A DNA stretch of 64,000 bases from Ruminococcus sp. (GTDB lineage: Bacteria; Bacillota; Clostridia; Oscillospirales; Ruminococcaceae), in the NCBI GenBank assembly GCA_017519145.1, contig JAFWTA010000033.1, forward strand, positions 41,331 through 105,330. Reading direction: 5' to 3'. Positions 1 to 64,000 of the stretch are shown in pieces. A model generated the notes under the pieces. That model was not told where the DNA came from, searched no databases, and saw only the letters and a program-made list of their open reading frames with translations. Within the stretch, counting starts at the first letter, position 1. Each line of letters starts with the position of its first letter. A program made the position numbers and the translations under genes.

Positions 1-24
1 TTTAACCCGAAAGGAGTCGAATAA

Positions 25-1542
25 ATGACATCAAATCAGGAAAGAGCTCAGCAGCTCATGGCCGATTCGCGCTTTGCGTTCATGAACGGTCAGAACCGTG
101 AGGCTCTCAATTTAGCAAAGGAAGCAATACAGCTCGCTTCAAAGGACCCCAACGCTTATCAGTGCGCTGCAAACGCTTGTATGTCGCTGGGAGATTACGA
201 CAACGCCATCGACTACTACAAGAAGGCGGTCAAGCTCGACACGAGCAACGGCAACAGGTACTTCAATCTCGGTTACGCCTATGCTTCGGCTGAAAAGGCA
301 GGAGAGTCCATCAAGAACCTTGCTAAGGCTGAGGAGCTTGGCTGTACTCCCGAGAATACCGTACAGCTGTACAACCTTCTCGGCATAATCTGCTTTGATA
401 TCGGCAGATACAACGACGCCCTCGTGAACCTCAGCAAGGCTGAGGCTGTCATCGGCATCGACATGGACATCATGCGCCGCAAGGCTATCATCTACGGCAT
501 GAAGAACGAGATCAAGAAGGGACTTGAGGTCTGCAATCAGATGAAGCTCATAGCTCCCTCGGAATACATCGGCTATCAGTACGCATTCAAGCTTCTCTGT
601 CAGGCAAAGAGGCTTGATGCTGCCAAGCGCGAGCTGGAGATCGCAGCAAAGTATGCTGCTCCTTCAATGGACTACTACATGGACTGCGTTACATTCGAGC
701 TCCAGAATTATGACAATGACAAGAACAAGGACCACATGAAGAAGTCTCTTGCACTTCTTGTCAAGGCAGTGAACACTGTCAAGCCGTCTGCAAAGGAAGT
801 GGCAGAAACATACATAAGCTCAGCTGAGCTGTGGTTACAGCTTGAGGACGCTGACAGGACTATTGATTGCCTGAATGCGGCACAGAATCCCATAACCTCA
901 TACAATCACGGCTTTGAGATAGTTCCCGAGGAGCACGGCGAGATCACTCTCACGGAATATGACGTTGAGGAGATGATCGAGAACGACAGGGTGCGCATCG
1001 AGAACGAGCTGGGTGAATACGGTCTGGAGGAGCTTGCCGAGAGCATCGAGCCCGATGAGGACGGTCAGAGAGATTACCTCACCGTTATCGAGGACACCGA
1101 GAGCGGCAGCACTGAGGAGGAGTACAAGCTTGACGAGAATGACAAGTATGAGCTTTCTCCCGACAATATCGACCAGATCAACAGACTCTATGTCGGAGCA
1201 TACACCCTGAAGAGCGACTTCGCAAGAGTCATTGATTATGCAAGGAAATTACAGAGCAGCGAAAGCACTCATAACAAATATATAGGAATCTACAGCGAGG
1301 CAAATGCCTGCATGAAGCTTGGCGGCGATGATTACAAGCAGAAGTATGAAGAGGTCATCAAGTTCTTCAGAAATGCTATGATCAAGGATCCCAGCGATAT
1401 AGCTGCTGTAACATTCCGTATACAGTGCTACACCGATATAGGAGAGTACGGGGAGGCAGAGCAGCTTTGTAATTTGCTTACACCTGAAATAAGGAAGTCA
1501 TTCCTTGAGAAGATCAAGGAGGCGAAAGGCGGAGGTGAGTAA
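25..1542 (+). CDS. TPR-repeat protein at head of type VII secretion-like operon
   Basis: 505-residue soluble protein built from tetratricopeptide helical pairs. The clearest repeats are at about residues 40-120, with the typical pattern of Ala/Gly/Tyr at TPR positions (for example LGDYDNAIDYYKKAV). An acidic insert rich in Glu/Asp lies near residues 310-385, followed by further TPR-like helices to the C-terminus. There is no signal peptide or membrane segment, so it is cytosolic. The ATG at 25 follows an AAAGGAG site. It is the first gene visible in a tightly spaced run of WXG100-like and EssC-like genes, so I infer an adaptor or chaperone role in that system. The operon may begin upstream of the window. 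The fold is confident; the role is inference. Confidence 0.8.
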   Translation: MTSNQERAQQLMADSRFAFMNGQNREALNLAKEAIQLASKDPNAYQCAANACMSLGDYDNAIDYYKKAVKLDTSNGNRYFNLGYAYASAEKAGESIKNLAKAEELGCTPENTVQLYNLLGIICFDIGRYNDALVNLSKAEAVIGIDMDIMRRKAIIYGMKNEIKKGLEVCNQMKLIAPSEYIGYQYAFKLLCQAKRLDAAKRELEIAAKYAAPSMDYYMDCVTFELQNYDNDKNKDHMKKSLALLVKAVNTVKPSAKEVAETYISSAELWLQLEDADRTIDCLNAAQNPITSYNHGFEIVPEEHGEITLTEYDVEEMIENDRVRIENELGEYGLEELAESIEPDEDGQRDYLTVIEDTESGSTEEEYKLDENDKYELSPDNIDQINRLYVGAYTLKSDFARVIDYARKLQSSESTHNKYIGIYSEANACMKLGGDDYKQKYEEVIKFFRNAMIKDPSDIAAVTFRIQCYTDIGEYGEAEQLCNLLTPEIRKSFLEKIKEAKGGGE

Positions 1543-1545
1543 TTA

Positions 1546-1863
1546 TTGAGCTTGGATCAGGATATCAAACTTGACAGTGAAGCCTTTAATACGGCGGCTG
1601 CCGATATGGCTGCACTAAAAACAAGGGCGGAGGCGCTCAAGGAAAAGCTGCAGAAGATGTATACCGACATCACTACGGCACTTGATACGCCCGCAGGTCA
1701 CGAGATCGAGATAACGGCGGAAGATGTTCTCATACAGCCGATCGACGACCTTATTCTCGTGATAGACCAGATGTCAAGGACGCTCGACGAAATCATTTCG
1801 ACACAGTATTATCAGAGCGTGTTCGACAAATACGATGAGCTTGTAGAAAGCATCAATTTTTAA
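1546..1863 (+). CDS. Small helical WXG100-like protein
   Basis: 105-residue all-helical acidic protein with a TTG start at 1546. GGAGGTGAG lies 6-7 nt upstream, and the TPR gene ends only 3 nt before it. Its size, lack of Cys and two-helix character fit the Esx/WXG100 superfamily, but no Trp-X-Gly turn is present. The middle contains a polar stretch (TAEDVLIQPIDD) where the turn would be expected. It could be a WXG100 partner, a secretion chaperone or a diverged substrate. Position directly before two more small helical genes supports a type VII-related role. Confidence 0.6.
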   Translation: MSLDQDIKLDSEAFNTAAADMAALKTRAEALKEKLQKMYTDITTALDTPAGHEIEITAEDVLIQPIDDLILVIDQMSRTLDEIISTQYYQSVFDKYDELVESINF

Positions 1864-1882
1864 TTAACAGGAGGAAACAATT

Positions 1883-2212
1883 ATGGCAATGGGAAGTACC
1901 GGCACAGTCAACATCACACCCGAAATGATCTCTGCTGCACTGAGCGCAGTTGAGGAGTACGAGTCTGCAACAAGCAATCTTTACACAAGACTCGACACAG
2001 CAGTCAATAATCTTATCCCCGGCAGCTTCAGCGGAAGCGCTGCAACAGGATTCCAGACATTCTATGAGAATCAGATCGAGCCTGTCACAGGAGACTCGGT
2101 CAAGGATATCATCGAGCTTCTCAGAAATATCATCAATGGTATCAACGACGCTATCCCGAAGGACGGCGACGGCCTTGATGACCAGCTCGGAACACAGAAC
2201 AGCCAGGGTTAA
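1883..2212 (+). CDS. WXG100-family-like protein, Trp replaced by Phe
   Basis: 109-residue helical protein preceded by an AGGAGGAAAC site. The central turn reads GSFSGSAATGF, which matches the position of the WXG turn with Phe-Ser-Gly in place of Trp-X-Gly. Helices flank this turn on both sides, as in EsxA/EsxB hairpins. WXG100 proteins are the small dimeric substrates of type VII secretion. The neighbouring genes at 1546 and 2234 encode proteins of the same class, so hetero-dimer formation is likely but unproven. The C-terminal tail is flexible and acidic (KDGDGLDDQ). Confidence 0.7.
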   Translation: MAMGSTGTVNITPEMISAALSAVEEYESATSNLYTRLDTAVNNLIPGSFSGSAATGFQTFYENQIEPVTGDSVKDIIELLRNIINGINDAIPKDGDGLDDQLGTQNSQG

Positions 2213-2233
2213 TGATTAAGGAGGTATATTAAA

Positions 2234-2530
2234 ATGGCAGGTTGCAGAATAGTTAATGAAGCAGTAGCAAGTACAGTTACAGAGCTCAACAGCATCTCAC
2301 AGGCATATCAGGAAGCAGGCGACGCTCTTATCAGCGCACTTACAAGTGCAATCGCTGATATGGAGGGCGAAGCTAAGGACGCATTCCAGACACTTATCGA
2401 CGGAGATATCAAGAGCTTTACAGCTGAGAGCCTTTCTGAGGCTATCAAGGGTATGGCAGACCTCCTTGAGCAGAACAGATCACAGTTCGAGGAAGTTGAC
2501 GCTCAGATCGCATCAAGCATCAGCGGCTAA
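2234..2530 (+). CDS. Small helical WXG100-like protein
   Basis: 98-residue acidic helical protein with a strong AAGGAGG site upstream. Residues about 30-50 (IADMEGEAKDAFQTL) resemble the turn region of WXG100 proteins, with Met-Glu-Gly in place of Trp-X-Gly followed by the usual AKDAF helix start. It is the third such protein in a row and the last before a strong hairpin at 2542-2578. A secreted or structural Esx-type role is inferred from fold and context. Confidence 0.7.
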   Translation: MAGCRIVNEAVASTVTELNSISQAYQEAGDALISALTSAIADMEGEAKDAFQTLIDGDIKSFTAESLSEAIKGMADLLEQNRSQFEEVDAQIASSISG

Positions 2531-2541
2531 GAGATCCGTAT

Positions 2542-2578
2542 GTGCAGCCTCGTACCCCTATGGATCACGGGGCTGCAC
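2542..2578 (+). terminator. Strong intra-operon hairpin after the three WXG-like genes
   Basis: A 12-bp inverted repeat: arms 2542-2553 (GTGCAGCCTCGT) and 2567-2578 (ACGGGGCTGCAC), with one G-U pair and a 13-nt loop. It is followed by TTATTA rather than a clean U-run. It lies between the abundant-type small genes and the 484-residue protein gene. It could be a partial terminator or an RNA-stability hairpin that gives the upstream genes more transcript than the downstream machine genes. Confidence 0.6.
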
Positions 2579-2602
2579 TTATTACGTTATCGGAGGTAGA
2601 AC

Positions 2603-4057
2603 ATGGCTTTTAAAATACTGAGTGAAGAAGAAAAGCTTTTCATGACGGAGAAGCAGCTTGAGATATACGAAAATGAACTCAGGCTCTACAAGGAGCGCCT
2701 TGCCTTTGTTGAAAAGGTTGAGAAGCTTGAGGGAGCCGAAATAAAGAAGTTCACACCGTCGCTCCGCAATATCGGCGCAGTAAGCTCTCCCGAACTTGCT
2801 CCCTTTGAGAATAAGGGAATAGGCAGGATAGAACTTAATAAGACGGCAGTCAGGGTACAGGATACATCTCTTTATGCGGCAAGGACCATATCAAAAACAG
2901 ATATCACAGGCTTTATCAAGGCGACAGCTCCCATTATGAACCGTGCAGGCATCAGCAGAGAGCTTGGCGGAAGCCTCGCCGAAAAGGCAGCCTCTGTCGG
3001 AAAGACAGGCGCAAGGAATATCAGTATCTCGAAAGCGGCAGTCCGTACCTTCGCAAAGAGAAGCTTTGACTCCTCAGTAGCAGAACGAAAGGCAGAGCTT
3101 ATAAAGAAGCCTGTGGCTGATATTGACATCAGGAGCTTTGCTGCCCCTGAAAGAAAGGTCCCCGAGCTGAAAAAGGCAAGTATCGCCCCCATGACCGCAA
3201 GAGAATTCGCTCAGCCTGCACTGTCGGCTGTAAAGCTCGATATGCCCGCAGCGGCTCCCGTATTCTCATCTGCTGTCACGATCCCCGAGAGAGCGGCTGT
3301 AAAGCTCAGTATGCCTGCAAAGGCTTCTGTATTCTCGTCGGCAGTCACAATGCCCGAGAGGTCAGCCGTAAAGCTCAGCGTGCCTGCAAAGGCAGCAGTT
3401 CCCTCGGCAGAATTCAGACTGGCAGCACTCAGTGCGCCCAAGCTGGAGCACCGTCCCGTAAAGAAGTACGACGGAAAGCGCTTTGCGATGCCCGTACTCA
3501 GCCGTCCCGAGCTGAAGACAGTGACCGCAGCAGCTCCAAAGCTTGGCAGCTTTGAGGCTAAGACTGTAAAGGCTGAGGTCAAGCACCCCGGCACTATGCC
3601 TGCGCTGAAGCTGGTGGACTTCCGCAAGCCCGAGGTAAGCGCAAAGATCAGCAAAAAGACTGTGCCTCAGATAAAGAACGCAGAGTTCGAGATGCCCGGG
3701 ATAAAGGCTCCGAAGCTGAGTAAGCCTGAACGCCCCGAGGTCAGGATAGGAAGCTTCAGCGCTCCCGAAATGCCTGAGATAAGGCTCAGCGTCAATGTGA
3801 AGCCCGTAAAGCCCGAGTTCAGTGTAAAGGCTATGCCCGAGGTGAAGGCGGAGCTCAGAAAGCCAAATATAATAAGCGCCGAGGGTCTCGACTTCAGCAA
3901 GCTCAACTTTATGGAAGGCTTCGAGAAGAAGGATACCACCGCGCTTCAGGAAAGTATAATCTCCAAGACGGAGAAGATCAGGAAGATGGACACAAAGAGC
4001 CTTCAGGACAGTGTCCTCTCCGCATTCAAAAATGATATCAAAGGAACAGAAGTATGA
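2603..4057 (+). CDS. Proline/lysine-rich repeat protein of unknown function
   Basis: 484-residue protein that I do not recognise. Residues about 4-50 form a charged helical segment. The rest is low-complexity sequence rich in Pro, Lys, Ala, Ser and Val, with many short units such as VKLSMPAKA and MPERSA. At 3230-3436 there are three imperfect 69-bp (23-residue) tandem repeats. There is no signal peptide, no membrane helix and no Cys. The Shine-Dalgarno CGGAGG precedes the ATG, and the stop overlaps the next gene (the EssC-like ATPase) by 4 bp, which suggests translational coupling. It could be a disordered scaffold or a secreted substrate of the adjacent machine. Confidence 0.75.
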   Translation: MAFKILSEEEKLFMTEKQLEIYENELRLYKERLAFVEKVEKLEGAEIKKFTPSLRNIGAVSSPELAPFENKGIGRIELNKTAVRVQDTSLYAARTISKTDITGFIKATAPIMNRAGISRELGGSLAEKAASVGKTGARNISISKAAVRTFAKRSFDSSVAERKAELIKKPVADIDIRSFAAPERKVPELKKASIAPMTAREFAQPALSAVKLDMPAAAPVFSSAVTIPERAAVKLSMPAKASVFSSAVTMPERSAVKLSVPAKAAVPSAEFRLAALSAPKLEHRPVKKYDGKRFAMPVLSRPELKTVTAAAPKLGSFEAKTVKAEVKHPGTMPALKLVDFRKPEVSAKISKKTVPQIKNAEFEMPGIKAPKLSKPERPEVRIGSFSAPEMPEIRLSVNVKPVKPEFSVKAMPEVKAELRKPNIISAEGLDFSKLNFMEGFEKKDTTALQESIISKTEKIRKMDTKSLQDSVLSAFKNDIKGTEV

Positions 4058-7000
4058 AAAACAATGAGATAATGATATCTGCAAGGTTTGAGCTCGGCGG
4101 CGAAAACAGCAGAGAGCTTTCATTCCTTGTGCTGAAGGACATAACACTCAAAGCCTTCTTAGAATCATTATACTACGGACTGAAAAAGGCTCAGGGTATG
4201 GATGAATGCTCTGAGCTCTTCGAGAAATACATAAAGACCCGCAAGGAGATACAGGTGCTTTATACCGCAAAGGGCAAGCACAGTGTCATCGACCTTAACG
4301 AGACTGTAGGCGAGGGCGAGGAGAAGAAGCGCATATACGACATGGGCATAGACTCACTCGGCTTCGTTACATCGAGCTGTGTCCTTATCACTATGGACAC
4401 CACCGTAAGGGCTACGGGACTTTTCGGCGAGGAGGAGAGCAGCTATATCCTCAAGGAGAACGATTCTCTCGAATACAATATCAGTACCCGCAGACTCAAT
4501 GTTATCGAAGCTTCTGTTGTCGATATAATCCCTCCCAATGAGATGCCGTCAAAGGACAAGTCGTCACTGCTTGACGTCATTATCCCCACTCTGCTCTCTA
4601 CCGGAGGTATGATGGGCGCCCGCTTCCTCATAATGAGATTTGCGAGAGGTACGGCTGCAATGGGCAATACCATGCTCCTGATGTCAGGTGCAATGGGTAT
4701 CGTTTCCCTTGTTACCACTCTCTACAATTACATGAAGAAGCGCAGCGAATACAAGAAGAACCTTGCTGAGTGGAAGCAGAACTACGAGAACTATATTTCC
4801 CGTATAATCCACACCATCAAGGAGTGGCAGGAGAGCGATATCGTTTACCTCAATAACGTATATCCCTCAATGGACAAGCTCTTTTCCAACACAGCCGAGA
4901 TAAACGGCATGATATTCGCCCGCTCACAGAATGATAACGACTTCATGAAGATATCTCTCGGCACATCTGACGAGGTAAAGCCTCTGTTCGAGATAAAGGC
5001 TGAGAAAAAGGACAATATCTACTACGATATCTATTATAAGATGAAGAAGAGCAACGATGGTATCGACATCATCGTGCCCTCTTCAAAGAAGAACAAGAAG
5101 CTGAAGAAGATGTCTCCCGAGGAGATAGCGGAGCAGGACAGAAACAAGTTCCTCCTCACCGACCTTGCCTACAACTTCGCCAATAAGGGCGTTGACACCA
5201 AGAACGGCGGCGAGGTCATAGGCTTCAACTATCTGAGGAGCGATACGGGCAAAAAGCCTCCTCTCCTCATCGACCTCAAGAACTGCGGCGCATTGGGTGT
5301 TATTTCCGACAACGCCGAGACCTCACACAGCTTCATACAGCACGTTGTGTTTGAGCTTGCATACTACCATTCACCCGAGGATCTGCAATTTGTGTTCTTC
5401 TTCGACAAGGAGAATGACCCCGAGAAGCAGAACGATATACTCAGGAACTACAAGTACCTTCCCCACACCAATGAGCTTTTCGACGGCATATCGCAGTTCG
5501 TCTTTGATAAGAACAGCTCCGGCGTGGTATTCGGACAGCTCCTCAGCCTTATGAACGAGCGTAATCAGAGCGGTTCCGACAGTGACGACGGTGCTTCAGA
5601 TAACTCAAAGCTCACACAGGTAGTCTGCGTAGTATTCTACGATTACGATATCAAGGAGACGGGTTTCTCCAAATTCCTCCCCGAGGTACCCAAGGAGGGA
5701 GAGCCCTATGTGAATTCACTGGGACTTACCTTCATATTCATACAGTCCGTAAAGGACAAGCTGCCAAAATACTGCGGCAACATCATCAACATCGACCACG
5801 ACAACGAGGGCGAGAGAAAGGTCAGCCTGCGCTATAACGTGCTGAGCCGTGAGACCCTCAACGTCCTCAGTGAAGACAAGAACGACCGCAACAAGGTAAA
5901 GGATACGGACAACCTCATCGAGTACAAGTTCTTCCAGAACAGGTTCATCTTCGGACCCGACAGCTACGATGACAAGTTCGCCCTTGCATACAAGCAGCTC
6001 AGTGCTATTTACTACACCCGTATAGCCGAAAACGGAAAGGTGCCTTCAATGGTAACTCTTTTCGAGCTCTACGGCTACAACTCCGAGAAGGTGGAGAACG
6101 GCGAGGTAAAGGACAGCATCAGAGAGAGCTGGCAGAATGTTGACAAGAACGACGTTACAAGGAACCTGAGAGTTCCCATAGGAAAGAACGAGCACGGCGC
6201 TATGTGCCTCGACCTCTACGAAAAGGCAGACGGTCCCCATATGCTGGTAGCGGGAACCACCGGTTCCGGTAAGTCCGAGACCATCATTACCTACCTCATA
6301 GGACTGTGCATGAAGTATTCGCCTATGGATCTCAACCTCATGCTGGTAGACATGAAGGGCGGCGGCTTCTCCGACCGTCTTGGCGGACTGCCTCACTGTG
6401 TGGGCGTAGTTACCGATACCGCAGGCGAGGACGAGGGTACTTCAGCGGCATATATGCTCAAACGATTCCTTGAGACCCTCAATGCGGAGATAAAGAAGCG
6501 CAAGCTCCTGCTCTCAAGCTTCGGCGTAGATACTGCCGACGCTTATATAAGAGCTCTCCGTCTTATTAGAAAGATCAAAGCTATGGAGAACGACCCCGAG
6601 CGCAGCGGCGAGGCTGAGAGCCTGAGGAAAAAGCTCAACGACAAGCAGAAGGAAATGCTGAAAAAGGACGTTTCCGAGCTGCCGTCACTGTCACATCTGG
6701 TACTGGTAGTAGACGAGTTCACGGAGCTGAAGCGTTTCTCCAGCGAGAGCGACGACGTTGACTTCATTGCAGAGATAACCACTATCGCCCGTGTCGGACG
6801 AACACTGGGCTTCCATATCATACTTGTGTCACAGAACATCGAGGGCGCTATCACAGACGATATCCGTGTAAACTCAAAGGCGAGGATATGTCTGAAGGTA
6901 GCTACGAAGCAGGCTTCAAAGGAAATGCTGGGAAGTCCTGCTGCGGCAGCTCCCACCATGCCCCTCAACGGCCGTGCTTATCTGCTGGTAGGTACGGGAA

Positions 7001-7305
7001 GCAGGTTCGAGTACTTCCAGTCCGCATATACGGGCGCAAACAAGAACCTGAACATCGAGCCTGCGGTAAATGTTACGCAGGTGCCTAATTCCGGACGCTT
7101 CAACAAGGACTTCTATTCGTCCAAGAAGGACAATATCATCGAGAAGAAAAAGAGCGCCAATGTCAGTGAGCATGATACACAGCTTGCATTCATAGTAAAT
7201 ACTATCATTGACATCGGTAAAAATATGGAGAAGCCGAGACAGATCTTCCTGCCGCCGCTTCCCAGCGTCATCTTAGACAGCTCTGAATGGGAGGGGATCG
7301 AGTGA
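4054..7305 (+). CDS. EssC/EccCa-like FtsK-SpoIIIE ATPase, first half of a split EssC
   Basis: 1083-residue membrane ATPase. Residues about 1-115 resemble a ubiquitin-like YukD/EsaB fold. Two hydrophobic segments lie at about 172-227. A degenerate nucleotide-fold domain follows at about 400-620. A canonical FtsK/SpoIIIE domain begins near residue 730, with Walker A GTTGSGKSE, then LVDMKGGG, Walker B LVLVVDEF near 882, and the later LVSQN sensor-like motif. Type VII EssC/EccC motors recognise WXG100 substrates and drive secretion. Here the first active ATPase domain is in this gene and the remaining domains are in the next gene, as in mycobacterial EccCa/EccCb. Start and stop both overlap the neighbouring genes by 4 bp. 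Confidence 0.88.
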   Translation: MKNNEIMISARFELGGENSRELSFLVLKDITLKAFLESLYYGLKKAQGMDECSELFEKYIKTRKEIQVLYTAKGKHSVIDLNETVGEGEEKKRIYDMGIDSLGFVTSSCVLITMDTTVRATGLFGEEESSYILKENDSLEYNISTRRLNVIEASVVDIIPPNEMPSKDKSSLLDVIIPTLLSTGGMMGARFLIMRFARGTAAMGNTMLLMSGAMGIVSLVTTLYNYMKKRSEYKKNLAEWKQNYENYISRIIHTIKEWQESDIVYLNNVYPSMDKLFSNTAEINGMIFARSQNDNDFMKISLGTSDEVKPLFEIKAEKKDNIYYDIYYKMKKSNDGIDIIVPSSKKNKKLKKMSPEEIAEQDRNKFLLTDLAYNFANKGVDTKNGGEVIGFNYLRSDTGKKPPLLIDLKNCGALGVISDNAETSHSFIQHVVFELAYYHSPEDLQFVFFFDKENDPEKQNDILRNYKYLPHTNELFDGISQFVFDKNSSGVVFGQLLSLMNERNQSGSDSDDGASDNSKLTQVVCVVFYDYDIKETGFSKFLPEVPKEGEPYVNSLGLTFIFIQSVKDKLPKYCGNIINIDHDNEGERKVSLRYNVLSRETLNVLSEDKNDRNKVKDTDNLIEYKFFQNRFIFGPDSYDDKFALAYKQLSAIYYTRIAENGKVPSMVTLFELYGYNSEKVENGEVKDSIRESWQNVDKNDVTRNLRVPIGKNEHGAMCLDLYEKADGPHMLVAGTTGSGKSETIITYLIGLCMKYSPMDLNLMLVDMKGGGFSDRLGGLPHCVGVVTDTAGEDEGTSAAYMLKRFLETLNAEIKKRKLLLSSFGVDTADAYIRALRLIRKIKAMENDPERSGEAESLRKKLNDKQKEMLKKDVSELPSLSHLVLVVDEFTELKRFSSESDDVDFIAEITTIARVGRTLGFHIILVSQNIEGAITDDIRVNSKARICLKVATKQASKEMLGSPAAAAPTMPLNGRAYLLVGTGSRFEYFQSAYTGANKNLNIEPAVNVTQVPNSGRFNKDFYSSKKDNIIEKKKSANVSEHDTQLAFIVNTIIDIGKNMEKPRQIFLPPLPSVILDSSEWEGIE

Positions 7306-9044
7306 GCAGAAAGAAAATAGTTTGCACTCTTGGCAAATTCGATATACCCATAATCCAGCTCCAGCCCAACTTCAATGTTGACCTTCTCGACTCAAATGTC
7401 ATTGTCTTCGGAGCATCCATGAGCGGCAAGACCACCTTTCTCAAGACTCTTGTGAATATACTCCACAAGCGCATGAATGAGAAGGATGAGAGGATATTCA
7501 TTCTGGACTTCGGCGGTGCTCTCTCGGATTGCCGCGATATGCCGCTGGTGTCGGCGTATTTCGACAACTCCAACGAGGAGTACGTCAAGAGAGTGTTCAA
7601 GATAATGGACAATATCCTCAAGGAGAATATAAAGCTTCTGGGCGGAAAAAACTACCGTGAGGCAGTTGAGGATCAGCCCATACATACCACATTCATCATC
7701 GACAATCTCAATGCCTTTACCGAGGAGTCGCGCTATTTGGCTTATCAGGAAAAGCTGGCAAAGCTTTGCCGCGACGGTCTCTCCAAGGGCATTACCGTAG
7801 TTGTCACAGCAGGCGAGACAAAGGGCCTCAGCTCCTATATGGGAAGCTTCAGACAGAAGATAGCCTTTGAGATGCCTGCGGACAAGTATCTTGACATCTT
7901 CAACGACAAGGCGGGCTCGGTGGGAAATAACCCCGGACACGGCTTCGCCAACGTCACAATAAAGCCGGAGGGCATCACAGGTACATTCAAGCTGAACCTG
8001 CCCTATGAGGTGCAGTGCTTCAAGGCACAGTCCGCCGCAGACCCCGACGGCAAAAATGTCACCTTCGGACAGGGAATGGCAAAGAAATACGACTTTGACA
8101 GCGAGAGCGGAGAATACCGCAGACACGTCAGACGTTATCTTACCTTCCCCAAGGAGCTGACCCGTGAGGAGTACGAAAAGCTGGCACAGAAGCCCGAAAA
8201 TGAAGCCGAAATGGAATGCCCCGTCAGTGTGGGACTGGATTATGTTGACTTCTGTCCCGTTACCATCGACCTTGCCAAAACAAGTACTTTGGCTATATAC
8301 GGCAAAAAGGAGTTCGGTAAGACCAACCTGCTGAAGCTTCTCCTTGACGGACTTGTCGAGCAGGCTGACGAGCTGAGGATGGTGCTCTTCGATGACGGAA
8401 GAAATCAGCTGAAGCCGCTGCATGAAAAGTACAGCAGTCAGTGCGACTGTGTGCTCATAAACAGCTTTGAAAAGCGTGATCTTCCGCTGAAGGACGGAAA
8501 TGTGGCAAAGGACAGAAAGCTCTCGCCCATACAGCAGTTCTACCTCTATCTCAATGAGAATTATATCGAGCTGGACAAGAGATTCCTTGCAGGTATTTAC
8601 GGCGTCAGCGACGCTCTTAAAAAGGAGTTTGAGAATATTCCCGACTGCCGCACAGAGGAGACTCCGTTCACGGTATTCGTTATCCAGAGCAAGCTTATAT
8701 ACCTTAACACACCCGAGGGCAAGAGGTTCATAAACTCCATACTTCCTCAGCTTACGGCTGTGGCGGAGGAGAGGGGCTTCCTGTTTATATTCTCGGACGT
8801 TCAGAAGATAAGCGATGCCGAGCAGAATTCCTTCTTCAACAATAATGTGTCATATGCGTTCCTGCTGGACAATATCGCGGAATTCGCAGGTGAGAGAGGT
8901 CAGAAGACTGTCTTCGGAAACATGGACGTCAAGACCCTCAAGGAGGACTACGCCAAGTGCGAGCTGGGCGATGGCTACAGCTACGACATAGAAGCAGACA
9001 AACTCATGAAGCTTAAATTCATAAAATACGGAAAGGATGATTGA
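7302..9044 (+). CDS. EccCb-like ATPase with two FtsK-type domains, second half of a split EssC
   Basis: 580-residue cytosolic protein carrying two P-loop domains. The first, near residue 40, has Walker A GASMSGKTT. The second, near residue 330, has a weakened Walker A (GKKEFGKT). This matches domains D2 and D3 of EssC. I chose GTG 7302, in frame with an upstream ATG at 7287, because GGGAGGGG sits at the right distance before it and it overlaps the previous stop as GTGA. In the family, D2/D3 bind the signal of the secreted WXG100 dimer and regulate D1. The two products probably assemble into one motor. Confidence 0.83.
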   Translation: MSRKKIVCTLGKFDIPIIQLQPNFNVDLLDSNVIVFGASMSGKTTFLKTLVNILHKRMNEKDERIFILDFGGALSDCRDMPLVSAYFDNSNEEYVKRVFKIMDNILKENIKLLGGKNYREAVEDQPIHTTFIIDNLNAFTEESRYLAYQEKLAKLCRDGLSKGITVVVTAGETKGLSSYMGSFRQKIAFEMPADKYLDIFNDKAGSVGNNPGHGFANVTIKPEGITGTFKLNLPYEVQCFKAQSAADPDGKNVTFGQGMAKKYDFDSESGEYRRHVRRYLTFPKELTREEYEKLAQKPENEAEMECPVSVGLDYVDFCPVTIDLAKTSTLAIYGKKEFGKTNLLKLLLDGLVEQADELRMVLFDDGRNQLKPLHEKYSSQCDCVLINSFEKRDLPLKDGNVAKDRKLSPIQQFYLYLNENYIELDKRFLAGIYGVSDALKKEFENIPDCRTEETPFTVFVIQSKLIYLNTPEGKRFINSILPQLTAVAEERGFLFIFSDVQKISDAEQNSFFNNNVSYAFLLDNIAEFAGERGQKTVFGNMDVKTLKEDYAKCELGDGYSYDIEADKLMKLKFIKYGKDD

Positions 9045-9045
9045 T

Positions 9046-9360
9046 ATGTCAGAATTTGTATCCGCAGATATAGAGAAATTCGTAGAGTTCGAGACTCAGG
9101 CTCAGGAAGCCATAGAGGAGTTCCAGTCCATAAAGGACACTTTCGATGACATCAATTCCACCCTCCTCAGCAAGTGGCAGGGAGCAGGCAAGGACGCCTA
9201 TGAGCAGGAGTCCAGCCATATCATGGAAAATGTCACAGGTATCGAGACAATACTCAATACCATCTGTGACAGCGTCATCAAGGACGTTAAGGACGCTTAC
9301 CTTCAGCTCGATGAGGAGCTGGGCGCCTTCAACCAGAATCCTTCGGGAGGGGAACAGTAA
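9046..9360 (+). CDS. WXG100 family protein (EsxA-like)
   Basis: 104-residue protein with the canonical turn SKWQGAGKDAYEQE near residue 45, flanked by two long helices. This is the hallmark of type VII secretion WXG100 substrates. ATG 9046 is preferred over the in-frame ATG 9037, because GGAAAGGAT lies about 7 nt upstream and the ATPase gene stops at 9044. It is encoded directly after the split motor, which is strong evidence that the motor is of the type VII class. It is likely exported as a dimer. Confidence 0.9.
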   Translation: MSEFVSADIEKFVEFETQAQEAIEEFQSIKDTFDDINSTLLSKWQGAGKDAYEQESSHIMENVTGIETILNTICDSVIKDVKDAYLQLDEELGAFNQNPSGGEQ

Positions 9361-9363
9361 ACA

Positions 9364-9540
9364 ATGGGAAAACCAAGCGTCGGCGAGATAAATACCGACA
9401 GCATTGAGAAGAAAAAGGAACAGATAAGCAGGCTCACCGAGCTTCCCGAGGAGTCGCCAAAGACGATCTTCAACCTTATCTTTTCCGAGGAAAGCAGCAA
9501 GGAAATGGTGAAGAATGAGCCGAGAGATAAGAGGAACTGA
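9364..9540 (+). CDS. 58-residue charged protein between WXG100 and kinase genes
   Basis: Short gene beginning ATG at 9364 (MGKPSVGEIN...), 3 nt after the WXG100 stop, with GGAGGGGAA upstream, ending TGA 9538-9540. It overlaps the next gene, which starts at 9515, by 26 bp. The product is rich in Lys and Glu and predicted helical, with no membrane segment. Its position and ribosome site support a real translated gene, perhaps coupling WXG100 and kinase translation. I do not recognise a family. Confidence 0.6.
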   Translation: MGKPSVGEINTDSIEKKKEQISRLTELPEESPKTIFNLIFSEESSKEMVKNEPRDKRN

Positions 9541-11386
9541 TTTCAAATTCACAGTTGATACCTCTCATGGTCTCAACAAGGACGGCTTCATCGCCATTGG
9601 TACCGAGAGTATAGTTTATAAAGGACTGAAGACTGCCAATGACGGCGGTCTCCAGTTCTCCTGTGTACTGAAGTTCAAGCCCAGATATGTAAAGTCGGGG
9701 GACGAGGTTGTGGACAGGCTGAAGAAGTTCAAGGAGGAGGAGCTCACCATCTTTGACGACCTTCAGGAGTGCCGCTCCATCGTCCGCATCTTCGACGTTA
9801 TCGAGGACCTTGGCGACTTCAGTATGCCCTGCGAGCACATTGCGAGCAAGGTCATCAACAGAGACGGCTATTTCTGCGTGGTGGAGGAGTTCATCGACGG
9901 CTGGTCCCTTGAGGAGTACTGCCGCGAGGAGAGCTGGAAGCTCCGCAAGGCGCAGCAGCTCGACAACGGACTCAGCAAAGTCGTCAACTATCACGACTAT
10001 CCCGCCGAGGAGCGTCAGCTCATCGACCTGAGCTATAAGAACTACGCAAACATCATAAAGTATCAGGGCGAGATAATACAGTTCATGATAAACCTCTGTG
10101 AGATACTTGAATTCGTGACGGAACAGAAGAATATCCTTCATCTCGACATCAAGCCCGAGAACGTCATGGTCACCAAGTACGGCAGAGAGCTGGTACTCAT
10201 CGACTTCGGACGCGCCAAGCGCATAACAAAGGCAGACAGGTTCGCGAGAGTGAAAATGGCTCCTGCGGATTACAAGGGCAGGGAAACAGTAGAGAGGATG
10301 TTCCAGTACGGAACTCTCGGTTATGCCGCTCCCGAGTGCTATACGGAAGCTGCCGAGGGCTCGGAGTTCCCGTTCAGACAGCCGCTGGAAAAGGGAAAGA
10401 TGTCCATTGAGAGCGATATCTTCTCATTCGGCGCCACATTCTGGGAGTGCCTGAACATCTTCGAGCTGGCTACGGGAAACCGATGGTTCTCCGAGGACAG
10501 CCACGACTTCTACAAGGAGCACTTCCTCAGTGACGAGGCTTACTGCGGAAGAGACCTTAGCCTTACATCGATACACTACCACAAGAAGCTGGAGAATATC
10601 ATCCGCACCTGCACAAAGGCGAGGACGACCCACTATCTTGAGGAGGACAACAGGGAGTTCTATCACTCCTACTCCGAGCTGAAAAAGGACATAGAGGACG
10701 CAAGAAATTCCGCCCCGACTATCGTCCGAGCAGAGAATATCAAAGTCAGGAACGCCTTCGGAATGTTCGGCGTTACAATGGCTGTGGCCACAGCCTTCCT
10801 GCTGATAATCTCCCTTTACCGACTGGTGGGCTACAGAGTTGCCATGGACAAGTGGAACAGCCTTGTTTCGGGATATAACGTTACCCGATTTTACAAGCTG
10901 GATACCCTCTCCATGGACCTGATAAAGACCGCATCGGGCAGCAAACAGGAGAGTACATACAAAATGATATCGGAGTTCACCTATGAGGACGGCGATATCG
11001 ACGACAAGGAAGCCGCACTTCTGGTAAAGCTCATGAAGAAAATGAACAGCCGTGACCACCTTGGCGAGCACATCGACGAGCTGATGATGCACGGCAATCA
11101 GAAGAACTTCAAGGAGATAAGTTCCGAGATAATGACGATAGAACCTGCGGCGGAGAGCGACGGATACAGCATTGCCAAGGCGATATATAACGCCGAGGTG
11201 GGCAAAACGGGTTATACCGATGCCTATGAGGTGCTGGACAGATTCAAGGACGACAGCAGGTTCGGGAACGCGGTCGTAAAGCTGAGAAACGTTCTCGACA
11301 ACGATGAGACGATACGTCTTCTTGCCGAGTATAAGGGCACTGACAGAGCCGAGATACAGAAGTATCTGGCAGAGATAGGGGGCTGA
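9515..11386 (+). CDS. Membrane-anchored Ser/Thr protein kinase
   Basis: 623-residue PknB-type kinase. Likely ATP Lys is K53 (CVLKFK). The catalytic loop is HLDIKPENVMV with D211 and N216, and LIDFG gives the metal-binding D230. The loop reads HLD, not HRD, so it is a non-RD type and may not need activation-loop phosphorylation. One membrane helix lies at about 416-437, followed by about 185 helical residues that would be outside the cell if the kinase domain is cytosolic. It shares an operon with the type VII-like motor and WXG100 genes, so it may phosphorylate the motor or the FHA protein encoded at 46.2 kb (inference). Confidence 0.88.
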   Translation: MSREIRGTDFKFTVDTSHGLNKDGFIAIGTESIVYKGLKTANDGGLQFSCVLKFKPRYVKSGDEVVDRLKKFKEEELTIFDDLQECRSIVRIFDVIEDLGDFSMPCEHIASKVINRDGYFCVVEEFIDGWSLEEYCREESWKLRKAQQLDNGLSKVVNYHDYPAEERQLIDLSYKNYANIIKYQGEIIQFMINLCEILEFVTEQKNILHLDIKPENVMVTKYGRELVLIDFGRAKRITKADRFARVKMAPADYKGRETVERMFQYGTLGYAAPECYTEAAEGSEFPFRQPLEKGKMSIESDIFSFGATFWECLNIFELATGNRWFSEDSHDFYKEHFLSDEAYCGRDLSLTSIHYHKKLENIIRTCTKARTTHYLEEDNREFYHSYSELKKDIEDARNSAPTIVRAENIKVRNAFGMFGVTMAVATAFLLIISLYRLVGYRVAMDKWNSLVSGYNVTRFYKLDTLSMDLIKTASGSKQESTYKMISEFTYEDGDIDDKEAALLVKLMKKMNSRDHLGEHIDELMMHGNQKNFKEISSEIMTIEPAAESDGYSIAKAIYNAEVGKTGYTDAYEVLDRFKDDSRFGNAVVKLRNVLDNDETIRLLAEYKGTDRAEIQKYLAEIGG

Positions 11387-11745
11387 TGAACATGAGCAGC
11401 AGAAGAAGAAATTCAGGCTATATAAGCCGCTTTCTGGAAAAGCACCTGCTTGTGCAGTACGTCCTCAACTCCTTCGGAAAGGTGCTGTTGTGGACCCTCG
11501 TTTCAGCAGCGGTACTCTTTGGCATACTTAAAGCGATAGGAAAGTACTCCTCCCTTGAGAGAAGACTTGACCTTAAATATGATTCGCCGTGGCTGATCGT
11601 ACCCATGGCGGCAGCGCTGGCACTTGCCCTTATCGCGCTTGTTATCGGACTTATCCTTTACTTCTACAAGTATAAGCGCAGCAGGACAAAGAGCAGCTTC
11701 TACAATGCCCTTCAGGACGTTGTAACAGAAAAACGAAAAGGCTGA
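11386..11745 (+). CDS. Small two-helix membrane protein
   Basis: 119-residue basic membrane protein. It has an Arg/Ser-rich N-terminus and hydrophobic helices at about residues 30-50 and 68-92, then a basic tail. The ATG at 11386 overlaps the kinase stop as TGATG. A second ATG at 11392 is a little better spaced from the GGGGG site, so the first two residues are uncertain. No family is recognised. It sits between the kinase and the giant surface protein, so a membrane part of this secretion or signalling complex is plausible. Confidence 0.7.
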   Translation: MNMSSRRRNSGYISRFLEKHLLVQYVLNSFGKVLLWTLVSAAVLFGILKAIGKYSSLERRLDLKYDSPWLIVPMAAALALALIALVIGLILYFYKYKRSRTKSSFYNALQDVVTEKRKG

Positions 11746-11795
11746 TGCCTTTACAGGGGAAAGATGATCCATTATAAGAGATTGGAGTGTTTTAA

Positions 11796-14700
11796 GTGAG
11801 AAAGAAGCTTCTTTCAATAATACTGGTGGCGATGCTTTCGACCAACGCCATACCGTATACAGCTTTTGCCGAAAACGGTGAGAGCGGTAAAACGACAGCT
11901 GAGGAAGCGGCAGAACCAACTTCTGAGGCAGAGACACCGGCGGTTGACGCCTCTCCCGTCCTTAAAGAAGTTATAGATATGTCAAGCAAGGGCAACGATA
12001 TAAAGGTAATTACCGAGGAATACAACGGCAATTATACCGCCAAGCTTTCCAAAGTCGAGATCAGTGAGCTGAAGGGCAAGGATATTGAATTCCATATGGA
12101 ATTCAGAGTCGACAGAGATAACGACAACGGACTTGTGGCTAAGATGGTAAGCTGCGATGTTACAGGCAGTGACGCTGAGAATTATGAGTTTACCAATACT
12201 GACGTTGAGACTGTCTGCATCATTGAAAAGCAGACATATAAGGTCGATGTCCACCCCGTACAGACGGAAATGTTCCTTGGCGAAAGTATCCCCGCTGAGA
12301 TAAAGTGTGTGCCTGATGATCCCAATAAGGCTCAGGACATACATTTTTACTGTAAAGTCAAGGATGCTTCGGGAAAGGCAGATGTCGGAACATATGAGTT
12401 TGAGGGTCCGATCTCAAAGCATGGCGATTATAAGGCGGTCTTTAATAATACATACAATTTTACGGTAAAGTCCAAAGAGCTTAACAGAGAAACAGAAAAA
12501 AAGCTTCCATCACATACAGAAAAGCTCAGAGGGAAAAAACAGCGTATTCTCCAAGCCCCTGACGGTTATGTACTGGCTTACAGCTGGCTTGATTTACCAT
12601 CGTTTTTGAAGTATAAGTCTTTAACATTTGATCTCGGTGATAGATACGGAGTTAAGCAGAACAAGGAATACTATGTAATAGAAGATAACGATCACGGTCA
12701 TGCAGCTAAAAAGACGTATAGTTATATCCTCTACAAGAACACTGAGCTCAGCGCTTTCTGGGCGGATGCAGGTAAAACTCCTATAAATGATAACGGAAAG
12801 CTCCTTACTACAAAAGGCGATGCTACGATAAAGGTGCTGCTGAAGCGTGAGGATGACGTTAAGCTGAATGATATCAAGCTTAAACTGAAGCGCAACGGCA
12901 AAGAAGAGGTATATGACTGTCAAAATCTCACGGAAAATGATGTTTCTCTCGTTCCGCTGCTCGTACCCGATACAGAGGACAGCGAGGAACCCGTTACTCT
13001 CAGTCAGACAAGTTCCGATGGGGTCATAGAAACCAAGTATGAGGGCATGAATTATTATTATGCAGAATTCAGGCTTCCCGCAACAGGTGCCGGTGATGCT
13101 GATAAGTATTCAAACTTTGAGCTTGAGCTTACCAACGATGACGATACCAAGAAAGAGACCCTCACCAAGGCTCTTTCAGCTTCCTTCGGGGCAGAAGGAA
13201 CAAAGACTGAGCTGCTCGTAGATAAGAAGGATCCTAACATCGTTTCAGACTCCACGGATGATGCTGTAAACGTAACCTTTGATAATCAGAACAACAAGAT
13301 AAATGCTCAGCTGAATGTATCCGACGAAGACAGCGGAATAAAAAAAGTAGAGTATAAGTGGGACTTTGAGGCAGGCGAGGACTTCGACACCAATAAATCC
13401 TTCAAACCTGCAGATGGTACAGGAAGCAGCGAACCAAACAAAAAACTGCAATACAAGTTCTCGGCGGATCTCACTCCGGATCAGGCGCAGCTGAGCAGCT
13501 TCAGACTCAAAATAAAAGTAACTGATAATGCAGGCAACGAGCATGAATATGAGCCGATGACTGTTCAGTCAAAGTGGGACAGCGAATCGCCTGAGGTGTA
13601 CTATGCAGGCTTCCTCGATGAAGAATACAGACCCGCAAAAATGAACATGAACGGTCTCGGAAACTTCACCAACAAGAATATGAAGTTTGTTGTGATCGCA
13701 AAGGACGTAACGGCTCAGAAGTTTATCTCCGGTATCAATTCTGCAGGCTTGAACAGCGACAAGGTCAAGCCAAAGATCTATTCTCTCTATAATGTGGGAG
13801 GAGTAAACGAATTTATTGAGGCTGCCAAGCAGAAACAGCAGGATAAAGGAATAGAAGGCAAGACCTATCTTCCCGAAGATGTAAGCTGGCCCGTGACCAA
13901 GGCTATAATCGATCTGATCAAAGAAAAGAAATATGACCTTCAAAATGAGGATGTCAAGAGATCTCCCGTTATCATAGTATTCGAGGTCAAGGACATCGAT
14001 GCACAGGCTCTTGATGCGCTTCAACTGACTATAAAGGACGACGGCGGACTTGTTTATTCCAGAGATGTCAGCGATCTTGTTGACGGCATGGAGAAGAATA
14101 CCGTTGTATACGATGCGGATGATCCTGCCAGCTCGATAGCATATATCGGTCCTGATGACAAAGAGAAGAAGTATGATACCGAAAAGGACTATGCTTCCGG
14201 AATAGACACCAAAAGAGTATGGCTCAATGAGAACGACAAGGCTGTCAGATTTACGGTCAAAGACGCAAAGAGCGGTATCAAGACTATCTTCCTTCAGAAG
14301 ATAGATGATTCTACAGGAAAGATAGTTGCTGAAGGTGATATCCCTGTTAAAGGCTCGATCATCCAGAATCAGTATTCATTCGCTATCCCGCTCCTGAAGG
14401 ACGGCGATACAGTCGCAGATCCAAGTGCGGTAACAGCTCCCATCGACGACGGCAAGTACACCTATAACTTAGTAATAACAGACAACGCCGGAAATGTTAT
14501 CGGCAAGAGAAGAGATGAAGCAGGCGACAATAAGCCCGTTGAGTACAAGGTCGGCGTATATAAGGGTAAGGTAAATGCCTATTCACAGGCCATTGCAGGT
14601 GTGTCAATGCCTATCGCAGACCAGATATGGGTGGATGACAGGGACGACATCTCCGTTAAGATAAAGCTTGACGGCGTTTATGCAGGCGTCAAGGATCTGA

Positions 14701-17700
14701 AGCTCACTGCTAACGGTGAGGAGATCGATTTCAATTATAATCCTTCAACAGGTATACTCACTTCTGATCTGAAAAAGAAGTCCAGCGGCGTGAGAGTTCC
14801 CTACGGTGAGTCTCAGCGTTACCGACTGGTCCTGACAGGTGAGGACAATGCCCGCCATAAGATCACTCTTTCACCGCAGGATGAGACCCATCCTCTGGTA
14901 AATGATACTATATTTGTTGACTGCAAAAAGCCTGAGATCGTAACTGTAACTGCGGAGGATCATGCTTCTGCAGGTATGGATCTGCTGAATTTCTTCACAT
15001 TCGGAGCATTTGCAAATGATACTGTTCTCTTGAAGGCTTACATCAACGAGCCTGTAAACGACAGCGGTATCAATAACGTAAGCATACGCTTCACAAATGA
15101 AAACAACGTCAAGACCATGAGTGAAATGACGTATGTGAAGGATCCTGAAAAGGAAGCAGAGGGCGTATACGTTTATACATATGTGCTTCCTCTTGCAGAC
15201 ACAGCCTTCTATGACGAGATCAACATTGATGTTGTTGATAAGTGCGGCAAGTGCAACGCAGAGACGACCTTTGAGATAAGCGGCAACACCGCAAACAGTA
15301 AGAACTGCGTTGTTATCGAGGAAAATGCACCTGAGATAAGCATCGGCTTCCCCAAGTCGGATATAATCAGTGCAGAGTCCGAGGCAGTAGCCGAAAAGGA
15401 GGAGGAAGTTCCCGAAAATGAGACCGAGCTCAAGGAGAATGAGCTGGTATATCCTCATCATATCGGCAATTACGCTACAGATAATCTTCCAGTCAGCGAT
15501 GTATGGTATGCCGAGCATAAGCACTTCTCGATAAAGATCGAGGATGCTCAGTCAGGTATAAATGACATACACATGACTCTTAATGGTCAGCCTATTGACA
15601 TCAGCAAGTATGTGACCATTCCTGCGGACAGGCACGAAAAGCTCACCGACAAGGCGGAGACCGAGGCTATATGGCTCGGTATCGACACCGAGGAGCTCCA
15701 CAAGGAGCTTGATGAACAGCCGTGGGACGGCCATTACGAGCTGAAGATCATTGCAGAGGACAATTCAAAGAATAAGTCGGACGAAGTCGTATTCAGGTAT
15801 AACCTTGATGAGCTTTCGCCTCAGATCGAGAAGTTCATATTCTCACCTGCATCAGCAGACGGTGTGGCTGAGTCTCAGGACTGGCTCATAGACGGCGATG
15901 TGCCCGCTTACACATATTTCTTCGCAGATAAGTTCTGGGCAGTATTCCGCGTATCGGATGCAGCTCCCACATCGAGGCTCAACAGAGTCGATTACAGGAT
16001 ACTTCCTTATGAGAACGGCTCTCCCGTATATGAAAATGTACAGAGCGGCGATCTTGATATATATTCAAGCACGGAAGGTCTTGCTGAGGACAGCGAGGAG
16101 TACGGCATTCTCAAAAAACTCCTTGAGGAGGACGAGAGGGCAGCCGAGGAGAACGGCGAGGAAAACAGCTTCGTTGGCGTATCCGGCTATGCATGGCTGG
16201 AGATCCCCGTCGACTTCAAGGGACAGATATTCGCAGATGTATTCGATAACGTAGGCCATAATTCTTCGGATATGACTACTCACGGATATGTTACCGACCA
16301 CACTGCTCCTACAGTTGAGATCACAGGTCTGAATAACACAAGGCACTCCGATGAGCTGGGCAACAGACTATATCCCTCAGAGACAGAGGTGACTGTTACC
16401 ATCAGAGATACTCAGTCGGGTATCAGGACTGTTGATTACCTGCTGAATTCCGAGAAGCGTACCAATGAAGGCGAAGTATTGGATCTGAGAGATTTCGACC
16501 TCAGCGGAACAGACGAGATAAAGGACGGCTGGGAGGTAACGGGTAGAGACCGCAACCTCATCACCGAGATAAAGAAGACCTACAAGTTCGACAGCGACGA
16601 CAACAATATTCAGATCACCGCCAATGCAGGCGATAACTCAGGCAATCATTCCGATAGTGCAGACAGCGGCTTATTCACCGTTGATCTGACAGAGCCCGTT
16701 ATCGACGTTGAGATCAACGGCGGTATCGACGGAACGAATTACTACAGCGCAGATCACAAGCCCGAGATCGATATCAAGATCACTGAGAGAAACTTCGACG
16801 AGGACCTCATAAATACCTCGCTCAGCAACACCTTCGGAAGCACAGTTCCGCAGGTAAGCTTTACAAAGGTATCGGATACCGAGCATACTGCTCATCTGGT
16901 ATTCGGCGAGGGAGACTTCAGCTTTGATATCAGAGGTACAGACAGGGCAGGTCACAATGCAAAGGTAAATATGGACCGCTCGAAGTTCGGAAGGTTCTAC
17001 ATGGACCAGACGGCTCCTGTGGTATCAAATAACTTCGCGGATTTTGCCGACGAAAAAACAGGCAATTATCTCAGCAGCGCAAAGAACATCGAGATCACAG
17101 TAGTCGAGCACAACTTCGATCCCGAGAGAACAGGTCTGAAGGTCTGGCAGAAGGATCCCGGTTCAGAGCACGACAACGCAGGCTTTACAGATGTTACCAA
17201 TTCGGTTATTTCCCGTGCTGACTGGAAGTCGGACAACGACACACATACCCTTTCCGCAAAGCTGAAAAAGGACGGCGTTTATAAGATAGAGGTCGCACCA
17301 TCAGATCCTTCGGGCAACAGTGCAGCTTCTTCAAGCTCGGCAGTTTTCGAGCTCGACACCACAAAGCCTGAGGTGACCCAGAAGAACGGCAAGCGTGTTG
17401 ACAAGTCAAACGCAGACAAGTTCCTTGACATCTACAACACCTCACGAAAGGACGAGGCGATACCTACTGTAGAGTTCGCTGATGCCAACTTCGACCATCT
17501 GAAGTACGTCCTGACAGTATACGCTCCCCAGTACAAGAACGGCAAGGAGCTTGCAGTCATCAGACCGCAGAATATGTTCCTCCCCGAGGACACGGACGAG
17601 ACAGGAACTCTTGCAAGCACCAAGTTCGCGCTTCCCGAGTTTGACAAGGACGGCGTATATGCTCTGGAGCTCATTGCAGTCGATAAGGCAGGAAACGAGA

Positions 17701-18479
17701 GCTATCTCAACTCCAACACCTATATGAGACTGATGGATAACGATGTTCTGGCATATATCCCCAACAGCAGTCAGGCAAAGAAGACAGGCTGGTACTCATT
17801 CCAGTATGAGAACGGAGATCCGATAAGCAAGCGTCCCGACAACTTCAGCGATATCGAGATCGTGGTATTCTCAGAGAAGAACACAGATGTAAATGTAGTT
17901 CTGAGAGACTACAACGGCGATGAGAAGCTGGCAAACCTCAGATCAGAGACTGATCCCAGCCTCTACGGAGTAAATATCTCAAGGTTTACAATGGATTCCG
18001 ACTACTTCAAGAGCAATTTCGGAGATGATACTGATACAGAGCTTTATCTGTCGGTAAAGAACAACGATGCAAGAATAGACCTCGGAAGGCTGCACATCGA
18101 CAATATCGAGCCTGATTGCGATCTTCCCAAGTCACTGAAGTCGTGGAAGTGGTTCGCAGGCAACAAGCCAAGGACAATTACCGTAAGCAATATCAACGAA
18201 CAGCTCGATATGAGCAGCTGCAAGGTATACGACAACGGCAAGGAGATAGACTTTGACTATTCTCCCGAAAACAGAAGCCTTTCATTCAAGCTTGAAAAGG
18301 GCTGGCACAGAGTCGGCGTTAAGCTTGAGGACGAAGCAGGAAACGTATACAGCATACAGGAGATAGATAACCTCTATATCGGTTACTTCTGGCTGTGGGT
18401 GATACTGGGTTCCGCAGCAGCTATTGCAGGACTTGCAGCATTCATCATATCAAAGATCAGAAAGAAGAGACTTTACTGA
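11796..18479 (+). CDS. Giant Ig-like repeat surface protein with C-terminal membrane anchor
   Basis: 2,227-residue secreted protein. Residues 1-27 are a signal peptide ending TAFAEN. The body is a chain of bacterial Ig-like beta domains marked by recurring DNAGN, KPEI/TAPVV and ITERNF-type signatures, which are typical linker and strand motifs of Firmicute adhesin repeats. A helix near 2,197-2,218 (FWLWVILGSAAA...) and a basic tail anchor it; there is no LPXTG motif. GTG 11796 has TTGGAG upstream. It closes the type VII-like operon and shares its architecture with the 1,894-residue protein at 51.4 kb. A role as cell-surface adhesin or outer stalk of the machine is inference. Confidence 0.8.
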   Translation: MRKKLLSIILVAMLSTNAIPYTAFAENGESGKTTAEEAAEPTSEAETPAVDASPVLKEVIDMSSKGNDIKVITEEYNGNYTAKLSKVEISELKGKDIEFHMEFRVDRDNDNGLVAKMVSCDVTGSDAENYEFTNTDVETVCIIEKQTYKVDVHPVQTEMFLGESIPAEIKCVPDDPNKAQDIHFYCKVKDASGKADVGTYEFEGPISKHGDYKAVFNNTYNFTVKSKELNRETEKKLPSHTEKLRGKKQRILQAPDGYVLAYSWLDLPSFLKYKSLTFDLGDRYGVKQNKEYYVIEDNDHGHAAKKTYSYILYKNTELSAFWADAGKTPINDNGKLLTTKGDATIKVLLKREDDVKLNDIKLKLKRNGKEEVYDCQNLTENDVSLVPLLVPDTEDSEEPVTLSQTSSDGVIETKYEGMNYYYAEFRLPATGAGDADKYSNFELELTNDDDTKKETLTKALSASFGAEGTKTELLVDKKDPNIVSDSTDDAVNVTFDNQNNKINAQLNVSDEDSGIKKVEYKWDFEAGEDFDTNKSFKPADGTGSSEPNKKLQYKFSADLTPDQAQLSSFRLKIKVTDNAGNEHEYEPMTVQSKWDSESPEVYYAGFLDEEYRPAKMNMNGLGNFTNKNMKFVVIAKDVTAQKFISGINSAGLNSDKVKPKIYSLYNVGGVNEFIEAAKQKQQDKGIEGKTYLPEDVSWPVTKAIIDLIKEKKYDLQNEDVKRSPVIIVFEVKDIDAQALDALQLTIKDDGGLVYSRDVSDLVDGMEKNTVVYDADDPASSIAYIGPDDKEKKYDTEKDYASGIDTKRVWLNENDKAVRFTVKDAKSGIKTIFLQKIDDSTGKIVAEGDIPVKGSIIQNQYSFAIPLLKDGDTVADPSAVTAPIDDGKYTYNLVITDNAGNVIGKRRDEAGDNKPVEYKVGVYKGKVNAYSQAIAGVSMPIADQIWVDDRDDISVKIKLDGVYAGVKDLKLTANGEEIDFNYNPSTGILTSDLKKKSSGVRVPYGESQRYRLVLTGEDNARHKITLSPQDETHPLVNDTIFVDCKKPEIVTVTAEDHASAGMDLLNFFTFGAFANDTVLLKAYINEPVNDSGINNVSIRFTNENNVKTMSEMTYVKDPEKEAEGVYVYTYVLPLADTAFYDEINIDVVDKCGKCNAETTFEISGNTANSKNCVVIEENAPEISIGFPKSDIISAESEAVAEKEEEVPENETELKENELVYPHHIGNYATDNLPVSDVWYAEHKHFSIKIEDAQSGINDIHMTLNGQPIDISKYVTIPADRHEKLTDKAETEAIWLGIDTEELHKELDEQPWDGHYELKIIAEDNSKNKSDEVVFRYNLDELSPQIEKFIFSPASADGVAESQDWLIDGDVPAYTYFFADKFWAVFRVSDAAPTSRLNRVDYRILPYENGSPVYENVQSGDLDIYSSTEGLAEDSEEYGILKKLLEEDERAAEENGEENSFVGVSGYAWLEIPVDFKGQIFADVFDNVGHNSSDMTTHGYVTDHTAPTVEITGLNNTRHSDELGNRLYPSETEVTVTIRDTQSGIRTVDYLLNSEKRTNEGEVLDLRDFDLSGTDEIKDGWEVTGRDRNLITEIKKTYKFDSDDNNIQITANAGDNSGNHSDSADSGLFTVDLTEPVIDVEINGGIDGTNYYSADHKPEIDIKITERNFDEDLINTSLSNTFGSTVPQVSFTKVSDTEHTAHLVFGEGDFSFDIRGTDRAGHNAKVNMDRSKFGRFYMDQTAPVVSNNFADFADEKTGNYLSSAKNIEITVVEHNFDPERTGLKVWQKDPGSEHDNAGFTDVTNSVISRADWKSDNDTHTLSAKLKKDGVYKIEVAPSDPSGNSAASSSSAVFELDTTKPEVTQKNGKRVDKSNADKFLDIYNTSRKDEAIPTVEFADANFDHLKYVLTVYAPQYKNGKELAVIRPQNMFLPEDTDETGTLASTKFALPEFDKDGVYALELIAVDKAGNESYLNSNTYMRLMDNDVLAYIPNSSQAKKTGWYSFQYENGDPISKRPDNFSDIEIVVFSEKNTDVNVVLRDYNGDEKLANLRSETDPSLYGVNISRFTMDSDYFKSNFGDDTDTELYLSVKNNDARIDLGRLHIDNIEPDCDLPKSLKSWKWFAGNKPRTITVSNINEQLDMSSCKVYDNGKEIDFDYSPENRSLSFKLEKGWHRVGVKLEDEAGNVYSIQEIDNLYIGYFWLWVILGSAAAIAGLAAFIISKIRKKRLY

Positions 18480-18480
18480 T

Positions 18481-18516
18481 AAAAAAAGGCACCTGCCGGG
18501 CGGCAGGTGCCTTTTA
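18481..18516. terminator. Bidirectional intrinsic terminator
   Basis: A 10-bp GC-rich stem (GGCACCTGCC, 18488-18497, with GGCAGGTGCC, 18502-18511). It is flanked by seven A on the left and TTTT on the right, so it serves both the giant gene (+) and the convergent lipoprotein gene (-). Confidence 0.92.
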
Positions 18517-18525
18517 TGTGTTTAT

Positions 18526-19770
18526 TCAGCTTGCCTTTACTGAAGGAGCAGTGTATTTTCCTTCGATCAGGAGCTTTATGTTTGCATCATTTATCTCATT
18601 GTCAGCGCCGAGCTGATAAACATCACCCTTGGTGTGCTCATCAAGCATCTTGTGGTACTCTTCCTTGGTAGTGCTCTCGGCGTTGATGTTGTAGATCTTT
18701 TCCTCGTTATCGCTTATCTCTGTATCGCCGTAGTTGAAGATCTCCTCGAACTGGAATACATCATTGAACTTGTAGAAGCAGCCTGCGGTATAGCTGGGAG
18801 CGTGATACTCGCCCCAGAGCTCGCCGCTTTCGGGGAAGTATCCCATTGTGCCGTCGCTGCCGAAGCTTCCCACAGGAACTACACAGCCGTTCCATGAGTA
18901 GACCGCAACACTGGGAGCAAAGGCAACACCTACGGATACAAAGAGTTCAGGCGTTTCATCGCCGTTTACATCCATGATGGAGTAGGTACTGTGCATATTG
19001 GAGTCATTCTTCATGAGAGCGTTATAGTCTGCAAGGACAGCGGCATAGCCCTCCTCCATGGTGGACTTGTTTCCGAGAGCTGCGTCGATGGAGTCATCGT
19101 CAAAGCCGAAGTCGGTTCCCATATCCTTGATGACACCGCTGAGAAGCACGGTGTACTCGTCGTTGTATTCCTCCTCGGTACATTCCGCACCGTTCATTTT
19201 GTATACATTATCGGTGATCTCGAAGGTGTACACATTAGCCAGTTTGGAGTTTTTCAGACGGTAGAGCTGGACTGTCTGAGAATTGGTCTCATAGTTAAAG
19301 AAGAATATAGCCAGAAGGTTGCGGTTCATACTGAAGTACATCTGACCGCCGTCGCTTATGGGCTCAAATTCTGTATAGATGTTCTGGTCGCTGAGGCTCT
19401 TTATAAGGTAAGTCGTATCATCTTCAGTACCGTATGATATTATGAGCTCGGGTATCCTGTCCTCATTTATATCGTAAACGGTAAAACGAGCAGTTTCATC
19501 GAAATTTTCGCTCTTTTTGAAGTCTTCGATGGCATCACGGTAGATAAGGCTCCAGTCTACGTTTTCCACATCGGACATATCGGTGTCGGTGCCTGTGATG
19601 GGATATTCATAAGATGTATCAAAATAGGGATCATAGGCTGTGGTTTCCTGTACTGCGGCATTTGTTTCCTGATCGGGAGCTGTATTTCCTGCGGTCGAGG
19701 AACTTTTGCCATTGTTTGAACAGCCGCAGAGAAGGGCAGCTGTGCAGAGTATTGCCAGATATTTTTTCAT
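18526..19770 (-). CDS. Lipoprotein with FG-GAP/VCBS-like repeats
   Basis: 414-residue lipoprotein. The signal peptide ends in the lipobox LLCGC, with the lipidated Cys at residue 17. After an Asn/Thr/Ser-rich linker come two similar units with motifs VYDINEDRIPELIISY and IMDVNGDETPELFVSV, which resemble calcium-binding FG-GAP/VCBS-type blades. The ATG follows GGAGGTTATACC. It stands alone between a shared terminator and its own promoter. It probably sits on the outer face of the membrane; ligand and function are unknown. Confidence 0.78.
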   Translation of the reverse strand: MKKYLAILCTAALLCGCSNNGKSSSTAGNTAPDQETNAAVQETTAYDPYFDTSYEYPITGTDTDMSDVENVDWSLIYRDAIEDFKKSENFDETARFTVYDINEDRIPELIISYGTEDDTTYLIKSLSDQNIYTEFEPISDGGQMYFSMNRNLLAIFFFNYETNSQTVQLYRLKNSKLANVYTFEITDNVYKMNGAECTEEEYNDEYTVLLSGVIKDMGTDFGFDDDSIDAALGNKSTMEEGYAAVLADYNALMKNDSNMHSTYSIMDVNGDETPELFVSVGVAFAPSVAVYSWNGCVVPVGSFGSDGTMGYFPESGELWGEYHAPSYTAGCFYKFNDVFQFEEIFNYGDTEISDNEEKIYNINAESTTKEEYHKMLDEHTKGDVYQLGADNEINDANIKLLIEGKYTAPSVKAS

Positions 19771-19805
19771 GGTATAACCTCCATAAAATTTTTCTTGTCT
19801 ATGCT

Positions 19806-19834
19806 ATTATAACACAAATGCAGAGAAATGTCAT
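19806..19834 (-). promoter_or_regulatory. Sigma-A promoter of the lipoprotein gene
   Basis: On the minus strand, ATGACA (19834-19829), a 17-nt spacer and TATAAT (19811-19806), ending 35 nt before the start codon. Confidence 0.65.
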
Positions 19835-19878
19835 CACACTTATTGCGATTTTCGTAAATTTTTCACCTTTCTTACTCC

Positions 19879-19907
19879 TTGATAACAAAGAAGATGTGTG
19901 GTACAAT
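19879..19907 (+). promoter_or_regulatory. Promoter of the ABC transporter/two-component operon
   Basis: TTGATA (19879-19884), 17-nt spacer, TACAAT (19902-19907). A leader of about 80 nt follows before the permease start and contains the small inverted repeat GATAT-cata-ATATC. Confidence 0.6.
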
Positions 19908-19991
19908 TGAAAAAGTGATAATTTTTAAAGACTTTTTAAACTTCAATGTGATATCATAATATCAGCGAAACGAACATCGGAGGGAAAAGAT

Positions 19992-22409
19992 ATGTTCTTC
20001 AAGATGCTGAAAAACGACCTTAAATACAAAAAGGGACTAAACATCATCATATTCATCTTCATAGTCATAGCGTCTGTGCTTGTATTTGTGGGCTCTGTAC
20101 AGATATACTCCACACTGTCCAAGGACAGGACCACCGAGGAGGTGTGCAGACCTTCCAATATCATATTGGGAGTATACAAGCAATACTCCACAGAGAATGA
20201 CGGATACAAGAAGATAGAGCCTGTTCTTGATAAGAGCCCATGGGTAAGCAGCTGGCACACAGCAAAGATGAACCGTGTGGGCTACACAAGCATGGACTTC
20301 CCGGGCTATGACGAGAATGAGGGCAATCTTCAGAACCGCGTCCAGTTCCTCACCACTATCCCGCTGGAGGGCGACTATGTCTACGGACTTGATGACCAGC
20401 CCTTTTATGTTGAAAACGGCCATGTGGCAGTATCCGTGACCGTAAGGGACAAGACTGGCGTAAAAGTTGGCGACAAGGTGAAACTTACCACCGTTACGGG
20501 CAATGTCTATGAGCTGGAGATAAGCAATTTCTTCAAGGACAACAGCATGAGCTACATGGAAAGGTACATAGTATCCGATGCGGATTATGAGGTCCTTTCA
20601 GCGGACGCAGTAAGATGTGATACTGTTTACTGCATAAAACTGAAGGAAAACACCTTTACCGCACAGGACGCCCTTTACAGGGAGCTTGACAACAGTGAGC
20701 TGGACGCAGGATATTTCACCATATCCCACAATATAGGTCCCACAAATGAAGATTCCATGATGGAGGTCATCTCCATATTTGCAATGGTGGCTTGTGTATT
20801 TCTTATACTTATAATCTTCATGACCATACGCTTCACCATGGTTGCGGAGATGAAAAACGAGGAGAAGGAAATAGGCATGATGAAGGCTCTGGGAGTCGAC
20901 TCTCTCAGCTTCCGCTGGCTGTTTGCTGCGAAGTATATTGCCTTTGCCATTGTGGGCGGAGTCATAGGTATCATCGCAGGTCTGCCGTTATCGGGCATAT
21001 TCATCAATATGTTCGGACCCGACTGCATACTGCCGCCCCGCTGGCAGATGATACTCATCGGAGTAATAGCGGTAATCGCTACAATAGCGGTAATGATACT
21101 GTTCTCGCTGCTGGTAATGCGGAGGATAAACAAGATATCGGTAATAGACGCAATTCACGGAGAGAACCGCGGAGAGCGCTTCACCAAGGGCTTCCCCATG
21201 TTCCTGCACAGGAGAAAGCGTATGAAGATACCCTTTTTCCTCGGTATTACAGATGTGCTGGGAAGGCTCAAGAGGTATCTTTTCCTCATAGTCGCCTATG
21301 CTCTGGGAGCTGCCATAATCCTTGTGGTATTCAATGTCCGCCACAGCTGTATCTCTGCGGAGTATATGAAGAACTGGATGTATCATACACTTGATTTCGA
21401 TATCGATTACAACAGTGACACAAGAAACGAGATAAACAAGGAAGCGCAGAGGACAGGTGTCTACTTCTGCGATGTCGTCAATAAAAGAATTGAGGAAGCC
21501 GGTATACCTGCCAGTATCGAGTATATGCATGCAGGCTCTGCTGATCTTGAGCGCAACGGCACCATCAAGAACTTTGATCTGTTCTGGGGCAATGATCAGG
21601 CTGAGAAATTTGAATACCATGAGGGCGGAAAAGCTCCCGTGCTTGCAAATGAAGCGGCAATGAGCGCATATACCGCAAAAAACTTGGGTATCAGCGAAGG
21701 CGATGTGCTGAAGGTCACCATTTATGAGAACAACGAGGACAATACAGGCAGCGTTGAAAACGAGAAAGAGATAGTCATAACAGGACTGTTCGATACCATG
21801 GAGGACGGTGTGCCCTCTCTTATCATGGGTAAGGAGTATGACAGCGGCTATAAGATGGGATATAACATTACAGGCTTTGTGATAGACGCTCCCGAGGAGG
21901 ATAAGCCTGCTGTAATAGAACAGCTCCGCGGAGTATTCGGCAAGGACACCATACTGACTCCAAAGGAGGCAGCAAGGAGCGCCATGGAGGAATTCGACAG
22001 GCTGTTCGCACTTCTTGAAAAGGTCATGACCGTAGTTGTCATACTTGTACTGGTGCTGATAACCTACCTCTATGTGAACATATTCATAACCGAGGAGTCC
22101 TCCGAGACAGCCCTTATGAAGAGTATGGGCTTCCGCGGCTCCACTGTAAAGCTGGGCTATATTTTCAGGATTGCCATGCTTCTGGTCATAGGCATAGCCA
22201 TCGGCGAGATCATCAACTGGACAGGCGGTTCGGCACTTTACGGAGGCTATTTCAAACAGTGGGATGCAACGGGTATGAAGTTCATTCCCGAGTTTCCCGT
22301 AAGCTTTATAGCAGTACCGCTGCTGGTGGCAGGTTCGACCCTGCTGACCACATGGCTCACCGCAGGGGGAGTACGCCACATCGATATATGGAAAATATCC
22401 GAAGAATAA
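19992..22409 (+). CDS. FtsX/MacB-type ABC transporter permease
   Basis: 805-residue integral membrane protein. An N-terminal helix near residue 18-37 is followed by a large extracytoplasmic domain, then three helices at about 255-385. A second copy follows: a helix near 420-440, a second external domain, and three helices at about 670-790. This doubled FtsX layout is typical of permeases that act with a LolD/MacB-like ATPase on lipids, peptides or lipoproteins. CGGAGGG precedes the ATG. It is first in a five-gene operon with its ATPase, a lipoprotein hydrolase and a two-component system, an arrangement common for antimicrobial-peptide sensing or detoxification. The substrate is unknown. Confidence 0.85.
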   Translation: MFFKMLKNDLKYKKGLNIIIFIFIVIASVLVFVGSVQIYSTLSKDRTTEEVCRPSNIILGVYKQYSTENDGYKKIEPVLDKSPWVSSWHTAKMNRVGYTSMDFPGYDENEGNLQNRVQFLTTIPLEGDYVYGLDDQPFYVENGHVAVSVTVRDKTGVKVGDKVKLTTVTGNVYELEISNFFKDNSMSYMERYIVSDADYEVLSADAVRCDTVYCIKLKENTFTAQDALYRELDNSELDAGYFTISHNIGPTNEDSMMEVISIFAMVACVFLILIIFMTIRFTMVAEMKNEEKEIGMMKALGVDSLSFRWLFAAKYIAFAIVGGVIGIIAGLPLSGIFINMFGPDCILPPRWQMILIGVIAVIATIAVMILFSLLVMRRINKISVIDAIHGENRGERFTKGFPMFLHRRKRMKIPFFLGITDVLGRLKRYLFLIVAYALGAAIILVVFNVRHSCISAEYMKNWMYHTLDFDIDYNSDTRNEINKEAQRTGVYFCDVVNKRIEEAGIPASIEYMHAGSADLERNGTIKNFDLFWGNDQAEKFEYHEGGKAPVLANEAAMSAYTAKNLGISEGDVLKVTIYENNEDNTGSVENEKEIVITGLFDTMEDGVPSLIMGKEYDSGYKMGYNITGFVIDAPEEDKPAVIEQLRGVFGKDTILTPKEAARSAMEEFDRLFALLEKVMTVVVILVLVLITYLYVNIFITEESSETALMKSMGFRGSTVKLGYIFRIAMLLVIGIAIGEIINWTGGSALYGGYFKQWDATGMKFIPEFPVSFIAVPLLVAGSTLLTTWLTAGGVRHIDIWKISEE

Positions 22410-22422
22410 GGGAGAGCATAAA

Positions 22423-23181
22423 ATGAGTACAGTTTTATCCGTTAAGGAGCTTTGCAAGACATACATTATCAAGAAGCTCAGCAACAACGTGCTGAGAAAC
22501 ATAAGCTTTCAGCTGGAGGACGGAGAGTTTGTCTCCATCATGGGACCCAGCGGAAGCGGCAAATCCACACTTCTCTACACCGTCAGCGGCATGGACAGGA
22601 TGACCTCGGGCAAGGTGGAGTTCGCAGGCAGGGACATCAGCTCTCTCAGCAAAAAGGAGCTTTCCAAGCTCAGACTTACAGAGATGGGATTCATATTCCA
22701 GCAGATGTACATGATGAAGAAGCTTTGCGTCTTTGACAACATCGTGCTCCCTGCCTATCAGGCGGGAGTTCCGCGCAAGGACGCCAATAAGCGTGCTGAG
22801 GACCTCATGCGGAGCCTCGATATCATCGACATCGCCGAGCATAATATCAACGAGGTCTCGGGCGGACAGCTCCAGAGAGCCTGCCTTTGCAGGGCGCTTA
22901 TAAACGAGCCAAAGGTCATATTCGCCGACGAGCCTACGGGAGCTCTCAACTCAAAGGCTGCCGCAGACGTAATGAAGGAGCTCATCAAGGCTAACCGCAG
23001 CGGCACAGGCATAATGATGGTAACTCACAGCGTCAGGGTGGCAGCTATGAGCGACAAGGTAATATACCTCATGGACGGCGATATACAAGGCGAGATAGAG
23101 CTTGGCAGACTTGCTGAGGACGGGGAGCTCTCCGCAAGGGAGAGAAAGCTGAGCAGCTGGCTCATGGAGCGCGGCTGGTAA
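22423..23181 (+). CDS. ABC transporter ATP-binding protein (LolD/MacB class)
   Basis: 252-residue ATPase with Walker A GPSGSGKST near residue 42, Q-loop in FIFQQMYMM, signature VSGGQLQRACL and Walker B VIFADEPTGAL, with the H-loop in VTHSVRVA. It lies 13 nt after the permease gene with a GGGAG site and is the evident energy subunit for that permease. The length is usual for the family. Confidence 0.93.
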   Translation: MSTVLSVKELCKTYIIKKLSNNVLRNISFQLEDGEFVSIMGPSGSGKSTLLYTVSGMDRMTSGKVEFAGRDISSLSKKELSKLRLTEMGFIFQQMYMMKKLCVFDNIVLPAYQAGVPRKDANKRAEDLMRSLDIIDIAEHNINEVSGGQLQRACLCRALINEPKVIFADEPTGALNSKAAADVMKELIKANRSGTGIMMVTHSVRVAAMSDKVIYLMDGDIQGEIELGRLAEDGELSARERKLSSWLMERGW

Positions 23182-23189
23182 GGAGCGAT

Positions 23190-24584
23190 ATGGATATGAA
23201 AAGGATAGCATCGGCAGCAGCCGCAATACTCATAGCCGCAGGGCTCACAGGCTGCGGACGGAAAAACGGCTATGAGGGATTTACTGTGCCGGAACAGGGC
23301 GGCAGCACACTAAAGCCTGTTGACAGCATCTATATGGAGAATGATTATACGGGGAAAGCTCCCAAAAAGGAGAAGGTGCAGAGCACTGTGACATCCTCTG
23401 ACGGGCTGTGCAGGATAGACATTATGGAGAGCTATTTTGACGTAACTCTGGACTACACATCGGGCAGCTATTACGATGTGGGAGCTGCCTACGGTGAAGC
23501 TGTGAACCTTGCCTATGAGGGCTACGGCGAAGCCTGTGAGCCTTACATCTATGAGAATATCAAGGCTGTATTCAGCGACCTTGACGGGGATTATGCTCCC
23601 ATAGAGAACAGGGCAAAGGTGTTCTATAACTCGCTGGAAAAGGATTACAGGGATGAGCTGGACGGCTTTGCCGACGGCGTAAAAGGGGATTCCGAGGGAT
23701 TTAAGGAAGACGGTATACTGAGCCGTGAGGAGGCTGTGCTCATGCAGTTCGTGCCCGATGCACTGAGAGGAACTGCCTGCAGCGCAATTACAGCCGACGG
23801 CGAGGTCACAGCAACAGGAGAGCGCATTACCTGCCGTGTGCTTGAATGGATGCTGGGAAGCGATAACCAGATATGCCGCTGTCATGCGGTGGTACACATG
23901 AAAAACGGGGATAGGAGCTTTGTTTCCGTGACACCTCTGGGATTTATGACTATACTGACTGCCGTCAATGATGACGGTCTGATGTTGGGGGAACTTGACG
24001 TAGGCAGTAAAAAAATGGTAGAATATACCTGTGAAGACAAGAAGAGCTACACCTACGGTATGCGTTACGCTCTGGAGCATTTCTCCACGGCAAAGGAAGC
24101 GACAGATTATCTTGCGGAAAACGCTTCCGATTATCCGTACTGCGTTAACGTCATAGCCACCGACCCTAAGGAAGCCTATGTGGCTGAGCTCTGCGTCACC
24201 GATGAGGACGGCGCAACAACAGTCCGTGACAGCTCCTCGGAGCTTAACGAGGGCGTGGACTGGGACGACCCGCATTATCTCTGCGCAGTTAATTCCTTTG
24301 CGGCAAAGGGCAATTCGGATATGCTTACCAATGATGAGGGAAATATCGTAAGGTGGAACAGGTACAATGAGCTTTTCGGGGGACAGCGCGGATTGACTTC
24401 AGACCGCTTCAAGGAACTGATGACCTGTGAGAAGACAGACAACGATCTTACCCGAATGAGGGGCAGCGGAATGGTACACATGGTCATCGCAGATTATTCC
24501 ACAGGCCGACTTCAGGCTATACTCACAGGAGAGGACGGAGTCGTTCCGAGTCCCGAGTTTATTGACCTCGGAAGCTGGAAATAA
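23190..24584 (+). CDS. C45-type Ntn-hydrolase lipoprotein
   Basis: 464-residue lipoprotein whose signal peptide ends with lipobox LTGC. The region around C197 (RGTACSAITADG...) and RVLEW resembles the nucleophile Cys and the R-N-L-D-W-type motif of C45/acyl-CoA:6-APA acyltransferase and phospholipase-B-like amidohydrolases. In that family, maturation exposes the Cys as the N-terminal nucleophile, which then cleaves linear amides. Here about 170 residues precede the Cys, enough for a removable propiece plus anchor. The ATG at 23190 is 4-5 nt after AAGGAG; ATG 23196 is an equal alternative. Its place between an ABC exporter and a two-component system suggests hydrolysis of an amide-containing signal, antibiotic or cell-wall compound. 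Confidence 0.72.
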   Translation: MDMKRIASAAAAILIAAGLTGCGRKNGYEGFTVPEQGGSTLKPVDSIYMENDYTGKAPKKEKVQSTVTSSDGLCRIDIMESYFDVTLDYTSGSYYDVGAAYGEAVNLAYEGYGEACEPYIYENIKAVFSDLDGDYAPIENRAKVFYNSLEKDYRDELDGFADGVKGDSEGFKEDGILSREEAVLMQFVPDALRGTACSAITADGEVTATGERITCRVLEWMLGSDNQICRCHAVVHMKNGDRSFVSVTPLGFMTILTAVNDDGLMLGELDVGSKKMVEYTCEDKKSYTYGMRYALEHFSTAKEATDYLAENASDYPYCVNVIATDPKEAYVAELCVTDEDGATTVRDSSSELNEGVDWDDPHYLCAVNSFAAKGNSDMLTNDEGNIVRWNRYNELFGGQRGLTSDRFKELMTCEKTDNDLTRMRGSGMVHMVIADYSTGRLQAILTGEDGVVPSPEFIDLGSWK

Positions 24585-24610
24585 ACTTTTCCGCAGCACA
24601 GGAGAGATCT

Positions 24611-25291
24611 ATGACCGATATACTGATAATTGAGGATGACCCCGAAATGGGGCAGATAATAAAGGATTTCATGATAAAAGAGGGCTTCTCGGCAAGGCTT
24701 TGTCCCACTGCCGAGGAAGCCCTTGAGCTGCTTGAGGGGGAAAGCTTCGGCATAGTTCTGCTGGACGTTATGCTCCCGAAGATGGACGGCTATGAGACCT
24801 GCACGGCGATAAGGAAGAAAAGGGATATACCCATACTTATGATGAGCGCCATGACCGACGAGCGCAGCAAGCTCCTCGGCTATGAGACAGGGGCGGATGA
24901 CTATATCGACAAGCCCTTTTCCATCAAGGTGCTGACCGCCAAGGTAAGGGCTCTTATGAAGCGGAGCGGCGGGGGAGAGCAGTCGGGAAAGCTCAGCGGC
25001 TGCGGCATAGAGCTTGATACCTCATCACGAATAGTCACAAGGGACGGTGCGGAGCTGAAGCTCAACGCCAAGGAGTTTGAACTGCTGAGGTATCTCATGG
25101 AGCACAGCGGCGAGGCTGTCAGTAAGGATGAGCTTTTCAACGCAGTGTGGGGTTGCGACTGCTTTACAGAGCCCAGCACGGTGTCTGTGCATATACGCTG
25201 GCTCAGGGAGAAGATAGAGCGCGACCCGAATACTCCCGAGATAATAAGGACGGTCTGGAAGGTCGGTTACAGGTTCGGTGAACAGAGATGA
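24611..25291 (+). CDS. OmpR-family response regulator
   Basis: 226-residue protein with a receiver domain (acidic pocket E8/D9, phospho-acceptor D52 in LLDVMLPKMDG, K101 in DKPF) and a C-terminal winged-helix DNA-binding domain ending in VWKVGYRFG. The kinase gene overlaps it by 4 bp. It probably controls the promoter at 19879 and hence its own operon. Confidence 0.93.
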   Translation: MTDILIIEDDPEMGQIIKDFMIKEGFSARLCPTAEEALELLEGESFGIVLLDVMLPKMDGYETCTAIRKKRDIPILMMSAMTDERSKLLGYETGADDYIDKPFSIKVLTAKVRALMKRSGGGEQSGKLSGCGIELDTSSRIVTRDGAELKLNAKEFELLRYLMEHSGEAVSKDELFNAVWGCDCFTEPSTVSVHIRWLREKIERDPNTPEIIRTVWKVGYRFGEQR

Positions 25292-26610
25292 AGAGAATGT
25301 CAGCTTTTTTTCTGCTGTTCACAGCAGTATTTGCGGCAGCAGTCCTCTGCTTCGATATTGCCTGTGCAAAAGTCTCAAAAAGCAGAACAAAAGGACGCAA
25401 TATAGCCGTAAACAGGATCAATACAGAGCTCTCGGCTGAGGCAGAGAAAACACACCTCTCACCTGAGGATATAATTGCAGCGCACACTGATGAATGGAGC
25501 AGGCGCTTCGGCAGCAATATGCCCGAGGAGATATTTTTCATTCCCATCGAAAACGGGGGAGAAAGCTTTCTGACCACAGCTGACAAGAACTGTGCCGTAT
25601 GCTGCGTGTACGGCAGCGACGGCAGGCTCATGGGCATAACCGAGTACGTTTACAGCAATGATTCCGCAAAGTGGATAATGGTCGTGGGAAACATTTTCTT
25701 CGGAGCGGCTTTTCTCCTGACCGTAGGAGCTTTCATTTACATATGGGCGGCGATACTTGTGCCCTTCCGAAAGCTCTCGGACTACCCCGAAAGGCTGGCA
25801 AGACTCAGGGACATACAGAAGCTTCCCGAGAGCAGGAGCAGGTTCTTCGGCAAATACGTCTGGGGCATGAATATGCTGTCGGATGTGCTTTCGTCAGAGA
25901 GCAGGAAGATACACATTCTTGAGGGCGAGCGTCAGAAGCTGGTATCCACCATAGCCCACGGTGTAAAGACGCCTATCGCCAATATCAAGCTGTATACCGA
26001 GGCGGTCCGTGAGGGGCTGTACTCCGACGGCGGCATGACCGATGATATCGCCGATAAGATAGACCGCAATGCAGAGAAGGTGGAGAAGCTGGCGGCGGAG
26101 CTTCTGGCGTCATCTGATGCTTCTCTGGACGGCTTTGATACGGAGATAAGCCGATTCCCGGTAAAGGAGCTGGCAGAGCTCATAAGCAGCGAATACAAGG
26201 ACAGGATGGCGATAAAGCGCATACCATTTACGGTGAAGTGCGATACCGACTCTGTAATGGAGAGCGACAAGTACGCTCTGTACCGCTCCGTGAGCCAGAT
26301 ACTGGAGAACGCCGTGAAATACGGCGACGGAAGCGGCATAACCGTGGAGATAATCCGTCAGGACGAGGGCTTTGGCATATCCGTAAAGGACAAGGGCGGA
26401 CTCCTTCCCGAGAACGAGATACCATATGTGTTCAGGAGCTACTGGCGCGGTTCAAACGCCGCAAATGCAGAGGGCAGCGGCATCGGACTATACTCTGTCT
26501 ATGAGACTATACGGGCTCTGGGCGGAAATGTTCTGGCGCGAAGGCTTGAGGATACCAATGAGATGGAGTTTGTCTTATATATAGACGACATATCCGCAGT
26601 AAGGGCATAA
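25288..26610 (+). CDS. Membrane sensor histidine kinase
   Basis: 440-residue kinase. Membrane helices at about 6-24 and 130-157 bracket an extracytoplasmic sensor of about 105 residues. The H-box is STIAHGVKTPI with phospho-His H224, followed by an N-box region (QILENAVKYGDG) and the G2-type box GSGIGLYSVYE. It overlaps the response regulator by 4 bp. The sensor carries three Cys near residues 102-106, which could respond to redox or metal state (inference). Confidence 0.92.
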   Translation: MKRMSAFFLLFTAVFAAAVLCFDIACAKVSKSRTKGRNIAVNRINTELSAEAEKTHLSPEDIIAAHTDEWSRRFGSNMPEEIFFIPIENGGESFLTTADKNCAVCCVYGSDGRLMGITEYVYSNDSAKWIMVVGNIFFGAAFLLTVGAFIYIWAAILVPFRKLSDYPERLARLRDIQKLPESRSRFFGKYVWGMNMLSDVLSSESRKIHILEGERQKLVSTIAHGVKTPIANIKLYTEAVREGLYSDGGMTDDIADKIDRNAEKVEKLAAELLASSDASLDGFDTEISRFPVKELAELISSEYKDRMAIKRIPFTVKCDTDSVMESDKYALYRSVSQILENAVKYGDGSGITVEIIRQDEGFGISVKDKGGLLPENEIPYVFRSYWRGSNAANAEGSGIGLYSVYETIRALGGNVLARRLEDTNEMEFVLYIDDISAVRA

Positions 26611-26667
26611 CATTATATCGATGACAGTGTAAATGGATCCTAAGATTGCAGCGAAAGGATGATATAT

Positions 26668-26985
26668 TTGTTTTACAATCATATTCTTATTGAAGCATAC
26701 TGTATGAGAGATGTCGAGTGTGAATGTCCGCTCAAAAAAGACAGGATATGTCTTGATTGTTTTGATAAGCAATGCAGGTACTTGTCATTTACGGAAGCTC
26801 CCAACGAGATCACCGTCACCGATAAAGAGGGAGTTTCGGTATATAATATAGGATTTGGCGGAGATATGGAAACTACGGAGGAGCAGCGTGAAAATGCTCT
26901 GAAGCTATGGGAGAAGATATGCAGGACAAAGATAGATGAGGCATATGCAGAGTACATAAAGGAAAAGAAGAACTTTCGACACTGA
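26668..26985 (+). CDS. Small Cys-rich protein, possible metal binder
   Basis: 105-residue protein starting with TTG 26668. AAAGGA lies 8 nt before it, whereas the in-frame ATG at 26659 overlaps that site and is less likely. The N-terminal 40 residues hold a Cys cluster (CMRDVECECP, CLDCFDKQC) suited to zinc binding. The C-terminal half is helical and charged. It follows the kinase gene by 57 nt and may be read from the same transcript, ending at the hairpin at 27049. I recognise no family. Confidence 0.55.
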   Translation: MFYNHILIEAYCMRDVECECPLKKDRICLDCFDKQCRYLSFTEAPNEITVTDKEGVSVYNIGFGGDMETTEEQRENALKLWEKICRTKIDEAYAEYIKEKKNFRH

Positions 26986-27048
26986 CTGCGGAGGAGCGAT
27001 GCGGTCTTTTGCGGTCATGTCCTGATGGTAGCCGATAGCGTGCAGTAA

Positions 27049-27089
27049 AAATCCCCCCGGACTGGTTTGATTACGGTCCGGGGGGATTA
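27049..27089. terminator. Bidirectional intrinsic terminator
   Basis: A 10-bp perfect GC stem, CCCCCCGGAC (27053-27062) with GTCCGGGGGG (27076-27085), extended by A-T pairs at the base, between convergent genes. Confidence 0.9.
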
Positions 27090-27290
27090 TCATTTATCCT
27101 TTTGTTCCTTGGGTTCCTCGGCATATTCAAGAGCCGAGATAACGGCGCACAGCTTTTTTGTGGAGCCGCTGTCAAATTCGATGGTAACGACGGTGTCATC
27201 ACCGAGGGGAAGGGTGTCTGTAACGGTGCCTGTCCCGAAAAGCCGGTGACGGAGCCTGTCGCCCTTTCTGATGAGCCTGTGGTCGATCAT
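27090..27290 (-). CDS. 66-residue stand-alone PcrA/UvrD C-terminal-tail-like protein
   Basis: Small protein starting ATG 27290 (MIDHRLIRKGDRLRH...), 4 nt after the stop of the DUF4097-like gene, with an AGGAC-type site upstream. Residues about 8-50 (KGDRLRHRLFGTGTV, then VVTIEFDSG and STKKL) match the Tudor-like tail of PcrA/UvrD helicases: G-D-x-V-x-H/R, G-x-G-x-V, then hydrophobic strands and a K-K-L motif. That tail binds RNA polymerase in PcrA. Here it has no helicase and sits last in an envelope-stress operon. A longer reading starting at 27443 would overlap the upstream gene out of frame and is rejected. Confidence 0.65.
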   Translation of the reverse strand: MIDHRLIRKGDRLRHRLFGTGTVTDTLPLGDDTVVTIEFDSGSTKKLCAVISALEYAEEPKEQKDK

Positions 27291-27294
27291 GGCT

Positions 27295-28173
27295 TTACTG
27301 TCCTGCGTTATAGATAACGTCGGTTTCTCCAACACCTTTATCGATAGACAGCTTATACTTGCCGCCGTGCTTTGTGAAGTCCTCAGCAGGGTTTGTGAGA
27401 CAGAAGGTAATGTCGCCCACACCGCCGTCAGCGTCGATGTCACCGTTCATGGTGCCTGTGAATTCAAAGTCGCCTACGCCCATGTCAAGGTCCATACCGC
27501 CTGCAACAGCGTCCCTGATGGTAATATCGCCTGCACCGCCGTCTATATCGAGAAGACCCGAGCAGTCTATGCCTGTGAAATGCAGGTCGCCTGCACCGCA
27601 GTCTATTTCTGCCTTGCTGCATTCGATGCCGCTGAAGTTCACATCACCTGCACCGCAGTTAACGTCAAGGAAAGAGCAGTTTACAGAGGCTATTTTTGCA
27701 TCTCCTGCGCCCATATCAAGTACAAAGCGGTCATATTCATTATCGGGGAGCATGAGCTTTACGACCGGTTTATAATTCATGGGGTGGAAAACAAGTCCAA
27801 AGGGGATAGCGCGGTTCTTCTTTGAATCGTAACCCATAGTGAACCTGCTTCCCGATACCTTTGCCTCAAAATGCTCGGAAACATCAGTAGCGTCCACATG
27901 GATACTATCATCGCTGCTCTTTTCGATGATGAAGTCGCCCCAGTCCAGATCCAGCTCAAGCTCTGTCACATTTGCGCCGTCGAAGACCTCATTGTAGTCC
28001 TTTACTTTATAATACTTGTCCTTGTCGCTGTTTATGTACATGATATATCCTGTGATGAGTAGGATAAGTCCGAGAGCTATTGCGATGACAGCTGCCCAGA
28101 GAGCTCCGCTGCCCTTTTTCTTATTAACGGGAGCAGACTGCTGCTCCTGTACATTGATGTTGTTTTCAGGCAT
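27295..28173 (-). CDS. Membrane-anchored DUF4097-type beta-helix protein
   Basis: 292-residue protein. A cytosolic Lys-rich N-terminus of about 25 residues is followed by one membrane helix (ALWAAVIAIALGLILLITGY). Then comes a repetitive beta domain with units such as VNCGAGDVNFSG, IDCGAGDLHFTG and IDGGAGDITI, the parallel beta solenoid of the DUF4097 family. ATG 28173 is chosen because AAAGGAGG lies 8 nt upstream; it overlaps the previous stop by 8 bp. DUF4097 proteins usually sit with DUF1700 and PadR genes and are linked to envelope stress, but their biochemistry is not settled. Confidence 0.85.
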   Translation of the reverse strand: MPENNINVQEQQSAPVNKKKGSGALWAAVIAIALGLILLITGYIMYINSDKDKYYKVKDYNEVFDGANVTELELDLDWGDFIIEKSSDDSIHVDATDVSEHFEAKVSGSRFTMGYDSKKNRAIPFGLVFHPMNYKPVVKLMLPDNEYDRFVLDMGAGDAKIASVNCSFLDVNCGAGDVNFSGIECSKAEIDCGAGDLHFTGIDCSGLLDIDGGAGDITIRDAVAGGMDLDMGVGDFEFTGTMNGDIDADGGVGDITFCLTNPAEDFTKHGGKYKLSIDKGVGETDVIYNAGQ

Positions 28174-28828
28174 TTTCTTTTCCTCCTTTTTTGAAGAGAC
28201 CAACTACCCAGCCGCAGAACCTCTTGATACCTCTGCCGATAGCAGGGATAACTGCGCTGAATGCGGGCTTGCATATAAGTATAACCAGACCTGTGAGAAT
28301 GAGACCTGCTCCCAAGAACATGATACCCACGGCAGGGAACTCGGTGAGTGCGACTATGCCGCCGATAAGGAGACCGATAGCTGCTGCGAAGAAAGCGATA
28401 ACAAGTGAAATGAGAACGACGATGAGTGCGAATAAGAGTGAAACTACCACACAGACGATGGGGAACCAGATGGGGAAGGTGAGTATGCCGAGGACGATGC
28501 CGAGAGCGATACTTCCGCCCGAAGCCTTTTTCTTAGGGGGAACATAACCGCCCATCATGGGACCCTGCTGCTGCTGTCCCTGAGGACCGTCCATTCTCTG
28601 GGGAGGCATCACGGGAGCACCGCCGACGTGGATACCGCTCTCACGGAGGATATTTACAGCCACATCCTCGGGTGAGCCCATAGCAGCGGCAGTTTCTTCT
28701 TCCTTGCCGAAGCCTGCATCGAGGAATACCTCCTCGTAATACGAAAGTGCATCATTGATATCATCAGAAGGCAGACCGCCTCTTTCGAGGTTATTTCTCA
28801 GCCTTGTAAGAAATTCAAGTTTGTTCAT
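28166..28828 (-). CDS. DUF1700 family membrane protein
   Basis: 220-residue protein. The N-terminal 70 residues (MNKLEFLTRLRNNL..., then SYYEEVFLDAG) are the helical DUF1700 domain. A Pro/Gln/Gly-rich linker follows, then four hydrophobic helices between about 115 and 200. Start 28828 has GGGAG upstream; the PadR gene overlaps it by 14 bp. In related operons DUF1700 partners with DUF4097 and is controlled by the adjacent PadR repressor. Confidence 0.87.
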   Translation of the reverse strand: MNKLEFLTRLRNNLERGGLPSDDINDALSYYEEVFLDAGFGKEEETAAAMGSPEDVAVNILRESGIHVGGAPVMPPQRMDGPQGQQQQGPMMGGYVPPKKKASGGSIALGIVLGILTFPIWFPIVCVVVSLLFALIVVLISLVIAFFAAAIGLLIGGIVALTEFPAVGIMFLGAGLILTGLVILICKPAFSAVIPAIGRGIKRFCGWVVGLFKKGGKENA

Positions 28829-29147
28829 TGTATTCAGCTCCCTCATTCAATAAAATACTGTCGATTTTTTTCTTATGGCTGCGCCATTCTTCTCTGTACT
28901 CCTCAAGGGAATCGTTACCCTTGGGAGTAATTCGGTAATACCTTCTGTTCCTGCCCATGAATTCCTTGTCATAGGTCTCGAGCATCTCGCCCTTCTGCAA
29001 TCGTCTCAGCACGGGATAGAGAGTGGATTCCGAGATATCCACCGCCTTCCGCAGATACTGAGTGATCTCATAGCCGTAGGTGTCGTTGTTCTGAACGATG
29101 GAAAGCACCATGGCATCAAGGAGACCTGCGTTTATAGAAAATCCCAT
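28815..29147 (-). CDS. PadR family transcriptional repressor
   Basis: 110-residue winged-helix regulator with the PadR signature (LDAMVLSIVQNNDTYGYEI, then ISESTLYPVLRRLQK and RRYYRITPKG). ATG 29147 follows AAAGGAG by 7 nt; a longer in-frame extension to 29171 has no ribosome site. It heads the operon and very probably represses its own promoter through the palindrome at 29208-29230. Confidence 0.92.
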   Translation of the reverse strand: MGFSINAGLLDAMVLSIVQNNDTYGYEITQYLRKAVDISESTLYPVLRRLQKGEMLETYDKEFMGRNRRYYRITPKGNDSLEEYREEWRSHKKKIDSILLNEGAEYNEQT

Positions 29148-29207
29148 AGTGTAACTCCTTTCTGAAACCATATAGTATTTTGTGAACTGTAATATCTGGT
29201 TTCTGAT

Positions 29208-29239
29208 AATATTATACGACGTATAATATTAGTTGTCAA
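29208..29239 (-). promoter_or_regulatory. PadR-operon promoter with overlapping palindromic operator
   Basis: On the minus strand, TTGACA (29239-29234), 17 nt, TATAAT (29216-29211). A perfect 10-bp inverted repeat (arms AATATTATAC and GTATAATATT, 3-nt centre, 29208-29230) covers most of the spacer and all of the -10. This is the expected geometry for repression by the PadR protein encoded first in the operon. Confidence 0.8.
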
Positions 29240-29356
29240 TACAATATTGCAAGTTTTATAAAATATCGTGACTTTGCACACCTATCACAGCTGACAGAGC
29301 TTCTCACTTGTTGATATTTCACATAAACGCTGCCTGTCATACTTAAAAAAGCCATG

Positions 29357-29393
29357 AAAAAGGCTCCCCGAGTGCTGTCGGGAAGCCTTTTCC
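29357..29393 (-). terminator. Intrinsic terminator of the 29.4-32.1 kb sigma/anti-sigma operon
   Basis: A 13-bp stem with one mismatch (arms about 29359-29371 and 29378-29390), flanked by A-runs and T-runs, 21 nt after the stop at 29414. Confidence 0.85.
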
Positions 29394-29413
29394 TATATAT
29401 TTATATCATGCTT

Positions 29414-31150
29414 TCAGTTGTCCTTGTGGAGGAGAGTATTCTGTATTTCGAGGGCGTCATTTGCAGTAATGCCGTGGCCTGTCTCATAGACATCGCCGTT
29501 GAATCTGCCGCGCTCTGAGATATCGTACTTGTCGGGGTTAGCCATAGACTGCATGATGAAGATAGCATCTGCAAGATCGGTCTCGCCGTCGCAGTTAGCG
29601 TCGCCGCTGCGGTCTATCTCATCATTGAGCATAGCGCTTGTGGCAGCACTCATATTGATCTCAGGAACAGGGATCACAGGCGCATACATTATACCCATTT
29701 CTGCTCTGAGTTCCTCACGGTAAGTCATTATCTTATCCTGATAGTTGTCCAAGATGCCGGTATGACCTTCTGAGCTTTCAATAATATCAACTATTACAAT
29801 CTGATAAATCGATATATCATATATATCACCGCTGAAGCCGTTTCCGTTAAGGTCAAAGTGATTTTCAAAGACATCGATGATCTCGGGAAGGAGATCGGAA
29901 TCAACGCCCATTATTGTGTTTCTTCTGTCACTGAGGAATATATCGGAAGCGTATATATCCTTTTCGTTGATAACGCCGTCACAGGTCGGGTCGGGAAGTG
30001 TCACTTCACCGTTATTATAAGCCGTGATAAAGTTATCGTAATCCTTGGAGAAATCCCTTCCTATCATTGTGCAGTATTCGTTTTCGGGAAGAATGAGATC
30101 ATAAGCGCCTCTTACTAATGTTCCGTAATTCTGTACTCCGAAGGAATATGAAGGCAGGAAGCTGTCATAATAGTCATTATCCATGTACTTGGCTTCGGGC
30201 TTGCCGTCACGCTCTATAAGATACCATACGTAGTATAGATCTTCATTATTTATAGGAGTCATTCTTTCGATGTTGTTATAGAGCTTCTCACTGCGTTCCC
30301 ACTGTTCATCTGTGATAGATGTTCTGAAATTGACCGGTGTTGGAACTCCGTTGATAATTCTCTCCAGACTCTTTTCATACTTGGTAAGGCGCTGCTGCTT
30401 GTATAATTCATATATGCAGCCATCCTCATATGTGAGTTCTCCGTCGCCGTTGACATCATAATCAAATCTGCCGTTTTCTATGTTCTCCTTGAATGCACTG
30501 TAAAGGCCTCTCAACGCTTCGCACCATACGGAAAAATTCTTTGAAAACTCATTTGCAAGATGAACGTCGCCCCTGCGATGACCGATGATCCAGCCGTTTT
30601 CCTCTTTGAGTCTGAGGGCTTCTTCCTCATTCTGTGCCTTCATAGCCTCAAAATCCTCATATGTAACGAACTTATCAGGCTCACGGCGGATAGTTTCCTC
30701 ATCAACGAATTCATCAAACTCGTCGAGGTAGCCCAAACGTGTCTTATCCCACTTTTCATATGTTGCTGACCCAAGATCGGCAAAAGTGACCTCGTGGGAG
30801 ATGATATAATACTGCATGAGATAATCCGCATCAGAGAATGTGCATTCATGATAAGAATCAATATGACCGTTTTGGTTGTAATCGGCTACGCTGGCAATAT
30901 TTTCAGCGATTTCATCATCTGCTCCATAGCCCTGTACATATGCGAAAAGATCAACACAGTCCTTGATATCGAACTTTCCGTCCATATTGATATCTGTGTC
31001 GAACTCGCCGCTTTCCATAGCTTCGATACTTGAATACGCTTCATAGGCAGCAAAGCTTCTTGGAACTTCGCTGATGGCAGCGTGAACTGATGTTGCAGCG
31101 GCATTTGTCAATATCATAAGTGCCGCAGTAAAAGGTAACAGCTTTTTCAT
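29414..31150 (-). CDS. Secreted dockerin protein from internal start (short form)
   Basis: The same frame read from ATG 31150, giving 578 residues. AAAGGAG (31164-31158) stands exactly 7 nt before it, and the product begins with a good signal peptide (MKKLLPFTAALMILTNAAA, then a TSVHA-like cleavage site). Three EF-hand regions precede a C-terminal dockerin, which should dock the protein to cohesins on the cell surface. No catalytic or carbohydrate-binding module is recognised in the middle. The paralogous locus gives a short form of 584 residues from an identically placed start. Whether both forms are made is not shown by sequence alone. Confidence 0.65.
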   Translation of the reverse strand: MKKLLPFTAALMILTNAAATSVHAAISEVPRSFAAYEAYSSIEAMESGEFDTDINMDGKFDIKDCVDLFAYVQGYGADDEIAENIASVADYNQNGHIDSYHECTFSDADYLMQYYIISHEVTFADLGSATYEKWDKTRLGYLDEFDEFVDEETIRREPDKFVTYEDFEAMKAQNEEEALRLKEENGWIIGHRRGDVHLANEFSKNFSVWCEALRGLYSAFKENIENGRFDYDVNGDGELTYEDGCIYELYKQQRLTKYEKSLERIINGVPTPVNFRTSITDEQWERSEKLYNNIERMTPINNEDLYYVWYLIERDGKPEAKYMDNDYYDSFLPSYSFGVQNYGTLVRGAYDLILPENEYCTMIGRDFSKDYDNFITAYNNGEVTLPDPTCDGVINEKDIYASDIFLSDRRNTIMGVDSDLLPEIIDVFENHFDLNGNGFSGDIYDISIYQIVIVDIIESSEGHTGILDNYQDKIMTYREELRAEMGIMYAPVIPVPEINMSAATSAMLNDEIDRSGDANCDGETDLADAIFIMQSMANPDKYDISERGRFNGDVYETGHGITANDALEIQNTLLHKDN

Positions 31151-31669
31151 TTCAAAACTCCTTTCGATTTCTTTATTAACAGTTGTAGTAGTTGTGATAC
31201 GTCCTGTAACGGCAGCAGTTGTGCGGCTGCCTGATGATCGGTGTGCAGTTGTCTGCGAGCCGGCTCCCAGTGCAGGAGAAGCTGTGCCTGCGGTATTATT
31301 CCCTGCATACGATGTCACTGCCTGAGCAGTTGTGACTGAGGCGCCGTTATACGACGTTTCAGCTGTGCCGTTATAAGCAGTATCAGCGGTGGTGACGGGC
31401 TGAGCGGAGACTGCTTCTGTCACGATAACAGAGCCCTCTCTGAAGCCGCCGCCCCTTGGGTCGGGATTTGATCTCAGGTTGGTCCATAGACCTATTGCCA
31501 GAGCGGCAGCCGCTGCAGCGGCAGTAACTCTGAAAACAACTGGTATGGTGTATTTCCGCTTTTCTTCCTGAGCAGAAGCGACCTCAGCCTGTGTAAGAAA
31601 TTCATATTTATGCTTTGCATCGGGGAAATTGAAGGAATCCCTGATATCCTGTTTAAGTTTTTTATTCAA
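29414..31669 (-). CDS. Anti-sigma-like membrane protein fused in frame to a dockerin protein (long form)
   Basis: 751-residue reading frame with a TTG start at 31669 (GGAGG upstream), 15 nt after the ECF sigma stop. Residues 1-41 are cytosolic and charged, 42-62 form a membrane helix, and 63-170 are a Thr/Ala/Ser-rich external linker, as in ECF anti-sigma factors. Without a stop the frame enters MKKLLPFTAALMILTNAAA at M174, a signal-peptide-like segment with its own ribosome site. The rest carries several EF-hand/dockerin-type loops (INMDGKFDIKD, VNGDGELTYED, LNGNGFSGD) and a C-terminal type I dockerin (GDANCDGETDLADAIFIMQS). A long form would tie a dockerin to sigma control; see the internal start at 31150. 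The paralogue at 43657 has the same layout. Confidence 0.8.
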   Translation of the reverse strand: MNKKLKQDIRDSFNFPDAKHKYEFLTQAEVASAQEEKRKYTIPVVFRVTAAAAAAALAIGLWTNLRSNPDPRGGGFREGSVIVTEAVSAQPVTTADTAYNGTAETSYNGASVTTAQAVTSYAGNNTAGTASPALGAGSQTTAHRSSGSRTTAAVTGRITTTTTVNKEIERSFEMKKLLPFTAALMILTNAAATSVHAAISEVPRSFAAYEAYSSIEAMESGEFDTDINMDGKFDIKDCVDLFAYVQGYGADDEIAENIASVADYNQNGHIDSYHECTFSDADYLMQYYIISHEVTFADLGSATYEKWDKTRLGYLDEFDEFVDEETIRREPDKFVTYEDFEAMKAQNEEEALRLKEENGWIIGHRRGDVHLANEFSKNFSVWCEALRGLYSAFKENIENGRFDYDVNGDGELTYEDGCIYELYKQQRLTKYEKSLERIINGVPTPVNFRTSITDEQWERSEKLYNNIERMTPINNEDLYYVWYLIERDGKPEAKYMDNDYYDSFLPSYSFGVQNYGTLVRGAYDLILPENEYCTMIGRDFSKDYDNFITAYNNGEVTLPDPTCDGVINEKDIYASDIFLSDRRNTIMGVDSDLLPEIIDVFENHFDLNGNGFSGDIYDISIYQIVIVDIIESSEGHTGILDNYQDKIMTYREELRAEMGIMYAPVIPVPEINMSAATSAMLNDEIDRSGDANCDGETDLADAIFIMQSMANPDKYDISERGRFNGDVYETGHGITANDALEIQNTLLHKDN
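31158..31164 (-). promoter_or_regulatory. Internal ribosome binding site for the short dockerin form
   Basis: AAAGGAG, 7 nt before ATG 31150, inside the open frame of the anti-sigma-like region. It is a stronger site than that of the TTG start at 31669 and is matched in sequence and spacing at 44156-44162. Confidence 0.75.
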
Positions 31670-31684
31670 GCCTCAGCCCTCCTC

Positions 31685-32131
31685 TCAATCAAGTGTTTGT
31701 TTGAGGTGCCGTAGGATGCCTTTGATACGTCTGCTCATTCTGAATCTCGACATACCGAAAAGCTCACCCAGAACACCTATGGGAACATCATTTATGTATC
31801 GCAGAATGATTATCTCCTTGTCCTCCTCGGGAAGATTTTTGATAGCGTTTCCCAGAGCAACATTGGTGAGGATAAAGTCCTCATAATCCTTATCATCTGC
31901 AATATTTTCATCGAGCTCCTCAGCTGTCCTGCGATGAAATGCGTCCTTGCACAGGTTTCCTGCGATCGTATAGAGATAGTGCAGTTCTTTTCCCATATCG
32001 CGATAATGCGGACTTTCGAGGAACCGAAGGAAGGTCTCCTGTGTCAGATCTTCTGCAATATCACGGTTATGGATCTTGTAATAGCAATAGCGGAATATTT
32101 TGTCATATTGGTCATTGATATCAATCGACAC
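31685..32131 (-). CDS. ECF-type RNA polymerase sigma factor
   Basis: 148-residue sigma factor. Region 2 is RYCYYKIHNRDIAEDLTQETF, and region 4 is LPEEDKEIIILRYINDVPIG with a helix-turn-helix (LGELFGMSRFRMSRRI). GTG 32131 has GGGAGG 7 nt upstream and is preferred over the ATG at 32149, which overlaps that site. The next gene encodes its likely membrane anti-sigma partner fused to a dockerin protein. Targets are unknown. Confidence 0.87.
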   Translation of the reverse strand: MSIDINDQYDKIFRYCYYKIHNRDIAEDLTQETFLRFLESPHYRDMGKELHYLYTIAGNLCKDAFHRRTAEELDENIADDKDYEDFILTNVALGNAIKNLPEEDKEIIILRYINDVPIGVLGELFGMSRFRMSRRIKGILRHLKQTLD

Positions 32132-32237
32132 ATTCAAACCTCCCTTCACTAATGATTAACTGAAAAGACGGGGCAGATGTGCAGAAATAATTGTAAACAT
32201 TTTGTGAACGGATCTGCGCCGTGGGATCATACCTATG

Positions 32238-32266
32238 ATTATAACATATTTTAGGCTGACTTTCCA
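32238..32266 (-). promoter_or_regulatory. Probable promoter of the ECF sigma/dockerin operon
   Basis: TGGAAA (32266-32261), 17 nt, TATAAT (32243-32238) on the minus strand. The -35 is weak. The leader is about 100 nt. Confidence 0.45.
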
Positions 32267-32311
32267 CAGCGCGGAGGACCTGTCCGTGTTGTAAGCATAG
32301 TGCAATATCCC

Positions 32312-32340
32312 TTGCGCTGTGGTGGGAAAAGTGGTATAAT
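32312..32340 (+). promoter_or_regulatory. Promoter of the methyltransferase gene
   Basis: TTGCGC (32312-32317), 17 nt, TATAAT (32335-32340), 38 nt before the start codon. Confidence 0.6.
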
Positions 32341-32378
32341 CTATATGTTATCTTATACTAACTATAGGAGATGATATA

Positions 32379-33200
32379 ATGTCTGAGAAGATACATATTG
32401 AAGAAAATACAGTAATGGAGACTCTTGTGATGCCCCTTTACGGCAGAGCGACCTGCTCGAAGAAATTCCCCGACGCCTTTCCCGACAAGGTGGCTGAGGA
32501 GATAATCGACAAGATAGACTACGATTTCGACAAGCTCCATTATGCTGACATCACCACACTTTCGTGGGCGGTGAGAAAGTACGTTTTCTGCCGCCTTGCG
32601 AAAAAGTACCTGAAAAAGCACCCCAATGCCACTATTATCAATCTTGGCTGCGGTGCTGATGACAGCTTTCCCGAGGTGGACAACGGCAAGTGCAGGTGGA
32701 TAAATCTCGACCTGCCTGACATAATCTCAGCCAGAGAGAAGATATTCACCCTCCGCGACAGGGAGAAGAACGTGGCTATGAGCGTCTTTGACACAAAATG
32801 GTTCGACGAGGTGGAGACTGCTCCCGAGGACGGACTTTTTGCCATATGCGGCGGAGTTCTTTACTATTTCGATGAGAAAAAGAACAGGGAGATACTTACG
32901 GCTATGGCTGAGCGCTTTCCCGATGGCGGCATATGCTTTGACGCCGTGAACAGTATGGGCATGAAAAGGTCCAACAGCGTGGTAAAGAAAAGCGGAAATT
33001 CCGACTCCATGCTGGTGTTTCCCATTGAGGACGCCGAAAAGGAGCTGCTTCCGTGGTCGGACAGATTTGCCAAGGTGGTGAACCACAAGCTGCCCGATGT
33101 GCTGCTGAAGTCAAAGAGCATATCTTGGATGACAAAGCTCATACTGAAAATGGGCGTGAGAATGAGGACCATGCAATTTGTGGAGATATCATTCAAATAA
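32379..33200 (+). CDS. SAM-dependent methyltransferase, LCM/TcmP-like
   Basis: 273-residue class I methyltransferase. Motif I is INLGCGADDSFPEVDN near residues 85-100, followed by the acidic end of strand 2 (WINLDLPD). The N-terminal helical region and the length match the leucine-carboxyl-methyltransferase/TcmP O-methyltransferase family, which often methylates carboxyl or hydroxyl groups of small molecules. It is monocistronic, with its own promoter and terminator. The substrate is unknown. Confidence 0.8.
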   Translation: MSEKIHIEENTVMETLVMPLYGRATCSKKFPDAFPDKVAEEIIDKIDYDFDKLHYADITTLSWAVRKYVFCRLAKKYLKKHPNATIINLGCGADDSFPEVDNGKCRWINLDLPDIISAREKIFTLRDREKNVAMSVFDTKWFDEVETAPEDGLFAICGGVLYYFDEKKNREILTAMAERFPDGGICFDAVNSMGMKRSNSVVKKSGNSDSMLVFPIEDAEKELLPWSDRFAKVVNHKLPDVLLKSKSISWMTKLILKMGVRMRTMQFVEISFK

Positions 33201-33235
33201 AAAAAGGCCGCAGAGTTGTTCCTCTGCGGTCTTTT
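33201..33235. terminator. Bidirectional intrinsic terminator
   Basis: An 8-bp stem CCGCAGAG (33208-33215) with CTCTGCGG (33222-33229), A-run before and TTTT after, between convergent genes. Confidence 0.88.
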
Positions 33236-33243
33236 CATCTATA

Positions 33244-35241
33244 TCAATACGGAACGGTGAGCTTGCCCACTCTCCATGAACCGTCGGGCTGTACCACAAC
33301 GGAGAATTCTGTCTGTTCTGTCCAGGGGGGAGTATCGTCTACATTTGCGCCGCCGTAGCTGTTTTCAACGGCGAAGAATATCTCGTCGTCAGTTCTGCGG
33401 AGTATTCCGAGGACCTCTGTGCCAAGGTAGTATATATGGCTTCCCTTTCCTCCGGCAAACCAGTATACCTTGCCGTCCCTTTCAAAATAAGGGCTTCCGT
33501 CGATAAAGCTGTTCTCGGGGTAGCGGTCGCTGAAGGTCTGATGGTACATTTCGTTTATCTCGTCTATGCTGCTGACATTTCTGACAAGGTATCCGCTGAA
33601 TCCGTCACCAAAGTCACGGTATCCCTCAGAGCTTGTGTCAATATCCAGCAGATCGGGTGCTCCGCCGTTGAACTTTCCTTGTGTTTCGAGGGCGTTCTGA
33701 TAGGCTTCCTTTCCGCGTTCAAGAGTGTCAGGAGCTTCGTTCTCCAGCTGACTGTGAGGTTCAGCTCTTTTCCATGCATAGTCCGAGAGAGACTTTATTG
33801 TGTCTGTCAGCTCGGGAGAAACGCTGTATTTCTTTTTTTCGTATCCGATAACTGCAACATTATTGTCGTAAAAATAGTATGTCTGCAAATACAGGTTTTC
33901 GTCGATTCCCAAACGGCAGACTTCCTCACCGCACTCGGCATCGTCGGGAAGAACTTCCCATGAGGCAGCCTTTAAAGCATCAGCAACAGCAGTATTCATG
34001 GCATTATCATACAGATTTAAAAGCTTTGATGTGTCGTCGGTGCGGCTTATCTGCATAAGGAAAGGTTTGCAATGCTTTATTTCTTCAGCCGGATCCATAT
34101 TATCCAGCTGTGCAAAAGCTGCACCTACGAAAGCGGTCTGCAGGTTTCCGCGGTCCTGAGATTTAAGCATATATAAGCCCGATCCTGCTTCTCCTGTTGA
34201 TTTATCGCTGTATTCAGCATAAGCATATCCATTGGAGTATACATTGAGAGAGTAATTAAAGAGGCCGTCTTGGTCAGAGCATCTGAAAGAAAAGAAGCAG
34301 ATATCATCACCAAAATTAGGCTGGCAGTCTGCCTCTTTCCATTCCAGCTCCGTGAATATGCTCATCGCTTCGGGAGCGCCCTCACAGCTGAAAGCTGCCT
34401 CGGCATCCCAGCTGCCATTTAAACAGAACCGGCAGTTCTTTGCAGGAACTGTGAAGATCTTACCGGCAGGAGGAATATAAACGTCTGCATAATCGGGATT
34501 GAGCGAGGATGTGGTAAGCCATACTGAGTTGATATTGTTTAAGTCATTGACGTCAAGATAGATAAGCTCATCGCCTGCTTCGGGATCGTACTTTATAGCC
34601 TCGCGGACTGCATTTTCGGTATCAAGGTCTATCTCATATCTCTCCTTGGAGGAGTTATCCTCGTAACAGATGGTGTGGTCGCCGTAGAGGGTGAGCCGGC
34701 AGGGCTTGGTGCCGTTCATGAGGTAAATGAGCTCACTTTCTCCGTCGGGCAGGGGAGTATCGGGCGATATCTTGTCCCACTCGCCCTCGTTGAGAGCGGT
34801 GAGGAGAGCTGTCCTGTTCTCCTCATTTGGTTCAAATACCGCAGGAGCTATGGCGGCATTGCTTAGCCTTACACGGCAGCCGCTGAGGTCGCCGAAGGGA
34901 GACATTGCCCGTTCTTCTATTTCCGAGCTGTCCACCTTGGGCTGAGTGCGGTGCCTTTTCAGGAGTATACCGCCTCCTGTCACAGCACCTGCTGCGATGG
35001 CAATGGCAGCTGCCGCCGCAGCAAACTTGAGCCATGCAGGTCTCTTATAGACGTCAACGCCCGAGACCTCCATGTCATTTTTATATTCGCTTTCCTTGGT
35101 TCTTTCTTTATATATCTTTCTGCTCATTGCAAACATTCTCTCCTTTTCTTCATCGGAAGCAGGACAGTCCGCCGCAATTATCTTTATTGTATCTTCATCG
35201 GCGTTTTCGAGAGCGTCAAGGTTCAATTCCTTATCGTTCAT
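33244..35241 (-). CDS. Large membrane anti-sigma-like protein with extracytoplasmic sensor region
   Basis: 665-residue protein. An acidic cytosolic N-terminus of about 68 residues precedes one membrane helix (WLKFAAAAAAIAIAAGAVTGGGILL, about 69-93). The remaining 570 residues are outside. They contain beta-rich units of unknown family, and a C-terminal stretch (about 540-665, with DEINEMYHQTFSDRY and GSPYFERDGKVYWFAGG) that resembles IseA-type cell-wall hydrolase inhibitor domains; this match is tentative. AAAGGAGG precedes the ATG by 7 nt. It follows the ECF sigma gene by 13 nt, so it is probably its anti-sigma factor and senses an envelope or extracellular signal. Unlike the other two loci it has no dockerin. 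Confidence 0.75.
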   Translation of the reverse strand: MNDKELNLDALENADEDTIKIIAADCPASDEEKERMFAMSRKIYKERTKESEYKNDMEVSGVDVYKRPAWLKFAAAAAAIAIAAGAVTGGGILLKRHRTQPKVDSSEIEERAMSPFGDLSGCRVRLSNAAIAPAVFEPNEENRTALLTALNEGEWDKISPDTPLPDGESELIYLMNGTKPCRLTLYGDHTICYEDNSSKERYEIDLDTENAVREAIKYDPEAGDELIYLDVNDLNNINSVWLTTSSLNPDYADVYIPPAGKIFTVPAKNCRFCLNGSWDAEAAFSCEGAPEAMSIFTELEWKEADCQPNFGDDICFFSFRCSDQDGLFNYSLNVYSNGYAYAEYSDKSTGEAGSGLYMLKSQDRGNLQTAFVGAAFAQLDNMDPAEEIKHCKPFLMQISRTDDTSKLLNLYDNAMNTAVADALKAASWEVLPDDAECGEEVCRLGIDENLYLQTYYFYDNNVAVIGYEKKKYSVSPELTDTIKSLSDYAWKRAEPHSQLENEAPDTLERGKEAYQNALETQGKFNGGAPDLLDIDTSSEGYRDFGDGFSGYLVRNVSSIDEINEMYHQTFSDRYPENSFIDGSPYFERDGKVYWFAGGKGSHIYYLGTEVLGILRRTDDEIFFAVENSYGGANVDDTPPWTEQTEFSVVVQPDGSWRVGKLTVPY

Positions 35242-35254
35242 AACTGTACCTCCT

Positions 35255-35821
35255 TTAAAGTGAAATGTTCATAGCGGTGAGCGTTTCCCTGAGCTTTTTA
35301 AGCGCGCGGCTGCATCGGACGCGGACAGCTTCGGGAGTCAGTGACACAAGCTTTGATATCTCTGTGGAACTGCGCATGAAAAAATATTTCTGTATGATTA
35401 TAGTAGAATCGGGTTCACCCAGCAGCTCCACACATTTTATCAGCGAGCCTCTCAGTTCTTTTTTCTCCACGGCATCGGCAGTGTCATCGGGAGACTCTAT
35501 CTCAGCGGCTTCCTCATCGTCAATGGATATACTGCCGAATTTGTTTTTCGTGAGCCTTTTATACATATCGGCAGCCTTGCGTCTTGCAACAGTGCCAACG
35601 AAGCCCGTCGGGTCTCCCTCAAATGCCCTGCGTTCATCAAAGTGCATATATACGTCAGCAAAGACGTCCCCCACACATTCCTCTATATCCTCGCGGCTCG
35701 CGCAGCTTCGCAGGCGGCTGAAAACGATAGTGTAAACGTAATTGAAGTATTCATCGAAAAGGGAGCGCTGAGCGTTCTCCTCGGACTGAGCCGCAGCTTT
35801 ACGGTATTCTTTCTGTGTCAT
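35255..35821 (-). CDS. ECF-type RNA polymerase sigma factor
   Basis: 188-residue sigma factor with region 2 (FDEYFNYVYTIVFSRLRSCA, then EDIEECVGDVFADVYMHFD) and region 4 (LIKCVELLGEPDSTIIIQKYF, then helix-turn-helix SSTEISKLVSLTPEAVRVRCSR). ATG 35821 has AAGGTGAG close upstream; the longer frame to 35866 lacks a site. It is paired with the anti-sigma-like gene 13 nt downstream. Confidence 0.88.
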   Translation of the reverse strand: MTQKEYRKAAAQSEENAQRSLFDEYFNYVYTIVFSRLRSCASREDIEECVGDVFADVYMHFDERRAFEGDPTGFVGTVARRKAADMYKRLTKNKFGSISIDDEEAAEIESPDDTADAVEKKELRGSLIKCVELLGEPDSTIIIQKYFFMRSSTEISKLVSLTPEAVRVRCSRALKKLRETLTAMNISL

Positions 35822-35931
35822 GATCTCACCTTCTTTCAAAGCGTCCGACGCGTCATCGGCTTTCATAATATCTATTCTGCAAAAGCAGCATGACCGTAAC
35901 AGCTTCAGAATTATTTTTTTATTTTAATTAT

Positions 35932-35960
35932 ATTATACAGCTTTTTTCCATGCAATGCAA
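35932..35960 (-). promoter_or_regulatory. Sigma-A-type promoter of the third ECF operon
   Basis: TTGCAT (35960-35955), 17 nt, TATAAT (35937-35932) on the minus strand. It is housekeeping-like rather than ECF-like, so basal expression does not seem to require self-activation. Confidence 0.65.
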
Positions 35961-36052
35961 GTGGTGATCAGTAAATAGTTGTTAGGGCATAGTGCTTAGC
36001 AGGGACTCCCGCATCGTCCTATGGATATGCATGTGACGGCATACCATCCATT

Positions 36053-36092
36053 ATAAAAAAATACCGTCGGCACACTGAGCACCGACGGCATT
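36053..36092 (-). terminator. Intrinsic terminator of the serpin gene
   Basis: A 7-bp stem CCGTCGG (36064-36070) with CCGACGG (36082-36088), followed on the minus strand by seven T. Confidence 0.85.
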
Positions 36093-36100
36093 TATTATGT

Positions 36101-38032
36101 TTAGTTTTCTTCAAGCTGAGTTGCAGCGCCGATGAATACGGGAACATCGTTCTTATCAAGTATCATGTAAACAAAGGGTCTGGTAAGCTCGATGTGTATT
36201 TCTTTCTTTTCGGGTACGGGTGCGGTGGCTGCGATCATCATAACAGCGGTAACTGCGGCTGCCTTTGTGCCTTTTTCTGCCATCTCTATTCTGGTCTTGT
36301 GGATAACATCGCCGATATAGAGCGGATCAGCACCCTCGACAGAGAGATCGTTGATCTTTGAGAAGTCAGCCTTGGTCTCATCAAATGCATCTTCCATACC
36401 AAGGTCTCTGAGCACATCTTTCAGTGTTGCGTCGTAATTGTACTTGAACTTGGGGATAGTAACGAAAAGATCGAAAGTACTGGGATCTTCGCTCTGCTTC
36501 AGTCCCTCAAGGAGCTTGTCAGCGTCAAGGTTATTGACATAGCTCTCGATGTCGTTCTCCTTGGGGAGGATGCCGACAAAGCTGAAGTCTCTGTTCTTGT
36601 AGTATTTTCTGAATGCGTCAGCATCGCCGAGGTCATAGTAGCAGTACTCCTGACTGTACATTCCCTTGATGTCGTGCTTTTCACCGTTGATGTCAGTGAA
36701 TTTCTGGTCGTGGACATCAGTTTCTTCGTAGATTTTTTCCCATTCAGCCTCAAAGTAGAGGGTGTTGATGAGAGTCATCATTGGGATCACATCAGCTTTG
36801 GGGTCGAGGTCTCCGTGTTTGAAGAGCTGAGGTATCATGCTCTTGGTATTATTATTGACCCAGCTGTTTATATCGTCAACAGTGGTATCATTAAATGGAG
36901 TCTGGTATATCTCGGAATCGTAGAACTTCTTGTTGGTCTCAAGGAAGCCGTCCTGCACCTTGAATGTGGGATCGTCCCTGAACCAGATGGAGTTGGCAAG
37001 ATAGAGCTTTTCCTTCTTCTCATCGGGGAGGTTGTTCTTATAGTAAGCCATGTACTCGTTGATCTGGTCAAGAGTGAGGCCGCTTCCCAGAAGCTGTTCC
37101 ATCTGATCGCGGGTATTGCCGTCAGCGCCGTTTGCAGTCATTGCAAGGGCAGTTGAGATGGAAACAGGGGAGATAAGGAAGTTCTTGCTGCCGTTTTCGC
37201 GCGGTGAGAAGGACTTCTTCAGGATATTCACGCCAAGATTCATCTCAGCCTTGGCAAACTCCTCATCAGCAGCCTTTCCCTCGGAAGCAAGCACATCTAC
37301 GGTATTGTCAAGGCGGATACTTCCGATTGCAGAAGCGCCGTTGAATTCCTTGGTCTTGCCGAGAGTGTAGTCTATGACCTGCTGGAGGTCTTCCTCGTCT
37401 ATCTCAAGGTTCCTGTTGATATCGGCATTGGTGAACTGAGCATCGGTAAGGGGCTCAGCCAGCTTGTCGGTGAGAGCCTTTCTGTACATGATGACGTCGA
37501 AGCTGTCGATGAATCCGTCGTCATTGATATCGCCGTAATAGTGGATATCAGCGGATCTCAGAGAGGTTATCTCATAGATCTGGTAGTCGCCTGAACTGTA
37601 ATTTTCGTAACCGTCAGACTCATTCAGGAGATCGGGATAGTACTCGAAAGAGGTGAAGCTGATAGTTACTACCGAGCCTTCATCCACCTGAGACATGATC
37701 TCTCTGTTCCTTTCCTGCATCAGTCCGAGATCTAAATATTCCTGATCACTGAGATTATACGGGTCAAACAAGTAGCTGAAGTTTTTCATACTGTCGTAAC
37801 CGTAAACATAGTATGAAGATTCAGCCGGCTTGGTCATACCTTCAAATCCATGATCAGATGTCCTTGTGAGAAGCAGATCCCTGATCTCGTATTCGTATAA
37901 TTGTCTTGATCCTTCTGCGGCTGCCGCAGTGCCGGCGGAGCTGCTGAAGGGGATGCTGCCGACAGAGCTGAGAGCCAGTGCAAAGCTCAGTACGCCTGCG
38001 GTAACTTTGGTGATTTTTTTCATGTTTTCCAT
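36101..38032 (-). CDS. Secreted serpin with dockerin module
   Basis: 643-residue protein. A signal peptide (about 1-36) is followed by a spacer region and a dockerin at about 165-235 with two calcium loops (DINDDGFIDSFD, DINRNLEIDEED). The serpin domain runs from about 255 to the end. The hinge KGTKAAAVTAVMMIAATAP has the small residues needed for loop insertion, so it should be an inhibitory serpin. Counting from hinge Gly as P15 places Ala-Thr at P1-P1', which suggests elastase- or subtilisin-like targets (inference). Start 38032 has AAAGGAG 8 nt before it. Dockerin-serpins are known from cellulosome bacteria, where they are thought to protect the complex from proteases. Confidence 0.93.
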   Translation of the reverse strand: MENMKKITKVTAGVLSFALALSSVGSIPFSSSAGTAAAAEGSRQLYEYEIRDLLLTRTSDHGFEGMTKPAESSYYVYGYDSMKNFSYLFDPYNLSDQEYLDLGLMQERNREIMSQVDEGSVVTISFTSFEYYPDLLNESDGYENYSSGDYQIYEITSLRSADIHYYGDINDDGFIDSFDVIMYRKALTDKLAEPLTDAQFTNADINRNLEIDEEDLQQVIDYTLGKTKEFNGASAIGSIRLDNTVDVLASEGKAADEEFAKAEMNLGVNILKKSFSPRENGSKNFLISPVSISTALAMTANGADGNTRDQMEQLLGSGLTLDQINEYMAYYKNNLPDEKKEKLYLANSIWFRDDPTFKVQDGFLETNKKFYDSEIYQTPFNDTTVDDINSWVNNNTKSMIPQLFKHGDLDPKADVIPMMTLINTLYFEAEWEKIYEETDVHDQKFTDINGEKHDIKGMYSQEYCYYDLGDADAFRKYYKNRDFSFVGILPKENDIESYVNNLDADKLLEGLKQSEDPSTFDLFVTIPKFKYNYDATLKDVLRDLGMEDAFDETKADFSKINDLSVEGADPLYIGDVIHKTRIEMAEKGTKAAAVTAVMMIAATAPVPEKKEIHIELTRPFVYMILDKNDVPVFIGAATQLEEN

Positions 38033-38063
38033 AGTGATTACTCCTTTCATAGTAAATAGATTG

Positions 38064-38114
38064 ATGGATAGTTATCCATAGTAATAGTATAACACTATTG
38101 CCGGATCAGTTCAA
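38064..38114 (-). promoter_or_regulatory. Serpin promoter with downstream inverted repeat
   Basis: Minus strand: TTGAAC (38114-38109), 17 nt, TATACT (38091-38086). Just downstream is a perfect 7-bp inverted repeat ATGGATA/TATCCAT (38064-38079, 2-nt centre), a candidate operator in the early transcribed region. Confidence 0.6.
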
Positions 38115-38199
38115 CGAATAATGTGTGAAATACACACAAAATGGGTGAAAAGTGTCGATGATGACCGACCATTGGTAAAAATGACGAAAGCCGATATGC

Positions 38200-38985
38200 T
38201 CAGAAAAGCTCGTCAAGAAGACGGAAGTACTCCATTTTCTTCCTGTCGGGAGCGATGCCAAGACGCTCAAAGAGCATATCCTCGCTGTATCCCTCGTAGA
38301 CTTTTCCGCCGTATTCTCCGCGGAAATTGCTTTTGAGACTGCGGCAGAGTATAGCAATATCGTTCCACTTGTCGCCGACGCCGCAGCGTCCCAAGTCGAT
38401 AAAGCAGCTCAGCCTTCCGTCCTTCACAAACACATTTGGAAGACACAGGTCTCCGTGTGACAGTACGCTCTCCTCCTCGGGAACATTCTCCTTCAGCCAC
38501 TCAAGAAGCTGACGGGGGTCCCTGAAACCGTTTTTCCCGAAGGTGTCGGGAGCGCACTCCTCAGTGTCAACGAGACCGTTATCCACGCGGTACTCCGCAA
38601 GCTGAAGCCTGCGCTGAGCACTGTTTGAGCAGGGGCAGTCCGAGATATCGACGCTCCAGAGAAGCCTGAGAGCCTCCGCCATTATATCCGTCAGCAGTTG
38701 GGGACGGAGCATATACTCCTCGGCGCAGGACATCTGTCCCTCAGCCTTTGACATGAGGAGGTAGTCCGTACCGTTTTCGCTTGCGGTGCCGAGTATCCTC
38801 GGTATGGGGAGCTTTCCCTGAAGCCATTTCATCATTTTATGCACTTGTTCTGATTCGGAACTGTGCTTTTCCACCTTCAGCACCATATCGGGGAAGGTGA
38901 ACACCCTTGAGTCGGACATACCGACAGTATTTTCATCAAAGCTCAGTCCGCCGACCAGCTCTGCTATGTTATGCGGTAAATACAT
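38200..38985 (-). CDS. APH(3')-family aminoglycoside phosphotransferase
   Basis: 261-residue kinase-like enzyme, matching the usual 264 residues of APH(3'). The catalytic loop is SHGDLCLPNVFV (Asp base and Asn metal ligand), followed by FIDLGRCGVGDKWNDIA and the C-terminal LLDELF, as in APH(3')-III. A central stretch SVDISDCPCSNS also matches that enzyme. The family transfers phosphate from ATP to the 3'-OH of kanamycin/neomycin-type drugs. Start 38985 has AAAGGAGG upstream; the long extension to 39084 lacks a site. It is monocistronic, not next to mobile genes, so it looks like an established chromosomal gene. Drug activity is not proven by sequence. Confidence 0.88.
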   Translation of the reverse strand: MYLPHNIAELVGGLSFDENTVGMSDSRVFTFPDMVLKVEKHSSESEQVHKMMKWLQGKLPIPRILGTASENGTDYLLMSKAEGQMSCAEEYMLRPQLLTDIMAEALRLLWSVDISDCPCSNSAQRRLQLAEYRVDNGLVDTEECAPDTFGKNGFRDPRQLLEWLKENVPEEESVLSHGDLCLPNVFVKDGRLSCFIDLGRCGVGDKWNDIAILCRSLKSNFRGEYGGKVYEGYSEDMLFERLGIAPDRKKMEYFRLLDELF

Positions 38986-39009
38986 CTCATACCTCCTTTC
39001 TTTTTGATT

Positions 39010-39038
39010 ATTATAGCACAGATGGCGGACGTTTCCAA
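39010..39038 (-). promoter_or_regulatory. Promoter of the APH(3')-like gene
   Basis: TTGGAA (39038-39033), 17 nt, TATAAT (39015-39010) on the minus strand. Confidence 0.65.
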
Positions 39039-39040
39039 GC

Positions 39041-39056
39041 TTATTATGCATAATAA
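39041..39056. promoter_or_regulatory. 16-bp perfect palindrome beside the APH(3')-like promoter
   Basis: TTATTATGCATAATAA reads the same on both strands and ends 2 bp upstream of the -35 hexamer. This is a typical activator-site position. AT-rich sequence makes chance palindromes more likely, so confidence is moderate. Confidence 0.45.
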
Positions 39057-39130
39057 AATATACTTTATATAATATTAGACGCAAAAAAAACAGAAAACTC
39101 TTACAAAAATGAAAAATTTTTTTCAGTAAA

Positions 39131-39163
39131 ATAAAAAGGAGCGCTCCTGTGGAACGCTCCTGC
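39131..39163 (-). terminator. Intrinsic terminator of the carboxypeptidase gene
   Basis: A 7-bp stem AGGAGCG (39137-39143) with CGCTCCT (39155-39161), followed on the minus strand by TTTTTATTTT. Confidence 0.85.
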
Positions 39164-39192
39164 TGTTATTTTGCCGTATATAAGCGGATTGA

Positions 39193-40140
39193 TTAATGAT
39201 AGTATGAGTCGATGCCGAAGTATTCTTCAAGGGTGAGACCGCTGTCGTGGATGGGATAGGACATATCAGTGCCGACATAGCGGATGTGCCATGACTCGTA
39301 CTTATAGCCTGTGATGTCCTGCTTGCCCTGAGGATAGCGGAGGATAAATCCGTACTCGTGGCAGTGGTTCTCAAGCCAGATAGCCTCGGGAGTACCAATG
39401 AAAGAGTCGTCTATCTGGTTTACGTCGATAGCAAGACCCGACTGGTGCTCGGAGTGACCGGGGCGTGCGGAGTATGTGTCTGCCGCAGCCTGTCCGTCGC
39501 GGGCAACGTAGTTATTGTATATCTGGTTCTGGTAGTCATATGAGCGGAAGCCCGATGAGAGCCATATGTTCAGTCCCTGTGCAGCTGCATCGCTCTGGAG
39601 CTTGTAGAACTGGTTCTGGCAGGTGGGATCAAGTCCGGGATTGAAGTCGGCAGGGAGACTGTAGCTCTTGTTGGCGATGAGTACGCCCTGTATGTATGTG
39701 AGACCGTCGTTGCTGTACTGTGTGGGAGCTGGTCCGTAGTTGTAATCCTCGGGGGAGGGAGCGTGATCGCGGCTGGCAGGTGCGGACTGTTGTGTGCTGC
39801 CGCTTCCGCTTCCGCTGTTGCTGCTGCCTGCGCTGCCTGAGTTGCTGCTCTGGTCACCGCCGCCTGCTGCAACACTTGCGGCTGTTGTGGCTTCTGTATT
39901 TGCAGCATCGGGAGCTGCTGCTGTGGTGGTTTCCTCAGAGCTTCCTTCAGCTGCCGAAGTTGTGGCAGTAACAGCCGAGGGAGCAGCTGTAGTTGTGGAA
40001 GCTGCCTCAGTGGAAGCTGTGTTTGTGGTAACAACGGGGAGAGCAGAGACCTCTTCATTGGTGCCTGTGACTCTGCCGCAGGCTGTGAACGATAATACAG
40101 CTGTCAGAGCAGCTGCTGCGATGCTGATATTCCTTTTCAT
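39193..40140 (-). CDS. VanY-type D-alanyl-D-alanine carboxypeptidase lipoprotein
   Basis: 315-residue lipoprotein with lipobox LSFTAC. A long Thr/Ala/Ser/Gly-rich linker (about 25-135) is followed by a VanY domain with the zinc-site motifs SGFRSYDYQ, SEHQSGLAIDV and ESWHIRYVG. These metallo-enzymes remove the terminal D-Ala from peptidoglycan pentapeptides outside the cell. ATG 40140 follows AAGGAGAAGG; the longer frame to 40203 would destroy the signal peptide. No other vancomycin-resistance genes are nearby, so a housekeeping wall-remodelling role is more likely. Confidence 0.92.
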   Translation of the reverse strand: MKRNISIAAAALTAVLSFTACGRVTGTNEEVSALPVVTTNTASTEAASTTTAAPSAVTATTSAAEGSSEETTTAAAPDAANTEATTAASVAAGGGDQSSNSGSAGSSNSGSGSGSTQQSAPASRDHAPSPEDYNYGPAPTQYSNDGLTYIQGVLIANKSYSLPADFNPGLDPTCQNQFYKLQSDAAAQGLNIWLSSGFRSYDYQNQIYNNYVARDGQAAADTYSARPGHSEHQSGLAIDVNQIDDSFIGTPEAIWLENHCHEYGFILRYPQGKQDITGYKYESWHIRYVGTDMSYPIHDSGLTLEEYFGIDSYYH

Positions 40141-40205
40141 ATTCCTTCTCCTTTTTATATACGGGTTTGTGCTTTCAATATAGTAATCGGACGAAGATTT
40201 CATAG

Positions 40206-40290
40206 TGTCACACCGTGACAGATATTTTTTTATTTTAACGAAATTTGTCCCTTATGTTAGTATTATATCACTTTCCGTCGGACATTTCAA
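40206..40290 (-). promoter_or_regulatory. Carboxypeptidase promoter and 5'-leader inverted repeat
   Basis: Minus strand: TTGAAA (40290-40285), 17 nt, TATAAT (40267-40262). In the leader lies a 6-bp perfect inverted repeat TGTCAC-ACC-GTGACA (40206-40220), a candidate operator. Confidence 0.6.
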
Positions 40291-40306
40291 CAGCTATATT
40301 GCTAAG

Positions 40307-40334
40307 AAAAAAAGCCGCTTTACGCGGCTTTTTC
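40307..40334. terminator. Bidirectional intrinsic terminator
   Basis: Stem AAAGCCGC (40311-40318) with GCGGCTTT (40324-40331), flanked by A-run and T-run, just after the 82-residue minus-strand gene. Confidence 0.9.
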
Positions 40335-40341
40335 GGTGATA

Positions 40342-40590
40342 TCAGTCAAAATAGTCTCCCACGGAAGCGGAATTGTTGTATTCCTTGCGGACGCGGAGTA
40401 TTATAGCTCCGTCGGACTGCTCCTCCTCGGAGTCTATCCTGTGTCGGGTGCGGGTCTTTTCCAGCTGAGCCTTGTAGCGTGTTACCTCGCTCCTGTTCAG
40501 CTGCAGCAAGGCTTCCGCGGGGAGACCTGTGCCGTCCTTCTGCTGAAATCTAAGTGTCTGCATGATGCAGGCTGACTGTATCCTTTTCAT
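40342..40590 (-). CDS. Conserved small clostridial protein of unknown function
   Basis: 82-residue protein starting MKRIQSACIMQTLRF, with GGAGATGATACAC upstream of ATG 40590. It has a mixed helix/strand pattern, with a YKAQLEKTRT helix and a final strand IILRVRKEYN. I recall similar short proteins in many Clostridia, but their function is unknown. It has its own promoter and terminator, which supports a real gene. No signal peptide or membrane helix. Confidence 0.72.
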   Translation of the reverse strand: MKRIQSACIMQTLRFQQKDGTGLPAEALLQLNRSEVTRYKAQLEKTRTRHRIDSEEEQSDGAIILRVRKEYNNSASVGDYFD

Positions 40591-40630
40591 GTGTATCATC
40601 TCCGTTATTATTCAGCAATGCTGTGATATA

Positions 40631-40660
40631 ATTATAGCATTTTTTCACGGATATTTTCAA
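40631..40660 (-). promoter_or_regulatory. Promoter of the 82-residue gene
   Basis: TTGAAA (40660-40655), 18 nt, TATAAT (40636-40631) on the minus strand. Confidence 0.6.
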
Positions 40661-40716
40661 AGCCATTTTTGCACAAAACAGGGAGTGCGGTATTTGTTCA
40701 AAACGCTCAGCCCTTA

Positions 40717-40745
40717 TTGAAAAAGCGAGTTTTATGTGGTATACT
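40717..40745 (+). promoter_or_regulatory. Promoter of the GNAT/P-loop kinase pair
   Basis: TTGAAA (40717-40722), 17 nt, TATACT (40740-40745), 22 nt before the start codon. Confidence 0.7.
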
Positions 40746-40767
40746 TTAGAAAAAGGAGATGAGTGAC

Positions 40768-41196
40768 ATGGGATACAGAATAATTAATGACAAACTCAGC
40801 GCAGATGATTATATAAAGCTTTTCAGCTCCGCAGGCTGGGGAGAGCCCGACCGCGGACTGGTGGAGAAGTCACTGAAAAACAGTTACGTCACCTTTTCCG
40901 TTACGGATGGGGATAAGGTCATAGCTATGGCAAGACTTATCGGTGACGGCGGCATGGCGTTCTTTCTCAAGGACCTCATAGTTGCTCCCGAATATCAGGG
41001 AAAGGGCGTGGGCAGGGAGCTCATGTGCCATATCGAGGACTATATCCGCGGAGAGCTGGAGGATGGCTGGGAGTGCCGTTTCCAGCTTATCAGTGCAAAG
41101 GATAAGGAGGAGTTTTACCGCAAGTGCGGCTATACAGCCCATCCCCACGAGCACAGCGGATCGGGATTTACCAAGATGATACGGAAGGAGAAATAA
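40768..41196 (+). CDS. GNAT family N-acetyltransferase
   Basis: 142-residue acetyltransferase with the acetyl-CoA loop VAPEYQGKGVGRELM and the C-terminal FYRKCGYTAHP strand-helix. ATG 40768 lies 9 nt after AAGGAG; the in-frame ATG at 40759 abuts that site and is less likely. Its stop is directly followed by the next ATG, so the two genes form an operon. The substrate is unknown. Confidence 0.9.
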   Translation: MGYRIINDKLSADDYIKLFSSAGWGEPDRGLVEKSLKNSYVTFSVTDGDKVIAMARLIGDGGMAFFLKDLIVAPEYQGKGVGRELMCHIEDYIRGELEDGWECRFQLISAKDKEEFYRKCGYTAHPHEHSGSGFTKMIRKEK

Positions 41197-41670
41197 ATGG
41201 CTAAAGTCATAATGACCTGCGGCAGGATATGCTCGGGAAAGAGCACCTATGCGCAGAAACTGAAAGACCAACTGGGAGCGGTCATTCTCTCCATAGACGA
41301 GCTCATGCTGGACATTCTCGGCAGCGACACGGGAGACCGCCACGATGAATACGTCCGCCGCACCGAGCAGTACCTTTATAAAAAGGCGGCGGAGATAGTC
41401 TCCGCAGGCACGGATGTTATCCTTGACTGGGGATTCTGGACCCGTCAGGGCAGGGACTTCGCAAGGGAGTTCTACCGTTCACGGGGCATTGCAAACGAGA
41501 TACACTTCATCACCGTTGATGATAAGGAGTGGCAGCGCCGTGTGGACAAGCGCAATGCCGAGGTGGCGGCAGGCAGGAGCGACGCATACTTCATCGACGA
41601 GGGACTGGCGCGTAAGTTTGCCCATATATTTGAAGTCCCCGATAGCAGCGAGATAGACCTTTATGTATAA
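41197..41670 (+). CDS. Small P-loop kinase (AAA_33/zeta-toxin-like)
   Basis: 157-residue P-loop protein with Walker A CGRICSGKST near residue 9-18, a SIDELM motif on the next strand, and an Arg-rich lid (WQRRVDKRN). The layout matches small-molecule kinases of the AAA_33 and chloramphenicol/zeta-toxin phosphotransferase groups. Its start touches the GNAT stop, so translation is coupled. No antitoxin-like gene is adjacent, which argues against a toxin role. The substrate is unknown. Confidence 0.82.
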   Translation: MAKVIMTCGRICSGKSTYAQKLKDQLGAVILSIDELMLDILGSDTGDRHDEYVRRTEQYLYKKAAEIVSAGTDVILDWGFWTRQGRDFAREFYRSRGIANEIHFITVDDKEWQRRVDKRNAEVAAGRSDAYFIDEGLARKFAHIFEVPDSSEIDLYV

Positions 41671-41675
41671 AGACA

Positions 41676-41710
41676 CGCCCCTGAGCGTTTCGTTTTGACA
41701 CTCAGGGGCG
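41676..41710. terminator. Bidirectional intrinsic terminator
   Basis: A 10-bp stem CGCCCCTGAG (41676-41685) with CTCAGGGGCG (41701-41710), followed by CTTTATTT, between convergent genes. Confidence 0.88.
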
Positions 41711-41723
41711 CTTTATTTACATA

Positions 41724-42272
41724 TCAGTCCACAAATTCCATGGTGAAAAGCTTTGACAGGATACTGCCTGCGTAGCCGTTCATCAGCGCCTTGTACTCGG
41801 AAGCCTTCACATCGCCGCCTACGCCAAGTATATCGTATATTACATTGCCCTCGCGCAGCTTTCTGCGGAGCTCCTTAAAGCCGCTGCGGAGATAGAAGTC
41901 TCTGCGGCTGACGCGCTGGCTGTAGTTCCCGGCGTTCTCGTCAAGCTCCTCTATGGCGAGGAACAGCCTGCGATCCTTGTATATCTTCTGTGCGGACCTG
42001 AGTATTGCACTGCCGATGCCCCTGCCTCTCAGTTCCTCCGAGACTGCAAGGTAGAACACATAGGAAAGGTCGCAGTGGTTTACGATATAGAGCATACCTG
42101 CCCACTGATCGTCGCAGCTGATGCTCCAGAAATCCACGCCCTTTTTCTTGGCTTTGAGCACCAGCATAAGGAAAGGTGCTCTCTCCTCATCGGGGAATGC
42201 TCTCATGTAGAGCTGCTTTACTTTACGAAAATCGGGAGAATTTGGCTTCAGCTTGGTGAAATTCAGTTTCAT
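41724..42272 (-). CDS. GNAT family N-acetyltransferase
   Basis: 182-residue acetyltransferase. The core has FYLAVSEELRGRGIGSAIL (acetyl-CoA loop RGRGIGS) and a late FYLRSGFKEL motif. It lies 13 nt after the next GNAT gene upstream and shares its transcript. The substrate is unknown. Confidence 0.88.
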   Translation of the reverse strand: MKLNFTKLKPNSPDFRKVKQLYMRAFPDEERAPFLMLVLKAKKKGVDFWSISCDDQWAGMLYIVNHCDLSYVFYLAVSEELRGRGIGSAILRSAQKIYKDRRLFLAIEELDENAGNYSQRVSRRDFYLRSGFKELRRKLREGNVIYDILGVGGDVKASEYKALMNGYAGSILSKLFTMEFVD

Positions 42273-42285
42273 GGCGTTCCTCCTT

Positions 42286-42828
42286 TCAGCTTCTCTCTAT
42301 GCAGTAGCACACCTCTCCCTCTGGAGTAATGCCCTGCTGTCGGAAGCGTTCAACATTATCTGTTATATGCATTGCGGACTTTTCAAGCACCCGTCCGGAC
42401 TTGGTGTTCTCGGCGCGGTGATAGGCTTCCAGCCGCTGAAAATCCGTGTTTGCGAAGATATTGCCGATTACTGCGGAGAGAGCCTCTCCTGCATAGCCCC
42501 TGCCCTGAAATGCTGTGCCGATACAGTACTCTATCTCGGCGGTGCGGAGCTCATCGTAAACGCGGCAGAAGGCTATCTGACCGATATTGCGTCCGCTGTC
42601 CTTTTCGATGACTGCCCAGCGGTAGAAGCTGTCGGAGCTGTAACCCCCGATATATCTGCTTAGAAGCCCCTCCGCCTCCTGCGCGGTGGAGTACACAGGC
42701 TCGCCGTATTCGGTCTGCACAGCAGGATCGGAAGCCCAGTTCCCCAGCATATCCCTGAGGTCGCCTGCTTCAAATCGGCGAAGCAGTAGTCTTGGCGTAT
42801 CAATGGTCTGAGTACCGCAGTGGTGCAT
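42286..42828 (-). CDS. RimJ/RimL-type GNAT N-acetyltransferase
   Basis: 180-residue protein of the ribosomal-protein-acetyltransferase class: TPRLLLRRFEAGDL near the N-terminus, acetyl-CoA loop FQGRGYAGEAL, then the HRAENTKSGRVLEK motif typical of RimJ/RimL relatives. ATG 42828 follows AAAGGAG by 8 nt; an in-frame extension to 42981 has no site and crosses the promoter. Confidence 0.9.
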   Translation of the reverse strand: MHHCGTQTIDTPRLLLRRFEAGDLRDMLGNWASDPAVQTEYGEPVYSTAQEAEGLLSRYIGGYSSDSFYRWAVIEKDSGRNIGQIAFCRVYDELRTAEIEYCIGTAFQGRGYAGEALSAVIGNIFANTDFQRLEAYHRAENTKSGRVLEKSAMHITDNVERFRQQGITPEGEVCYCIERS

Positions 42829-42858
42829 GGTCATCTCTCCTTTGTTTATGTTGTTTAT

Positions 42859-42887
42859 ATTATAGCATAAAAGCGTTTTAATAGCAA
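42859..42887 (-). promoter_or_regulatory. Promoter of the two-gene GNAT operon
   Basis: TTGCTA (42887-42882), 17 nt, TATAAT (42864-42859) on the minus strand. Confidence 0.7.
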
Positions 42888-43115
42888 GATGCGCGGAGAG
42901 AAAGTTCTGTTTTCGAGACTGTATCGCGAAAAGGTGGCGGCGTTCCTTGCAATGGTCCCGGACAACAGTAACCTGAGACACGGGCGGATAATATCTGCCG
43001 CTGCTAAGCCCTGAGTACTGACCACTAAAAACTTTATGATTTTTTCTAAGACATTTTCAGAAAGCTTACGTCTAATATACTGAAAGGCAAAAATTTCCGG
43101 AAAGGAGCCTTGTCA

Positions 43116-43670
43116 ATGGATAATGGTTCAGGTAGCTACGACCGTTATCTTGCCGGCGATGATTCGGCTATGGGTGATCTCGTCCGAGAATACAAGGACG
43201 GACTTACCTTGTTCCTTAACAGTTTTACCAACGATATTTTTGATGCGGAAGAGCTCATGGAAGAGACCTTCTTCAGACTGGCGTACAAAAAACCTAAATA
43301 TTCAGGCAAAAGCTCCTTCAGGACATGGCTCTATGCCATTGCAAGAAATCTTGCTATCGACTACCTGAGAAAGCGAAAACGTACTGTGACAGTTTCTGTG
43401 GATGAGTGCTATGATCTGAGCTCGGGGCAGGATATCGAAAAGGACTATCTGCTCGAGGAGCGTAAGGCGATCATTCACAGGCTGATGCAGAGACTGAAAT
43501 ATGAATACCGTCAGGTCATATGCCTGATCTATATCGAGGGATTTTCAAATTCGGAAACTGCGGTCATCATGCATAAGAGCAGCCGGCAGATAACCAATAT
43601 GCTGTATCAGGCAAAAAAAGCTCTCAGATCAGAGCTGGAAAAGGAGGGGATAACGTATGCGGGATTATGA
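43116..43670 (+). CDS. ECF-type RNA polymerase sigma factor
   Basis: 184-residue sigma factor. Region 2 is NDIFDAEELMEETFFRLAYKK with SSFRTWLYAIARNLAIDYLRK, and region 4 is LKYEYRQVICLIYIEGFSN with SETAVIMHKSSRQITNMLYQ. ATG 43116 follows AAAGGAG by 8 nt. It overlaps the next gene by 14 bp. Upstream, CTTACGTCTAA (about 43066-43076) resembles an ECF -10 element, so autoregulation is possible but uncertain. Confidence 0.9.
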   Translation: MDNGSGSYDRYLAGDDSAMGDLVREYKDGLTLFLNSFTNDIFDAEELMEETFFRLAYKKPKYSGKSSFRTWLYAIARNLAIDYLRKRKRTVTVSVDECYDLSSGQDIEKDYLLEERKAIIHRLMQRLKYEYRQVICLIYIEGFSNSETAVIMHKSSRQITNMLYQAKKALRSELEKEGITYAGL

Positions 43671-45924
43671 TGAAGTTACTCAGACCGTACTGAGGCGTCG
43701 GGATGAAGCGATAGCTAAGGACAGGCGCAGAGCTGTTATAATGAGGCGGAGCGCTGCTGCTGCACTGTCTGTATGCGCGGCTGCATTTGTAGGGTTCGGT
43801 GTTTTCAGGATGAACAGCAAGGATATCGAGCTTCCCGATGACGGCGGTAACATCATTGCGGAAACTACTGTTCCGCCCGTAAGTCAAAGCATTTCCACCT
43901 CCGCAGTCACCACCGACAGGACTGCTTCGACCATAACCACGTTCACATCGGTGAAGGATACGGCTGTGACGACAGCTGTATCGGCAGCAGCACTTACAAC
44001 TGCGCCGGAAACCGCTTATACAGCAGCACAGACCACCGGATTATCCACAGCACCTGCGGCAGCTGCGGCAACGTCATTCATCCCTCGGACGACAGCCGCT
44101 GTGCCTGCTGCGGCAACAACAGTTACTACTGCAAAAAACAAGGATATTTACCTTGAAAGGAGCGTTGAAATGAAAAAGCTTACACCATTTGCTGCGTCAC
44201 TTATCATGATGGCAAACGCTGCTGCCCCTCTCAATACAGCAGCTTCTCCCGAGACACCTGCAACTGCGGCGGTTTCGGGCTATAACGAATTCAGCATTCT
44301 TGCGGGAATGGATAACGGGGATACGGATATTGATATAGATATGGACGGACAGTTCGGCATAAAGGACTGCTTCTATCTTATGGCATATGATTACCGAAAG
44401 GAACTGGATCCTGCCATCGAGAACAATATACTCTCCATCGCCGACTTTGACATGAGCGGCTCGGTTGACCATGCCGACTCCGATATTCTGATGAAGTACC
44501 TTGTTACAAGGAAAAAGGTGAAGGGCGAATATCTCTCAAAGGATTACTATGCTGACTTCGATATCGTTACATATACACAGGGCGAGCCCATATACGGTCC
44601 TGCTTACCCCGAGATCGTGGAGATATGTAATTCTCCCGACTTTGACAAGGAGGCATATACTCAGGAAGAGCTTGATGATATGTTCGAGAAGGAACTCGCG
44701 CAGACCATAGTAGGCTATGAGCAGATTCCCCACGGCTTTGCCGATACATTCATCGACTATCTCAGGTCGTTTGTCAAGAACACTCTCGGCGGCGGCGTAT
44801 TCAGCAACAGCCTTGAGATGGGAGACATAGTCCTCGATATCGACGGTGACGGACAGGAGACATTTGATGATGTCTGCGTATATATGGTGTTTGTCAATCA
44901 GCGGTGGAATAAGGAGAAGATACAGAGAAATCATGACTGGATAGACTCGCTCCTCCCGATCGATCAGGATCCCGAAGGACTTCTCGCTCTCAGAGAGCCG
45001 GACTTCGTAACATCATTGACCGATGAAGAATGGGCTGTATGCGAGGCAGACTACAGCTTCTTCATCAATGTGCTGAAACTGCATGACTTTGAAATGTACG
45101 CAACAAACTATCTTCTTGAGGATAATGGCAGACCCGGCGACATATACTTCGACAATGACCACTACACAGCGATCCATCCCGAGGCTGAGCAGCTCTATTT
45201 CGGAGATTTTGTCAGAGGCAATTATGACAGGATGTATCCCATTGATGAAAAGATGGTCTACGATGAGTCCTATATGCATGAGCACTCCAATGACTATTAT
45301 GAAAGCGTTGCGGCAGGAGAGGTAACTCCTGTGGACGCAACAGGCGACGGTTTCCTTGACTACAAGGATATCCTCATCGCTGATATGTACCTCTATGACT
45401 ATAAAAACAGCGTCCCCAGAGAGCAGTCCATCATTCCCGATGATGTGTGGAGCTTCTTCACAGACAGCCTCGACATCAACGGAAACGGCTTATACGGAGA
45501 CCTTACCGATGTTTCTATCTATCAGTTCTCGATATATGTTTACAGATGCACGAAACTGGGTGAACAGGAGCTGCCCTATGACAATCGCGGGGAATATCTC
45601 TCTTATATGGCAGATTACCGTGCTGAGCTCACAGCAGCTAAGTTCGGCGAAAGAGCAGGGGTACAGCCTGCGCCCGTTATGATCGAGAGCAGACTTGAAA
45701 AGACGTTACAGGACCCTTCAATAGTACGAAACGGTGACGCAAACTGCGATGGTGATACCGACCTTGCCGATGCTATCTTCATCATGCAGTCCATGGCTAA
45801 CCCCGACAAATATAACCTCTCAAATCTGGGCAGGTTCAACGGTGACGTCTGCGAGACAGGCGGCGGCATCACTGCAAACGACGCTCTTTCCATACAGAGC
45901 AGTCTGCTGAGCGGTGCATATTGA
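43657..45924 (+). CDS. Anti-sigma-like membrane protein fused in frame to a dockerin protein (long form)
   Basis: 755-residue frame, paralogue of the one at 29414. Residues 1-28 are cytosolic and basic, about 30-50 form a membrane helix, and 51-165 are a Thr/Ala-rich linker. The frame then runs without a stop into MKKLTPFAASLIMMANAAA at M172, a signal-peptide-like segment. Beyond this are EF-hand regions (DIDMDGQFGIKD, DIDGDGQETFDD, DATGDGFLDYKD, DINGNGLYGD) and a C-terminal type I dockerin (GDANCDGDTDLADAIFIMQS) almost identical to its paralogue. The start at 43657 overlaps the sigma stop by 14 bp, with AGGAGGGG upstream, so sigma and long form are translationally coupled. Confidence 0.82.
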   Translation: MRDYDEVTQTVLRRRDEAIAKDRRRAVIMRRSAAAALSVCAAAFVGFGVFRMNSKDIELPDDGGNIIAETTVPPVSQSISTSAVTTDRTASTITTFTSVKDTAVTTAVSAAALTTAPETAYTAAQTTGLSTAPAAAAATSFIPRTTAAVPAAATTVTTAKNKDIYLERSVEMKKLTPFAASLIMMANAAAPLNTAASPETPATAAVSGYNEFSILAGMDNGDTDIDIDMDGQFGIKDCFYLMAYDYRKELDPAIENNILSIADFDMSGSVDHADSDILMKYLVTRKKVKGEYLSKDYYADFDIVTYTQGEPIYGPAYPEIVEICNSPDFDKEAYTQEELDDMFEKELAQTIVGYEQIPHGFADTFIDYLRSFVKNTLGGGVFSNSLEMGDIVLDIDGDGQETFDDVCVYMVFVNQRWNKEKIQRNHDWIDSLLPIDQDPEGLLALREPDFVTSLTDEEWAVCEADYSFFINVLKLHDFEMYATNYLLEDNGRPGDIYFDNDHYTAIHPEAEQLYFGDFVRGNYDRMYPIDEKMVYDESYMHEHSNDYYESVAAGEVTPVDATGDGFLDYKDILIADMYLYDYKNSVPREQSIIPDDVWSFFTDSLDINGNGLYGDLTDVSIYQFSIYVYRCTKLGEQELPYDNRGEYLSYMADYRAELTAAKFGERAGVQPAPVMIESRLEKTLQDPSIVRNGDANCDGDTDLADAIFIMQSMANPDKYNLSNLGRFNGDVCETGGGITANDALSIQSSLLSGAY
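44156..44162 (+). promoter_or_regulatory. Internal ribosome binding site for the short dockerin form
   Basis: AAAGGAG, 7 nt before ATG 44170, inside the anti-sigma-like reading frame. Identical in sequence and spacing to the site at 31158-31164. Confidence 0.75.
44170..45924 (+). CDS. Secreted dockerin protein from internal start (short form)
   Basis: The same frame from ATG 44170 gives a 584-residue secreted protein with an N-terminal signal peptide and a C-terminal dockerin. AAAGGAG (44156-44162) lies exactly 7 nt before it, as in the paralogous locus, and both internal starts are preceded by codons for ERS-(V/F)-E. The mid-region aligns with the paralogue throughout and shows no recognised enzyme fold. 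Confidence 0.65.
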   Translation: MKKLTPFAASLIMMANAAAPLNTAASPETPATAAVSGYNEFSILAGMDNGDTDIDIDMDGQFGIKDCFYLMAYDYRKELDPAIENNILSIADFDMSGSVDHADSDILMKYLVTRKKVKGEYLSKDYYADFDIVTYTQGEPIYGPAYPEIVEICNSPDFDKEAYTQEELDDMFEKELAQTIVGYEQIPHGFADTFIDYLRSFVKNTLGGGVFSNSLEMGDIVLDIDGDGQETFDDVCVYMVFVNQRWNKEKIQRNHDWIDSLLPIDQDPEGLLALREPDFVTSLTDEEWAVCEADYSFFINVLKLHDFEMYATNYLLEDNGRPGDIYFDNDHYTAIHPEAEQLYFGDFVRGNYDRMYPIDEKMVYDESYMHEHSNDYYESVAAGEVTPVDATGDGFLDYKDILIADMYLYDYKNSVPREQSIIPDDVWSFFTDSLDINGNGLYGDLTDVSIYQFSIYVYRCTKLGEQELPYDNRGEYLSYMADYRAELTAAKFGERAGVQPAPVMIESRLEKTLQDPSIVRNGDANCDGDTDLADAIFIMQSMANPDKYNLSNLGRFNGDVCETGGGITANDALSIQSSLLSGAY

Positions 45925-45970
45925 TATACACTGATCCTCCCTTTGCTGTAAATTGTGTTATTGAGTAACA

Positions 45971-45998
45971 GAGCTCCCTTCGGGGAGCTCATTTTTTG
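45971..45998 (+). terminator. Intrinsic terminator of the second sigma/dockerin operon
   Basis: An 8-bp stem GAGCTCCC (45971-45978) with GGGAGCTC (45983-45990) closed by a TTCG tetraloop, followed by ATTTTTTG. Confidence 0.93.
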
Positions 45999-46036
45999 TA
46001 AATTCTATTTGTTTTGTAATAAACTTATTCAAATTA

Positions 46037-46065
46037 TTGACAAAAGTCGTGAAAAGTGCTATAAT
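46037..46065 (+). promoter_or_regulatory. Consensus promoter of the FHA/PP2C/kinase operon
   Basis: TTGACA (46037-46042), 17 nt, TATAAT (46060-46065). A leader of about 110 nt follows, with two TTTTTTCTAA-like runs. Confidence 0.85.
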
Positions 46066-46184
46066 GACAGTGTGTGTATTTTTTTGACATCCGCATTTTT
46101 TTCTAATAGATAGATCATTTTTTCTAAAGCCTGCCGATGAACGGTGTTACGGCGATTTTCGGCAGGAAATTAAGGGGTGAATTT

Positions 46185-47543
46185 ATGGCAGGCAGCGTCA
46201 CTACCAAGCTTCTTTATCAGAACTGCGATACCTTTATGCAGGCAGGTCTGAAAAAGAAGGACAGGATAGACGAGGATCAGCTTCAGCTGATAAACGGAAA
46301 AAGAGATATGGGCTTTCTCGGCATAAGGTGGGAAAAGACCGCCACGAGAAACGTATTTCGGTATAATGTCAGCAATATGACGGCGCTTTCCGAGTATATC
46401 AAGCAGACCATGCCGCAGGAAAAGTATTTCAGCATTATCAATCAGTTCCAGAAGATATATGAGTTCTGTGCAAGAACAGAGGGACTATCCGCTGACAACC
46501 TCCTGCTGAGCGACCTGAAGAACGTGTACTACGATGTGGAGAAACAGAAGGTCTTTGTGGCGTATCTCCCTCTCTCGGAGAATATCTACAAGTGCTCCAA
46601 CGTGGTGAAGTTCCTCTCTAAGCTCAACAAGAACGCCAGCATAACCATAACCAACGGCACGGTTATGCAGAAGTACGGCTTTTTCCTTGAGGACCTTATG
46701 GCAAAGCAGAACAGCAAGACTCCCAAGAACGGCGGTCTGTCCTATGCTCAGCTCTATACTCTGCTCCACGATGTGCTGTCAATACCTGTTGAGGATCCTG
46801 TTCCTGCGGCGGATACTGCTGCGGAAGCACCTTCTCCTGCGGCTGCAGGCGGTGCTGATGCTCCCATGGACGATGACGGCGACCATACCATCCTCGTCAG
46901 CAGAAGAAGCTCGGACTGCCTTGCATTTCTGAAGGACGACAGCAACAGGGAGTTCCCTATAGACCATGTGCCTTTCACTATCGGCAGACGTCCCGACAAC
47001 GACCTGTCACTTACAGACAAGGGAACTGTCTCAAAGGTCCATGCGGCTATCGGCTTCGAGGACGGACAGTGGTTCGTGGAGGACAGGGGCTCAGCCAACG
47101 GTACCTTCCTCAACGACTTTGCGGAGAATGCCCGCAGGATATCAAAGGAGACTATCAACAGCGGCGATGTTATCTACATCTATGACGCTCCCTTTGTGTT
47201 CACGGTAAATTCCGGGGATGCGGCTACGGTCATAGTCGGTGCCGCAGGCAAGAAGCAGGAGCCTCCCAAGAACAAGGTCAAGAAGATCGCCTACTTCATC
47301 AACGGCTCAAGCAATGAGAGGATACCCGTTTTCGTGTATCCCTTTACCTGTGCGGAGCTCTCAGGCGTGGTCATTGACCGCGAGAGCAACGGAAGCAGAC
47401 ATAATATATGTATCGAGAACATCTCGTGCAATTCCCTCAGCGTGGAGGGAAGCGATGTGCCCGCAGGGGAAAAGACTGTCATCTTCTCAGGCTGTAATTT
47501 CCTGTATCACGGCATATCATATACATTCTACGAAGAGAACTGA
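46185..47543 (+). CDS. FHA-domain protein with kinase-fold-like N-terminal domain
   Basis: 452-residue cytosolic protein. Residues about 1-190 resemble the DUF6382-type N-terminal domain found before FHA domains in Firmicutes, itself like a shrunken pseudokinase. An Ala/Pro linker follows. The FHA domain at about 255-345 has all phosphothreonine-binding marks (FTIGRRPDNDLSL, VSKVHA, SANGTFLND). The last 100 residues form a second, degenerate FHA-like fold. ATG 46185 follows AAGGGGTG; a longer frame from 46137 has no site. It is first in an operon with PP2C and Ser/Thr kinase genes, so it probably reads kinase-phosphorylated partners. Confidence 0.86.
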   Translation: MAGSVTTKLLYQNCDTFMQAGLKKKDRIDEDQLQLINGKRDMGFLGIRWEKTATRNVFRYNVSNMTALSEYIKQTMPQEKYFSIINQFQKIYEFCARTEGLSADNLLLSDLKNVYYDVEKQKVFVAYLPLSENIYKCSNVVKFLSKLNKNASITITNGTVMQKYGFFLEDLMAKQNSKTPKNGGLSYAQLYTLLHDVLSIPVEDPVPAADTAAEAPSPAAAGGADAPMDDDGDHTILVSRRSSDCLAFLKDDSNREFPIDHVPFTIGRRPDNDLSLTDKGTVSKVHAAIGFEDGQWFVEDRGSANGTFLNDFAENARRISKETINSGDVIYIYDAPFVFTVNSGDAATVIVGAAGKKQEPPKNKVKKIAYFINGSSNERIPVFVYPFTCAELSGVVIDRESNGSRHNICIENISCNSLSVEGSDVPAGEKTVIFSGCNFLYHGISYTFYEEN

Positions 47544-47555
47544 CGGTGAACGTGA

Positions 47556-48335
47556 ATGAAATATATGTTTTCATATGTGACTACCGAGGGCGCGGTGAGA
47601 AAGGTCAATCAGGACTCTCTCTTTGCCGCTGAGGCTGAGTTCGGCGGTGAGAATATCTTCTTTGCCGCAGTCTGCGACGGCGTAGGCGGTCTCTCCTCGG
47701 GCGAGAAGGCAAGCGGCTATGTCTGCAAGCGCATGAACGAGTGGTTCGCGGAGGACTTTGCCGACCTCATGAGAAGGGGAGCCTCCATACTGAAGATAAG
47801 GGAGTCCGTCGATGACAGGCTCCACGAGCTCAACGACAGTATAAACGCCTATGCGGAAAAGCACTCCGCAGATATGGCGACGACATTTACGGGGATACTC
47901 ATTATCCCGCAGCTGAAGCGTATGCTCATCGCTCATGTCGGCGACTCACGGCTGTATAAGATAACCGACGATGAGATAAAGATACTGACTTCCGACCACT
48001 CCGTAGTGGCACAGGATGTCAGAAACGGCGTAATAACCGCCGAAATGGCTGAGACTGACCCAAGACAGAATCAGCTCACCAACTGTATCGGAGCAGGTCT
48101 CGATGATACCTCCTACGACTACAGCATAGTAGCCTACGGCGAGAATGAGTGCTATATGCTCTGCACCGACGGCTTCAGAAAAAAGATCACAGCGGACGAG
48201 ATGCAGTTCCTGCTGAAGCCCTCCATCAACGAGGACGAGAAGATCATGTCAGGACATCTTGAAAAGCTGAAAAATAAGGTCATAAAGGGCGGCGAAAAGG
48301 ATAATATCACTGCTCTTATGGTAAAGCTCTGCTGA
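47556..48335 (+). CDS. PP2C-type Ser/Thr protein phosphatase
   Basis: 259-residue PPM phosphatase, the usual length of bacterial Stp/PrpC. Metal-binding motifs are present: VNQDS (D20), VCDGVGG (D41, G42), LIAHVGDSRLYKI, LTSDHSVV, LCTDGF and the final DNIT. It lies between FHA and kinase genes and should reverse the kinase's phosphorylation. Confidence 0.94.
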   Translation: MKYMFSYVTTEGAVRKVNQDSLFAAEAEFGGENIFFAAVCDGVGGLSSGEKASGYVCKRMNEWFAEDFADLMRRGASILKIRESVDDRLHELNDSINAYAEKHSADMATTFTGILIIPQLKRMLIAHVGDSRLYKITDDEIKILTSDHSVVAQDVRNGVITAEMAETDPRQNQLTNCIGAGLDDTSYDYSIVAYGENECYMLCTDGFRKKITADEMQFLLKPSINEDEKIMSGHLEKLKNKVIKGGEKDNITALMVKLC

Positions 48336-48351
48336 AAGCGAGGAGATCTAT

Positions 48352-50052
48352 TTGCTCAATAAAGGATTCGTCCTTGAAAACAGATACAAGATCGTCAATA
48401 TTGCGGGTAAGGGCGGTACCTCCGTCGTATACAGAGCTGTTGACCTGAAAGCCAACAACGCTCAGCGCGCGGTCAAGGAGGTCATGAAGACCAACGGCGC
48501 CGACGCATATAATGCAAGGCAGGAGTCACTGCTCATCAAGGAATTCTGCGAAAAGGACGTAAAGAACTCCTACTTCCCCAATATCATCGAGATAATCGAC
48601 AACAAGCCCGAGGCTTTGTACATAGTTCAGGACTATATCGACGGCGTATCCATGGAAAAGCTCCTTGCATACGACCCGTTCCGCCACAAGACCGTTCTCA
48701 GGTATGCCAAGGATATCTGCTCGGTAATGTCGTTCATACACAAGTGCGGAATGATACACAGCGATATGAAGCCCGATAATATCATGGTAGTAAGAAATTA
48801 CGATGATTTTGAGAATATGAAGCGCTCCGACAAGTATGGAAAGCTCAAATTCATCGACTTCGGATCCGTTATCGAAAGAAGACAGGGTACCTTTGCCTAT
48901 ACCCCTGCCTATGCCGCTCCCGAGCAGTTCAACAAGGAGGAACTGGACGAGAGGACGGATATTTTCAATATCGGCGCTACCCTGTACCATATGCTCACGG
49001 GAAAAAAGCCCCTTAATGTCTCTGCCAACGGAAAGCTGGTGAGCTCCGCCGAGAGGTTCACATTCGGCAAGGGTATGAACTCTGCTCTCGTCAGGATAAT
49101 CAAGAAGTGCGTCAACGAGGACAGAAGCAAGAGATACCCCAACTGCGATGAGCTCTATGACGCTCTCTACAAGGCAGAGAACCACACCTACGCAAGAGCT
49201 GCGGGCATACTTGCAGGCATTGCGGCAGTATTTCTGGGCTTTTCGTTCTTTGCGGGAACTATGGCAAACAAGAGCAGGAGCGAGGACTTCAACAAGCTGG
49301 TGGAAAGGGCTGAGAACACCAGCGAGTACTCCGAGAGGGCTGCTGCCTTTGAGGAGGTAATAAATGCCGACGGCTCATATGCCGACGCATATCTGAAGCT
49401 AATAGAACTGTACAAGACTGATATGGTGTTCGACGAGAAGGAGACAGGTCAGATACTTACCCTCATAAGCGAGAATATAAACGAGCTGAAAAAGAACCCT
49501 CAGTATGAGGAGATCGCCTATGAGCTGGGTATACTCTACTGGTATTACTACTTCTACGGGAACGACGGAGACAGCTCCAGACAGAACGGAAGCACGACCG
49601 GCAGGATAGCCTCCGTAAAATGGTTCAGTGAGGCTCAGACCGACAACTTTAAAAAGTATGACTCGGATAAATACGATATAGCAAGAGTTTACTGCGCTAT
49701 CGGCGATTTCTACTCGCAGACGCAGAAGAAGGAGAACGAGCTTCTCAAGAAGAACTACTCTGCTGATCTGTGGCAGAGCATGAACGAGCTGGATTCGCTT
49801 ATAGAGGAGGCTAATGCAGGCTCCGATATAATCATTCTCGAGACCTACAAGACCCTTATAAATCTGGAAAACACCAACATGAACGATTTCGCAAAGTCGG
49901 GTATCTCCTATGACGAGCAGAGGAGATTTCTCGACAACATCAAAGCAAAGACCGAGAAGATAAACGCTGTCGAAGACCGCGCTGTGGAGGCAAAGGAATA
50001 CATCCTCAGCTTCTATGACAGGATAATCGAGAGCATAAAAGGCTCGGAATAA
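48352..50052 (+). CDS. Membrane-anchored Ser/Thr protein kinase
   Basis: 566-residue kinase. Glycine loop GKGGTSVVY, ATP Lys K42 (RAVKEV), catalytic loop HSDMKPDNIMV (D138, N143), and FIDFG (D169). The loop reads HSD, so it is another non-RD kinase. A membrane helix at about 283-303 leads into an external domain of 260 helical residues with TPR-like pairs, not PASTA. The start is TTG 48352 with GAGGAG upstream. The pair with PP2C and FHA is a complete phospho-signalling set. Confidence 0.92.
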   Translation: MLNKGFVLENRYKIVNIAGKGGTSVVYRAVDLKANNAQRAVKEVMKTNGADAYNARQESLLIKEFCEKDVKNSYFPNIIEIIDNKPEALYIVQDYIDGVSMEKLLAYDPFRHKTVLRYAKDICSVMSFIHKCGMIHSDMKPDNIMVVRNYDDFENMKRSDKYGKLKFIDFGSVIERRQGTFAYTPAYAAPEQFNKEELDERTDIFNIGATLYHMLTGKKPLNVSANGKLVSSAERFTFGKGMNSALVRIIKKCVNEDRSKRYPNCDELYDALYKAENHTYARAAGILAGIAAVFLGFSFFAGTMANKSRSEDFNKLVERAENTSEYSERAAAFEEVINADGSYADAYLKLIELYKTDMVFDEKETGQILTLISENINELKKNPQYEEIAYELGILYWYYYFYGNDGDSSRQNGSTTGRIASVKWFSEAQTDNFKKYDSDKYDIARVYCAIGDFYSQTQKKENELLKKNYSADLWQSMNELDSLIEEANAGSDIIILETYKTLINLENTNMNDFAKSGISYDEQRRFLDNIKAKTEKINAVEDRAVEAKEYILSFYDRIIESIKGSE

Positions 50053-50063
50053 GGAGGGACGGC

Positions 50064-50465
50064 ATGAATTCTTTTTACTGGCAGCTGATATCACAGATAT
50101 CTCTTGGCATCGGACTTGTGCTGCTCCTCGTTGCAGTCATAATCGCAATAAGATTCAGAGTCATATCAAATCTGGTATCTGAGCTCACCGCAAAGGGCGT
50201 TACTGCCGAGAAGGGCTTGCAGACCCCGTCGGTGAGTATGTCCATGAGAGCCTCGGATGAGTTCTTTGCCGGGGATAACAGCGATGACAACAAGGACGGC
50301 GATATCATCACCGTTGTTGTGGGACATAAGCCAAAGGACAATATAAGTGACACCGTGGTTGTCGGAACAACTACGGGTGGTCAGAACGACTTCAGGATAG
50401 TCAGGAACGTCCTTCTCATCAACGCCGATGTGGATGTTATCGACAATGGTGGAAAAAAGAGATGA
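50064..50465 (+). CDS. Small single-pass membrane protein
   Basis: 133-residue protein with one N-terminal membrane helix (about 9-31) and an acidic Asp/Asn-rich tail of 100 residues containing Thr/Val strands (DIITVVVGHK, DTVVVGTTTGG). GGAGGG precedes the ATG. It overlaps the following cohesin-like gene by 4 bp. The Thr-rich acidic tail could be a kinase or FHA target if it is cytosolic; topology is uncertain. No family is recognised. Confidence 0.75.
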   Translation: MNSFYWQLISQISLGIGLVLLLVAVIIAIRFRVISNLVSELTAKGVTAEKGLQTPSVSMSMRASDEFFAGDNSDDNKDGDIITVVVGHKPKDNISDTVVVGTTTGGQNDFRIVRNVLLINADVDVIDNGGKKR

Positions 50466-51427
50466 GATACGGAAGATTTGCTGCCGCTGTCTGCTCGGGA
50501 CTGCTTTTGTGTCAGCCTGCGGTATGTATTATGCAGGCACAGGCTTATGATGCTCCCTCGGGAATAGAGCTGTCGCTGGGCAGCGCCGAGGTGGAAAGGG
50601 CTTCTCTGGCCGAGAATGACCTTGTGGAGATACCCATATACATCAGGAACAATCCCGGCTTTACCTCGCTGAATATGATAATCACTCTGGACGAGGGGCT
50701 GAGGTTCGACGACGAAATAGACGCATCGGTCACTGCCGAAGGTATTGAAGGCGTTAATCTTTACCGCTGTGATGACTCGGGAAGAGTTCTCTCAGCCTGC
50801 TTTGAGGTGCCGCGGAGACACAGGTTCACCGATGACGGCGAGCTGGGAAAGCTCAGGATAAGAGTTGACGGTAATATCTCTGACGGCTGGTACGGTGCAT
50901 CATTTGCAGAGAGCGGCGGAAATTTCCGGATGAAGATATTCACATACAACGACATGGACGCGGAGTTCGGTGCGGAATGCTTCTCACTTCTGGAGGGCGG
51001 AGGCATCACGGTCGGAAATGCGGCTGCTCCGGTCAGCGTTCAGGAGGAAAGACCTGCCGACAACGGAGATACGCAGAGGTCTCAGCCCGTACAGGGCGGT
51101 GAGTCCTATGACAGCGGCTCTCCGCAGGAGGAAGCGGACAGAACAGTAACGTCGGCAGCTGAGCCTGCGGCGACAACAACTTCGGCAGTATCGGCATCTG
51201 CCGCGGCTCAGTCCGTGACAACGACATCATCTACCGCGGTATCGTCCACGACTACTGCGGAGACCACAGTGAAAACATCGGCTTCTACGGAAGCTTCTTC
51301 GACCACAAACGCCATACCCGGCGAGACCGAAACAAGAAAAAGGGGCGGACTGCCCTTTCCCGTTATTGCTGCGGCTGTCATCGCGGCAGCGGCGGCTGTA
51401 GGTCTGGTCTCAAGAAAAAGGAGGTAG
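50462..51427 (+). CDS. Membrane-anchored cohesin-like protein
   Basis: 321-residue exported protein. A signal peptide (1-28) is followed by a beta-sandwich at about 33-185 that matches the cohesin layout: VEIPIYIRNNPGFTSLNM as first strands, then LDEGLRF, and GELGKLRIRVDG and GGITVGN near the end. A Thr/Ser/Ala-rich linker of 100 residues leads to a C-terminal helix (FPVIAAAVIAAAAAVGLV) and basic tail. There is no LPXTG motif. Cohesins bind dockerins, so this may hold dockerin proteins, such as those at 29.4, 36.1 and 43.7 kb, at the membrane. The cohesin call is from pattern only. Confidence 0.68.
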   Translation: MRYGRFAAAVCSGLLLCQPAVCIMQAQAYDAPSGIELSLGSAEVERASLAENDLVEIPIYIRNNPGFTSLNMIITLDEGLRFDDEIDASVTAEGIEGVNLYRCDDSGRVLSACFEVPRRHRFTDDGELGKLRIRVDGNISDGWYGASFAESGGNFRMKIFTYNDMDAEFGAECFSLLEGGGITVGNAAAPVSVQEERPADNGDTQRSQPVQGGESYDSGSPQEEADRTVTSAAEPAATTTSAVSASAAAQSVTTTSSTAVSSTTTAETTVKTSASTEASSTTNAIPGETETRKRGGLPFPVIAAAVIAAAAAVGLVSRKRR

Positions 51428-51433
51428 ATCGGG

Positions 51434-54400
51434 ATGAATAACGGCATCTTTGATTTCAGGAAAAAAATAGCTTTTGCGGCAGCTCTTCTGTTTGTGTCCC
51501 ATACGCTTTACAGCCTGCCTGCTGCGGAGGCAGGGGCGGCGGTAACGCCTACACCTGATATGCACCCCACAGCAGCTCAGGAAGAAAATACACCCGAGGA
51601 AGAAGAGGTAGACTATACCGTTACCTTTACCAATCATACTGTCAGCAAGAACGACTATGCACAGCTTGTGTACAAAATGTTCGGCGGCGACGTAAGACAC
51701 AGGTATGATGACTGGAGCACTACGGGTACCATAAAGGCCAAAGCAGGGGCTGACCCCAAAAATGAAAGAATGTATGTCGGCGACTACATCTATATGAGAA
51801 ACACCGGCAAGGAAGCAGAACTGGGCGAGCACAATATCGTTCTCGATACATATGCTGTTGTCAATAATACAGGTTCTTTCGCAAACGAGCTGGAGTTCTC
51901 GGGTCTTATCGACGGAAGCTACTGCCTTCTCGGCGGTGAGATCACTGTCCGCCCGAAGGATCTCTATGTCATCAACGGAAGTGCTGACGATCAGACCATC
52001 AGAGTTGACAGGAATATCAATCTGGAGAAAAAGAACTATATTGCTCAGAACGACACTTATGATCTTGCTGTGACCGCTGAGCAGTCATTCAGTGTAGGTC
52101 CGAGAATGTTCACCCTTGATACAGGCGATGAAAGTATCAGTATACTGATGAACAATTTCCCTTTCGCCTCAGGAAGCAGATTCAGATGGAAGGACGCAAG
52201 ATCCATTCTGCTCGTGTCTCCTTCTGCTGCCAGAATGACGGTATACTGCGGAGATAAAAGCGCGGCCTTTGATACTTTCAACGGCTGGTTCAGCTTCTCA
52301 AACGTTGTGGACAATGAGGAACTGAGATACGGGAATAACGCGGTGATACAGGTAAGAACTGTCCCCAGCAGCGTTACAGCCGTGTTCAATTATGAAGGCG
52401 ATGAGGAGCGCTCGGGAAAGAGCCAGTCTGTTGACGGCGTAAGGAAAGACAATGTACTCTGCTTCCGTGTTCCTTATCTCGAGGACGGGAACTATTACCT
52501 CGCTGAGTACGATTACGGCGGACAGCACTCCGTGGACATCAACGCCATGTATGACGATATCGTGGCAGACGAGAGATTTCTCTACATTCCCGCAAATGAC
52601 AGCTCTAAAACTATCACACTTACTTACAGGAAGTTTGACCGCATAGGCGATTATGACTTTGATCCCGAGACTGATATCTCAAAGAGGAGCGAGCACTGCT
52701 ACACCATTGAGGGCAATGCCCCCAGCAGCACCCTTATGACATTTCCTCCCGATTTCGGCAGCAGTACCATTGTCTACGATTACTTCGGCGGCACAGAGAT
52801 CTCGGGCTTCGATTACGGAAAATACCCGATCGACAGCACCCGTAAGAGTTTCATTGTAAACAAGGGCATTATCAGTGATCCTCATTTCTTCATGGTCAAG
52901 GATATACTCAGGAAGGGCAGCAGTGTCGTTAATGCTCTCGACGGAAGCATATGCTTCTATATCGACAAGAGTGCGCCTTCATCGGCTGCAAAGGACGCTG
53001 ATACCGATCAGCCCGTAGACAGCAGCAAGTGGACAGGCAGGGACGGTCTGAGAGTTGCGCTTGATGTTACAGACACTGAGGAGTGTCCTCTCACTGACGG
53101 CGACGATGACGAATACAAGAGGGACTCTGTCCGTGAGGTCTATGATAAGTATATCAACGCTCCCACTGTAAATAAGCAGGAGATACGCTCCATCATCGTG
53201 GGCGACTACAGGTTCGACAGACCCGAGGGCGGATGGGCTTCCGAGGGAGCTGTTGACGGATACGTTGAAACAGCTGCCGTAAGAGCTGCGGAGAAGAAGG
53301 CAATAGACTACCTCAGAAACACCGACCTTGTGGAAATGGGGCTGGTGACAGGGGAGCAGGGCGACAGCGATTATTATTACAAGAAGCTCCTCAGGAACGG
53401 TATCTGCGATGATATCGAGAAAAAGCTCAGTCCGGAGCTGGCTGAGCTTGACGACAAGCTTGATACTCTCCAAAAGCGGAAGGACGACATTGATACCGAG
53501 CATGAGCTGGAGCTTGCCAAGGAAGCTGAGGAAAGGGATGCGGTCCTGATCGAAAAGCTCGAAAGCAACGGCACATCCGTAGAAAATCAGATAACAGCTG
53601 CGAAAAAGGCATATGATGCTGCGGCTAAGGAGGTCACTGCATTCAGGTCTGCCGCAGACGGCTACAGGAAAGCTGTTGCAGGTGCAAAGAGCAGCTATAA
53701 GTCGGTACCCTCACTTTCCTTTGACGAGGAGGGTCAGAGGTTCATAATAACCCTTAATGCTTCCGATGCCTATAAGAACAGCGTCTTCTCCGAGGAAATG
53801 TATGTCTATGCTGTGGATAACAGCGGCAACGAGGGCAATTCAGAGGAAAAAGCCGACAAGATCTGCATCAACTACGATGGTGCAGCTCCTGTTATCAAGG
53901 ATAACAGCATCGGTATCGGAAATTCCGTATCAAGAGAGGGCAAGGACGGTGTAAAGGAATACATCCTCAGGGACGGCAGCGATATCTTTGTCTCCGTAAA
54001 CGATGAATACCACGACGATGACGGCGGCAGAAACGGTATCGGAGTCGATTCCGTAATGTGGAAGCTGGGAGATGTTACCCACGGAATGTTCTACGCTGAC
54101 GGTGCGTTCAGAGGCAGAGTCAGCGGCAGCGATATAAACGGCAGAGATCTTGTGTCGGATATTATCATAAGCTCAAAGGACAGACTGAACAACGAGAGCC
54201 GTCTCAGCAGCATGGACGCCGCCGAGAAGTTCCGCGTCATCATCGACTCCACCCGTCCCGAGAGCAATATCAGTGATATCTCAGACGAGGACAAGCAGCG
54301 CAGGGACGATGACAACAAGATCTGGTACGGAGCATACAGCGACGTTAAGATACAGATAGAATCAGCTGATCCCAACCCCGATATCTGTTCGGGGCTGGAT

Positions 54401-57118
54401 AAGATCATTATTACTATAAACGGCAGAGCTACAGAGCTGAAGCTTGCTTCCCACGGTATAGATGCAGAGACTCTTGCAAAGGGCGATTACTATATCTCTC
54501 TTGACGAGGATACCGCCGAGGACAGCTTTATGGCCACACTCAGATGCCGCAGCGATCAGAGCTTCATGGTTCCCATCGGCACAGGCTATTACCGTCTGGG
54601 CAGGAGAGCTGACGGAAGCTATGACTCCAACTCGCCTGATATCGGTGCTGTTTCGGTAAAATTCAGAGCTGTGGATACAGCGGGACTGGAGAGCTCAGAG
54701 CATGAGCAGAAGGTATTCCTTGATCTGGAAGATCCCCATATCGCAGGAGTTTTCTTCGGAAATGACAACATCATCAGGAGCAACGAAAGTCTCAGGTTTA
54801 CGGTGTTCTCAGCCGACGAGACACAGGTCAGGATCGCTATCGGCGGCAATGTGCCCCTTTCGGGCATAAAGTCGCTGACAGTTGCCCTCAAGAACGCTGA
54901 CGGTACAAAATTTGCTGATGTAACTGCCGTAAAGACAGGGGCAAGAGAGTGGACAGCGGCTATACCTGCTGATTTCAGAGGAACTGTCACTGTACGCGCG
55001 GAGAGCAATGTTCTGAGATATTCCGAGGCTGTTGAGACCTACGGTATCATTACCGAGAGCGGCAGTCAGCACGAAAAGGACGCCTCCGCTTCCATTATAC
55101 TTCCCTCGACATCTCACAGAGATCAGCGTGGAAATCCGCTTTACAGCGATGATATCAACATAGGATTTGAGGTTTCGGACAAATTCTCGGGACTCAGCTC
55201 CATAACTGTGACCCCCTCGGACGGCAGCAGTGATACTGTCACAATAAACGGCGGAAGCTTTGAAAACGGCAGAGTGAACTGGAGTTCCGACGGCACTTAT
55301 TATAACCTTATCACAGGTATGAAAGGCTCCATGAGCTTCAGCGGAAACACCAACGGAAACCGCATTTCTCTCGGATATTCTGATAATGCAGGGCACGGAA
55401 GTGATAACGCCGCTGAGGCGGAGTTCAGCATAGACAAGACCGATCCAAAGGTGGATGTGGCTTTTGCGGACCAGAACAGCGGCGGAGATCAGGATAACAA
55501 GAGCATCTTCCGTTCGTCAAGAAGGGCAGTCGTTACTGTTACCGAGCGCAACTTCAGTGAAAGTCTGGTAAATGTTACGGTGAACGGCACCGAGAGGACT
55601 CTCAGATGGGAGCTCTCAGGCGGCACAGCAGGCACGGATACGGCTCAGTACAGCGCTCCCGTTGACTTTGAGGACGACGGAGTATATACCCTTGCCGTAA
55701 AGTGTACTGACCTTGCAGGCAGGAGCTCAAATGAGTTCACCTCGGATACTTTCACCATCGACAAGACCGCTCCCGTACTCAATGTGGGCGTGGACAAGAG
55801 CATAGAGAACGACCACTACTATCACGACAATATGATCATGACCCTGAGGATCACCGACAATAACTTCGATGCTTCCAGGATAAATGTTTCGGGTACTCTT
55901 AACGGAAGCGCAGAGGGCTTCCCGAAGCTCTCGGACTGGGTAAAGGTCGGCAGTGATCATGTGGCTTCCATAAGATTTGACAGGGACGGCGAATACTCAC
56001 TGAGCGTATCGGGCAGAGACATGGCAGGCAATACTCTTGACTCATACAGCAGCCGCTTCTGCATAGATACAACTGCTCCGAAAATAGCTATCGGAGAGGT
56101 GGAAAAGGCTAACGGCGGCGATGAGATAAGACCGCGCATACGCTTCAACGACACCAATCTCGACAGAGACAGCATAAAGATAACCCTTGAGGGCGCAAAG
56201 CGCGGAAAGGATCTTCCCTATGACGGTCAGTTCGTTGAGACCTCTGAGGGACTTGATTACGTCTTTGACAATTTCCCTGCACGCAAGAACTATGATGATA
56301 TCTACACCATAAAGGCAAGCGCCAAGGATAATGCGGATAATAAGCTGGATACACAGCTCCGCTTCTCCGTAAACAGATTCGGCTCCACATTCGAGTTCGA
56401 CGAAGATACCCGGAAGCTGGCAAACAAGTACATCTCCAAGGAACAGGACATCATCCTCACGGAGTATAATGTTGACAAGCATTCGGATAAGAGCAGTGTA
56501 TTCATCACCAAGGATTCCGAGATGATAGAGCTGACCGAGGGCACGGATTATTCCGTTGAGCACGTTGGCGGCGGCGATGAGTGGTCTGAGTACAAGTATA
56601 CCATCTATGCCAAGAACTTTGAGAGTGACGCAAGGTATACAGTTTCTGTACACTCTGTTGACGCGGCAGGCAATATCAACATCAGCGACTCCGATAAGAA
56701 GCAGGCTGAGCTGTCATTCTTTATTGACAAGACCAAGCCCCTGTGCATACCGCTTAATATCAGCGAAAACAGCGCTTACAAGGGTGAGAACTATACGGTG
56801 CGTCTTTCAGTCACAGATAATATCGACCTCAAGGACGTTGAGGTGTTCATCGACGGAAACAGGGCGAACTCACGGCTGGACAATGATGAATGCATATTTG
56901 ATATCCCCAATTCATCCCGTGCCCAGAACATAAAGATAGTTCTTACTGATATGGCTGATAACGAGATAGAATACACATACAGGAACGTTCTTGTTACCAC
57001 AAATGTTGCAAGACTCCTTGTCCGCAAGACATGGGTCAAGGTAACAGGTGCAGCGGCAGTTCTCCTTGCAGGAGCAGGTGCAGTCCTTATCAGAAAAAGG
57101 AAGAAGAGACTGCTGTGA
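51434..57118 (+). CDS. Giant Ig-like repeat surface protein with C-terminal membrane anchor
   Basis: 1,894-residue exported protein. After a signal peptide (about 1-35) comes a beta-rich N-terminal half. A charged coiled coil at about 665-760 is followed by Ig-like domains marked by DKTDPKV, VTERNF, DKTAPVL, DNNFDA and FIDKTKP motifs. The C-terminal helix (about 1868-1886) with tail RKRKKRLL anchors it. This matches the 2,227-residue protein at 11.8 kb in order of parts, in repeat signatures and in position as last gene of an operon that has a Ser/Thr kinase and a small membrane protein. The two are probably paralogues. Its ligand is unknown. Confidence 0.82.
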   Translation: MNNGIFDFRKKIAFAAALLFVSHTLYSLPAAEAGAAVTPTPDMHPTAAQEENTPEEEEVDYTVTFTNHTVSKNDYAQLVYKMFGGDVRHRYDDWSTTGTIKAKAGADPKNERMYVGDYIYMRNTGKEAELGEHNIVLDTYAVVNNTGSFANELEFSGLIDGSYCLLGGEITVRPKDLYVINGSADDQTIRVDRNINLEKKNYIAQNDTYDLAVTAEQSFSVGPRMFTLDTGDESISILMNNFPFASGSRFRWKDARSILLVSPSAARMTVYCGDKSAAFDTFNGWFSFSNVVDNEELRYGNNAVIQVRTVPSSVTAVFNYEGDEERSGKSQSVDGVRKDNVLCFRVPYLEDGNYYLAEYDYGGQHSVDINAMYDDIVADERFLYIPANDSSKTITLTYRKFDRIGDYDFDPETDISKRSEHCYTIEGNAPSSTLMTFPPDFGSSTIVYDYFGGTEISGFDYGKYPIDSTRKSFIVNKGIISDPHFFMVKDILRKGSSVVNALDGSICFYIDKSAPSSAAKDADTDQPVDSSKWTGRDGLRVALDVTDTEECPLTDGDDDEYKRDSVREVYDKYINAPTVNKQEIRSIIVGDYRFDRPEGGWASEGAVDGYVETAAVRAAEKKAIDYLRNTDLVEMGLVTGEQGDSDYYYKKLLRNGICDDIEKKLSPELAELDDKLDTLQKRKDDIDTEHELELAKEAEERDAVLIEKLESNGTSVENQITAAKKAYDAAAKEVTAFRSAADGYRKAVAGAKSSYKSVPSLSFDEEGQRFIITLNASDAYKNSVFSEEMYVYAVDNSGNEGNSEEKADKICINYDGAAPVIKDNSIGIGNSVSREGKDGVKEYILRDGSDIFVSVNDEYHDDDGGRNGIGVDSVMWKLGDVTHGMFYADGAFRGRVSGSDINGRDLVSDIIISSKDRLNNESRLSSMDAAEKFRVIIDSTRPESNISDISDEDKQRRDDDNKIWYGAYSDVKIQIESADPNPDICSGLDKIIITINGRATELKLASHGIDAETLAKGDYYISLDEDTAEDSFMATLRCRSDQSFMVPIGTGYYRLGRRADGSYDSNSPDIGAVSVKFRAVDTAGLESSEHEQKVFLDLEDPHIAGVFFGNDNIIRSNESLRFTVFSADETQVRIAIGGNVPLSGIKSLTVALKNADGTKFADVTAVKTGAREWTAAIPADFRGTVTVRAESNVLRYSEAVETYGIITESGSQHEKDASASIILPSTSHRDQRGNPLYSDDINIGFEVSDKFSGLSSITVTPSDGSSDTVTINGGSFENGRVNWSSDGTYYNLITGMKGSMSFSGNTNGNRISLGYSDNAGHGSDNAAEAEFSIDKTDPKVDVAFADQNSGGDQDNKSIFRSSRRAVVTVTERNFSESLVNVTVNGTERTLRWELSGGTAGTDTAQYSAPVDFEDDGVYTLAVKCTDLAGRSSNEFTSDTFTIDKTAPVLNVGVDKSIENDHYYHDNMIMTLRITDNNFDASRINVSGTLNGSAEGFPKLSDWVKVGSDHVASIRFDRDGEYSLSVSGRDMAGNTLDSYSSRFCIDTTAPKIAIGEVEKANGGDEIRPRIRFNDTNLDRDSIKITLEGAKRGKDLPYDGQFVETSEGLDYVFDNFPARKNYDDIYTIKASAKDNADNKLDTQLRFSVNRFGSTFEFDEDTRKLANKYISKEQDIILTEYNVDKHSDKSSVFITKDSEMIELTEGTDYSVEHVGGGDEWSEYKYTIYAKNFESDARYTVSVHSVDAAGNINISDSDKKQAELSFFIDKTKPLCIPLNISENSAYKGENYTVRLSVTDNIDLKDVEVFIDGNRANSRLDNDECIFDIPNSSRAQNIKIVLTDMADNEIEYTYRNVLVTTNVARLLVRKTWVKVTGAAAVLLAGAGAVLIRKRKKRLL

Positions 57119-57169
57119 CTCAGTCTTTAGCCTTTAGCTATCAGGAAGCGGCTTTGCCGCTATATTATC

Positions 57170-57188
57170 GGGCGGATAATATCCGCCC
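57170..57188. repeat. REP-like inverted repeat
   Basis: Nine-bp arms GGGCGGATA and TATCCGCCC with 1-nt centre, followed by CCTACAAC. A second partial copy, GGGCGGATAATAT, is at about 42977-42989, and a related GCGGCG-GAT-CGCCGC hairpin lies near 61530-61545. The form GGGCG...CGCCCCTACA resembles short intergenic repeats common in gut Clostridia. The surrounding 57119-57357 stretch holds no gene. Confidence 0.6.
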
Positions 57189-57357
57189 CTACAACGTCGA
57201 TTTTTCGGGACGTCGACGACGCCGTCCCATACATCAGGCTAACGGCTGAAATTGAGAATGAAGAATTGATATGTTCGCTTCGCTCACAATATTTAAATAC
57301 CGGCGCCGCAGGCGACACCACAACTCTCAACTCTAAACTCAAATCAGAATAAAACAC

Positions 57358-57394
57358 AAATCCCCTGAGTGAATGACACTCAGGGGATTTTTTT
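57358..57394. terminator. Bidirectional intrinsic terminator
   Basis: An 11-bp perfect stem TCCCCTGAGTG (57361-57371) with CACTCAGGGGA (57377-57387), AAA on the left and seven T on the right. It ends the queF transcript on the minus strand and can stop reading from the giant gene. Confidence 0.93.
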
Positions 57395-57890
57395 ACCTGT
57401 TGTTTATACTTTCGGGATACATATCATGGTGAGCCAGTCTGTCCCACGCCAGCTGCTCCCACTTTGTACCTGCCATGCCGTAGTTGCAGTACGGGTCGAT
57501 GGATATTCCGCCTCTGGGCAGGAATTTTCCCCATACCTCAATGTACTTTGGCTCCATAAGTTTTATAAGGTCCTTCATGATGATGTTCACGCAGTCCTCA
57601 TGGAAGTCGCCGTGATTGCGGAAGCTGAACAGATACAGCTTCAGTGACTTGCTCTCCACCATTCTCTCGCCCGGGATATAGGATATGTAAATGGAAGCAA
57701 AGTCGGGCTGTCCCGTGATAGGACACAGACTTGTGAACTCGGGACAGTTGAACTTTACGAAATAGTCGTTGTCGGGGTGCTTGTTGGGGAATGTCTCCAG
57801 CACCGACGGGTCGTAGTCCGAGGAGTACTTTGTATTGTTATTGCCGAGGAGAGTAATGCTCCCCTTTTCGTTTTCGGTCCTTCCGCTCAT
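57393..57890 (-). CDS. queF: NADPH-dependent 7-cyano-7-deazaguanine reductase
   Basis: 165-residue unimodular (YkvM-type) QueF. Catalytic C56 and D63 are in [12 protein letters not shown], the NADPH-binding stretch ESKSLKLY follows, and NHGDFHEDC holds substrate-binding residues. It reduces preQ0 to preQ1, the last step before insertion into tRNA by Tgt. It is last in the queD-queE-folE-queC-queF operon, 1 nt after queC. Confidence 0.96.
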
Positions 57891-57891
57891 A

Positions 57892-58578
57892 TTATTCTCC
57901 TTTCATGGCAGGGTCGTCCATGCCGTTGGCTCTGAATGCGGCTATCCTGTCGCGGCAGGTACCGCACACTCCGCAGGGCTTGTTGCCGCCCTCATAGCAG
58001 CTCCATGTAAGCTCATAGGGAACTCCCAGAGCAAGTCCCTTTGCAATGACCTGAGCCTTGTTCATGCCTATAAAGGGAGCTGTTACTCTCAGTTCTCCGC
58101 CGCTTCCCAGATAGATGGCACGGTTGATGGCGTCATTGAAGTCACTGCTGCAATCGGGATAGGCGTTGCCTGCGGCGTCATCGCTGTGAGCGCCGTAATA
58201 TATCTCCCCGCAGCCGTTTGACAGGGCGATGCTTGCCGCGGAAGCGAGGAAAAGTCCGTTCCTGAACGGAACATATGTGGAGACAGGCTTGCCGTCGGTC
58301 TTTTCCAGCTGCTCCGCATAGCTCTCCTTGGGTATCTCTCCCTCTGAGCCTTTAAGCAGAGTGCAGTCACTGTCAGCGAATATCAGTGCAAGATCGAGCT
58401 CCTTATGCTTTACGCCGTAATGTGCGGCTATCTTTCTTGCGGCTTCCAGCTCGCGGCTGTGCTTCTGTCCGTAGTAGAGGGACAGCGCAAGCACCTCGTC
58501 CGCTCCGTATTTATCAACAGCGATGGCAAGACATGTCGTACTGTCAACGCCGCCGCTGAAAAGTACCAATGCTTTCAT
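57892..58578 (-). CDS. queC: 7-cyano-7-deazaguanine synthase
   Basis: 228-residue ATP-dependent amide/nitrile synthase with the PP-loop [10 protein letters not shown] near the N-terminus and the C-terminal zinc Cys set [15 protein letters not shown]. It turns CDG into preQ0. Start 58578 has GAGGAGG upstream; the in-frame extension to 58596 runs into folE. Confidence 0.96.
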
Positions 58579-58588
58579 ATTATCCTCC

Positions 58589-59158
58589 TCAGTCAAACTT
58601 CACAAGCTCTTTCAGCTCCGTACTGTCCCTGAATGCGCCCATGAACGTACCCGTCACCGTTTTCGCTTCGGCATTGCGGATACCTCTTGCGGTCATGCAG
58701 CTGTGGCTGCCTTTTATCATAACTCCCACATCGGGAGTGCCCGCCGCCTCGGAGATTATCTGTGCGATGTCCTTGCCGAGGCGCTCCTGAAGCTGCAAAC
58801 GCTTTGCCGCCATATCGCAGATACGGGCGATCTTGCTGAGACCCAGCACCTTTCCGTGAGGGATATACGCTACATTTACGCTCATATCGTACATAAGCGC
58901 CAGATGGTGCTCGCAGTAGCTGAAAACGGTAATATCCTTCATGACCACGGCGCTGTCCATATCGGGATCGCCCTCCGCATCGAAGGTCTTGCCGAACATC
59001 TCGGCTATCTGATGATTTGTATACGCAGTTCCCTCAAGGACCTCCTCAAGCATACGCGCCACACGGGCAGGAGTCTCCCTGAGCCCCTCGCGGTCAGGGT
59101 CTTCGCCGATAGCTTCGAGAAGTCCGAGAACGTGATATTCGATTTTTTCCCTGTCCAT
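58589..59158 (-). CDS. folE: GTP cyclohydrolase I
   Basis: 189-residue enzyme with the zinc and active-site residues C82/H85 (YCEHHLALMYD) and H152/C154 (GSHSCMTARG). It converts GTP to dihydroneopterin triphosphate, which QueD uses. Inside this operon it evidently serves queuosine synthesis, although it can also feed folate. It overlaps queE by 1 nt (TAATG). Confidence 0.95.
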   Translation of the reverse strand: MDREKIEYHVLGLLEAIGEDPDREGLRETPARVARMLEEVLEGTAYTNHQIAEMFGKTFDAEGDPDMDSAVVMKDITVFSYCEHHLALMYDMSVNVAYIPHGKVLGLSKIARICDMAAKRLQLQERLGKDIAQIISEAAGTPDVGVMIKGSHSCMTARGIRNAEAKTVTGTFMGAFRDSTELKELVKFD

Positions 59159-59817
59159 TAAACGCCCCTCCTTGTAGGCTCCCAGATGAACTTGTGGAGC
59201 TGGAGCTGGAGCCTTACTCCGTTCATATTCCGCTCCTCCATGAACTCAACTATGTCCGCAGGCTCTATCTCGCCGAAAACGGGGCTGATGTACACATGGC
59301 AGCGCTCTGTGAGCCTGTACTGCTCAATTATCTCCGCAGCTTTTTCAAGGTCCTCCATGCTGCCCGAAACGAACTTCACCGTGTCATGGCAGCCCAGCAG
59401 GCGGAAATTGTTCCTGCACATGAACTCCTCCATGCCGCTTGATGGCAGCTTGTAGTCCATAGTGAAAACGGGTCTGTGTTCAGCCTCAGTCAGCCTGTCA
59501 AGGGCAATGCTTCCGTTGGTCTCTATCTCCACACGGCAGCCTCTCTCCATGAGAAGGCTTACGACCTCAGCGCACTCCTTGTGCAGCAGGGGCTCTCCCC
59601 CTGTCAGTGTCACGTTATGGACTCCTGTTTCGCTTACCCAGTCGGCTATCTCCCCGGGAGTCTCAAACTCCGCAGGAGCATTACCGCTGTTTGCCCAGCT
59701 TGTGTCACAGTATGAGCAGTTAAGATTGCAGCCGCGGAAGCGCACGAACACCGCAAGCTCGCCTGCGTGAGCGCCCTCACCGTTTATGCTGACGAATTTT
59801 TCAACTACGGGCAGCAT
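59158..59817 (-). CDS. queE: 7-carboxy-7-deazaguanine synthase (radical SAM)
   Basis: 219-residue radical SAM enzyme. The cluster motif C30-X3-C34-X2-C37 lies in RFRGCNLNCSYCD, and LTGGEPLLH is the SAM-binding GGEP motif. It makes CDG from 6-carboxytetrahydropterin. It overlaps queD by 1 nt. The size is usual for the family. Confidence 0.95.
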   Translation of the reverse strand: MLPVVEKFVSINGEGAHAGELAVFVRFRGCNLNCSYCDTSWANSGNAPAEFETPGEIADWVSETGVHNVTLTGGEPLLHKECAEVVSLLMERGCRVEIETNGSIALDRLTEAEHRPVFTMDYKLPSSGMEEFMCRNNFRLLGCHDTVKFVSGSMEDLEKAAEIIEQYRLTERCHVYISPVFGEIEPADIVEFMEERNMNGVRLQLQLHKFIWEPTRRGV

Positions 59818-60242
59818 TATATCTCCTCCTCATATACAGCGCAGTTTTCGGGAGTCTCATAGACCGTGACGGTCTTGACGGGAAGTCCCTTTTCTCTCAG
59901 TGTGCCGAAGAAGTCCATTGCGAAGTTCTCGGCTGTTGGGCGGTAAGCCACCTCAATAAGGCGGAAATCCTCATCACGGAGCGCCGCCAGAGTGGTCTCC
60001 TTCAGTGAACCTGTCTCGTATATAAGCGCGTGGTCAAAGCTGTCTGCAAGAGCCCTTACCTCGTGCTTCAAGTCACCGAAGTCGATGACCATACCTCTTT
60101 TTTCACCGCTTTCAATAAGAGCGTCCGCAGCTACTGTCACCTCTACTTTCCAGCGGTGACCGTGAATATTGGCGCACTTGCCCTTATAGCCTGCAAGGAA
60201 GTGTGCACTGTCGAACTCGGCGGAAGTTTTCAGATAATACAT
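59817..60242 (-). CDS. queD: 6-carboxytetrahydropterin synthase
   Basis: 141-residue enzyme with catalytic C23 and zinc ligands H14 (FDSAHFL), H27 and H29 (NIHGHRW). It is first in the operon, behind the riboswitch leader, with GAGGTGAAGAA just before the ATG. Confidence 0.95.
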   Translation of the reverse strand: MYYLKTSAEFDSAHFLAGYKGKCANIHGHRWKVEVTVAADALIESGEKRGMVIDFGDLKHEVRALADSFDHALIYETGSLKETTLAALRDEDFRLIEVAYRPTAENFAMDFFGTLREKGLPVKTVTVYETPENCAVYEEEI

Positions 60243-60266
60243 TTCTTCACCTCATGATAATATCAA

Positions 60267-60294
60267 CAAAAAAGCGTCTGCCATGGGCAGACGC
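60267..60294 (-). terminator. Riboswitch-controlled intrinsic terminator before queD
   Basis: Minus strand: stem GCGTCTGCC / GGCAGACGC with a 3-nt loop and seven T (60273-60267), 25 nt before queD. The preceding ACAGATGC (60300-60293) pairs with GCATCTGT (60339-60332) and overlaps the stem base by 2 nt, giving a possible alternative fold. Confidence 0.88.
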
Positions 60295-60342
60295 ATCTGT
60301 ATCACATTAAGAGCGCAGTATCCCTGCACTCACAGATGCCCT

Positions 60343-60381
60343 GGTTTTGTTTAACGACAGGATGGCGCAAACGAACTGTCG
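60343..60381 (-). ncRNA. preQ1-I-like riboswitch aptamer
   Basis: Minus strand: stem P1 CGACAG (60381-60376) / CTGTCG (60360-60355). Its loop starts TTC then GTTT, and an A-rich tail TTAAACAAAACC follows P1. GTTT can pair with AAAC of the tail to form the H-type pseudoknot of preQ1-I aptamers. The position between a consensus promoter and a terminator, upstream of the whole preQ1 operon, fits feedback control by preQ1. The loop is not identical to the well-known Bacillus sequence, so the class remains to be confirmed. Confidence 0.68.
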
Positions 60382-60400
60382 GGAGCGTGCTCCGAGAGAT

Positions 60401-60429
60401 ATTATACCATTATTTCTCCCCTGTGTCAA
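60401..60429 (-). promoter_or_regulatory. Consensus promoter of the preQ1 operon
   Basis: TTGACA (60429-60424), exactly 17 nt, TATAAT (60406-60401) on the minus strand. It lies 3 bp after the stop of the HPP-like gene. Confidence 0.9.
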
Positions 60430-60432
60430 GTG

Positions 60433-61389
60433 TTATCTGCGTATTATCGCAGCTATTTTCCTTACGGGAGCAAGCGGTCTTTCGCCGAAGAACAGGAACA
60501 CTGCCGCGGTAAGTATCACATAGCCTGCGGTCAGCTCAAAGGGGAACTTCAGCAGTGCTGCCTCGGGAATGATGAAGGGGAGTGTGGCAGCCGCTCCGCA
60601 TGGCGGAAAATAGAGCTTTACAGCATTTACCGCAATGAGTATGGCTCCGCAGGATATCACAGCCGCAAGTGTCAGGGGAAGCCCAAGTGTTACGCATATC
60701 ACATAGCGTGAAGCGCAGCCTGCTGCCGCAGCAAGGGCGATAAGTCCCACAGTGACGGGAGCCTTTACCTTCAGCTTTGAACCCGGCTTGCTCATCTCCG
60801 CAAATCCTACGATAAGGGGAGGAGCTATGAAGAATATCTCGTGGAGCAGTGCGGGGATAAGGCATATCAGTGAGGCGCAGACTATCTGCTTTCCGCGGAG
60901 CATCAGCAGTTCTCTGTCGGGGATTACGGGACGAAAAACGTATCTCTCCCTCATGCCTGCCTTTTCAAGGAGCAGCTGCACTCCCAGTATCAGTGACGTC
61001 ATGACAACGACGGAGAGTATGTAGACGGGGCTTCTTGTGCCGAGAAGCACGGGAAGCACGCAGGCTGACACTGCAGGGAGAAACTCCGTACCCGAAAGGG
61101 TTATGAGTGCAAATGCGAGGATAAGTCCTGTTGGTATCTGTGCAGCAAGGGGCAGCGGCACAAGATACACTACTCCCACACCTGCCGCAGCGCAGGCGAC
61201 TATGGTCAGCAGCAGCCTCAGCCGTGAGGTGTTCCATACCTGTCTCGGAGCCGCAAGGGCACCTATGGCAATGGCAGTTATCTCGGGGAAGATAATCTCT
61301 TTTTCGTGTAAAAGCTCTGCTGCCGCAACCATTCCTGCTGCAAGGACAAGGGAAATAAACGATGGCAGAGCCGCTTTGATTTTATGCAA
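60433..61389 (-). CDS. HPP-family-like integral membrane protein
   Basis: 318-residue protein with about nine hydrophobic helices. Near the C-terminus, YFPPCGAAATLPFIIPE resembles the HPP signature (His-Pro-Pro with a following Gly/Ala-rich helix), with Phe in place of His. The start is most likely TTG 61389, 5-6 nt after AAAGGTGA; an open extension upstream to 61725 crosses the promoter and has no export-like start. HPP proteins are predicted transporters, some linked to nitrite in plastids. The substrate here is unknown. Confidence 0.65.
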   Translation of the reverse strand: MHKIKAALPSFISLVLAAGMVAAAELLHEKEIIFPEITAIAIGALAAPRQVWNTSRLRLLLTIVACAAAGVGVVYLVPLPLAAQIPTGLILAFALITLSGTEFLPAVSACVLPVLLGTRSPVYILSVVVMTSLILGVQLLLEKAGMRERYVFRPVIPDRELLMLRGKQIVCASLICLIPALLHEIFFIAPPLIVGFAEMSKPGSKLKVKAPVTVGLIALAAAAGCASRYVICVTLGLPLTLAAVISCGAILIAVNAVKLYFPPCGAAATLPFIIPEAALLKFPFELTAGYVILTAAVFLFFGERPLAPVRKIAAIIRR

Positions 61390-61420
61390 ACGGGTCACCT
61401 TTTCTAATGTAAAGATATCA

Positions 61421-61472
61421 TGGTGCAAGGCGCACCAAATGTCATTATAGCATATAAGTCCAAGAATAGCAA
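61421..61472 (-). promoter_or_regulatory. Promoter of the HPP-like gene with inverted repeat
   Basis: Minus strand: TTGCTA (61472-61467), 17 nt, TATAAT (61449-61444). A 6-bp inverted repeat TGGTGC-5 nt-GCACCA (61421-61437) directly follows and may be an operator or leader hairpin. Of the gene-free 61390-61702 stretch, the part beyond this promoter holds only repeat-like hairpins. Confidence 0.6.
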
Positions 61473-61630
61473 GTGACACGGCATAAAAGTTCCCAGCAGC
61501 AAAGCGTTGCCGCGAAACAGGGGGCGGCGGATCGCCGCTTACAGCACATCTTTCCGAACAAAGCAAGTGGGGAGCAGAAATGTTGTTATATTTCAGCAAA
61601 AAGCTGTCGAAGCCGTCAGGGGATAGAAAT

Positions 61631-61660
61631 GCCCCGAAGTGCTTTGAAAAGCTTCGGGGC
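61631..61660. terminator. Hairpin after the MATE/companion operon
   Basis: A 9-bp stem GCCCCGAAG (61631-61639) with CTTCGGGGC (61652-61660) and inner pairing. T-rich sequence on both sides is short. It probably ends the minus-strand transcript of the gene at 61703. Confidence 0.6.
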
Positions 61661-61702
61661 AAAACTTTTATATGGTGATCTGACTTAATGAGGCGGGAAT
61701 GA

Positions 61703-61999
61703 TCATATCCCGAGTTCTTCTGCAACGGCGCGGAGGATGTCTGCGTACTTTTTGTCCTTGTACTGTATCTCTGCGCTCAATTCCTCAAAGGGAACGATGC
61801 ATTTGTGCTCATGACCGAAGCCCTGTGCCGACTGCGGTCGGAAGTTCATGTCCAGAGCCCATGCATCGTGTACGTTATTCAGAGATATCTCTTTTCCTCT
61901 GACCAGAACCAGCAGGGCGTATAAATGCACGAGGTTTCCGTTTTTTATGCCTGTACGCTCTGCAACGAGCTCAGTTACCTTGTCTATGTAGGTTTTCAT
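61703..61999 (-). CDS. Small conserved protein downstream of MATE transporter
   Basis: 98-residue soluble helical protein (VHLYALLVLVRGKEI, NNVHDAWALDMNFR, CIVPFEELSAEIQ). I recall short proteins with the same VHDAW...PFEELS pattern in actinobacteria and phages, where function is unknown; this link is from memory only. GAAGGAGAG precedes the ATG. It follows the MATE gene by 29 nt and is likely co-transcribed. Confidence 0.68.
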   Translation of the reverse strand: MKTYIDKVTELVAERTGIKNGNLVHLYALLVLVRGKEISLNNVHDAWALDMNFRPQSAQGFGHEHKCIVPFEELSAEIQYKDKKYADILRAVAEELGI

Positions 62000-62028
62000 A
62001 TTATCTCTCCTTCTGATAGCTGACAGTC

Positions 62029-63414
62029 TCAGACCTGCGAGGTCTGCACGCTGACCGACGAATCGTCCTCATTTGGCAGCCTGTTGAAGAACATCACTGC
62101 AAATATCACAAAAAACGGCGCTGATATCAGCAGCGACACAGGCTGTGACTCCTGTATGCCTGCAAGTCCTCTCACACGGGGCAGTATCATCAGCGCTGCT
62201 ATAAAGAACAGACCGTTTCGCAGCGAGGAAAGGATACTTGCGCCCAGACGGTTGCCTGTGCTCTGGTACAGCATCTCCACCACCATGCACGGCGGCAGTG
62301 CAAGAGTCGCAAGGGACTGCAGTCTCAATGCCCTTGTGCCGATGCTTATTACCTCGGGATCATTGCGGAACAGACCGATGAGGCTTCCGGAAAAGATTAT
62401 GAGCACTGTGCAGCTGACCAGTATTATCCCCTCAGACATCAGGCAGGCGAACCTGAACCCTTTACGCAGACGGGAGTACTTCTTTGCGCCATAGCTGAAT
62501 GCGGATACAGGCTGGAAGCCCTGTCCCACGCCAAGCGCCACTGAAAACGCGAAGAATACTATCCTTGAAACTATGCTCATTGCGGCGACCGCAGCATCTC
62601 CGTAGTCGGCACAGCTGTTGTTGAGCATGACTGTGGTGATACTGTTGAGCGCCTGTCTAAGCAGGCTTGGAAAGCCTGTTGCCATGATATTCAGTACAAT
62701 AGCCGCTGTTATGTGTCGGGCATTGCCGGGGCTGAGCTTCGATTCGGTCCTGCCCGACAGGAACATTCCGAGAAGTATGCACCAGCTGACGAGCTGGCTG
62801 AGAGCAGTTGACAGTCCTGCGCCGTGGATGCCCATTTTAAGTCCGAACATCAGGATGGGGTCACCGACCATATTCAGCACCGCTCCCGACATCAGTCCTA
62901 TCATTCCGAGAAAAGCCTTTCCCTCATATCGCAGGATATTGTTCATGGTAAGGCAGGAGCACATAAAGGGTGCCGAAACAAGAATGTAGGATATATAGGT
63001 CTTTGCGTAGGGCGCGATGGTGTCGGTGCTTCCCAGTTGGTACACAATACTGTCCAGAAATACGAAGCCGGATATGCATATCAGCAAGCCGAACAGGAAG
63101 GAACCAAGAAAACCTGCAGTGGCATGGACTGAGGCGCTCTTTATATCACGCTTTCCCAGTGCCCTTGAGAGTATACTTCCCGAGCCCTGTCCGAACATGA
63201 AGCCGAACGCCTGTATTATTGCCATAAAACCGAAAACGATGCCCACTGCACCGCTGGCGCTGGTGCCAAGCTTTCCCACAAATGCGGTGTCCACAAGATT
63301 GTAGATGTTTGTGACCAGCATAGAGATTATTGCCGGGACCGACAGTTCCAGTATAAGCTTGGGAATGGGAGTGAGGGACATTTTGTCGTATTGGGAGTTT
63401 TTGCCTTGTGTCAT
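62029..63414 (-). CDS. MATE family multidrug/cation efflux transporter
   Basis: 461-residue protein with twelve predicted membrane helices in two related halves. It has MATE features such as PKLILELSVPAIISMLVTNIYNL at the N-terminus and GLSTALSQLVSW in the middle. MATE proteins export cationic drugs and metabolites using Na+ or H+ gradients. The Shine-Dalgarno is weak (GAAAGG, about 12 nt away). Confidence 0.92.
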   Translation of the reverse strand: MTQGKNSQYDKMSLTPIPKLILELSVPAIISMLVTNIYNLVDTAFVGKLGTSASGAVGIVFGFMAIIQAFGFMFGQGSGSILSRALGKRDIKSASVHATAGFLGSFLFGLLICISGFVFLDSIVYQLGSTDTIAPYAKTYISYILVSAPFMCSCLTMNNILRYEGKAFLGMIGLMSGAVLNMVGDPILMFGLKMGIHGAGLSTALSQLVSWCILLGMFLSGRTESKLSPGNARHITAAIVLNIMATGFPSLLRQALNSITTVMLNNSCADYGDAAVAAMSIVSRIVFFAFSVALGVGQGFQPVSAFSYGAKKYSRLRKGFRFACLMSEGIILVSCTVLIIFSGSLIGLFRNDPEVISIGTRALRLQSLATLALPPCMVVEMLYQSTGNRLGASILSSLRNGLFFIAALMILPRVRGLAGIQESQPVSLLISAPFFVIFAVMFFNRLPNEDDSSVSVQTSQV

Positions 63415-63479
63415 ATTTAAGAAGCCTTTCTTTCATAACAGGTCATGGAAGAAGCGTCCTGACCGCTTTTCCGCAATAT

Positions 63480-63508
63480 ATTATATCGTAGGAAAGGGAT
63501 TTTGTCAA
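63480..63508 (-). promoter_or_regulatory. Consensus promoter of the MATE operon
   Basis: TTGACA (63508-63503), 17 nt, TATAAT (63485-63480) on the minus strand. Confidence 0.88.
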
Positions 63509-63524
63509 GGCGGATATCCCTGTA

Positions 63525-64000
63525 TTACTGTTCCTGTGAAAGGGCTGAGATAACAGCTTCTGCGCTGTTCCTGCCTATATCATAGCAGGAACGTATGCCG
63601 CAGAGCTCGCATATGAGCTGTCCGTTTTCTGTGACTGATAAAGAGCCGCTGACATAGTCCTTTCTGTATATCAGCTTCACAGCCGAGTCGGTTTCTGCTG
63701 CGCCGCTATATACGTTGGGCAGGGAAGTGTCCGCGGTGATAAGTGCCCATATACTGCTCTTGTCAATATCTTTACGGAGCTGCGAGCCTGTAAATGCCTC
63801 CCCTGTGAGTCCGTCCGCGCTGAGTCCCATTTCGTTTATTAGACTGCTGAGATCCGTGGGGGAGTAGTCCATGCTGACATAGATATAGCTTCCGATCTTG
63901 TCGGGGAATTTCGCGGCTATCATGGCATTTGCACCCGAAAGCCCTCTTATGCTGTAAATATCTATATCCGCAGCAGCGATCACTGTCCTGCCGTTTTCCG
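63525..64000 (-). CDS. C-terminal part of a protein cut by the window end
   Basis: About 158 residues are visible; the frame stays open to the right window edge (ENGRTVIAAADIDIYSI...), so the true start lies outside. The visible part has alternating strands and helices, and a Cys pair in LICELCGIRSC. No family is recognised and no membrane segment is seen. Confidence 0.6.
   Translation of the reverse strand, partial: ENGRTVIAAADIDIYSIRGLSGANAMIAAKFPDKIGSYIYVSMDYSPTDLSSLINEMGLSADGLTGEAFTGSQLRKDIDKSSIWALITADTSLPNVYSGAAETDSAVKLIYRKDYVSGSLSVTENGQLICELCGIRSCYDIGRNSAEAVISALSQEQ

Follow-up and report, generated by a model that had tools for sequence, protein, structure and literature searches.

At locus 1, a single stop-free frame of 751 aa starting at TTG 31669 lies directly 3' of an ECF sigma factor gene, and a diverged second copy lies at 43657-45924 of the same window, i.e., the whole 64,000-nucleotide stretch of DNA that was analysed (Table 1). 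The initial annotation had described the locus 1 frame as having two starts, and this was borne out. Besides TTG 31669, codon 174 is an ATG (31150) preceded by AAAGGAG-N7 and followed by a predicted signal peptide, MKKLLPFTAALMILTNAAATSVHAA, and this internal site is conserved in relatives. However, the internal Shine-Dalgarno (SD) sequence is not the better of the two, as had been claimed: it reaches -12.4 kcal/mol, compared with -16.2 kcal/mol for GAGAGGAGGG before TTG 31669, and only the start codon is better inside.

Table 1. Genes and features of loci 1 and 2 (window coordinates)
Feature	Position	Strand	Basis or remark
Putative ECF-type promoter, locus 1 operon: TGCACAT-16 nt-GTTAATCAT	32152..32183	-	Conserved 5' of same-type sigma genes
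ECF sigma factor, locus 1, 148 aa	31685..32131	-	PF04542, PF04545, TIGR02937; SD-supported GTG 32131
Long-form SD GAGAGGAGGG	31677..31686	-	Overlaps sigma stop codon; 7 nt 5' of TTG
Long form, 751 aa: anti-sigma-like transmembrane protein, dockerin extracellular (predicted)	29414..31669	-	
N-terminal tail, ~aa 1-43, presumed sigma-binding	31541..31669	-	Model helices; co-divergence with sigma
Membrane helix, ~aa 44-62 (predicted)	31484..31540	-	Hydropathy; model helix 44-66
Ser/Thr-rich linker, ~aa 63-173	31151..31483	-	31% Ser+Thr
Internal SD GAAAGGAG, coding E-R-S	31158..31165	-	7 nt 5' of ATG
Short form, 578-aa secreted dockerin protein (predicted), from internal ATG 31150	29414..31150	-	
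Short-form signal peptide MKKLLPFTAALMILTNAAATSVHAA (predicted)	31076..31150	-	Sequence, hydropathy, model helix 171-190
Dockerin, group 1 type, aa 689-747	29429..29605	-	Profile and structure-sequence matches
Putative ECF-type promoter, locus 2: CTAAGACA-15 nt-CGTCTAA	43046..43075	+	
ECF sigma factor, locus 2, 184 aa from ATG 43116	43116..43670	+	TIGR02937
Second long form, 755 aa	43657..45924	+	Overlaps sigma stop
Internal SD GAAAGGAG, locus 2	44155..44162	+	-13.0 kcal/mol
Second short form, 584 aa, signal peptide and dockerin (predicted)	44170..45924	+	
Locus 2 dockerin	~45730-45921	+	Read from sequence

The partner gene is an ECF sigma factor with sigma-70 regions 2 and 4. The locus 1 protein scored 41.3 bits with PF04542 and 32.9 bits with PF04545, both over the cut-off, and the superfamily model TIGR02937 (cut-off 42.9) gave 62.6 bits for the locus 1 sigma and 89.8 bits for the locus 2 sigma. 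The start of the locus 1 sigma gene was placed at GTG 32131 for its SD; the mechanical ORF starts at 32149.

Hydropathy and a structure model of the long form (mean pLDDT 62.5) are consistent with a predicted topology of one membrane helix, then a linker, then an outer module. A predicted membrane form adjoins the sigma gene, as the initial annotation had proposed. In the model, the N-terminal tail has helices at 3-12 and 18-36, with low confidence, and pLDDT is 24-30 over most of the linker. No known anti-sigma family in Pfam or NCBIfam matched the tail, and we infer that it is an anti-sigma domain. The second hydrophobic stretch within the long form poses a topology problem. A fold search that extended beyond the body (~aa 205-660) returned dockerins as its only clear matches.

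The locus 1 dockerin, which had also been anticipated for the signal-peptide form, falls below the Pfam cut-off (19.8 against 22.9 bits) and matches the solved Ruminococcus flavefaciens group 1 dockerin 5m2o_B with an E value of 1.1e-15. Met46, Gln47 and Lys54 of the cohesin contact are kept, Leu and Ile occupy the two hydrophobic contact positions, and the Ser-40 position is Ala, as in the enzymes of the same genome. By the sequence match together with the contact residues it is a dockerin of group 1 type. Its kin in the same genome include those carried by GH9, GH10/11, GH44 and pectate lyase enzymes, and cohesins are present in that genome. Group 1 dockerins of R. flavefaciens recruit enzymes to scaffoldins, according to the available part of the source (PMC5429695). 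As far as the accessible text describes it, P-Doc-1 of R. flavefaciens 007 (PMC3672088) could be such a short form.

Conservation and codon constraint of the internal start

A third copy of the nested frame occurs elsewhere in the genome (94% complete). The pattern AAAGGAG-N7-ATGAAAAA was found there 12 times; nine of these resemble ordinary gene starts in that the frame upstream is open for no more than 35 codons, and the other three are the nested sites. In the window, 36 long frames hold 359 in-frame ATGs beyond codon 60; an SD reaching -10 kcal/mol precedes 10 of them, and two of the 10 are the internal sites of loci 1 and 2. Taken alone, such an SD is too common to exclude chance. That question was settled by conservation: an internal SD of -10 kcal/mol or better was found at 64 of 78 homologous sites, versus 11 of 1138 other in-frame ATGs in the same genes.

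The two-part architecture, which the initial annotation suggested looking for in other Ruminococcus genomes, was found behind an ECF sigma gene in at least 80 frames from at least 44 genomes among 102 sources, all from one genus, apparently Ruminococcus; R. flavefaciens ND2009 and ATCC 19208 are among the strains with members. We analysed the best 103 rows (the first 104 of the match list minus G380:C157). Among the matches listed, 80 of 82 fused frames adjoin an ECF sigma gene, compared with 0 of 21 unfused ones, where only sigma genes were sought, within the fetched stretches; a Fisher P for this association ignores relatedness and was not used as proof. Sigma genes were searched with the three window sigmas (phmmer, 1e-3) in the fetched stretches, some of which are cut by contig ends. 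Two of the 82 rows were dropped from the codon and SD comparison: L122, which is unfused and has an upstream frame open by chance, and L143, where a sigma was not found. L085, which runs off its contig, was scored as unfused and is probably fused. Separation of the two parts by a stop codon in relatives, which had been named as counting against a nested gene, occurred in none of the 80 sigma-adjacent members listed. In the wider family, 21 of 297 genomes matched at 1e-6, the source genome included, and the best match outside it was 1.3e-10.

The search profile (A1) was cut around a script-found M-[KN]-[KH] motif, so its Met is invariant by choice, and the search favours the presence of Met and E-R-S at the protein level; the codon tests are unaffected. 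In a second set (A2; 18 rows, with the unfused L073 left out), whose loci came from a search with another peptide, that of the Ca loop, E169, R170 and M174 are invariant.

Unfused relatives exist (20 of 103 rows, and L122), as they would if the fused frame were left over from recent fusions or produced by misassembly. That explanation is hardly credible for 80 fused genes in 44 genomes and 35 clusters, with 2922 of 3003 protein pairs at most 45% identical. Moreover, linker length ranges between 60 and 180 aa with no loss of the open frame in any of the 80, and a second copy lies in the same window.

The internal ATG is present in 78 of the 80 sigma-adjacent fused frames among the matches listed and missing from two (L154 and L159). 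The spacing between SD and ATG is 7 nt at 58 of the 65 sites with an SD of -9 kcal/mol or better, and the codon after the ATG is AAA at 61 of 78. Intragenic SD-like sequences have been associated with ribosome pausing, and the internal SD might be a programmed pause that aids membrane insertion of the long form. Such a pause is extremely unlikely to be its role, given the conserved ATG, the fixed spacing and the AAA codon.

Another reading is that only the long form is made, and that ERS-xx-MKK with the hydrophobic stretch is a protein motif, such as a second membrane segment or a protease site, with the SD as its by-product. It agrees with the uninterrupted frame of the sigma-adjacent members listed and with L087, L092 and L096, where the hydrophobic stretch is kept without a strong SD. 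However, the codons at the site are constrained beyond the protein. Arg is encoded by AGG in 55 of 57 cases, versus 20% elsewhere, and Ser by AGY in 56 of 56, versus 39% elsewhere. When two proteins no more than 45% identical share a residue at the site, they also share its codon with a frequency of 0.93 for Arg (0.43 elsewhere), 0.79 for Glu (0.56 elsewhere) and 0.54 for Ser (0.32 elsewhere). The SD is also spelled through differing residues (ERS, EGS, EGG, HRR and EEV), and its codon phase varies. Furthermore, many unfused homologues, e.g., L103 and L148, start with an SD, an ATG and a signal peptide, and L159 has wholly lost the stretch, which the long form can therefore do without. We therefore regard a long form alone as very unlikely.

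The same low probability applies to processing of one product, in which the long form would itself use the internal signal peptide and be cut by signal peptidase or another protease, freeing the dockerin part. Signal-peptide-like features do persist in the 65 strong-SD members: by two loose tests, all 65 have K or R near the start and all 65 have a loose A-x-A pattern. Processing, however, needs neither a conserved ribosome site nor an ATG. In addition, by the usual topology rules, the first membrane helix of the long form would orient the second wrongly for signal peptidase.

The internal start has its own conserved ribosome site, constrained beyond the protein, as in a nested gene. The strong SD is retained in 30 of 35 clusters, with about six changes of SD state on the tree, an approximate count from a quick tree with long branches. 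A single-gene synonymous-codon shuffle gave P <0.05 in 50 of 80 rows (L122 and L143 included) and not in the other 30. The SD is weak (above -9 kcal/mol) at 13 of 78 sites, and some members with a weak SD or without the ATG look as if they make the long form only. At the long start, picked by best SD, the SD is -6 kcal/mol or better in 80 of 80. RNA structure that masks or exposes the internal start was considered and rejected, since the mean unpaired probability at the site, 0.454, hardly differs from the 0.451 of control stretches in those genes.

Pairing with the sigma factor and a possible feedback

Sigma similarity follows similarity of the N-terminus (Spearman 0.73) and not that of the short form (0.14). 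The gene lies directly behind the sigma gene and is cognate with it, as expected of a transmembrane ECF anti-sigma factor. On the short-form tree we counted about 16 changes of sigma type, an approximate figure from a quick tree with long branches. These patterns point to independent exchange of the head (sigma and N-terminal tail) and the nested secreted module in evolution. In its own genome, the locus 1 promoter motif with up to two mismatches has one match, its own promoter, and the locus 2 motif has one exact match, also its own; with up to two mismatches the latter has five matches, compared with 10 for the reversed control. A wider regulon was sought through these motifs and dropped: they find only their own operons, so we claim no link to cellulosome genes.

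The codon constraint at the internal start, the in-frame fusion in 80 members and the sigma/N-terminus pairing argue for both products. Each operon pairs an ECF sigma gene with a single frame whose two conserved starts would very probably yield two products, most likely a membrane anti-sigma sensor and a soluble, secreted copy of that sensor. The first start would give a membrane protein whose short cytosolic head would bind the sigma as its cognate anti-sigma domain and which would expose the Ser/Thr linker, a helical EF-hand-like body and the dockerin outside the cell. The second start would give a secreted protein, the soluble copy of that outer part. Conservation across the genus makes this observation much stronger than it would be from one sequence.

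How the two products might act together is a more tentative matter. We consider it possible, though doubtful, that the system senses cohesin occupancy with feedback through the sigma. Carrying the same group 1 type dockerin, the two forms would compete for the same scaffoldin cohesins, both between themselves and against cellulosomal enzymes, and the membrane form would report whether surface cohesins are free or filled. In the presumed direction of signalling, a change in cohesin occupancy would release the sigma, transcription of the sigma's own operon would follow, and the additional short form would fill cohesin sites and reset the sensor.

The host bacteria are plant-fibre-digesting gut bacteria, and the short form could plug into their fibre-digesting machine. 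The genus-wide ECF sigma operons with dockerin sensors are concrete candidates for substrate sensing and cellulosome adjustment in Ruminococcus. If the two-product reading is true, encoding a membrane regulator together with its soluble copy in a single frame, the secreted part being a movable cassette, would be an unusual feedback design, and annotation that assigns each gene a single start would overlook one product of every such gene.

Comparison with known systems

In Clostridium (Acetivibrio) thermocellum and its kin, a SigI gene is followed by that of a transmembrane RsgI with an extracellular sensor, in multiple copies, as described in the available parts of the sources (PMC3413522, PMC6056542). 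The operons studied here share with these systems, as described there, the order of a sigma gene and a gene for a transmembrane (here predicted) anti-sigma protein with a putative outer sensing module, the multiple copies and a cellulosome-producing host. They differ in the partner, which is not SigI but an ECF sigma with region 4; in the predicted outer module, a dockerin protein instead of a carbohydrate-binding module; and in the conserved internal start, which would yield a secreted copy. SigI is defined by its own C-terminal domain in place of region 4, in the accessible text of PMC6056542. Membership of the RsgI/SigI family was ruled out by the ECF partner with region 4. The RsgI N-terminal domain, looked for by its family name, was absent from the NCBIfam matches of six long proteins and, in Pfam, from the 11 families that the 18 A2 members matched at E 0.1. 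In the part available to us, a 2024 survey reports RsgI receptors only for Acetivibrio-type cellulosome bacteria (PMC11557425).

General pairs of ECF sigma and transmembrane anti-sigma factors resemble these operons in the two-gene arrangement, the cognate pairing and the operon's own ECF-like promoter. Here, in contrast, no known anti-sigma domain was matched, and a nested product would be secreted. Among the open-access papers searched we recognised no description of an ECF anti-sigma-dockerin frame or of such a nested start. Compared with the R. flavefaciens group 1 dockerins, as far as the available text of PMC5429695 describes them, the locus 1 dockerin is alike in overall sequence (E 1.1e-15) and in the kept Met46, Gln47 and Lys54, and it differs in the Ala at Ser-40 and in being joined to a sensor frame, not to an enzyme.

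By its sequence, the frame resembles genes with an in-frame internal start, e.g., RpnL/RpnS, as presented in the accessible part of PMC10327210. Unlike in that pair, as described there, the nested product here has its own predicted signal peptide and would exit the cell, and its full-length partner would be a membrane regulator. With marginally less confidence than for occupancy sensing itself, we suggest that the short form may be a bacterial counterpart of soluble decoy receptors, i.e., a secreted copy that would compete for docking sites, so that their occupancy would gauge cellulosome assembly at the surface and act on a self-regulated ECF sigma, with the cassette swapped between sigma/anti-sigma heads across the genus.

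Layout of locus 1 and its surroundings

At locus 1, a stop-free frame of 751 aa lies directly behind an ECF sigma gene, and its ribosome site overlaps the stop codon of that gene. The frame begins with a short tail, followed by one predicted membrane helix and a Ser/Thr-rich linker. After the linker come GAAAGGAG, 7 nt and an ATG (31150) that opens a signal-peptide-like stretch, and the rest consists of a body that carries EF-hand-like Ca loops, with a dockerin at the C-terminus. Re-reading the sequence thus bore out the initial annotation, which had described one stop-free frame running from an anti-sigma-like N-terminus into a signal peptide and dockerin. The same annotation had rated the internal Shine-Dalgarno sequence (SD) better than that of the TTG start, but the reverse was found (-12.4 kcal/mol for the internal site versus -16.2 for the TTG start). 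AlphaFold predicted two N-terminal helices followed by further ones at 44-66 and 171-190, between which the linker is disordered, then a nearly all-helical body from ~205 to 660 and the dockerin. The mean pLDDT was 62.5 overall and mostly 60 to 90 in the body, with lower values at about 310-370.

Features of the window at and around the two nested loci
Feature	Position	Strand	Remark
ECF sigma gene, locus 1	31685-32131	minus	upstream neighbour of the 751-aa frame
Long frame, locus 1	29414-31669	minus	751 aa, stop-free
Sigma gene, locus 2	43116-43670		same window
Long frame, locus 2	43657-45924	plus	internal GAAAGGAG and ATG 44170
ECF-like sigma/anti-sigma-like pair	33244-35241 and 35255-35866	minus	adjoins locus 1
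Apparent dockerin-serpin protein	36101-38050	minus	between the two nested loci
PadR regulator, HAAS-domain and DUF4097 genes	27295-29171	minus	downstream of locus 1

In the long frame of the adjoining pair, no internal start with an SD of -10 kcal/mol or stronger was found, its own start aside; the best was -9.3, at aa 39. The protein between the loci was assigned its dockerin by a search (C40:78697-78867) and its serpin part by reading the sequence; dockerin-serpin proteins also occur in R. flavefaciens FD-1 (PMC2930009).

Besides locus 2, the genome holds a third copy on another contig (L142, contig C2). AAAGGAG-N7-ATGAAAAA occurs 12 times in this genome, and the reversed control not at all. 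Three occurrences are the nested sites, preceded by 249, 174 and 172 open codons. Upstream of the other nine, the frame is open for no more than 35 codons, as at ordinary starts, and therefore the sequence looks like a start elsewhere in the genome as well.

Relatives and constraint on the internal start

An alignment of 11 proteins cut around the motif, in which the Met is accordingly invariant by choice, matched 70 of 125 genomes of the genus. Of 297 family genomes drawn, 21 matched at 1e-6, our own included, and the matches outside it were weak. In a second, full-length alignment of 18 members found via a different peptide, the site's Glu, Arg and Met residues are invariant. Of the 18 loci that the search with this peptide gave, which overlap with the other genomes sampled and are not independent of them, 17 were read (the DNA of the L078 site in L101); 16 have the nested arrangement and one, L073, which was kept out of the second alignment, is unfused. 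Some lie on contigs of named strains, among them R. flavefaciens Y1, ATCC 19208, ND2009 and XPD3002, and on this ground we take the genus to be Ruminococcus.

The rows analysed were the first 104 of the matches listed save one, from 102 sources (100 sequence stretches plus the two window loci), which gave 103 rows. In 82 of the 103, the match is preceded by over 100 in-frame codons, and an ECF sigma frame adjoins 80 of the 82. One exception, L122, is an unfused gene with a chance open upstream frame. The other, L143 (G410:C22), is a nested frame that starts like an anti-sigma protein and has EGR-xx-MKK internally; no sigma gene was found upstream, and it is perhaps an orphan head. No same-strand sigma was present in the stretches examined for the remaining 21 rows, among which L085 is truncated at a contig end. 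At L117, two sigma-like frames end 134 nt before and at the long-frame start; this sigma gene may be broken or misread.

The search for the two-part architecture thus yielded 80 sigma-adjacent fused genes in 44 genomes, and none of the sigma-bearing members found has its two parts separated by a stop codon. The frame is open across the linker in all 80, despite linker lengths of 60 to 180 aa (median about 125; Ser plus Thr 31%). An upstream start with an SD of -6 or stronger, chosen as the best candidate, is present in 80 of 80.

The internal ATG is kept in 78 of the 80. Its SD reaches -10 kcal/mol in 64 of 78 sites, versus 11 of 1138 other in-frame ATGs of the same genes, and the 65 genes with an SD of -9 or stronger come from 37 genomes, with a spacing of 7 nt in 58. 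The SD is encoded via varied residues (ERS, EGS, EGG, HRR, EEV), and not always in the same codon phase. The codon at the Arg position is AGG in 55 of 57 cases (compared with 421 of 2111 for Arg elsewhere), and all 56 Ser-position codons are AGY (1633 of 4165 elsewhere). Between pairs at most 45% identical (2922 of 3003), codon identity given the same residue was higher at the site than elsewhere for Arg (0.93 vs 0.43), Glu (0.79 vs 0.56) and Ser (0.54 vs 0.32). A strong SD is kept in 30 of 35 clusters, its state needs 6 changes on a tree of the mature short form (the predicted product from the internal ATG), and synonymous shuffling of one gene at a time gave P < 0.05 in 50 of 80 rows. Judged from these sequences, the protein alone is no explanation for the SD, spacing and codon patterns at the internal start.

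Exchange of heads and apparent loss of the nested start

The sigmas of 78 rows fall into four types. Sigma similarity follows that of the N-terminal tail (Spearman 0.73) and does not track that of the short form (0.14). On a quick short-form tree with long branches, where counts are approximate, sigma type changes 16 times versus a minimum of 3; when each of the four types is considered separately, the starred branches by themselves require 8, 9, 6 and 2 changes. Locus 1 has a type-1 head (sigma plus tail), and its short form is closest to those of type-0 operons, locus 2 among them. Hence the nested part, which brings its own start and signal peptide, behaves as a cassette swapped between heads.

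Several members seem to have lost the internal start: GTC replaces the ATG in L154, the whole internal signal peptide is gone in L159, and the SD is weak in 13 others (L087, L092 and L096 among them). Their existence suggests that the membrane form does not depend on the nested start or, judged by L159, on the second hydrophobic stretch, whose mean hydrophobicity (1.33) is below that of the first helix (1.97). In four weak-SD members (L152, L157, L162, L165), a further same-strand sigma frame ends ~3.3 kb after the long-frame start, as if sigma/long-frame pairs stood in tandem. L021 (G022:C49), with an anti-sigma-like frame, Ser/Thr linker and Ca-loop region and without an internal signal peptide, reads as a long-only design.

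Operon control, possible dockerin partners and known systems

ECF-like promoter pairs upstream of the sigma genes are, by eye, conserved within most groups listed and differ between groups. The locus 1 motif matches only its own promoter in the genome, and the locus 2 motif gives nothing above control beyond its own. On the simplest reading, the operon would be self-regulated with the short form as its main output; the sigma may have wider targets. G000:C15:24356-24385 and C52:11958-11987 (L193, L196) share CTGAGAGAAAA...CGTCTAA, and are possibly promoters of another ECF sigma or possibly alike by chance.

The locus 1 dockerin matches the R. flavefaciens group 1 dockerin 5m2o_B (E 1.1e-15). 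At the contact positions given in PMC5429695, Met46, Gln47 and Lys54 are retained, and positions 39, 40 and 43 are Leu, Ala and Ile. Similar dockerins (52 to 68% identical) occur in proteins of the same genome, 11 of which were retrieved and 10 scanned for families: three GH9, one GH10/GH11, one GH44, a Cel124-like protein, a GDSL esterase, two with pectate lyase domains (one plus pectinesterase) and one with BNR repeats. The genome has 11 cohesin matches, 10 above the cut-off. Group 1 dockerins bind ScaA and ScaB cohesins (PMC5429695), and we infer that the long form (the predicted product from the first start) and the short form would bind the same cohesins as the enzymes.

The conservation makes it most likely that the long form serves as an anti-sigma sensor, of whose outer part the short form is a secreted copy. 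Because both carry the same dockerin, they may compete for scaffoldin cohesins, and the sensor would read cohesin occupancy.

Both in-frame nested genes and transmembrane anti-sigma sensors have precedents. We found no description of this ECF sigma/nested-start dockerin arrangement in the open-access papers searched. According to a 2010 survey of the dockerin proteins of R. flavefaciens FD-1, 118 contain unknown regions; the word 'sigma' is absent from the accessible part of its text (PMC2930009). The ECF sigma/long-form pair would be similar to RsgI/SigI in its way of working; however, the sigma here has region 4 and no RsgI domain was matched, which rules out membership in that system.
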